Shown here: positions 1 to 23,845 of the stretch, piece by piece | Layout of the letters: every line of letters starts with the position of its first letter | Numbering within the stretch: position 1 is the first letter of the stretch | From: a virus | Strand: one strand, 5' to 3' | DNA length: 23,845 bases | IMG/VR virus record: IMGVR_UViG_3300000116_000227 | Location: 1-23,845 of that record | Position numbers and translations under genes: made by a program | Notes under the pieces: model-generated | Told to the model about the DNA's origin: nothing | Databases searched by the model: none | Seen by the model: only the letters and a program-made list of their open reading frames with translations

Positions 1-1
1 G

Positions 2-298
2 AGCTACGGTTCTTATGTGGCTCCTTCGAGTCCTCAGGCTCCCGCCACGGCGCAACGTGCTTCCCAGGTCGTACAGGAAAGAATATCGTCCGGATCCGGT
101 CAAGGAGCTAAGGGTGCCGCCGCAGCAGCAGGCGACCCCGGAAAAATGGGATCCAATGCCGCTGCCGCTTTGATTTCAGAAGGCGGGCGCAGCTCAGCCC
201 AAGCAGCGTTAAAACAAGCCGAAAAAGGAAATATCGAGCTTAGTAATCAAGCTCGTAAAGCTTTGGAGAAAGCAGCAGATAAGGATAAGAAGAAGTAA
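2..298 (+). CDS. C-terminal end of an Ala/Ser/Gln-rich phage protein (5' truncated)
   Basis: The reading frame is open from the left edge, so this is probably the end of a longer gene. A GTG at 17 is the only candidate start inside the window, and the codons before it read SYGSY. The visible 98 residues are low complexity: rich in Ala, Ser, Gln and Gly, with no Cys or Trp, and ending in a strongly basic run (KDKKK). The composition suggests a disordered or helical tail of a virion or DNA-associated protein, but no domain can be recognised. The next gene starts four bases after the stop codon, in the same frame, so the two are likely co-transcribed. Function unknown. Confidence 0.6.
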   Translation, partial: SYGSYVAPSSPQAPATAQRASQVVQERISSGSGQGAKGAAAAAGDPGKMGSNAAAALISEGGRSSAQAALKQAEKGNIELSNQARKALEKAADKDKKK

Positions 299-301
299 CG
301 T

Positions 302-862
302 TTGGAAAATCACAGCATATTATTTCAATTAAAATCCAAAAAGCTTTCGCTCCCTGTATGTGCGTCTGATACGGCCCACGCGCAGGGACAAGCTTTGGAT
401 ATCGGACGTGCTTTAGATTGCGACCGTTATGAGATCAAATACGGCGCTGCAACTGAAGGAGCAGTGTCCAAACTTTTTAAAAAATTAGCTTTCAATGAGT
501 TCAGTCAACAACAGTGCGAGCTGTGGGAAGGGTCCTTTACAAATAACACACCGTGCTTTTACGCTTTTGGAAAGAGATATTACGTACGAACAGCCATACT
601 TAAATATCTAGACATACCGCGTGACGGCGTTATCCCGAAACCTAAGTGCAAGAATGCGCACTGTATAAATCCGTATCACTTTGAGTACTGTGCGGAGAAA
701 AACACCAAGCTTTCAAGCGGAGACGTTCAAATGCTGTTAGCCTTCCAAAGCCAAGGCGCTTCTGCAAAGCAGATCGCCAAAGCACTCAACGTACACCGCT
801 CAACGATTTACAGGAAGCTCAAGGATGAACGTCTTCATTCTGGGACTGCGCGTCACCTCTGA
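302..862 (+). CDS. HNH-like zinc-loop protein with C-terminal helix-turn-helix
   Basis: This 186-residue protein starts at TTG 302, the first possible start after the preceding in-frame stop. Residues 116-126 read CKNAHCINPYH, matching the Cys-x4-Cys-x-Asn-Pro-x-His half of phage HNH endonucleases; the first catalytic His is not obvious. Residues 139-173 form a resolvase/Hin-type helix-turn-helix (GASAKQIAKALNVHRSTIYRKL). The pairing of an HNH-like zinc loop with an HTH resembles phage homing-endonuclease relatives used as DNA-binding proteins. I infer sequence-specific DNA binding, with nuclease activity doubtful. The 3' end overlaps the SSB-like gene by 38 nt, so the two are probably translationally coupled. 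A transcriptional regulator of the replication block is the likeliest role. Confidence 0.65.
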   Translation: MENHSILFQLKSKKLSLPVCASDTAHAQGQALDIGRALDCDRYEIKYGAATEGAVSKLFKKLAFNEFSQQQCELWEGSFTNNTPCFYAFGKRYYVRTAILKYLDIPRDGVIPKPKCKNAHCINPYHFEYCAEKNTKLSSGDVQMLLAFQSQGASAKQIAKALNVHRSTIYRKLKDERLHSGTARHL

Positions 863-1469
863 AGCGCAGACTGACGAAGAAACCCTCAACGTTTTGGCAG
901 AGGCACTCCCGTCTAACGACAAGCGCGTCGCAACAAAAGTCCAACTAATCCAGAAAAAAGATCACTATGTCGGCAAACTTCTAGCCGGACTCAAGAAAGA
1001 CCAGACTGTTCTTGCTTTGGGTCCAACCCGAGCAACAGTAGACGGAGTGCTTCAGATGCAGCCGATGTTGGTTGTGACTCAGGAAAACTTCGACGATCTT
1101 CTGGCGATGAATCTATTCGTTGCCACAGGTGGTCTAGGTCCTAAGAGCGACGAGGCTGAGGTAGGCGATTCGACGGTAACAAACCGTTCGCTTGCGTGGC
1201 AGTCCGAAGATAACGAGACGCAGTGGTTCAAGATCACGGGATGGAATGAACTCAGTAAGCAACTTGCTGAGCTCGCTCCTGGCACTCCCACTATTGCTGT
1301 TGGACGAGTATCGACTTCCGAAAAAGACGATAAGAGCTACCTCAACTACAACCTAGACAAAGTTCTCTATCTGCCTAAGTCCACTCGCAAAGCACCAACC
1401 AAAGCCGCCGATCCCGAAAAAGGAAAAGTAGCCGCTACTGCCCTCGGATCCATTGACTTCTCGCTCTGA
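825..1469 (+). CDS. Single-stranded DNA-binding protein-like, two OB folds
   Basis: The 214-residue protein starts at ATG 825, preceded by AGGAAG seven bases upstream, inside the previous gene. Residues 95-184 follow the bacterial SSB pattern: MNLFVATGGLG at the first strand, then RSLAW, ETQWFKITGWNELSKQL, and TIAVGRVSTSEK before the last strands. Residues 1-90 (MNVFILGLRV...) look like a second, more diverged OB-type domain, so the protein may be a fused SSB dimer. The tail is Lys/Pro/Ala-rich and ends IDFSL rather than the classical acidic DDDIPF tip. It would coat ssDNA during replication and recombination together with the exonuclease and primase-helicase encoded downstream. SSB-like identity is fairly secure for the second half, inferred for the first. 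Confidence 0.75.
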   Translation: MNVFILGLRVTSEAQTDEETLNVLAEALPSNDKRVATKVQLIQKKDHYVGKLLAGLKKDQTVLALGPTRATVDGVLQMQPMLVVTQENFDDLLAMNLFVATGGLGPKSDEAEVGDSTVTNRSLAWQSEDNETQWFKITGWNELSKQLAELAPGTPTIAVGRVSTSEKDDKSYLNYNLDKVLYLPKSTRKAPTKAADPEKGKVAATALGSIDFSL

Positions 1470-1489
1470 TTTCTACCGCTTACCGAACC

Positions 1490-2275
1490 ATGTTTATCGC
1501 TGGCGAATTCTCCGAATCGGAAATTCTGTGCAACATTCCTCCGCACACACTTCGCATTGATCTTCAAGCTCGCCGTTGGAAGTCTGACGTCGACTCTGAA
1601 TCAGCCATCGTCGACAGTAACGACAACGGCATTCCCATCGAGTTCATCCTTCTGGGTTTCAGCCCCTTCTACGGAAACCTAGGGATGCGTCAAGGCGAAG
1701 AGTTTCTTCGCATTGCCTACATCGGTGTGACTCCGAAGCACCGGCTGCTTCCCCCACGCTGCGTCACAACCAGCATCATCAGCGGTAAGTCCTCCCAAAA
1801 GAACTTCATCGCGTACTTCCAGAACTTGTACAACAACCGAATCAACTGTGCTTCGGTCGTCACCGGCACTAAATTTGAGACTCGCTCCTTCAACGAGCGT
1901 GATCCCATGACCGGTGCTGACGGCGCCAAGATCAATTACAACGCTCTGGCGTTCAACGATCGTCCCGCTCAGAACGACGACGAAGAGCAGCTGATCAAAG
2001 ACGTCAATGAGTGGCTCAAGAACAAAGGTGCAGAGCAGGCAAGCTCGGCGCTTAAGTCAGTTATCCCTGGTGCTGACTTGATTGAGCTGCCTCTCGGCGA
2101 AGATCACAAGGCACTCAAAGAGGCGTTCCAAGCCTCGCGGCAAGCGGTATCGACCGAAATGCTGGCGTCCGCTGGCGATCCCAAAGCTCTCGCTTCAGCA
2201 GCCGAACCTCCGTCGGCAAAAAAAGCCGTAGAGCTAACCCCCGAGCAAGCAAAAAAGCTCGGAATAGATTTCTGA
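1490..2275 (+). CDS. Unknown replication-block protein, partner of the SSB-like gene
   Basis: This 261-residue protein is not recognised with confidence. The first 150 residues are mixed alpha/beta with conserved-looking aromatic and basic residues (LQARRW, FSPFYGNLG, NFIAYFQNLYNN). From about residue 158 it becomes acidic and helical (DDEEQLIKDVNEWLKN), followed by an Ala/Ser/Pro-rich linker. The C terminus is LTPEQAKKLGIDF, which resembles the hydrophobic-acidic end of the SSB-like protein just upstream (GSIDFSL). The gene lies 20 nt after that gene and ends just before a rho-independent terminator, so the two probably share a transcript. Its position suggests a DNA-binding or recombination accessory protein, but that is inference. 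No Shine-Dalgarno sequence is visible before ATG 1490. Confidence 0.7.
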   Translation: MFIAGEFSESEILCNIPPHTLRIDLQARRWKSDVDSESAIVDSNDNGIPIEFILLGFSPFYGNLGMRQGEEFLRIAYIGVTPKHRLLPPRCVTTSIISGKSSQKNFIAYFQNLYNNRINCASVVTGTKFETRSFNERDPMTGADGAKINYNALAFNDRPAQNDDEEQLIKDVNEWLKNKGAEQASSALKSVIPGADLIELPLGEDHKALKEAFQASRQAVSTEMLASAGDPKALASAAEPPSAKKAVELTPEQAKKLGIDF

Positions 2276-2302
2276 CCTAAACTTAGACAGAAGCCAAGGT
2301 CC

Positions 2303-2327
2303 AAGCCTCCTACGCGGAGGCTTTTTT
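2303..2327 (+). terminator. Rho-independent terminator whose stem contains the next gene's Shine-Dalgarno
   Basis: A perfect 8-bp stem AAGCCTCC/GGAGGCTT with a 5-nt loop (TACGC) is followed by a run of six T. It closes the operon of the SSB-like and companion genes. The 3' arm carries GGAGG at 2316-2320, seven bases before ATG 2328, so the same hairpin would hide the ribosome binding site of the following gene. Confidence 0.85.
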
Positions 2328-2678
2328 ATGAGAAAAATAAAGACGTACAGAACAAAGCACGACAAAGTTTGGATCACGATTTACTTGGAGGACCACGGGT
2401 TCGCTTCGAACCTCGGCTTGATCCTCTACAAAAGCAAGCGTGCCCAGAACGATTGGTATCAGCGGAAGAAAAACCGCCGTGCCCGCCGAGCAGCCGCGAC
2501 ACATAATGTTGCCGATCTACGTTGTTGGGCAGCTTGCGCTCGTCTCATCAGTCGCGTTATGGCCTCACATAAAGGAAAAATCTACGCCTTTCCGGATTTT
2601 TCGGATCGCGAAGTTCTCACTAAATATCTAAGGCGCTGGGGCTTTGAGTATTCAGACGGATTCTGGGTCCGTCTTTAG
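2328..2678 (+). CDS. Small basic protein of unknown function
   Basis: This 116-residue protein starts directly after the T-run of the upstream terminator, with GGAGG at ideal spacing, which supports ATG 2328. It is very basic, with Arg/Lys clusters (YQRKKNRRARRAAA, residues 44-57), two Cys in WAACAR, and an aromatic C terminus (WGFEYSDGFWVRL). The basic stretch suggests nucleic-acid binding; no family is recognised. Read-through of the terminator is needed unless a promoter lies inside the upstream gene, so expression may be deliberately low or conditional. The 3' end overlaps the convergent NblA-like gene by 27 nt. Confidence 0.6.
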   Translation: MRKIKTYRTKHDKVWITIYLEDHGFASNLGLILYKSKRAQNDWYQRKKNRRARRAAATHNVADLRCWAACARLISRVMASHKGKIYAFPDFSDREVLTKYLRRWGFEYSDGFWVRL

Positions 2679-2900
2679 CCCCCCGTCGGATACCTCGTAA
2701 AGCTCGTCAAAAGCCGGTAACGTAACGCCGCTTCGAGCGCACCAGTTAACTAACCTAGTAAACAGACCGCCCTTAATCAAGTACAAGCGATGCACGTCAG
2801 TAAGAACTTTAACTAAAGCAGCCTTGTCCAGTTTTTCAGCATCCCGAATTACACGTTGATGCAAGAAGCTTTGTTCGGCTGTGAGTTCAAACAGACGCAT
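2652..2900 (-). CDS. NblA-like phycobilisome degradation protein
   Basis: This is the only leftward gene in the rightward replication block. From ATG 2900 it encodes 82 residues; a TTG at 2948 would add 16. Residues 3-53 (LFELTAEQSFLHQ, then KAALVKVLTDVHRLYLIKGGLFTRLVNW) follow the NblA layout: an LxxEQxF opening, a helix, then a second helix with Leu/Tyr/Lys/Phe spacing. NblA is a roughly 60-residue adaptor that directs phycobilisomes to Clp proteolysis, and homologues occur in phages such as the Microcystis phage Ma-LMM01. If correct, the protein would release amino acids from host antennae during infection. The extra C-terminal ~28 residues are not typical of NblA. Identification is by pattern only, so a different small helical protein is possible. 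Confidence 0.45.
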   Translation of the reverse strand: MRLFELTAEQSFLHQRVIRDAEKLDKAALVKVLTDVHRLYLIKGGLFTRLVNWCARSGVTLPAFDELYEVSDGGLKTDPESV

Positions 2901-2986
2901 GAGACTCAAAGACTCTTTGTTAAGGCTAGACGCTGTAGCATTGACCAAGAGTAGAATTCAGCTTTTCCTAACGTAATCACATCAGA

Positions 2987-3532
2987 ATGAGTACAAACTT
3001 CTACCAACTGCCTCACGGACTAGTAAGAGCACTATCATCAAATATTACTCTCTCAGGCAAATTGCTCCTTCCCTGCGATAGCGAGTCCCAGCTGGCGCAG
3101 CAACTCCAACAGCTTCAACTGAGCTCTGACAGCTACGAGCCCGGAATGCACGTTTTTGACCCGATGTGGTGGAGCACCAAGCACGAAATTTACGACTGGG
3201 TGATCGCTAGCACAACAGGACTAAAAGAAGAAACTCAATACATTTTAGATTACGGTGTATCAATCGCAAAAGAAGGTGTAATTGTGTTAGACAGATTGAG
3301 CTTCCTTGAACCAGTAACTAAAAGGCGTAAGTTCTTGCAAAATAATAAGCTCTCTGACCTGATGATTCTGTCGCCACGCCCGCAGTTCAGTGCGATCAGC
3401 AAAGCTCGTGACTCAGTAACATCCGCATGGTTCGTTTTTAGGCGCCCAGAGGACTGGTACGATGGCACAAATATCGAATACCTTGTAGATTGGCAGGCAG
3501 TCCCGCCTCTCCCTCCAAATCAAAGTGCATAA
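2987..3532 (+). CDS. Degenerate DNA adenine methyltransferase-like protein
   Basis: The 181-residue product keeps the outline of the phage methyltransferase family in which the SAM-binding Gly-rich motif is followed by (D/N)PP(Y/F). Recognisable later parts are VIVLDRLSFLEPVTKRRKF (residues 98-116), RPQFS (131-135) and SAWFVFRR (146-153), the strand pattern that follows motif IV. However, the catalytic position reads DPMWW (59-63) instead of DPPY, and the expected EPxxGxG region reads LPCDSESQLAQQL. The protein is also short. I infer a catalytically inactive relative, perhaps a DNA-binding or decoy protein, though a divergent active enzyme cannot be excluded. It overlaps the next gene by 8 nt. 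Confidence 0.55.
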   Translation: MSTNFYQLPHGLVRALSSNITLSGKLLLPCDSESQLAQQLQQLQLSSDSYEPGMHVFDPMWWSTKHEIYDWVIASTTGLKEETQYILDYGVSIAKEGVIVLDRLSFLEPVTKRRKFLQNNKLSDLMILSPRPQFSAISKARDSVTSAWFVFRRPEDWYDGTNIEYLVDWQAVPPLPPNQSA

Positions 3533-3851
3533 AGTTGAAAAGCTTCATCGGGAACTACTCGAAAAACTGACGGAGACAAATCGTGCTCTGGATAGAATTG
3601 CCGCCCTCCTGGTTTCAAACCAACTACTCCAGGAGTGCGTTAGCCCAGAAGGTGAAGTTAGAAGCGCCGAAGACTGCGCTGAAATCGTTACTGAGTCGTA
3701 TGGTGCTGGACTCTGCTTACAAGAACAAATGAAAAGCACGCAAAAAGATTTTGCGTACCAAGTGGATGAGTTTTATATTTCTGAAAGCTCAGAAGACGAC
3801 GAAGAAGAAGAGGAAGACGGTCCGCCGCCTAACATCGCACTGAGATTTTAA
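3525..3851 (+). CDS. Small coiled-coil protein with acidic tail
   Basis: The 108-residue protein starts at GTG 3525, overlapping the end of the methyltransferase-like gene by 8 nt, which points to translational coupling. The first 35 residues form a predicted amphipathic helix or coiled coil (VEKLHRELLEKLTETNRALDRIAALL). Residues 88-101 are almost entirely acidic (SSEDDEEEEEDG), followed by PPPNIALRF. Acidic tails of this type occur in DNA-mimic and SSB-competing proteins, but no family match is seen, so that is only a possibility. Function unknown. Confidence 0.6.
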   Translation: MHKVEKLHRELLEKLTETNRALDRIAALLVSNQLLQECVSPEGEVRSAEDCAEIVTESYGAGLCLQEQMKSTQKDFAYQVDEFYISESSEDDEEEEEDGPPPNIALRF

Positions 3852-3912
3852 AATTTACGATTTTCACTTAAACTGATCAAAGAAGTAAGGCGACAATCGT
3901 CGTCTTTAAAAC

Positions 3913-4695
3913 GTGTCTAATAGTACTCGCGTCACAGTCAACGGTCTACGTCATTATCGGTGCGAGGGTGTAAGCGTACCTCTTCCGTCCGTAACTTCGA
4001 TTCTTTCTGCCACGCAAAGTGCTGAGACGCAGCGCAAACTAGCTCACTGGAATGCACTAAATCCTGGCAAAGCAGATGCTGCGGCGGCCAGGGGAAGTTG
4101 GATCCACGAGGCCGTAGAAAATCATGTGCGTGGGATTACTGTAAATCCTAGAGAAGATTTAAGACCTTTCTGGACCGACGTACCAGAAACCGTTGACGGT
4201 TTAATCGGTACCGGTAGAGTCCTATGGTCAGAAAAACCATTAAATCAACCTACGTGGAACAGATACGTAGGAGACGACGGCGTAGGACGCATACATTACT
4301 ACGACAGTAATCAAAAACATGGTTGGGCAGGTTGTTGCGACATTATCTACGAAGACAGCAATGGTGAGATAATTCTCGGAGACTTTAAAACGTCTGTAGG
4401 TCCTTATAGCGCTAAATTTCCTTCCTCTAAATCTGACATTCCTGAAGAGTTACGCAAAGCATTGATCAGTGGAGTTTTCAAACTCAAGAAAACTAAGCTT
4501 CAACTCGCTGCGTACACAATCGCCGCCGAAGAATGCTTGGGGATTAAAATAACAAAGACTCAAATAATCGTTTCCACGCCGCTGCCAGATTACAGCGTCC
4601 AGGTTTTCTCTTTCGGTGAAAACGAAATCGAAAAAGATAAAGACAACTGGTGGCAGATAGTGCGCAAGTACTACGACATGCACGAGTTAACATAG
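3913..4695 (+). CDS. PD-(D/E)XK exonuclease, RecB/Cas4-like
   Basis: This 260-residue protein (GTG start at 3913) has the ordered motifs of the phage RecB-type nuclease family. They are an N-terminal SVTSIL segment, SWIHEAVE with the conserved His65-Glu66, then CCDIIYE with Asp143, then IILGDFKTS with Asp157-x-Lys159, and finally LQLAAYTIAAE with Gln197 and Tyr201. It lacks the four-Cys iron-sulphur cluster of Cas4. The family degrades DNA ends in recombination, and in phages often supplies single strands to an annealing system or degrades host DNA for nucleotides. It lies between the small genes and the primase-helicase, consistent with a replication/recombination role. Confidence 0.8.
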   Translation: MSNSTRVTVNGLRHYRCEGVSVPLPSVTSILSATQSAETQRKLAHWNALNPGKADAAAARGSWIHEAVENHVRGITVNPREDLRPFWTDVPETVDGLIGTGRVLWSEKPLNQPTWNRYVGDDGVGRIHYYDSNQKHGWAGCCDIIYEDSNGEIILGDFKTSVGPYSAKFPSSKSDIPEELRKALISGVFKLKKTKLQLAAYTIAAEECLGIKITKTQIIVSTPLPDYSVQVFSFGENEIEKDKDNWWQIVRKYYDMHELT

Positions 4696-4801
4696 TGATT
4701 CTCGTCTGAGACAGACAATCCTGGAGTGAATCAGTTAATTCAGAGTATTTGGTGCGCACTGCGGTTTTCTGTGTCAGAATGTCCGGGCCACAAGGGGTCT
4801 C

Positions 4802-7570
4802 ATGCGGTTCAGCTATTCGGTCAACAAGAAAGTACGCGAATACTTGAACCCTAAGACGGGAAAGATATCAGCCGATGGTAACTTTTCGGCGTTCAACGAT
4901 AACTGGGTAGCGTCCAGCGACGAAGTAAAAGTAATAGCCGAAAAAATAGCGGAAGGAAACGGACTTTGCGCTGCTCATTTAATCGACGGCAAGCGTAAGA
5001 AAGGCGATACCGGTTTTATCAAAGCAGGTGTCGTAATCATCGACATCGACAACCAACTCGACGGCAAAACTGCCGACGGGGAAAAAATAAAAGACATTCA
5101 ATTAACAGTCGAACAAGCACTCGAACTTGACGTCTGTAAAAAATACCTATCGTTCGCGTATTACTCGCCAAGTAACACACCAGACTGGCCCCGTTTTCGT
5201 CTTGTTTTTGGACTCGAACGAGACATCGTTCAGCCGGATTTTTACCGGTGGTTTGTACGGACAATCGCCGGCAGAATTCCGGGTTCAGACAAGCGAGCGA
5301 CCCAGACGGTCAACTTGTTTTACGGCGGTAAGAGTCTTACCGATCTGATCTGCTGCACTGACAAGTTCATACCCAGCAGCGTGATCGACAACGCTGCTCA
5401 GGTGTTTGCCACGCTGCCGACTGAGCTCGGCGACAAAGGGGACGCAGCCGAAGCTCTCGAAGTAGAGATCGATCCGGCTGGGTGTTCGCTCGAAGCGCTG
5501 CTGAGCAAGAACGTTCAGAACATGCTGAACGGAGAGCCCGTGGAGGACCGAAGCCTAGCCATGGCAATCGGTCTCAAGGAAATAATCGGATGGTCAAATT
5601 GGTGCCGCACGAACGACGTGCCGCTAAAAGAGGTTCCTCTTGACACGGCGCACCGCTTGTTCTACTCTATCTACGAGTACGCCCCAGAGCTTGATGGCAA
5701 ATTCAACCGGATCCTGAATTCGATCACGAATGCAGATGAGCTGCTTCCTGCAGCGGCAATGGCCGCCGATGAGCCTGAGCTTGCGTGTTGGCGCAAAGTT
5801 AAATACGCAGACCGTTCGCTATTCGCAAATAGCTGTCCGGATGCTGTAAAAGATCAAATAAAAGCCAAAAAAGCAAAACCAAAAAACTCGGTGCTTTCTG
5901 TAGACAACTTCAGTCTTACCGAAGAGCCGACTCCAAAACAAACATCAAAAACAACATCAACAACGACGGAGGAACCCATGGCCACAACCACGCCGCAGAC
6001 TCCTGCTCAGCTCATCAACCTGCAGAACAATGAGCGGGCGTTCAGTGAGAACGACATCGCGGAAGTTATCTCCAGCAACTACGGGGATGAATTTCTGTAC
6101 GACTCTTCCCTGGACGAATTCTTTAGCTACGACAAAGACGAAGGCATCTGGTTTCTCAGCGACGAGCAGCATATAAAACGACGCATCCTGAAAGCCCTGG
6201 ATACTTTTGTACAGACTGGAATATTGCAGCGTTATAACAGTGGCACTGTAAACAGCATCTTCATGCTGCTGAAAGCTCGACTGCTGCGTTCAATCAAAGG
6301 GGGCCGCCGATCTATCTGGACCTCAAACCGAGGCAAAGTTGCATTCAAGAATGGCGTTCTTGACGTCAGTGATTTGGAGTTTCAGGACGGGTTTCAACGC
6401 GATCTATATTTCCGTAGCCGACTCGGGTTTGATTTCAGCGAAGACACGAACTGTCCCAAGTTTTCGACCTGGCTTGAATGGGCGGTCGGCAAAGATAACG
6501 TCGTGATCATTCGTGCATTCTGCAGGGCTGTGCTTGTTGGTTACTCGACCGGTGAACGGTTCCTGCACTTGATCGGTGCTGGTGGCTCCGGTAAGTCCAC
6601 GCTGCAACAGGTGCTCATCGCTTTGGCTGGATATACCGGTACACACACTTCCGACCTGGAGACCATCGAGACCAACCGGTTCGAAGGGCACAGTCTGATC
6701 GGCAAACGCTTGCTGCTCCTGACTGACGAAGCGTCTTTCAGCCGTCGCCTAGACACCCTGAAAAAGCTGACCTCAGCAAGTGATACGTTGCGTGCAGAGC
6801 GAAAGTATGGCAAAGAAGTCATCAACTTCAAGCCCGAACTGCTGGTTTCGATTGCGTCTAATGAGCACATCAGCAGCTCTGACATCAGCAGCGGTCTGGA
6901 GCGTCGGCGCCTGACCATCGTGATGAACAACGTGGTTAACGCGTCCAAGCGCCGTAATTTGATCAGCGTGTTCCCTGATCACATTGAAGGCGAGTTCGCT
7001 CCTGAGCTGCCGAACATTGCCGCCTGGGCACTTGCCATGGGACACGATCAAATGCGTGAAGTGCTGGCTAACCCAACTAAGTTTGCTCCCACGCTGAACA
7101 CGACAAACATTGAAGCGCTGATCTTCAACAACCCGATCGTGGCGTGGCTTGCAGAGTGCACCATGTACGCACCCAGCTCGTACACAGTTCTAGGTGCCGG
7201 AGCCCTCAAGCCGAATATCGACGAACAGGAGAAAGGTCTGTACGTTAAAAACGCTTTCACGGAAGTTTATGCCAGCTACTGCAACTTTGCCAAGTGCAAC
7301 GGGTTCCGTACGATTGCCAAACCTCGTTTTGTTGATCGACTACGGGAAACGACTAACAACGTTTTAAAAGTGCCGGGTGTTCAGTCCAAGTTTATTAATG
7401 GCAAGGCTGTGATACAAGGGCTTATAATCAAGCCGTACGATCCAACCACGGATCCCCGCAACCGGGGCGCCAATCGTCTGCCTTCACCAGTGGACTTCGC
7501 GGCAAACCCGAACGTGTGGGACAAAGCATTCGCTGAGCACGATCCCAAACCATCAAATGACAATCAATAA
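4802..7570 (+). CDS. Primase-helicase: primase-like N-terminus plus D5/SF3 helicase
   Basis: This 922-residue protein joins two units. The N-terminal part has strands typical of AEP-type (Prim-Pol) primases, with an acidic pair in VVIIDIDN (Asp81, Asp83) and the segment YYSPSNTPDWPRFRLVF. A low-complexity Lys/Thr/Pro linker (about 355-400) leads to a D5-type N-domain (KVAFKNGVLDVSD) and an SF3 helicase. The helicase has Walker A GAGGSGKST (592-600), Walker B LLLLTDE (Asp642-Glu643) and a sensor-like SIASNEHIS. It would unwind the phage replication fork and lay primers. The linker contains a complete ribosome binding site and ATG at codon 393, suggesting a second helicase-only product. The gene ends 14 nt inside the next gene. 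Helicase assignment is firm, primase type is less certain. Confidence 0.88.
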   Translation: MRFSYSVNKKVREYLNPKTGKISADGNFSAFNDNWVASSDEVKVIAEKIAEGNGLCAAHLIDGKRKKGDTGFIKAGVVIIDIDNQLDGKTADGEKIKDIQLTVEQALELDVCKKYLSFAYYSPSNTPDWPRFRLVFGLERDIVQPDFYRWFVRTIAGRIPGSDKRATQTVNLFYGGKSLTDLICCTDKFIPSSVIDNAAQVFATLPTELGDKGDAAEALEVEIDPAGCSLEALLSKNVQNMLNGEPVEDRSLAMAIGLKEIIGWSNWCRTNDVPLKEVPLDTAHRLFYSIYEYAPELDGKFNRILNSITNADELLPAAAMAADEPELACWRKVKYADRSLFANSCPDAVKDQIKAKKAKPKNSVLSVDNFSLTEEPTPKQTSKTTSTTTEEPMATTTPQTPAQLINLQNNERAFSENDIAEVISSNYGDEFLYDSSLDEFFSYDKDEGIWFLSDEQHIKRRILKALDTFVQTGILQRYNSGTVNSIFMLLKARLLRSIKGGRRSIWTSNRGKVAFKNGVLDVSDLEFQDGFQRDLYFRSRLGFDFSEDTNCPKFSTWLEWAVGKDNVVIIRAFCRAVLVGYSTGERFLHLIGAGGSGKSTLQQVLIALAGYTGTHTSDLETIETNRFEGHSLIGKRLLLLTDEASFSRRLDTLKKLTSASDTLRAERKYGKEVINFKPELLVSIASNEHISSSDISSGLERRRLTIVMNNVVNASKRRNLISVFPDHIEGEFAPELPNIAAWALAMGHDQMREVLANPTKFAPTLNTTNIEALIFNNPIVAWLAECTMYAPSSYTVLGAGALKPNIDEQEKGLYVKNAFTEVYASYCNFAKCNGFRTIAKPRFVDRLRETTNNVLKVPGVQSKFINGKAVIQGLIIKPYDPTTDPRNRGANRLPSPVDFAANPNVWDKAFAEHDPKPSNDNQ
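5968..5980 (+). promoter_or_regulatory. Internal ribosome binding site and ATG inside the primase-helicase gene
   Basis: GGAGGA at 5968-5973 stands four bases before an in-frame ATG at 5978, codon 393. It falls in the linker between the primase-like and helicase parts, and the reading continues MATTTPQTPAQL. Translation from here would give a 530-residue helicase without the primase part, as with the 4A/4B proteins of T7. It is a better match to the Shine-Dalgarno consensus than the sequence before the annotated start at 4802 (AAGGGG). Confidence 0.6.
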
Positions 7571-8153
7571 AAACCTGATCGCGGCAGCCGCTGGCTTAGG
7601 TCTGGCGGTTGCTGGTTTGATTCAAAATCCGACCGTCTGGCCGATTATCGGAGCCGCTGCCGGCGGTTCGACGGTAAGTCTCGCCCTGATTTCATCAAAG
7701 AAAGACAAAGAGAAGTCAGAAGCGGAGAGAGCAGCAAAAGTATCTAAGGCACTCAGTTACTGTTACGAAAACTTCAAAGGGCTTGTGTCTCCGCAGCAAC
7801 TTGCTTTCCACGCGGAACTAGAACTCGAACAAGCGGAACGTCTGCTTGAGAGCCTGATTTCACCTCAGAACGGCGGTCAGAGGATCGATACGCCGATGGG
7901 CGCCGTGTACTCGTTTGATCATCCTGAGCAAGTGCTCAACCAGCTATCGCAGAATGCTCAGGCATGGGCGGATAGCCAAACTCAAGAAGTGATCAAAGAA
8001 AACGCTGTGCTAAAACAGCAAGTTCAGTGGCTTTCGAGCGCAGTTCAAGCCCGTCAATTAGTGCCCACGCCGCCTGCATCCCCTCAAGAAACTTTTAAAA
8101 ACAACAACGAGGTCCCGCAATCCGTCGGGGATCCTTGGAAAAATATGCTATAG
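7557..8153 (+). CDS. Membrane-anchored winged-helix protein
   Basis: This 198-residue protein overlaps the primase-helicase by 14 nt. Two hydrophobic segments (about 7-22 and 27-46: LIAAAAGLGLAVAGLI, and PIIGAAAGGSTVSLALI) can form a membrane hairpin. They are followed by Lys/Glu-rich sequence, and residues 63-122 follow a winged-helix pattern: helix, KGLVSPQQLAFHA, EQAERLLESLI, then a beta wing GAVYSF. Residues 125-165 are Gln-rich and probably coiled coil, and the tail is Pro/Asn-rich. I infer a protein that ties DNA or the replication complex to the membrane, by analogy with phage membrane-linked replication factors; the partner is unknown. It is the last gene before the terminator at 8176. 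Confidence 0.65.
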   Translation: MTINKNLIAAAAGLGLAVAGLIQNPTVWPIIGAAAGGSTVSLALISSKKDKEKSEAERAAKVSKALSYCYENFKGLVSPQQLAFHAELELEQAERLLESLISPQNGGQRIDTPMGAVYSFDHPEQVLNQLSQNAQAWADSQTQEVIKENAVLKQQVQWLSSAVQARQLVPTPPASPQETFKNNNEVPQSVGDPWKNML

Positions 8154-8175
8154 TTAAAGAACCGCGCGAACGGAG

Positions 8176-8215
8176 AACCCCCAACGCCCCCATGAAGGGC
8201 ACCGGGGGTTTTCTT
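8176..8215 (+). terminator. Strong rho-independent terminator ending the rightward block
   Basis: An outer stem AACCCCC/GGGGGTT encloses an inner stem GCCC/GGGC and is followed by TTCTT. It separates the rightward replication block from the convergent accessory array, whose last stop codon lies at 8238. Confidence 0.85.
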
Positions 8216-8237
8216 GTATGTGCCTTATTGAAGGCAA

Positions 8238-8474
8238 CTACGAGTCAGCAAGACGCTTCATACCATCGGCATTCTCGGTGTAAAGACGATCAAGAGCGGC
8301 TAAGGCAGCAGCCTCCTTTTCACCAACATCGTCCTGATTGCTCAGGTCAAGGCTGGCTTTGCAGTATTCCTTCCAGGCTTGCAATCTGGCAGTTTCCTTT
8401 TTGATAGCTACCGTTTCTTCCCGCACCTGTTTGATGCGACGATCAATCGGTTCTAACCAGTTGTGTTCAGACAT
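8238..8474 (-). CDS. Small coiled-coil protein, last gene of the accessory array
   Basis: The 78-residue protein (MSEHNWLEPIDRRIKQVREE) is almost entirely charged helix and probably forms a coiled coil over residues 10-45. Its start follows the upstream TAG by exactly 14 nt (TCACCTTCTTTTCT), a pyrimidine-rich leader without Shine-Dalgarno. The same spacing and a similar leader precede two other MSE-type starts in the array. The first 14 residues and the leader are duplicated at 10561-10624, where the rest of the gene is missing. No function is recognised. Confidence 0.6.
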   Translation of the reverse strand: MSEHNWLEPIDRRIKQVREETVAIKKETARLQAWKEYCKASLDLSNQDDVGEKEAAALAALDRLYTENADGMKRLADS

Positions 8475-8488
8475 AGAAAAGAAGGTGA
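8430..8488. repeat. Dispersed repeat, copy A (start of the MSEHN gene)
   Basis: About 60 bp covering the 5' end and leader of the 8238-8474 gene recurs at 10561-10624 with scattered mismatches (gcgatcaatcggttctagcc versus cgatcaatcggttctaacc). Confidence 0.7.
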
Positions 8489-8737
8489 CTACTGGGCTTC
8501 AAGTTCGGTGGCGATGGCGAGGATCTGATCGCGCATAACGCAACGCAACCGCAATGCCTGGGTCGAGAAGTTGTCTTTATCCCAGTCGTCGGGCTCCGGC
8601 ACCACCTGATCCGCAGCAGCTCGCAGGGCGGCAGCAGCAATCCAGCGAGATTCATTGAGGCAGTCGTCGGGGCCATAGCATTGAGCACCGTTGGCAGCGT
8701 CCAGCACTGCCTGCGCGGCGGGTGAAAGTTCAGCCAT
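8489..8737 (-). CDS. LSPAAQAVLDA-family small protein, copy 1
   Basis: ATG 8737 is chosen because the paralogue at 9330-9560 begins at the matching Met; an open frame continues upstream but is out of family. The 82-residue protein opens MAELSPAAQAVLDA, contains IAAAALRAAADQVVPE in the middle, and ends ILAIATELEAQ. The family appears to be common in picocyanobacteria and their phages (recollection, not a search); its function is unknown. ATGGCTGA gives an 8-nt overlap with the WQP gene, indicating coupling. Its final 26 bases plus the following spacer are identical to those of the paralogue. Confidence 0.7.
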   Translation of the reverse strand: MAELSPAAQAVLDAANGAQCYGPDDCLNESRWIAAAALRAAADQVVPEPDDWDKDNFSTQALRLRCVMRDQILAIATELEAQ

Positions 8738-8933
8738 CCAAGTTCTCCTCACTTGTTGGTTCAGGTAAGTTGGGGACGTTTGGTAGTAGCTGCCAAAAGC
8801 ATGGGTAGAAGAACTCCCCTTCGCGGTTTTCCCAGTGACGACATTCACTGTGGATGATGTCAATGCAGTCGTAGTCAGTGGCCAAGATCTCTGTGCCGTC
8901 AAGTGGAGCAGTATCAATGGGCTGCCAGTTCAT
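8730..8933 (-). CDS. DUF551-like WQPIDTAPLDGTE small protein
   Basis: The 67-residue protein begins MNWQPIDTAPLDGTEILATDY, the hallmark opening of a family of small phage proteins often annotated DUF551, whose role is unknown. The middle is rich in aromatic residues, His and Cys (HSECRHWENREGEFFYPCFW), consistent with a compact fold. The start overlaps the previous stop as TAATG, and the end overlaps the next start by 8 nt. It is therefore the middle gene of a three-gene translationally coupled cassette. In the paralogous cassette this middle slot is held by an unrelated gene. Confidence 0.75.
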   Translation of the reverse strand: MNWQPIDTAPLDGTEILATDYDCIDIIHSECRHWENREGEFFYPCFWQLLPNVPNLPEPTSEENLDG

Positions 8934-9310
8934 TAGGGTTCCTCACTTTTGTAGTCGGGTAGTTGTTCAAGGGCGCGGCGAATGCAAGACGAATCCACGT
9001 TTTCAAACTGCAGCAATGCTTGCAGTTCCTTCAGCTTCAACAGCGCCTGCTCCTTCAGGTTCGGCGGCTTGGGGCGGCGGGCGGCGCGCAAAGCCGGAAT
9101 GGCTTTGCCGTCGTCGCCCCAGTAACCCATGCGTATCATCCACTCACAGCACGCCTTCAGCTCAGTGTCTGCGCCCCATTGAGCGGCCTTTTCTGAGACG
9201 TATTGCATCCACTCCACGGGATCACGAGGGTTAATCCTCTGCGCTTGCTGAGCCCATAGCCGACGCAACTCCGGCGGTACGGTGATGGGGTGTTGTTGTT
9301 CTTGTGTCAT
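8933..9310 (-). CDS. MTQ-HPITxPPEL family small protein, copy 1
   Basis: This 125-residue protein is the paralogue of the one at 9720-10043. Shared blocks are HPIT.PPEL at the start, AA(Q/R)WG(A/S)D.EL(K/E)ACCEW in the middle, then ARRPKPP(N/S)LKEQALL and RRALEQL near the end. I recall this family from cyanophages and picocyanobacteria as repeated copies with no known function. The conserved double Cys (ACCEW) and the ARRPKPP linker suggest a conserved two-part fold. The leader is 19 nt from the preceding TAG to ATG, ending CTAATCACCC, the same as the other copy. First gene of cassette 2. Confidence 0.72.
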   Translation of the reverse strand: MTQEQQHPITVPPELRRLWAQQAQRINPRDPVEWMQYVSEKAAQWGADTELKACCEWMIRMGYWGDDGKAIPALRAARRPKPPNLKEQALLKLKELQALLQFENVDSSCIRRALEQLPDYKSEEP

Positions 9311-9329
9311 GGGTGATTAGCGAAGGTGA

Positions 9330-9560
9330 CTACTGGGCTTCAAGTTCAGTGGCGATGTCGATGAGTTTATTCCTGGCAAAGGCGGCACCGTCCATTTCTG
9401 AGACTGTATAAGGGGTTAATTGATCCGCAGCAACTCGCAGGGCGGCGGCAATGCAATCTCGATCAGGGTTGCGAGTAAGCCAAGTCACTTCGTGCATCTC
9501 ATCTTGCTTGGCGTCGAACGCATCAAGCACCGCCTGAGCAGCGAGTGAAAGTTCAGACAT
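9330..9560 (-). CDS. LSLAAQAVLDA-family small protein, copy 2
   Basis: The 76-residue protein starts at ATG 9560, the position matching the paralogue at 8489-8737. The N terminus MSELSLAAQAVLDAF, middle CIAAALRVAADQL and end DIATELEAQ are conserved, while the segment between is different, so the copies are diverged rather than recent duplicates. It is preceded by the 14-nt leader TCGCTTCCACTTCT after the TAG of the gene upstream. It is the last gene of cassette 1. Function unknown. Confidence 0.68.
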   Translation of the reverse strand: MSELSLAAQAVLDAFDAKQDEMHEVTWLTRNPDRDCIAAALRVAADQLTPYTVSEMDGAAFARNKLIDIATELEAQ

Positions 9561-9574
9561 AGAAGTGGAAGCGA

Positions 9575-9727
9575 CTACTCGGTAATCCATGTAGCTACAG
9601 CCCTAGCAAACGCGGTCATTTGGCCGTTTTCGATTGCTGCGGTAACGGTGAGGTCATCTGTGTCTGGTCCCCACCAGAAGGTTGCAAACTCATCGAGATC
9701 GTCATCAGTGTGCTGGAGTTCAGTCAT
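9575..9727 (-). CDS. Acidic 50-residue protein, middle gene of cassette 1
   Basis: ATG 9727 overlaps the end of the upstream MTQQ gene by 8 nt (ATGACTGA), the same arrangement as ATGGCTGA in cassette 2. The 50 residues are acidic (MTELQHTDDDLDEFATFWWG, then TAFARAVATWITE) with three Trp. No family is recognised. Small acidic proteins of this kind can be anti-host or DNA-mimic factors, but nothing here shows that. It takes the place that the WQP gene holds in the other cassette. Confidence 0.55.
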   Translation of the reverse strand: MTELQHTDDDLDEFATFWWGPDTDDLTVTAAIENGQMTAFARAVATWITE

Positions 9728-10043
9728 CGAGTTGCTCCAGTGCGCGGCGGATGGTGTCATGAGCCACTCCGCAGTCGCGGTTAGGCGGCAGCTTGTTAAG
9801 AGCCAGCAGCGCCTGCTCCTTCAAGCTTGGTGGCTTGGGACGACGTGCGGCAATAAGTGCCTCATGTTCGTGCTCGTGACCTTCTAACTTCAGCCACTCA
9901 CAGCACGCCTCGAGCTCCTGATCGCTGCCCCAGCGTGCGGCTTGGATGGCGACGTGGTCAGCGGTAAGTCCGCGTTCGCACTCTTCAGTTAGCCACTGCC
10001 GCACCAACTCAGGCGGCGGGGTGATGGGATGTTGTTGTGTCAT
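9720..10043 (-). CDS. MTQ-HPITxPPEL family small protein, copy 2
   Basis: The 107-residue paralogue of the 8933-9310 product keeps HPITPPPEL, AARWGSDQELEACCEWLK, ARRPKPPSLKEQALLAL and TIRRALEQL. It has a His/Glu-rich insertion (GHEHEHEAL) after the CCEW block. The start follows the TAA of the HNH remnant by 19 nt (CCATTACCACTAATCACCC), the same length and 3' sequence as the other copy's leader. First gene of cassette 1; function unknown. Confidence 0.7.
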   Translation of the reverse strand: MTQQHPITPPPELVRQWLTEECERGLTADHVAIQAARWGSDQELEACCEWLKLEGHEHEHEALIAARRPKPPSLKEQALLALNKLPPNRDCGVAHDTIRRALEQLDD

Positions 10044-10062
10044 GGGTGATTAGTGGTAATGG

Positions 10063-10284
10063 TTACGAGCCGTGGCTTTTCATGTACTTTACGACCTTTT
10101 CAAATTCTGAAGCCGTGCCATTGGACTTGAGCACATTAGCACGAAGGGGGATTACGGCAATGTTTCCAGGCTCATAACCACGGTCGTTGTTACTCCTGTC
10201 GATAGTGGTTTCATAGGCATCCAATATGGTCTGTGCGGCATCTGATCGCCACTGCTTGAGTTCGGGGAGAGGGTTAGATATGAT
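10063..10284 (-). pseudogene. Remnant of an HNH endonuclease, no start codon
   Basis: The frame between the stop of the upstream gene and TAA 10063 reads NPLPELKQWRSDAAQTILDA, then TIDRSNNDRGYEPGNIAVI, then LRANVLKSNGTASEF. This is the typical C-terminal half of phage HNH endonucleases (xIDRIDNxxGYxxGNxxVIxxRANxxK). There is no ATG and no zinc half. The open frame starts immediately and in phase after the TGA of the 10285-10476 gene. It is probably a decayed homing endonuclease left by an earlier insertion. Read-through of that TGA would fuse the two products. Confidence 0.7.
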
Positions 10285-10476
10285 TCAGCGGTGAATTGTC
10301 ATTTCGTATCCTTCAGCAGCGAGAGATGCAGACAATGCCATCGCCAACTGCTGCGTGTAGCTGCGCGTTTTATGGGTGGTGAAGTCTGTGAAGGTCCACC
10401 GATTTGTGTTGTTGGTCCAGATGGCGAGGCGGTCGTCACCCTTCTGGAAGTAAACAGTGGTGTTAGTGTTGGTCAT
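10285..10476 (-). CDS. 63-residue protein of unknown function
   Basis: ATG 10476 has a good ribosome site, GGAGGA, in contrast to the other array genes. The protein (MTNTNTTVYFQKGDDRLAIW, RWTFTDFTTHKTRSYTQQLA, LAAEGYEMTIHR) looks like a small beta-alpha fold: two or three strands followed by a helix. It overlaps the truncated MSEHD gene by 4 nt (ATGA). No family recognised. Confidence 0.6.
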   Translation of the reverse strand: MTNTNTTVYFQKGDDRLAIWTNNTNRWTFTDFTTHKTRSYTQQLAMALSASLAAEGYEMTIHR

Positions 10477-10610
10477 CGTCGATCCTCCGGTCGGCGGTCA
10501 TGGGGCGGGGCGTTGGTGCGCCGCTGCCCTACCACACTACCACGCATTGAAAAGGGCGGTGTGTACCGGATGCGGCGATCAATCGGTTCTAGCCAGTCGT
10601 GTTCAGACAT
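10473..10610 (-). pseudogene. Truncated second copy of the MSEH-WLEPIDRR gene
   Basis: ATG 10610 begins MSEHDWLEPIDRRIR, 14 residues nearly identical to the start of the 8238-8474 protein. It then diverges into an Arg/Pro-rich sequence with no resemblance (YTPPFSMRGSVVGQRR...), ending after 45 residues at a TGA that overlaps the next ATG. The leader (14 nt after a TAG) is also duplicated. This is best read as a recombined start of the gene joined to foreign sequence. It might still be translated and serve to couple the downstream gene. Confidence 0.5.
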
Positions 10611-10624
10611 AGAAGTGGTAATGA
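10561..10624. repeat. Dispersed repeat, copy B (start of the truncated MSEHD gene)
   Basis: Same orientation as copy A, about 2.1 kb away. Similarity stops abruptly at codon 14-15, marking a recombination breakpoint. The two copies bracket the cassette array. Confidence 0.7.
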
Positions 10625-10626
10625 CT

Positions 10627-10665
10627 AAAAAATTTGATGGCCTGAGCGTGAGACGCCTCGTCAGG
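10627..10665 (-). terminator. Possible terminator after thyX
   Basis: On the minus strand the sequence forms a hairpin with outer stem CCTGA/TCAGG and inner stem GCGT/ACGC around a CTC loop. It is followed eight bases later by a T-run. It lies between the thyX stop and the accessory array. The bulge and the gap before the T-run make it weaker than the other terminators. Confidence 0.4.
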
Positions 10666-10713
10666 ATGTAACAGGGGCTCAGGCTCCGTCGCTAAGAATT
10701 TTAATTCACAGGA

Positions 10714-11421
10714 TCAACCGATTTCTAAATTCTCGATGACACGCCAGCCTTCGACAGCGGGATTGTCCGAACGAAGAAGCGCTTTAATCGAAGTCGGCAC
10801 ATAAGCAGATAATGCGCGGCCAATGTCATGGGCGATGTACTTATGTTCTTTCTGCGTACCGTTGGCTCCCCGGAGACCAACATAAAAAATCCAATCCCTT
10901 AGTGTGCCTTGCATGTGGAGCTTTGTCGGCGTACACATCGGAAGAATATTTCGAGCGCATTCCCGTGCCACGCCGGACTCAAGAAGCGTCTGATATACAT
11001 CCTCGATCTCCGAAAAGACCTCTTTGATGCGCTGTTTCAAGACCTCCTTAACGGTCTCATCCCCAAATTCAAGACTGTTTTGGCGATCTTTAAAATCCTG
11101 AGCTCTAAGCTCGAAGTCCCAACAGTTAGCCCAGGCGTCATCCAGTACTTTATCAGGCGTGCAGTAGCGCTGCGAAAGCTCCTGATAATGAAAAGATCTG
11201 TGACGAATTATCTGAGCTGAAATAGCGCGACTCGTAACGATCTCAAACGAAGCACAAACTTGCTCGAATATACTCCAGTGCCCTTCGTTAATACAGAAGG
11301 TCAGCAGCTTCTCGAACTCAGCCCGATCAGGATTCTTGGTGCTGACCCGAGCGTGCCGGGCTACAACAGCCTCAGGATCCTGAGTGATCCAATCAAGCTT
11401 CGCGTTGTGCAAACTGTTCAC
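10714..11421 (-). CDS. thyX: Flavin-dependent thymidylate synthase ThyX
   Basis: The 235-residue protein carries the ThyX signature RHRSFHYQELSQR (residues 73-85, RHRx7SxR). It also has ARHARVSTKN near the N terminus, the GHWSIFEQV block (substrate/FAD region) and a C-terminal AHDIGRALSAY helix. ThyX makes dTMP from dUMP using methylene-tetrahydrofolate and FAD/NADPH; phages carry it to supply thymidine for their replication. Length matches the usual 210-250 residues. ATG 11421 lies inside the end of the previous small gene (29-nt overlap). It is the last intact gene of the block before the accessory array. Confidence 0.95.
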   Translation of the reverse strand: MNSLHNAKLDWITQDPEAVVARHARVSTKNPDRAEFEKLLTFCINEGHWSIFEQVCASFEIVTSRAISAQIIRHRSFHYQELSQRYCTPDKVLDDAWANCWDFELRAQDFKDRQNSLEFGDETVKEVLKQRIKEVFSEIEDVYQTLLESGVARECARNILPMCTPTKLHMQGTLRDWIFYVGLRGANGTQKEHKYIAHDIGRALSAYVPTSIKALLRSDNPAVEGWRVIENLEIG

Positions 11422-11578
11422 CAGACGGCTGTTGGGCTGCAGGTACTATACCGATCGCGGATGCCACGCGCTCCACAATGCCGGGGTTTTCCTTAATGAC
11501 CTGGCCTGCCCAGCGATCCCCGTACTGCGGGATAGCAGCGGGATTGATGTTGATCAGAGAGCCTGCGAGGCGGGTCAT
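11393..11578 (-). CDS. 61-residue protein upstream of thyX
   Basis: The small protein (MTRLAGSLININPAAIPQYG, then DRWAGQVIKENPGIVERVAS, then a Gln/Ala-rich tail) starts with an ATGA overlap onto the preceding tiny gene and ends 29 nt inside thyX. The chain of overlaps supports a real translated gene in one operon with thyX. No family recognised; the composition resembles short virion-associated peptides. Confidence 0.5.
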   Translation of the reverse strand: MTRLAGSLININPAAIPQYGDRWAGQVIKENPGIVERVASAIGIVPAAQQPSGEQFAQREA

Positions 11579-11706
11579 GTGCGGGGGAAAGTCTGTTGGT
11601 AACGAAGGCGAGACGTAACTTCAGAAGGCGTGATACGTGCCATGCGTGCGGCGTCTAGACCGAAACGCTGTCCAGCTAAACGAATCGGAAAGTCGTTATC
11701 GGTCAC
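11575..11706 (-). CDS. Tiny 43-residue protein in the thyX operon
   Basis: GTG 11706 overlaps the previous stop as GTGA and has GAGGG six bases upstream; the end overlaps the next ATG as ATGA. The product reads VTDNDFPIRLAGQRFGLDAA, then RMARITPSEVTSRLRYQQTF. The two 4-nt overlaps and the ribosome site make coding likely although the gene is very short. No function is recognised. Confidence 0.55.
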   Translation of the reverse strand: MTDNDFPIRLAGQRFGLDAARMARITPSEVTSRLRYQQTFPRT

Positions 11707-12194
11707 TTTAAACCCTCTTTCTTCATCTTGGCCAGGGCTAACAGATTGTCAGCCATGTTGCTGGACTGGAAGGGATAAGCGTCGCCAAAAGAAGGTGTTT
11801 GAAGCATAGTTTGCTTCGGAACGGAGGTCAACTGGCGCAGCATCTGACGAGTTTTAGGAGTATCCTCGCCCAAAGAAATCATGTACTCGGCCTGACTCAT
11901 ATCGTCAGGTGAGTTAGGAAGAGGAATGTTCCGTTGGTTATATCCGGCGGGACCCGTCAGAGCCGCGGATTTCTTTATATTTCCCTCTCCGTACTCTACA
12001 GGACCTACAGGAGGTCTAGAATAAAAGCCGCGATCGTGTGCGTACTGCGACGATACTCGATTGGTGTTGTCCATCTGGGCCACGCGGCGAATGCCGATCA
12101 TGGGCTCTTGGTTTAGCGTACCCAGGGTAGGCATCGCCAACTGAGGCATCGCTTCGGGCGCTGTACCTCTATCAGAGCCGGGAATGATCGCCAT
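11703..12194 (-). CDS. Hypothetical protein, possibly virion-associated
   Basis: The 163-residue protein is rich in Met, Pro, Gln, Ser and Asn (GTAPEAMPQLAMPTLGTLNQ, FYSRPPVGPVEYGEG, NSPDDMSQAEYMISLGE), with little predicted hydrophobic core. It looks like a mostly disordered structural or internal virion protein. It begins one base after the HNH-like gene ends, which supports ATG 12194, and overlaps the next tiny gene by 4 nt. No family recognised. Confidence 0.6.
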   Translation of the reverse strand: MAIIPGSDRGTAPEAMPQLAMPTLGTLNQEPMIGIRRVAQMDNTNRVSSQYAHDRGFYSRPPVGPVEYGEGNIKKSAALTGPAGYNQRNIPLPNSPDDMSQAEYMISLGEDTPKTRQMLRQLTSVPKQTMLQTPSFGDAYPFQSSNMADNLLALAKMKKEGLK

Positions 12195-12195
12195 C

Positions 12196-12420
12196 TTATT
12201 TGTTGTCCCCGCGATTAGCGCTTCTAGACCGTACCCTTATGTTAGCGGAGGAATTGTTATGAGGGTTGCGATCACGATGATCCACATCCTGGCCATCTCT
12301 CTTATGGACCCGACCCTGCTTTTCCAGATGACGACGCGCCTTATTACGCGCCGCTCGCCGCTTCTTTTGTTTCTCAGTGCCTTGATATTCCCTATATTCT
12401 TTATCGTAATCTCTAGCCAT
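12196..12420 (-). CDS. Small HNH-type basic protein (MARDYxxEY family)
   Basis: This 74-residue, highly basic protein follows a familiar phage pattern: MARDYDKEYREYQGTEKQKK, RRAARNKARR, then a compact HNH-like segment DGQDVDHRDRNPHNNSSANI and RVRSRSANR. His48 (DVDH), Asn55 and Asn60 fit the H-N-N arrangement. Similar proteins in phages are annotated HNH endonuclease or hypothetical; I regard a DNA-binding or nicking role as plausible. It has its own extended -10 promoter upstream. Confidence 0.7.
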   Translation of the reverse strand: MARDYDKEYREYQGTEKQKKRRAARNKARRHLEKQGRVHKRDGQDVDHRDRNPHNNSSANIRVRSRSANRGDNK

Positions 12421-12437
12421 CCTGCTAACTAACTACT

Positions 12438-12453
12438 CACTTAGATTATATCA
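12438..12453 (-). promoter_or_regulatory. Extended -10 promoter before the small HNH gene
   Basis: The minus strand carries TGATATAAT (12445-12453), a perfect TGnTATAAT extended -10. It overlaps the TGA stop of the upstream gene and lies about 25-30 nt before ATG 12420. No good -35 hexamer is visible, as expected for this class. Confidence 0.55.
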
Positions 12454-12687
12454 AACAACTGTAGACTTTAAATTCATAGCCGCAAACTGAACCAGCATAA
12501 GATCCGTTTTAACTGAGTTACGCAGGAACACAGCCATGTCGTTACAAAACTGTTGCCACAATCCGGTATACAAACCGTTCTTACGTTCGTATAAATCGTA
12601 AAGGAAGTCCAAAAAATCTGCCCGGTTCTGCTCTTCTGTCACACTCCAGTTTGCAAGGAGCTCGGCGTACTTGTCCGTAGTTGCCAC
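12451..12687 (-). CDS. 78-residue helical protein of unknown function
   Basis: The protein (MATTDKYAELLANWSVTEEQ, RADFLDFLYDLYERKNGLYTGLWQQ, then AVFLRNSVKTDLMLVQFAAM) is helical with a repeated FLxFLYxLY aromatic pattern. No motif or membrane segment is recognised. It sits in the leftward block between two other short genes, without overlap. Its stop codon forms part of the promoter of the next gene. Confidence 0.55.
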   Translation of the reverse strand: MATTDKYAELLANWSVTEEQNRADFLDFLYDLYERKNGLYTGLWQQFCNDMAVFLRNSVKTDLMLVQFAAMNLKSTVV

Positions 12688-12713
12688 GCGGCGCTTGGGT
12701 CGGGCCTTTCAGT

Positions 12714-12986
12714 TTACTCGGTGACAATGTCGATTCGGATGCCTGTAACTTTTTTGTCAGCGACATCCTCGATCAGATCCGCCTGATTAAACGCCATGGC
12801 AATCTCCATTGTGATGTCCATGTAAGTAGAACCGATCAGAGTCTCCCTGTAAGACTGAGCACGCGCCATCTCCCGCGTCTCCAGATCGCCCAGAATGTTG
12901 TTCTCTTCGTCGTCAAAAGAAAACGTGCGCTCCATAACACGAGCGTCAGCACACTCAGCGACGTTAGTCCAATCTTCACTGTTCAT
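12714..12986 (-). CDS. 90-residue acidic protein of unknown function
   Basis: The product is acidic (MNSEDWTNVAECADARVMER, FSFDDEENNILGDLE, YMDITMEIAMAFNQADLIED) and ends with a beta-strand VTGIRIDIVTE. It follows the endolysin gene after a 14-nt gap with no Shine-Dalgarno. No family recognised. Its position next to the endolysin could suggest a lysis-related or late role, but the sequence itself does not show one. Confidence 0.55.
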   Translation of the reverse strand: MNSEDWTNVAECADARVMERTFSFDDEENNILGDLETREMARAQSYRETLIGSTYMDITMEIAMAFNQADLIEDVADKKVTGIRIDIVTE

Positions 12987-13000
12987 ATCAAATCAAAGTA

Positions 13001-14233
13001 TTACTTGGCAATTATAGCCCAACCTGAACCGGGACCTTCAACCATCCAACGCGGTCCGAGGTTCTTTTTGCTGTAGAGCTGATACTTACCATCGGTCGAC
13101 ACATAACCGCCGTTAACTAAGTCCATCTGCCCGAATGGATCATGCACCCAGAGCTTAGTTTTATCTGCTGTAATACCTACGACCACGAGCCAGTGTCCGC
13201 CGCCCGTAGGACTGGAAACTGAACCCTTGTGAAGCACACCGATCGGAACCGGGATTCCCCGTTTCAGCTGACTTTCAATCAAACCCCAGTCGCCGTTCTG
13301 AATAAAACGGGCGTCGACACCAAAGTGCTTTAACGCATCAAGTTGAGCCGATGCTTCTGTAGTATCTCCGTATTTAAAAACTTCATTCGTGTATTCGTCA
13401 TCGCCGTCTATCGCATCTGGATCCAGGCTCGCTAACAGCATGGCGCAGCTGCTGCTGAAGCAAGTCCGCATCGGATCTTTGGCATTATCCCGCTGACTGA
13501 AGTACGGAACGACCAATTTAATTTCGCCGTCAAGTTTCGGAGATCCTTCCTGCGGCTCTGTGTCGTTGATAATTTTAAAATGTTTTGGCCACATCCACCA
13601 TTCTTTTTTCGGCTGGGCTTCCAGAACAACCTGCTGATGACGCTCGCCGGAATGAATACGAATCTCCGTCCAAGCCCACGCTGAGCCCTCGGGCACGAAC
13701 AGCTTGTCTTCGGCGGCAAGCTCCGAGCTCTGCACCGGGCGGCGCTTGAGCCAGGTGTCCTGCTCAGCCAGAATTGAGGAAGACAACTGCGGATGCTTGA
13801 CCTTGGTCAAGAATAGCGCCTGTTCAGCTTTGCGCCGCCTTGTTAACCCTTCGACAGGTTTGCCGTCGACCTTGTTCCACCTGAGAAACTCAGAAGATAC
13901 AATATCTCTTTCCGTACCGTCGTTCAGCAAGCGCAACAAAGTGCTTCGTTGAAACGCGCCAAGTCCCACATTAAAACTGAATGAGACAAGCGCGTCAAAC
14001 TCATTCTGATTGATCGCGACTTTGACTAAATTTGAGACGCCGTTTTCGAAGTGCTCCAGTTCTTTAGCTAAGCGCCGTTCAGCCTCGGCCTGTGTGATCT
14101 TCATGCCGATGTAGACATCCGGGCCGGTCGAGCCGTAACCCACGGTGGGCACGCCGCCGACGTCCGGATATCCAGTCAGCACACAGCCTTCGAAGCTCTT
14201 AATGAGCTCGATGCCGTTTTGTGAGATCTTCAC
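13001..14233 (-). CDS. Two-enzyme endolysin: GH24 lysozyme + SH3-like + C39 peptidase
   Basis: The 410-residue protein (GTG start) has three parts. Residues 1-145 are a GH24 phage lysozyme with the exact Glu15-8aa-Asp24-5aa-Thr30 triad in FEGCVLTGYPDVGGVPT, which cuts the glycan backbone. Residues 155-215 (TWLKRRPVQSSEL, KLFVPEGSAW) resemble a bacterial SH3-like wall-binding repeat. Residues 238-410 match C39-type papain-fold peptidases: Cys258 in TCFSSSCAM, His347 in GGHWLVVVG and Asp365 in VHDPFG. A lysozyme fused to a C39-like peptidase would cut both sugar chains and peptide cross-links. There is no signal peptide, so release depends on a holin. Overlap of 4 nt with the upstream gene. Lysozyme part certain, peptidase specificity inferred. 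Confidence 0.9.
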   Translation of the reverse strand: MKISQNGIELIKSFEGCVLTGYPDVGGVPTVGYGSTGPDVYIGMKITQAEAERRLAKELEHFENGVSNLVKVAINQNEFDALVSFSFNVGLGAFQRSTLLRLLNDGTERDIVSSEFLRWNKVDGKPVEGLTRRRKAEQALFLTKVKHPQLSSSILAEQDTWLKRRPVQSSELAAEDKLFVPEGSAWAWTEIRIHSGERHQQVVLEAQPKKEWWMWPKHFKIINDTEPQEGSPKLDGEIKLVVPYFSQRDNAKDPMRTCFSSSCAMLLASLDPDAIDGDDEYTNEVFKYGDTTEASAQLDALKHFGVDARFIQNGDWGLIESQLKRGIPVPIGVLHKGSVSSPTGGGHWLVVVGITADKTKLWVHDPFGQMDLVNGGYVSTDGKYQLYSKKNLGPRWMVEGPGSGWAIIAK

Positions 14234-14673
14234 TCTTCGATGACGTCGATATCGATCCGATACTCAGCAGAACTGCGGCCGCCGCTTTGGATGTACGCGT
14301 AGTAAAGACCAGATGACGCAATGCGCTGGGTTGTAACCGAGTTGGCCCTGCTGCTGTACTTGGAGGGTTCGGCGGTCATCACCTCAGTGCCGGTTGAATC
14401 CAGCACGACCACGCTGCGCAGGCTGTTCTGCTCGCGGATGTTGACGTGCATCACGCCGGTTGCGGTGGCTTGGAACCGGTAATAGTCGCTGATGCCGTAC
14501 TTGCCGTCGGCGGTGTCGTACTTGGCGGTTGTAGCATCGACGATCACGCCGCTGGCCACGGGGCTAACTACGCGGCGTTGCTGAAAATTAGTCGAACCGC
14601 TACGCTGACCGGCGTCCGAGATCCCGGAAGCCAGAACGGAGTTTAGTTCGAGATCGCGGGTAAGTTCGGACAT
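14230..14673 (-). CDS. Pre-peptidase (PPC)-like beta protein, likely virion
   Basis: ATG 14673 (MSELTRDLELNSVLASG) is chosen because AGGTG stands six bases upstream; a GTG at 14682 lies within that site. The 147-residue product has a beta-rich second half: DYYRFQATATGVMHVNIREQ, SVVVLDSTG, SGLYYAYIQSGGRSSAEYRI. This resembles the bacterial pre-peptidase C-terminal (PPC) beta-sandwich that binds polysaccharide or calcium. It directly precedes and overlaps the endolysin. It could be a tail or baseplate protein, or a secreted adhesion module; the assignment is by pattern only. Confidence 0.6.
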   Translation of the reverse strand: MSELTRDLELNSVLASGISDAGQRSGSTNFQQRRVVSPVASGVIVDATTAKYDTADGKYGISDYYRFQATATGVMHVNIREQNSLRSVVVLDSTGTEVMTAEPSKYSSRANSVTTQRIASSGLYYAYIQSGGRSSAEYRIDIDVIEE

Positions 14674-14703
14674 GTATAGCACCTAGATGAAATAAGTATA
14701 GCA
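14674..14703 (-). promoter_or_regulatory. Promoter and repeated TGCTATAC upstream of the PPC-like gene
   Basis: The minus strand has TGCTATACT (14695-14703), an extended -10 element, about 22 nt before ATG 14673. A second TGCTATAC directly abuts the start codon. No -35 is visible. It probably drives the PPC-like and endolysin genes. Confidence 0.5.
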
Positions 14704-14711
14704 GTTGAGAG

Positions 14712-15389
14712 TTACCAAGTATTAATGTCGGCTCGCTTCCAAGTATTAGTCGCGATACAAACATAAAGATAGTTGCTATCCCAAGAAATTTGACCTGCGA
14801 TGCCGGAATCTCCAGCAGAAGCCGGCGTTTTACTCGTTTCTATAAGAAGAGAATCTCTTTCTACTTTGGCATAGTCAGGACCTACTAAAAGTTGTCCTAT
14901 TCCACTAGAACTAATGCCGACATAAAAACCAGAGACATAAACACCTGTATTAGCGTTAGACCGAAGGGCTGGCGAGGTCGGACCGTAACCACTCAAAGTA
15001 ACGGGACCGGACATCGTGCCTCCAGTAAGAGGCAAAGAATTAGTAGCAACTACAAGAGCAGCGTTGCCGGAAGCTAGTGCGGTAGTGCCTACAGTTAAAG
15101 CAGAATTCCCGGAGGCCAGAGCCGTCGAAGCAACAGTTAAAGCTGCCAAACCTGACGCTAATGAAGTGCCGTCGTCTCCTAATCGACTCGAACCATCGAA
15201 ATAAAGACCGCTTGCATTCGGGACAAGCTCTATATCTAAACGAGGACTAGAACTTATAGTCCCTCCCCCAGAAAGACCGCTACCTGCGGTAATAGTATTA
15301 AGCTGATAAGCACCGCCAGTAATTTCAGACCCTGCAGGCAATTCAGAAGGAATTCCGCTCACTAAAACTATGGGTCGATAAGTAGCCAT
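14712..15389 (-). CDS. Tail fibre-type protein with 14-residue repeats
   Basis: The 225-residue protein has the composition of a phage fibre (Ser, Gly, Thr, Ala-rich, no Cys until the C terminus). After an N-terminal segment (MATYRPIVLVSGIPSELPAG) and a Gly-rich patch (SGLSGGGTISS), residues 77-118 hold three copies of LASG..AL.V..TA with a 14-residue period. LTGGTMSGPVTLSG then follows, a common fibre shaft element. The C terminus is a small domain ending YLYVCIATNTWKRADINTW, typical of fibre tips. It is the first gene of the leftward block starting at 15389, divergent from the gene at 15487. Probably trimeric and exposed on the virion. Confidence 0.7.
   Translation of the reverse strand: MATYRPIVLVSGIPSELPAGSEITGGAYQLNTITAGSGLSGGGTISSSPRLDIELVPNASGLYFDGSSRLGDDGTSLASGLAALTVASTALASGNSALTVGTTALASGNAALVVATNSLPLTGGTMSGPVTLSGYGPTSPALRSNANTGVYVSGFYVGISSSGIGQLLVGPDYAKVERDSLLIETSKTPASAGDSGIAGQISWDSNYLYVCIATNTWKRADINTW
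15036..15161. repeat. Three tandem 42-bp repeats inside the fibre gene
   Basis: Imperfect 42-bp units encode LASGLAALTVASTA, LASGNSALTVGTTA and LASGNAALVVATNS. Several differences are silent, so protein-level selection keeps the period. Confidence 0.75.
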
Positions 15390-15455
15390 TTACTACAAAA
15401 TTGCCTGAGTAAAGTCTAACAAACAAAACAGGCGAAACCACGCGGCCGAAACAAG

Positions 15456-15463
15456 CTAAACTA
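15456..15463 (+). promoter_or_regulatory. CTAAACTA element before the 15487 gene
   Basis: The octamer CTAAACTA stands 23 nt before ATG 15487. The same octamer lies 22 nt before ATG 15922, the other rightward gene of this cluster. A shared promoter or transcript start element is likely. Confidence 0.4.
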
Positions 15464-15486
15464 AGAACGCACCGAATCAAATCAAA

Positions 15487-15795
15487 ATGGAAGAGTACAA
15501 CATATGGTATGCAGTGCTACACGAGTTAATCCTAGAACTGCTAGACGTGTGGCCGGCACTGAAGCGCAAACCGTGGGTCGGTAAGGTGCTGGATTGGACG
15601 CGGCCGGATTGGGAGCTGTGGAAGGTTGAACGGACGATGTTGGACGTAAGCGATCAGGCCAAAAAACTGGTGGAGCAGTGGGAGAAGGAGGAGCCGCCGA
15701 AATACGAATATATAGAGCACGAACCGGACGGGTCCAAAGCGCAGGACCTGTTGGGTGGCACCATGGAGATCAAATCGACCTGGCGGCGCGACTAA
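15487..15795 (+). CDS. 102-residue protein next to the holin-like gene
   Basis: The protein is rich in Trp (8) and charged residues: NIWYAVLHELILELLDVWPA at the N terminus may form an amphipathic helix. It continues VLDWTRPDWELWKVERTM and a Lys/Glu-rich tail. There is no clear membrane segment. It is rightward with the holin-like gene, in an otherwise leftward late region. No family recognised; a lysis-accessory role is possible from position alone. Confidence 0.55.
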   Translation: MEEYNIWYAVLHELILELLDVWPALKRKPWVGKVLDWTRPDWELWKVERTMLDVSDQAKKLVEQWEKEEPPKYEYIEHEPDGSKAQDLLGGTMEIKSTWRRD

Positions 15796-15811
15796 CCAGA
15801 CCCCTATCCTC

Positions 15812-15824
15812 GCCCCTGCGGGGC
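15812..15824 (+). terminator. Small GC hairpin after the 15487 gene
   Basis: GCCCC-TGC-GGGGC forms a tight 5-bp hairpin 17 nt after the stop codon, without a T-run. It may slow or end transcription, or simply protect the transcript end. Confidence 0.3.
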
Positions 15825-15891
15825 TGCGGTGCGCCAAATCACATAACTTCCATACCGCACTATCCGTACACCTAATCTTAACTTTCTGGTA

Positions 15892-15905
15892 CTAAACTAT
15901 AAATA
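15892..15905 (+). promoter_or_regulatory. Late-promoter-like CTAAACTATAAATA before the holin-like gene
   Basis: The sequence joins CTAAACTA to TATAAATA (15898-15905), the T4-type late promoter core, about 17 nt before ATG 15922. No -35 is needed for that class. A host-type -10 reading (TATAAA) is also possible. Confidence 0.5.
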
Positions 15906-15921
15906 ACCGCCTCAAACTCAG

Positions 15922-16110
15922 ATGGCTGACGTCTTCTCCTTCATCACCACTCATTGGGCCGACATCGTCGCACTCGGCGCCGCTGCTCACGGTATGGCAC
16001 TGATTATTATCAACCTTACCCCAACACCTGCTGATGATGCTGCGTACGCTAAGATTTACAAGTTTATCGAAGTCCTGGCTGGTGTCGTAACCAAAATCGC
16101 CAAGAAGTGA
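15922..16110 (+). CDS. Holin-like small membrane protein
   Basis: The 62-residue protein has one hydrophobic segment at about 10-33 (ADIVALGAAAHGMALIIINL), then NLTPTPADDAAYAKIYKFIE and a basic C terminus (KIAKK). The LTPTPxDD...KIYK(F/V)IE element followed by an A-rich helix is one I recall from phage proteins annotated as putative holins. It would form the membrane hole that lets the endolysin (13001-14233) reach the wall. It has its own late-promoter-like element and runs against the following leftward gene. Confidence 0.65.
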   Translation: MADVFSFITTHWADIVALGAAAHGMALIIINLTPTPADDAAYAKIYKFIEVLAGVVTKIAKK

Positions 16111-16121
16111 CGTCTTTAAGG

Positions 16122-16400
16122 TCAGAGGGATTCCTCGATTCCACTGACCTTATTGATCATTCCTTCGCGGAACGACCGAAGCTCAGACATAACCAGAGCA
16201 TCCAACTTATTTTCGAAACGGCACAGCGCTTTGTCCACCCGGTCAAACGCTGTGTCTAAATCACCTTTAGTTGCGTAATCTTCGGCAAGCCGGACTTCAA
16301 GCTTGTCGACTCGATCATTCGTGTCCGAAATTCTCTTCCAAGTAAGCCCGACTCCGCTCACCACTGAGGAAGCGATCAGGGCGAGCAGCCACTCTGGCAT
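16122..16400 (-). CDS. Single-TM coiled-coil protein, possible spanin or holin partner
   Basis: The 92-residue protein opens MPEWLLALIASSVVSGVGLTW, a membrane anchor at residues 4-20. A long charged helix follows (DRVDKLEVRLAEDYATKGDL, RFENKLDALV) with coiled-coil character. The repeated DR(V)DKxLxRxExKL layout matches small phage proteins of the XhlA/haemolysin-like type or inner spanins. Converges with the holin-like gene, the stops being 12 nt apart, so a lysis role is plausible but not shown. An AAGGTCAG/CTGACCTT inverted repeat at its stop may end transcription. Confidence 0.6.
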   Translation of the reverse strand: MPEWLLALIASSVVSGVGLTWKRISDTNDRVDKLEVRLAEDYATKGDLDTAFDRVDKALCRFENKLDALVMSELRSFREGMINKVSGIEESL

Positions 16401-16422
16401 CGGTACTTAATATCGCCACCTC

Positions 16423-16431
16423 TATTTTATA
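16423..16431 (-). promoter_or_regulatory. TATAAAATA promoter element before the 16400 gene
   Basis: The minus strand carries TTTGTATAAAATA, with TG directly before TATAAA, about 23 nt before ATG 16400 and just upstream of the HNH gene's stop. It resembles both an extended -10 and the T4 late core. Confidence 0.4.
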
Positions 16432-16436
16432 CAAAT

Positions 16437-16829
16437 CTACGCGGCGTCTTCGAGCGCTGGGAGTAACAACGGTTCCTTACATAGCGTTTCGTACTCCTTA
16501 GCCGACTCAGATTCGTTGTGATCACGATTGACCCATTCCAGTATTTTTAATTCTTTATCTTGTGTCCAGAATGTCTGGGATCGGTACCAAATATCCCAGC
16601 GTTCATTGCTTTTAGACAAATTACAATCACCGCACGAAGGTATAAGATTAGATCGTACGGTCATGCCGCCCTTTGATTTAGGTACGACGTGATCTAAAGT
16701 CCTAGGGTCCGGTTTTTCGCAGTAAGCGCACCTGCTTTCCCACGCTGCAAAAATATCCTTCCTGAACCTCTTGCGTGCTGTAGATCGCGATAAACATTGT
16801 AACTCGAATAGTAAATCACGTTCCGTCAC
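16437..16829 (-). CDS. HNH endonuclease
   Basis: The 130-residue protein (GTG start) has a complete HNH domain. The zinc pair CAYC (Cys34, Cys37) is followed by LDHVVPKSKGG with Asp46-His47, NLIPSCGDCN with Asn61, Cys66 and Cys69, and then LSKSN. The N terminus is basic (STARKRFRKDIF). This is the common free-standing type that cuts or nicks DNA and can act as a homing endonuclease. It sits alone between structural genes with its own promoter, which fits a mobile gene inserted into the late region. Confidence 0.88.
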   Translation of the reverse strand: MTERDLLFELQCLSRSTARKRFRKDIFAAWESRCAYCEKPDPRTLDHVVPKSKGGMTVRSNLIPSCGDCNLSKSNERWDIWYRSQTFWTQDKELKILEWVNRDHNESESAKEYETLCKEPLLLPALEDAA

Positions 16830-16887
16830 ATGGTATGTGAGGACTGTCTGTATTCTAATTAGTTAAAACCAAAGATGTATTACTAGT

Positions 16888-16916
16888 ATTAAAAAATTCA
16901 GTTCAACATAGGTCAA
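16888..16916 (-). promoter_or_regulatory. Host-type promoter for the HNH gene
   Basis: TTGACC (16911-16916) and TTTAAT (16888-16893) are separated by 17 bp on the minus strand. The -35 overlaps the stop of the spike gene. The expected leader is about 50 nt. Confidence 0.5.
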
Positions 16917-19537
16917 CTTAAAACCCAATAAGGAGCAATAGCGTTTATACCGGGAAAAGTAGAATCTATCGTCCATTCGCCGCTTGAAACAGCAGACAAA
17001 CGAACGACAGGATATGAAACGCCGCTTAGATTACCAGGAAAAGCACTTAAAGTAGTCCCAGTAATAAGCGTGCCTCCTCCAGAAGGGGACACATATCGTA
17101 TGCTTTGATACGAAGTACTTTTAACGTATAAATTACAACCTGCAAAGCCTATAGTATTTACAGCAACGGTAAATTCTGAACCGGGACTAGGGTCAGGGAG
17201 ACTAACTTGCACCAAACCGCCAAAAACGGAATCTAAAACAACAACTTGATTGGAGCTGTTAGGCGATTGAATGACGCTACTTCCTGTATCAGTTTGTGTC
17301 CATACACGTTTACCGCTATCGTTTAAAAAAGGCTTAACAGGAGAAATCGATGAGTAAGGATTAGAGGAAGCGGCATACAATAAAGAACCCTCAAAATCAA
17401 AAGTAAATTTATAATAACTACTAGATAAGTTGTTAATTATATTAAAATACAATTTATTATTTATTATTGAAAAAGCCTCATCTGCTGTGTTAGCATTATG
17501 CCCAACTTCACCGGTAGCGTAAGTATTTAAAGGTTGCGAAATTAAAGTAGTCCCATCATAAAAAATTTCATACTCTCCAAAAAACTGTCCGCGATCAGAA
17601 CCGGAAGCATACTGATAACTCCAAACTTTCATACTTCCGCGAATTCTTGCCGGAAGTTGCTCCAGAATTAAAACTTTGTTAACGCCTGAACGTACGAGAT
17701 ACGGAGAAGGATGCTTAAAATCAAACGACTCGCCGACAGAAGATCCGGGGTTAGTTAGTTCATTACTTAGCGTTAAAGTCGAACCACTTATTTTGATAAT
17801 TACAGTATTAGCAGGAACGTATGCGTTATTTGTAATTATATCCCCCACCACAATTCCGGAGGTGCTGCTGATGTTATTAATGATCCTGGTACCTGCCGAA
17901 GAAAGATCGCCAGTTCTCCCGGTAGCGACCGTCACCGGCTCTATTTTTCCTGACGCAGCAAAGCCTTTAAGTTCGGTAGTCCAATTAGAAAGACTGCACA
18001 GATTAGCTAAATTGATTGAATTAGCTTCGTTCGGAGTGCCTAGATAAAAACTATCGTATTCTTCGTAGTTAAATTTACCTAATTTAGAGCATATGTTTCC
18101 TTTAACAGCATAATCTACGTTGCTTAATACATTGTTATCCCCAACAACAATACCCGTATAATTGTATTCTGTGTTCTGAGTACAATTAATCGCGGAGCCG
18201 CAATTTTTAATTTTATTATTATCTATTACACACCCATAAACGGATTTTTCTAGCCTTATTCCAGAAGCAAAGGAATCTATAAAATTATCTGTTATGATTA
18301 TGCCTTGAGCCCCGTCAGCAAAACTATCATAATCGTCCAACTGAACAGCGCAATATGGTCGCGTGTCTTGTTCAATTCTATAAGTGAACGGAGCTGGAAA
18401 AGTTCCTTGTAATGCAGTAATTGTAGAACTTGTTCCGGGTGTCACGGAAAAGTCGTAGGGAGACAATTCGTACTCATCCACGCCTCCTGTAATGGGACCG
18501 GCCCGGTAAACTCGTACGGGAGAACTGTAGGAAGAAGTGTTCCAATCTACGGTTAAAGTAGCAACAGAAGTACTCTTATACTGAACACTTCGTTTCTGAT
18601 TACCTGTAAAAGAGTTTCCAGTTACAACCGCATTACCACTGGAAGACCTAAGTTGAATAGCGCCATCAGAAGGACCAGTAATGTCTTTAAAAATATTCCC
18701 GGTAATAGAAACTCTATTAGCAAATTGTTCAATCTTTACAGCAACATCGACAGACTCAAAACAATTAGAAGATATTGTAAAAAAGTCGCCCCCGTCACTT
18801 TCAATAGCGCCGCCACCGGTTATATTTTTTACTTGATTATTGGAAATAATAACATTTTCCAAAACTCCCGAAGGAGAATTCATACCGATAACACCGCTGC
18901 CATCAAAAATATTATTATTTATAGTTATTGCTGACGTTGTTCCTGTAGAATCGTTTGATCTCCACGGACCGCTTGTATTTTTAAAGTAACAACCAGTAAT
19001 TTCTATGCTTTTGACGTAATTATTACCTGTTTGTACTAAGTTAAGGGATGTGCCGCTCGTCCTGTTAAACGTACAGTTGCGAATAATTAAAGATTTTATA
19101 TCAAAATAAAGACCGAACCAGCTGTTAAAAGCCTGATTATTAGATACTACATCAAAAAAAACATTGTCTAAAGTTAACTCAGTAGAACTTCCGGAAGGGC
19201 GTATTAAACCGCCGCCTACAACTACCTCTGTAAAATCCCAAACAATAGTGCCTCCAGTACCCTTAATAGTCAATGAATCAATTATGTTTATTTCACTACC
19301 TCTTTGTTTGATTCGATAGCGCCCTTCGGGAATAGTTAAGATCTTTTTTTGTGTAACAGCCGCGTTAATAGCGGCAACTAGAAAACTATAATTATCTGTA
19401 GAGTCGTCTCCGACAGCACCAAAATCTTTAATACTAAGGGTCTCAGAAAGTTTGTCTTCCAGAGTGCGTACAACGGCGTCTGCTCCTTCGGTTTCGTATT
19501 GAAAACCTGGAACAACAGTAAAGTTACGAGCAGTCAC
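16913..19537 (-). CDS. Tail spike with right-handed beta-helix
   Basis: The 874-residue protein (GTG start) begins with a short virion-attachment segment, then SLSIKDFGAVGDDSTDNYSF-like sequence (residues 34-52) leading to AAINAAVTQKKILTIPEGRY. That is the opening of the pectate-lyase-3/tailspike family. Residues 80-480 hold many short turns with N-rich rungs (ITGNIFKDITG, ITDNFIDSFASGI), as in a right-handed beta-helix. The C-terminal 300 residues are non-helical beta and may carry the receptor-binding or trimerisation part. Such spikes bind and often cleave surface polysaccharide. Base composition is clearly AT-richer than the neighbours, suggesting recent transfer. No catalytic residues can be assigned. 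Confidence 0.85.
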   Translation of the reverse strand: MTARNFTVVPGFQYETEGADAVVRTLEDKLSETLSIKDFGAVGDDSTDNYSFLVAAINAAVTQKKILTIPEGRYRIKQRGSEINIIDSLTIKGTGGTIVWDFTEVVVGGGLIRPSGSSTELTLDNVFFDVVSNNQAFNSWFGLYFDIKSLIIRNCTFNRTSGTSLNLVQTGNNYVKSIEITGCYFKNTSGPWRSNDSTGTTSAITINNNIFDGSGVIGMNSPSGVLENVIISNNQVKNITGGGAIESDGGDFFTISSNCFESVDVAVKIEQFANRVSITGNIFKDITGPSDGAIQLRSSSGNAVVTGNSFTGNQKRSVQYKSTSVATLTVDWNTSSYSSPVRVYRAGPITGGVDEYELSPYDFSVTPGTSSTITALQGTFPAPFTYRIEQDTRPYCAVQLDDYDSFADGAQGIIITDNFIDSFASGIRLEKSVYGCVIDNNKIKNCGSAINCTQNTEYNYTGIVVGDNNVLSNVDYAVKGNICSKLGKFNYEEYDSFYLGTPNEANSINLANLCSLSNWTTELKGFAASGKIEPVTVATGRTGDLSSAGTRIINNISSTSGIVVGDIITNNAYVPANTVIIKISGSTLTLSNELTNPGSSVGESFDFKHPSPYLVRSGVNKVLILEQLPARIRGSMKVWSYQYASGSDRGQFFGEYEIFYDGTTLISQPLNTYATGEVGHNANTADEAFSIINNKLYFNIINNLSSSYYKFTFDFEGSLLYAASSNPYSSISPVKPFLNDSGKRVWTQTDTGSSVIQSPNSSNQVVVLDSVFGGLVQVSLPDPSPGSEFTVAVNTIGFAGCNLYVKSTSYQSIRYVSPSGGGTLITGTTLSAFPGNLSGVSYPVVRLSAVSSGEWTIDSTFPGINAIAPYWVLS

Positions 19538-19565
19538 GATAAAAAAAAAATAAAGTACTTAAAAG

Positions 19566-19575
19566 ATTATACTCA
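19566..19575 (-). promoter_or_regulatory. TATAAT element before the tail spike gene
   Basis: TGAGTATAAT on the minus strand lies about 30 nt before the GTG start of the spike gene and overlaps the end of the upstream gene. No clear -35 hexamer. Confidence 0.45.
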
Positions 19576-20085
19576 GTTAACTAATAAAACAGGAGGCTGG
19601 ATTTCGACTTCCAGCTCGGATGGGCTGATGGCGCGACCAACGCGAACCGAAGCACCATACTGGTTAAGTCCACTGGCCGAAATGATGCCCGATGCAGTCG
19701 AGTACTGAGTGATTTGGCCGTTGTACTTAGACAGGAAGTAATCGGTGCCTGGCACAAGTTGCGTGCCGTCGGTAATGTTGGCGCCGGTCACAACGACCAC
19801 GCTGTCCAAGTTCACTTCGACTTCGGCGCCTGCAGTTGCTGCGGTAACTGCGACGCCGATGGGGTAGTAGAACGCCGGATCCACGCCGCTAAGGGCTGTA
19901 GCCTTGACGGCCAGACTGTTGCCGCTGGTATAAACAACATCGCCTTGGATCAGGTTCTCGCCGGCGAATATTGTATACGGCGACGTATAACTTGACGTCG
20001 TGCCTCCGCCGTTGACGAGCCACACCTGGCTACCGTTGCTGGTGAAGCTGGTGAAAGAGCGGTTGAAGATATTGCGGGTGGTCAC
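19573..20085 (-). CDS. Virion decoration-like beta protein
   Basis: The 170-residue protein (GTG start) is beta-rich. It opens MTTRNIFNRSFTSFTSNGSQ and contains AGENLIQGDVVYTSGNSLAV, PIGVAVTAATAGAEVEVNLD, TDYFLSKYNGQIT and VRVGRAISPSELEVEIQ. This order is shared with the 20859-21338 product and resembles the DUF2190-type capsid decoration fold. It may be a head, neck or tail decoration protein. The N terminus looks like a virion-attachment segment. It has a TATACT element about 25 nt upstream (20106-20111, minus strand). Confidence 0.6.
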   Translation of the reverse strand: MTTRNIFNRSFTSFTSNGSQVWLVNGGGTTSSYTSPYTIFAGENLIQGDVVYTSGNSLAVKATALSGVDPAFYYPIGVAVTAATAGAEVEVNLDSVVVVTGANITDGTQLVPGTDYFLSKYNGQITQYSTASGIISASGLNQYGASVRVGRAISPSELEVEIQPPVLLVN

Positions 20086-20149
20086 AACGTAGGTTCTTTT
20101 TTAATAGTATAGCCGCAAGGTGTTAAGTCTAGATAACGGCGAACGCGGC

Positions 20150-20395
20150 TCACCGACTTACAAAACTAAACCAAGCAGCAAGTAGAAGCCCGCCAAAAAT
20201 TGTCACTAAAGCATCAGCAAACTCAGGCGTACCTGAACCCCTTAAATCTGCCATCTCTTTAGATATTGCACCCAAACACACTAAAAATAACGCCGGAGCG
20301 ACGCCAAAAGGACTGCAAAATCCGTAAATAGCGGCGCCAGCAAAAAAGTGAGCTTGTTTATCCGCAGCAAAAAGCTTACGCAGGCGTGTCGCCAT
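20150..20395 (-). CDS. Small membrane protein, DUF2279/YfiM-like
   Basis: The 81-residue protein starts MATRLRKLFAADKQAHFFAG and has two hydrophobic segments, roughly 16-42 and 61-78. DKxxHFxAG, the central GAISKEMADLRG and FADALVTIFGG fit the small phage membrane proteins that share DK.aHf...KE..D...D with YfiM-type lipoproteins. Function is unknown; a lysis or superinfection-exclusion role has been suggested for such proteins in general. It overlaps the preceding gene by 20 nt. ATG 20395 is the natural start. Confidence 0.6.
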   Translation of the reverse strand: MATRLRKLFAADKQAHFFAGAAIYGFCSPFGVAPALFLVCLGAISKEMADLRGSGTPEFADALVTIFGGLLLAAWFSFVSR

Positions 20396-20855
20396 AACGA
20401 ATTACGGTGTATTTAGTGGAAGCAGTCGTGTTCGAGTACGTTTCAAGCACCCCGCTATTGCCGACAAACGTACCACTGTAAGTAGAAAGAATGCCGCTTG
20501 TATAAAGAACAGCGTATTCAGTGATTACAGTGCTTGCGCCGTTTTGAACTAGGTGAACTTCGCTGGTTTGTACCTCGTTACCACGCTTGGCCTTAATGTA
20601 GTACCGAGCGGAATCAAAAAGCCCGCTAGAAAATGTATCTAAAGGAGTTCCAGAAATAGTCGTGGTCGTGACCGGCGGTAACGCAGCCGCATTAAAGTAC
20701 GGATAGCCCGTATAACGAGCATCTAAGCCGCTGATTGTAACTAATTTATTTTTATCGTCGTCGGCTGCTTCGTAACGATCGACAACCGGCAGATAAACAT
20801 ATCCACTGGGCGAAGGGCCAATGTCCGAAAAGGCTGAGATTTTACGGTTGGCCAC
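20376..20855 (-). CDS. Virion protein with a beta module shared with the 21488 protein
   Basis: The 159-residue protein (GTG start three bases after the previous stop) has an N-terminal segment MANRKISAFSDIGPSPSGYV, typical of proteins attached to tail or neck. Residues 60-155 form a beta module: TTTTISGTPLDTF, YYIKAKRGNEVQTSEV, EYAVLYTSGILSTYSGTFVG. The same module forms the end of the 21488-22531 product (ISVERGGEVQTSDIK, QFAIVYSSGVLATFSGAVVG). Probably a tail or baseplate-associated structural protein. Confidence 0.65.
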   Translation of the reverse strand: MANRKISAFSDIGPSPSGYVYLPVVDRYEAADDDKNKLVTISGLDARYTGYPYFNAAALPPVTTTTISGTPLDTFSSGLFDSARYYIKAKRGNEVQTSEVHLVQNGASTVITEYAVLYTSGILSTYSGTFVGNSGVLETYSNTTASTKYTVIRYGDTPA

Positions 20856-20858
20856 AAG

Positions 20859-21338
20859 TTACGCGTTCTCTAAGAGTATTTTAGAGCCATCTTCGGCTAC
20901 AAGGTATTCTATCAAGGGAGATTGATCCTCAGTTAATAAAGCTGCGTTTTCGCTGACAACCAACACACCGTCTTCGACTTCAATTTTGGTTGTACCTGTG
21001 CCCAGCGCATTACCAACCTTAGTTACGTAAAAAGGATCGTAAAACTCGTTATAACCAGAAGCAACTAATCCAGCAAAATCAGTGGTTAGCGTCCCAGACG
21101 CTTCTATAGATAAATAAGCCTGTTTACCCAGCGTCATGCCGGCAGTAGAAACCGGCGCGATATCCGTCGTAATAATGCGAACCCGAGTTCCGGCTTCCGC
21201 AGGCGCGGCGGAAATTCCCACGACGCGCGAGCGGTCGGCCGAAAACGGATTCGCGAGGATGGCGTAGCCGCTGCTATTAACAGCAACGGCTCTGCCCCCG
21301 TAAATGTATTCGCCAGCAGTTAGAACGCTAAAACTCAC
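20859..21338 (-). CDS. Decoration-like virion protein, paralogue of 19573 product
   Basis: The 159-residue protein (GTG start) reads LTAGEYIYGGRAVAVNSSGY, then VVGISAAPAEAGTRVRIITT, LGKQAYLSIEASG and YVTKVGNALGTGTTKIEVED. This is the same strand order as the 19573-20085 protein and as DUF2190-type decoration proteins. The extra C terminus (LTEDQSPLIEYLVAEDGSKI) is a separate short domain of a kind seen on phage tail proteins. Structural role inferred. Confidence 0.6.
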   Translation of the reverse strand: MSFSVLTAGEYIYGGRAVAVNSSGYAILANPFSADRSRVVGISAAPAEAGTRVRIITTDIAPVSTAGMTLGKQAYLSIEASGTLTTDFAGLVASGYNEFYDPFYVTKVGNALGTGTTKIEVEDGVLVVSENAALLTEDQSPLIEYLVAEDGSKILLENA

Positions 21339-21362
21339 TGCGGCTTAGAGACTATAACAATT

Positions 21363-21488
21363 TTAGCCCTTTCCTTGGCCCCTGTAGCGCTTTTTGCCGC
21401 GTCTCTCGGGACGGGACAAAGTTCCGTGCCCGATGGACGTTGTTTTTGGCTTCGATTCGATCAGTTGAGTGTTCTTAGGTTTAGCCAT
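21363..21488 (-). CDS. Tiny 41-residue basic phage protein
   Basis: ATG 21488 shares its A with the upstream TAA (TAATG), a coupling signal. The product opens MAKPKNTQLIESK and contains a basic IGHGTLSRPERRG, ending KKRYRGQGKG. The Lys/Pro start and the KRY.GQG end match tiny proteins I recall beside tail genes in phages, where they are usually left unannotated. Probably a nucleic-acid or assembly-associated peptide. No function is known to me. Confidence 0.6.
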   Translation of the reverse strand: MAKPKNTQLIESKPKTTSIGHGTLSRPERRGKKRYRGQGKG

Positions 21489-22531
21489 TAGGGTGTAATG
21501 CGAATAGGTCGGAATGTTGTGGAATCAGCATTATTGCTGAACGCCAACAAGTTTACACTAGAACCAACGACGGCGCCGCTAAAGGTAGCCAATACACCAC
21601 TGGAATACACGATAGCAAACTGCGAAGTATAGGCATCAGTAAGAGTATTGATGCACTTAATGTCGGATGTTTGAACCTCTCCTCCTCTTTCAACACTTAT
21701 AGTGTAAGTACGTGTACCTGGGGAAGAAACAGAATAACTATTTAAAACAGTCCCCGCTGTGGTTGTAGTAATTACAGCAGGTAAAGTAATAGAAGTATTA
21801 CCTACCCACTTAGACCCATCCCAAACACGAATGACTTGTTCAGTTGAGTCAAAGTAAGCTTCGCCTTCCACGGCGGCCGAAGGTTCCGTTGAACGGAAAG
21901 CTAAATCGCGGCGCGGTCCAGACTCGTACCAACCGCTCGAAACGGCGTCATAAACGAGCAGATTGCCCAAATCGGTGTTGTACCAGAGCAAGCCGTCCCG
22001 CAGCGGAGCGTTATCGCCTGTCCCAGACGGTGGGGTTTCGGATTTATAGACAATCGGCTCAGCATTGGTCTGATACCAGCCGCCGCTGCCTAGCGCATTT
22101 TCGCCACTGGCGTATACAAACAGGCGCCCTTGGTCTTGTTTGTACCAAAGTGAGCCATTCCAGGGATCCGAGGGCACACCAGACCCAGCAAAAGGCCCGG
22201 CGACACTCGAAACAACGTAAAAATTACCAGAAACATTGACGGAGGTGCCGCCGTTACCGATAATGCCGAGACCGCTGGGTCCCACGCCGCCGCCGGTGAC
22301 TCCGCTAAGAGTGGTGTTTAAATCTTCTAGTGCGCGTACAACGCCTTCAAAGTTCCAAGGGTATCCTGCAGGGCACCTTGAGTAAGAAGTGCTTCCCATG
22401 CCGCTTGCATTCGCAATAAGTAAATCAATAACCTCAACGATGCCCTGGAAGTTATGCTGGTGTAGAGCCCGAGGCTCTACGCCATGTGTAAGGCAGGGCG
22501 GATTGTTTACTCCGTCAGGCATCAGCTGCAA
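21488..22531 (-). CDS. Tail fibre/neck-type protein with WY repeats
   Basis: The protein is about 347 residues. AGGAGG at 22537-22542 lies five bases before the second of two consecutive TTG codons, so TTG 22531 is preferred; an ATG at 22522 is the alternative. After an N-terminal domain (HQHNFQGIVEVIDLLIANAS) come three repeats: GSLWYKQDQGRLFVY, GLLWYNTDLGNLLVYD and GEAYFDSTEQVIRVWDGSKW. They fold probably as beta blades on a fibre or collar. The last ~98 residues are the module shared with the 20376-20855 product. Structural, virion-exposed. Confidence 0.72.
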   Translation of the reverse strand: MQLMPDGVNNPPCLTHGVEPRALHQHNFQGIVEVIDLLIANASGMGSTSYSRCPAGYPWNFEGVVRALEDLNTTLSGVTGGGVGPSGLGIIGNGGTSVNVSGNFYVVSSVAGPFAGSGVPSDPWNGSLWYKQDQGRLFVYASGENALGSGGWYQTNAEPIVYKSETPPSGTGDNAPLRDGLLWYNTDLGNLLVYDAVSSGWYESGPRRDLAFRSTEPSAAVEGEAYFDSTEQVIRVWDGSKWVGNTSITLPAVITTTTAGTVLNSYSVSSPGTRTYTISVERGGEVQTSDIKCINTLTDAYTSQFAIVYSSGVLATFSGAVVGSSVNLLAFSNNADSTTFRPIRITP

Positions 22532-22553
22532 CAACCCCTCCTAGTCTAATATT

Positions 22554-22937
22554 CTATCTGATCTCCGTTTGTTTAGCCCTGCGATAACGTGCGCTGACCC
22601 TTTTAACCACGTTGACGGATATATCCAACATCGCCGCAATTTTTGAACAGCTTAAACCCTGCTCAATTTGATATTCGATCTCTTTAGTACGCCAGGTATT
22701 ACGTTCGACAATATCTGCCCGGCGTTTAATAGCCAAAAGCTCAGGCTCATTTGCCTCTTTTAAAAGAATCTGATGAACACGCTGCTTAGAAATTCCGAAC
22801 TGATCAGCGATTTGCTGCAGGGATAAACCCTCCTGAATATACAATGTATATATACGTTCAAATCGTTCCATCCGAGCTTCTCGGGAAGCGTACTGGCCCC
22901 AGTACTGCTGAACGTCTTCTTTGGTTTTGATTTTCAT
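22554..22937 (-). CDS. Tandem helix-turn-helix regulator, sigma-region-4-like
   Basis: The 127-residue protein contains two HTH units. Residues 26-60 (ERIYTLYIQEGLSLQQIADQ, FGISKQRVHQIL) match the sigma-70 region 4.2 pattern, the part that reads the -35 box. Residues 84-118 (KEIEYQIEQGLSCSKIAAML, DISVNVVKRVSARYRR) are a second HTH. It has no region 2, so it is not a whole sigma factor. I infer a transcriptional regulator or anti-/co-sigma factor for the leftward late genes, since it is at their head. A small terminase subunit, also HTH-based, is an alternative. Confidence 0.7.
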   Translation of the reverse strand: MKIKTKEDVQQYWGQYASREARMERFERIYTLYIQEGLSLQQIADQFGISKQRVHQILLKEANEPELLAIKRRADIVERNTWRTKEIEYQIEQGLSCSKIAAMLDISVNVVKRVSARYRRAKQTEIR

Positions 22938-22985
22938 GTGAAACGCAGGTGCGCCCGAGAAGCGTAACTTCCCTGGCGCCTAGCG

Positions 22986-23165
22986 TCAACCCCTAGTGGA
23001 GCCAGAAGTTGGTTTCCGTAACGTTTGCTGCTCATGACGAAAACCTTCCTCAGCAAGCATCCAGGCAGGCACGTTGAGTTCTGAGCCCCGCTGACGGCAC
23101 AAACGCCAAAATTCTGTATCAGGTGACTCGAAAGGTGTATTCCGAGCAGAAGTCCTGTAATCCAT
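22986..23165 (-). CDS. 59-residue protein, first gene of the leftward block
   Basis: This frame begins at ATG 23165, about 20 nt downstream of the -10 element at 23187. It reads MDYRTSARNTPFESPDTEFW, RLCRQRGSELNVPAWMLAEE, then a basic GFRHEQQTLRKPTSG tail. Placement directly behind the strongest promoter in the window, ahead of the HTH regulator, supports coding. No family recognised. Confidence 0.5.
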   Translation of the reverse strand: MDYRTSARNTPFESPDTEFWRLCRQRGSELNVPAWMLAEEGFRHEQQTLRKPTSGSTRG

Positions 23166-23186
23166 AGTCGACCTGTAAGTACTCCA

Positions 23187-23217
23187 AGTATAGGACTACT
23201 AAATAGCGAACTGTCAA
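23187..23217 (-). promoter_or_regulatory. TTGACA/TATACT promoter for the leftward block
   Basis: On the minus strand a consensus TTGACA (23212-23217) is followed after 19 bp by TATACT (23187-23192). The long spacer makes it sub-optimal for the host polymerase alone. It lies upstream of the 59-residue gene and the tandem HTH regulator. Confidence 0.6.
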
Positions 23218-23291
23218 CCCTTTGTTAGCCAGTATTCCCACAGCGTTTCAAAAAAACACAGCTTACGTAAAAACTTTTTAGCCCTTCGTAC

Positions 23292-23465
23292 TTAACGTAA
23301 ATTGCACGCATAAGCAAATATGTACGTATTTCAATAAGTAAGTGGTACTTTATAACAATTAGGACCCTTCGTAAATTGCGTACTAATGCGACCTTAGCTG
23401 GATTTTTAAATACCCAGATTCGCCGGGTCTCGGGGGTCTCAAGTGAGTTGCGCAATTTGCGTTAA
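23292..23465. repeat. Iteron-like repeats CGYAAATTGCRC
   Basis: Three copies of the 12-bp core are present: CGTAAATTGCAC (23296-23307), CGTAAATTGCGT (23370-23381) and an inverted CGCAAATTGCGC (23450-23461). The outer two extend to a 16-bp inverted repeat, TTAACGTAAATTGCAC at 23292 against 23450-23465, with two mismatches. The first two copies are also preceded by CCCTTCGTA (23282 and 23365). Confidence 0.6.
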
Positions 23466-23676
23466 CTGCTCTTAGTAATAGAAATATTTTTCTAGTAGCC
23501 TTGGGTACGTACCCCCTACTCCGTAGCACTATGTGCGCTCAAAACACGGTTTCGCTGCGCTCAGCGCCAATCTCATGAGTCCAACTCAAGACAACCCCTA
23601 AATCCGGATATTTTCCGCGTCTCGCTAGACCAAGCGCTCTGTGCGCTACGATACTTTTGTAATCGGTGTATGCCTT

Positions 23677-23845
23677 ATGTGTAACTCCGTACTACTCCTC
23701 ATGTTCGGGCTTCTGGACGCTGAGACCGTCCCCATGCCCGACGGGCCTCCAAACAGCCTGGAGCAGCTCGATTACCTGCAGGTTGCTCACTACGACAAAA
23801 CGGTCGTCGCTAGCTGCCAATGCCGTCGTTTGCCCCCTGTAGCCC
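23677..23845 (+). CDS. Start of a rightward gene cut by the window edge
   Basis: From ATG 23677 the frame stays open to the end of the window: MCNSVLLLMFGLLDAETVPM, PDGPPNSLEQLDYLQVAHYD, KTVVASCQCRRLPPVA. Other starts are GTG 23641, giving a more hydrophobic N terminus, and ATG 23701. No Shine-Dalgarno is seen. The CQC pair could bind metal. Too little is visible to assign a family. Confidence 0.5.
   Translation, partial: MCNSVLLLMFGLLDAETVPMPDGPPNSLEQLDYLQVAHYDKTVVASCQCRRLPPVA

Follow-up and report, generated by a model that had tools for sequence, protein, structure and literature searches.

The window analysed here, the whole 23,845-nt stretch of IMG/VR virus record IMGVR_UViG_3300000116_000227, encodes a phage exonuclease (phrog_298) and carries on its minus strand an array of tiny genes organised as two M-X-L cassettes, the middle genes (X) of which are unrelated to each other. 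Set 1 comprises M1, X1 and L1, and set 2 comprises M2, its own middle gene and L2. The features of the array, including the recurrent box and the variable segments (V1-V3) described below, are as follows.

10611-10627, minus strand: box TAGTCATTACCACTTCT preceding the truncated MSEH copy, whose ATG is at 10610; strict-pattern match
10473-10610, minus strand: short ORF with the duplicated MSEHDWLEPIDRRI start, unrelated thereafter
10044-10065, minus strand: box TAACCATTACCACTAATCACCC before M1, found by pattern (0.02 expected in shuffles)
9720-10043, minus strand: M1 (phrog_32006), mosaic gene; profile match, segments common to other genes
9945-9992, minus strand: V1 of M1, common to locus L116
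9852-9893, minus strand: V2 of M1, common to L116, L009, L050 and L006, whose V1 and V3 mostly differ
9753-9806, minus strand: V3 of M1, common to L008, whose V1 and V2 differ
9720-9727, minus strand: 8-nt stop/start joint ATGACTGA (M1 stop TGA, X1 start ATG), GGAG upstream
9575-9727, minus strand: X1, acidic 50-aa middle gene; presence/absence varies in close relatives
9561-9577, minus strand: box TAGTCGCTTCCACTTCT before L1; its TAG is the X1 stop codon
9330-9560, minus strand: L1 (LS.AAQAVLDA family), by HMM family
9311-9332, minus strand: box TAGTCACCTTCGCTAATCACCC before M2, found by pattern
8933-9310, minus strand: M2 (phrog_32006), mosaic; profile match and segment sharing
9191-9253, minus strand: V1 of M2, common to L160
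9086-9139, minus strand: V2 of M2, common to L050
8984-9040, minus strand: V3 of M2
8730-8933, minus strand: middle gene MNWQPIDTAPLDGTEILA
8730-8737, minus strand: 8-nt joint ATGGCTGA into L2
8489-8737, minus strand: L2 (LS.AAQAVLDA family), mosaic, by segment sharing
8475-8491, minus strand: box TAGTCACCTTCTTTTCT before the MSEH gene; its TAG is the L2 stop codon
8238-8474, minus strand: MSEH gene, a chimera with aa 1-31 from one family and aa 31-52 from another

M1 and M2 are 54% identical paralogues (E = 1.4e-23) and matched the profile of phrog_32006, a family of unknown function, over their full length (M1, E = 6.8e-28, residues 1-107; M2, E = 3e-26, residues 4-119). L1 and L2 belong to no known family and fell into a single HMM family with 119 hits in round one and 153 at convergence. 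M1 overlaps X1 by 8 nt and a 14-nt gap separates X1 from L1; M2 overlaps the middle gene by 1 nt, which in turn overlaps L2 by 8 nt. An earlier note, made without database searches, had described two minus-strand cassettes of the same gene order with unrelated middle genes, an overlap chain in one set, a 14-nt gap in the other and a duplicated MSEH start bracketing the array, and all of this held, with every gene lying where it had been placed. The MSEH starts are at 10610 and 8474, the former opening only a 45-aa ORF whose likeness ends after MSEHxWLEPIDRRI. The description of the 8730-8933 gene as DUF551-like failed to be confirmed (no Pfam hit at E 0.01, no NCBIfam hit), and the box preceding five genes had been missed.

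Genes of the array meet at two standard joints. One of them, at which genes are swapped, is the 8-nt ATGNCTGA stop/start overlap with GGAG upstream. The form following M was common to unrelated downstream genes: the slot after M contained at least 21 blastp-distinct families at the identical overlap, which was used in 105 of 111 cases (open frame of at least 30 aa), and a GGAG-like motif lay upstream of it in 96 of the 111 M genes. This check supported the earlier reading of the middle position as an exchange slot.

The other joint, previously unrecognised, is a box composed of TAGTCANNNNCACT followed by TCT-ATG, or of AATCACCC-ATG, in which the first codon is the stop of the upstream gene, so that it supplies that stop and a spacer without obvious Shine-Dalgarno sequence to the next ATG. 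The box has two parts (TAGTCA-N4-CACT) at fixed positions, and its N4 comes in a few discrete types. It precedes five window genes, two identified by pattern (0.02 expected in shuffles) and three by eye. Across 103 non-redundant loci, selected by protein, 45 copies were found on the array strand versus 4 on the other (0.7 expected), and 36 of the 45 terminated an open frame; the box occurred in only about one third of these loci (34/103). In all, 141 distinct box junctions joined 52 upstream and 29 downstream clusters (families) in 86 pairs. Hits of a second pattern, some of them chance matches, were screened for reading frame and length. The joints also set how the following protein starts, with MTE, MSE or MPE found on the same body. 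X1 occurs elsewhere downstream of a box with an MSE or MPE start, and as a module within a larger protein (L143); in L139, the body of the 8730-8933 gene forms the C-terminal module of a bigger protein.

No stem-loop was detected in the five boxes, which folded no better than shuffles (z from -0.24 to 1.27), the window had no Rfam match, and no promoter excess was found in it (2 sigma-70-like sites versus 1.3 expected, none at a box). A T7-like promoter, a resemblance to the 16S tail and a palindromic operator were considered from sequence alone and dropped because the TCT variant does not keep the half-sites and no G stands at a +1. Among isolate phages (50,697 records), no Synechococcus phage match covered the box core.

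Within the M genes, four blocks of about 10-17 codons (~30-50 nt) of near-identical DNA, frozen even at the codon level, alternate with three variable segments, each about 15-20 codons long, that come from a common library, the whole proteins being ~80-125 residues long. Protein identity was ~78% in blocks versus 19-30% in variable segments. The probability of the same codon given the same amino acid was 0.59-0.70 in M blocks, compared to 0.32-0.40 expected and 0.39-0.52 in most control families, and mid-gene blocks far from any start were likewise frozen. Among 252 distinct M genes, 231 had at least one segment in common with another gene, and pairs with one common segment shared a given other segment in just 6% of cases; the same measure was 48-93% in eight control families, where linkage was kept. 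Pairs with a common V1, V2 or V3 showed a median DNA identity of 0.90-0.96 there and of 0.52-0.57 in the other segments. This sharing pattern was replicated in 47 newly fetched genes. Some linkage remained between adjacent segments (V1 and V2 together in 26 pairs versus 3.8 expected), and for M the library was estimated (Chao1, 228-324) at a few hundred or more segments per slot. The L family also appears mosaic, the same V1 being combined with many different V2; the V1 type of L2 (..YGPDDCLNESRWIA) was found in many genes carrying other V2. The F and Y array families were followed by inspection only, F proteins having differing C-terminal modules.

In close relatives the difference can come down to a single module, among them the middle gene of the window itself: L043 possesses X1 and L053 lacks it, with flanks 90-99% identical. 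Two contigs (L057 and L186), collinear over 6.6 kb, have 100% identical flanks and all three M segments replaced, and allelic swaps were also present in L373/L337 and L331/L360. In a hot-spot scan with a narrow window, M held 9 of the 21 replaced segments in 3.3% of aligned bases; a wider setting overlooked swaps already known, and the scan is only supportive because the loci had been chosen for having M.

Among cultured phages, M was present in different kinds, namely the Autographiviridae phage S-RIP1, S-CBS2 and S-H1, which have segments in common. S-CBS2 encodes a gene chain joined by 8-nt overlaps, adjoining annotated ExoVIII, RusA and DprA-like genes, and an S-H1 gene has block B1 fused to a foreign body. 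A cellular origin of M was rejected: when 84,980 bacterial and archaeal genomes were scanned by a pattern-limited search, it turned up in only two contigs, both of MAGs. Pfam, NCBIfam, PADLOC, and PDB sequence and fold searches of array proteins found no function, eight of these proteins having no match to PADLOC anti-phage defence profiles.

On balance, and by a modest margin, these data favour a reading in which the array belongs to a recombining pool of tiny accessory genes that picocyanobacterial phages share, and is modular at two levels. The joints, gene combinations, segment mosaicism and allelic swaps are shown; how recombination proceeds, and that selection acts on the products, is inferred. 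At the first level, whole small genes would be gained, lost and swapped at the 8-nt joint and the box; at the second, variable segments inside M, and apparently L, would be swapped between the near-identical blocks. Recombination between co-infecting phages, either homologous or relying on short homology, would probably act at these joints and blocks, although this is inferred, with no recombinase shown to act and no exact breakpoint pattern proven. The earlier note had taken M and L as constant flanking genes serving as homology; both are shuffled internally (L apparently so), and homology lies in short standard joints and frozen blocks rather than whole genes. It had also named non-neighbouring sets elsewhere as refuting exchange; this does occur and does not count against exchange, because the array is freely reshuffled. 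As a best guess, the products would be diversified small helical proteins targeting or evading variable host or competitor factors; this function is entirely inferred, and the previously suggested role in host take-over or phage competition remains only a guess.

The rival that survives best, and remains possible, is a neutral junkyard, in which dispensable tiny genes without selected function sit in an insertion zone that is tolerated and are passively shuffled through short-homology recombination, the joints persisting only for permitting translation. The huge gene turnover, the unrelated genes in one slot and the presence/absence polymorphism fit it, as does the experimental precedent of a costly, deletable ORFan region in cyanophage S-PM2 (PMC4503421). 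Against it, very diverse phages retain the open frames, the start/stop joints and the conservation of the blocks at protein level, and M has spread to different phage kinds. It is unlikely that the frozen blocks and box are mainly nucleic-acid signals (translation coupling, an SD-less leader, an RNA or DNA binding site) with shuffling as a by-product: the fixed bipartite box, the GGAG-like motifs and the codon freezing agree with it, but the window showed neither structure nor an Rfam match nor an excess of promoters, and mid-gene blocks are frozen as well. Assembly chimeras, in which blocks and joints lead assemblers to stitch segments of different phages, are very unlikely: although the data are mostly metagenome contigs and such blocks are common to many genes in one sample, 50 M genes each occurred in more than one locus, many from different IMG samples, L057/L186 would require misjoins at both gene ends inside matching DNA, and the cultured Synechococcus phages between them carry segments of the library, the chain of 8-nt joints and a block fusion.

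The shared, recombining pool resembles several known systems in part. PeSLs, mobile regulatory cassettes of T4-like phages (Arbiol 2010; Comeau 2014; via PMC4503421), are likewise short repeated intergenic elements tied to small-ORF exchange between related phages, a criterion the array meets. PeSLs consist of a promoter plus stem-loop, whereas the array joint includes the stop codon of the upstream gene, shows neither a predicted stem-loop nor a promoter excess and is sometimes just an 8-nt overlap, and array shuffling is also intragenic. Boundary or linker sequences of lambdoid phages are conserved short sequences at gene boundaries that enable module exchange; in the array, by contrast, dozens of unrelated tiny genes share a single set of joints, and these determine the next protein's first residues. 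Integron cassettes are also small same-strand gene arrays with a short shared element at gene ends, but the array joint contains the stop codon itself, no attC-like structure was found at the boxes and no integrase among the window proteins scanned (not every ORF). Phage tail fibres and type I HsdS specificity subunits are module-shuffled genes, as are Plasmodium DBLMSP modules (PMC13088805), with mosaic alleles and conserved stretches between exchangeable variable modules; array proteins differ in being only ~80-125 residues long, with three 15-20-residue segments and a large segment library. Diversity-generating retroelements produce adenine-biased point variation from a template with a reverse transcriptase; this candidate was rejected, as M varies by replacement of whole segments found elsewhere at high DNA identity, and no reverse transcriptase was found among the subset of window ORFs scanned. 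Nothing equivalent to intragenic segment shuffling was found in the literature searched, mostly without subscription journals.

A bolder reading, no more than possible, is that M and L form a dedicated combinatorial diversification system whose frozen blocks are maintained as recombination sites. Phages would then build new small binding proteins from a segment library, tracking variable host defences or competitors, by analogy with the logic of an immune receptor repertoire, but on the virus side. Phage genomes are rich in tiny unknown genes, and the array exposes rules of their assembly: few joints, interchangeable genes and interchangeable segments. The segment map predicts which protein parts would meet a variable partner, near-identical phages differing only in M offer ready natural swap experiments, and the purpose of these mini-genes is directly testable in phages related to the cultured Synechococcus phages. 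Segment shuffling matters because it is apparently a natural route to combinations of small viral proteins.

Both window copies of M (M1 and M2) belonged to phrog_32006, a family with no known function, and no match was found in any profile library searched for L (the LS.AAQAVLDA family), X1 (the acidic 50-aa middle gene of the first set), the unrelated middle gene of the second set or the MSEH gene. The placement of both gene sets on the minus strand, as claimed in the earlier note, held. Within these 23,845 bases of an IMG/VR virus record, a D5-type primase/helicase and an exonuclease were also encoded close to the arrays, among the following features:

10043-9330, minus strand: M1-X1-L1
9310-8489, minus strand: M2, middle gene, L2
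10063-10224, minus strand: 53-aa ORF with a match to an HNH/endonuclease family (phrog_3322), C-terminal half only (profile 106-151 of 162)
10714-11421: ThyX, adjoining the arrays
12196-12420, 16437-16829 and 302-862: two genes resembling HNH endonucleases, plus an HTH protein that matched an endonuclease weakly

Endonuclease-like genes were abundant in the window, and the 53-aa ORF, immediately upstream of the M1 box (a joint described below), looked like a truncated endonuclease remnant.

M and L, located with purpose-built HMMs over 144 loci (loci are designated L plus three digits), lay on the same strand and occurred in many orders (M-L, M-M-L, M-X-L, L-L and others). About half of the M genes (111/218) terminated in an 8-nt stop/start overlap, most commonly ATGACTGA (88 genes), with GGAG, GAGG or AGGA 8-22 nt upstream in 96 of the 111. 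Of these 111 overlap starts, 105 opened a frame of 30 aa or more, and the genes that followed formed 21 blastp clusters, the largest uniting M, L and the FRALCAEL family. A second joint, missed in the earlier note, was the box TAGTCA-N4-CACT, in which the TAG or TAA terminates the upstream gene. Before L, X1 and MSEH the box continued with TCT-ATG (gap 14), and before M with AATCACCC-ATG (gap 19); by reading, the M-type box with its ATG stops all three frames (TAG, cacTAA, ccaTGA). Among 103 non-redundant loci selected by protein only, 45 boxes lay on the array strand and 4 on the opposite strand (0.7 expected), and 36 of the 45 closed an open frame of 60 nt. Over all loci, including those retrieved via the box pattern itself, 141 distinct junctions, representing 86 pairs, linked 52 clusters upstream to 29 downstream, with one and the same upstream gene end preceding M in some contigs and L or other genes in different ones. 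Shared leaders were also seen before M: TCTACACACTACGAGGTTCAACA-ATG in L030, L053, L056, L069, L103 and L105, and GTACCTAACATAAAAACTTTTATGTA-ATG in L020, L029, L089 and L110.

Gene exchange was directly visible between close relatives. An M-L pair (601 or 547 bp) was present in or absent from L024 and L048 compared with L221, from the ATG to just short of a stop, between flanks 92-98% identical. Of L166 and L186, one had an L gene flanked by two ATGACTGA copies and the other kept a single copy; similarly, X1 lay between ATGACTGA and the box in only one of L043 and L053. X1 started with MTE when it followed the overlap and with MSE or MPE when it followed the box, and both middle genes recurred as C-terminal modules (X1 in a larger FRALCAEL-type protein in L143, the other in L139), so the joint supplies the first residues of a portable body. 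FRALCAEL..RAALAQPEPQGPTDEE proteins (L143, L139 and other loci) carried varied C-terminal modules, some of them free-standing genes in the window. The MSEH gene (8238-8474, minus strand) was itself a two-family chimera, with residues 1-31 resembling L386, L197 and L189, and residues 31-52 resembling L192, L263 and L288.

Within M, four blocks (about 17, 16, 15 and 10 codons) alternated with three variable segments, V1-V3 (about 20, 15 and 19 codons). The blocks were codon-frozen: the probability of the same codon given the same residue was 0.59-0.70, whereas codon use in the variable segments would predict 0.32-0.40. The majority of the other families at these loci gave 0.39-0.52; the exceptions were two further array families (0.71-0.73) and one set of only 17 pairs (0.85), possibly a shadow ORF. 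The variable segments were not random, since 231 of 252 distinct M genes had at least one in common with another gene. Where two genes shared a segment, their DNA identity was 0.90-0.96 there and only 0.52-0.57 in the remaining two segments, which were thus unrelated. Given one common segment, a given other segment was also common in just 6% of pairs (10% in 47 subsequently fetched M genes); the figure was 48-93% in eight control families, measured on alignment thirds, a design not identical to the M test. Residual linkage of V1 with V2 (26 pairs vs 3.8 expected) was as expected from recent common descent. Chao1 gave a rough lower bound of 228-324 segments per slot. M1 had V1 and V2 in common with L116, V2 with L009, L050 and L006, and V3 with L008; M2 had V1 in common with L160 and V2 with L050. 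Among rarer forms, L168 started with MTQQHPITPPPPSLKEQALD, a deletion fusion of blocks B1 and B3, and in L089/L090 an L gene read into the M 3' block in a different frame.

Twenty-one distinct pairs of non-identical M genes had homologous flanks on both sides; one was similar in all three segments and the remainder differed by whole segments. These pairs overlapped in loci and represent perhaps six to eight independent events. In the best case, L057 and L186, from different metagenomes, were collinear over 6.6 kb and 100% identical for 700 bp on each side of M, with all three segments replaced. V1 was retained between L373 and L337 while V2 and V3 differed, and V3 was retained among L331, L360, L347 and L332 while V1 and V2 differed. 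L followed the same pattern of segment sharing as M (e.g. V1 ..YGPDDCLNESRWIA combined with many V2) in the 113 of 205 L genes that could be parsed, with both segments common 11 times vs 4.1 expected.

That mosaic M genes are assembly artefacts is unlikely. Fifty M genes were found in more than one locus, many across different samples, although some loci were overlapping slices of one contig. Moreover, the isolate S-CBS2 carried the chain M-ATGACTGA-L-ATGACTGA-gp67-ATGGGTAG-gp68, and AZB50524 of isolate S-H1 (L004:3750-4001) started with block B1 (MTEQHPITPPPEL) fused to an unrelated body of 70 residues. V3 of S-RIP1 recurred in L079, V2 of S-CBS2 in L207 and L076, and V3 of S-H1 in L309, each time beside differing other segments. 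All three cultured phages with M infect Synechococcus, and S-RIP1 belongs to the Autographiviridae. M was encoded by at least 594 stretches in IMG/VR. As only two contigs with M, both from MAGs, were recovered when 84,980 bacterial and archaeal genomes were scanned by pattern, M is essentially a virus family.

The simplest account of the exchanges, which is inferred, is that co-infecting phages would recombine, with joints and frozen blocks providing short homology. The window encodes a phage exonuclease, and the S-CBS2 array adjoins annotated ExoVIII, RusA and DprA-like genes.

Small ORFs are also shuffled via joints (PeSLs) in T4-like phages, as cited in PMC4503421, which describes a cyanophage ORFan region, but the array joints lacked the defining PeSL features, with neither promoter excess nor stem-loop detected. 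Larger genes are known to exchange modules intragenically. The combination of joint shuffling with exchange of 15-20-residue segments between nucleotide-frozen blocks, in proteins of ~110 residues, was not found in the literature searched.

The AlphaFold2 model of M had five helices (pLDDT 82, pTM 0.54) and that of L had three (pLDDT 80, pTM 0.70), neither model matching any solved fold; by residue position, the variable segments would lie mostly on helix ends and inter-helix turns. Because segments vary combinatorially in otherwise identical phages, these proteins may serve to recognise or evade variable partners such as host defences, host targets or rival phages, a role inferred without functional data.
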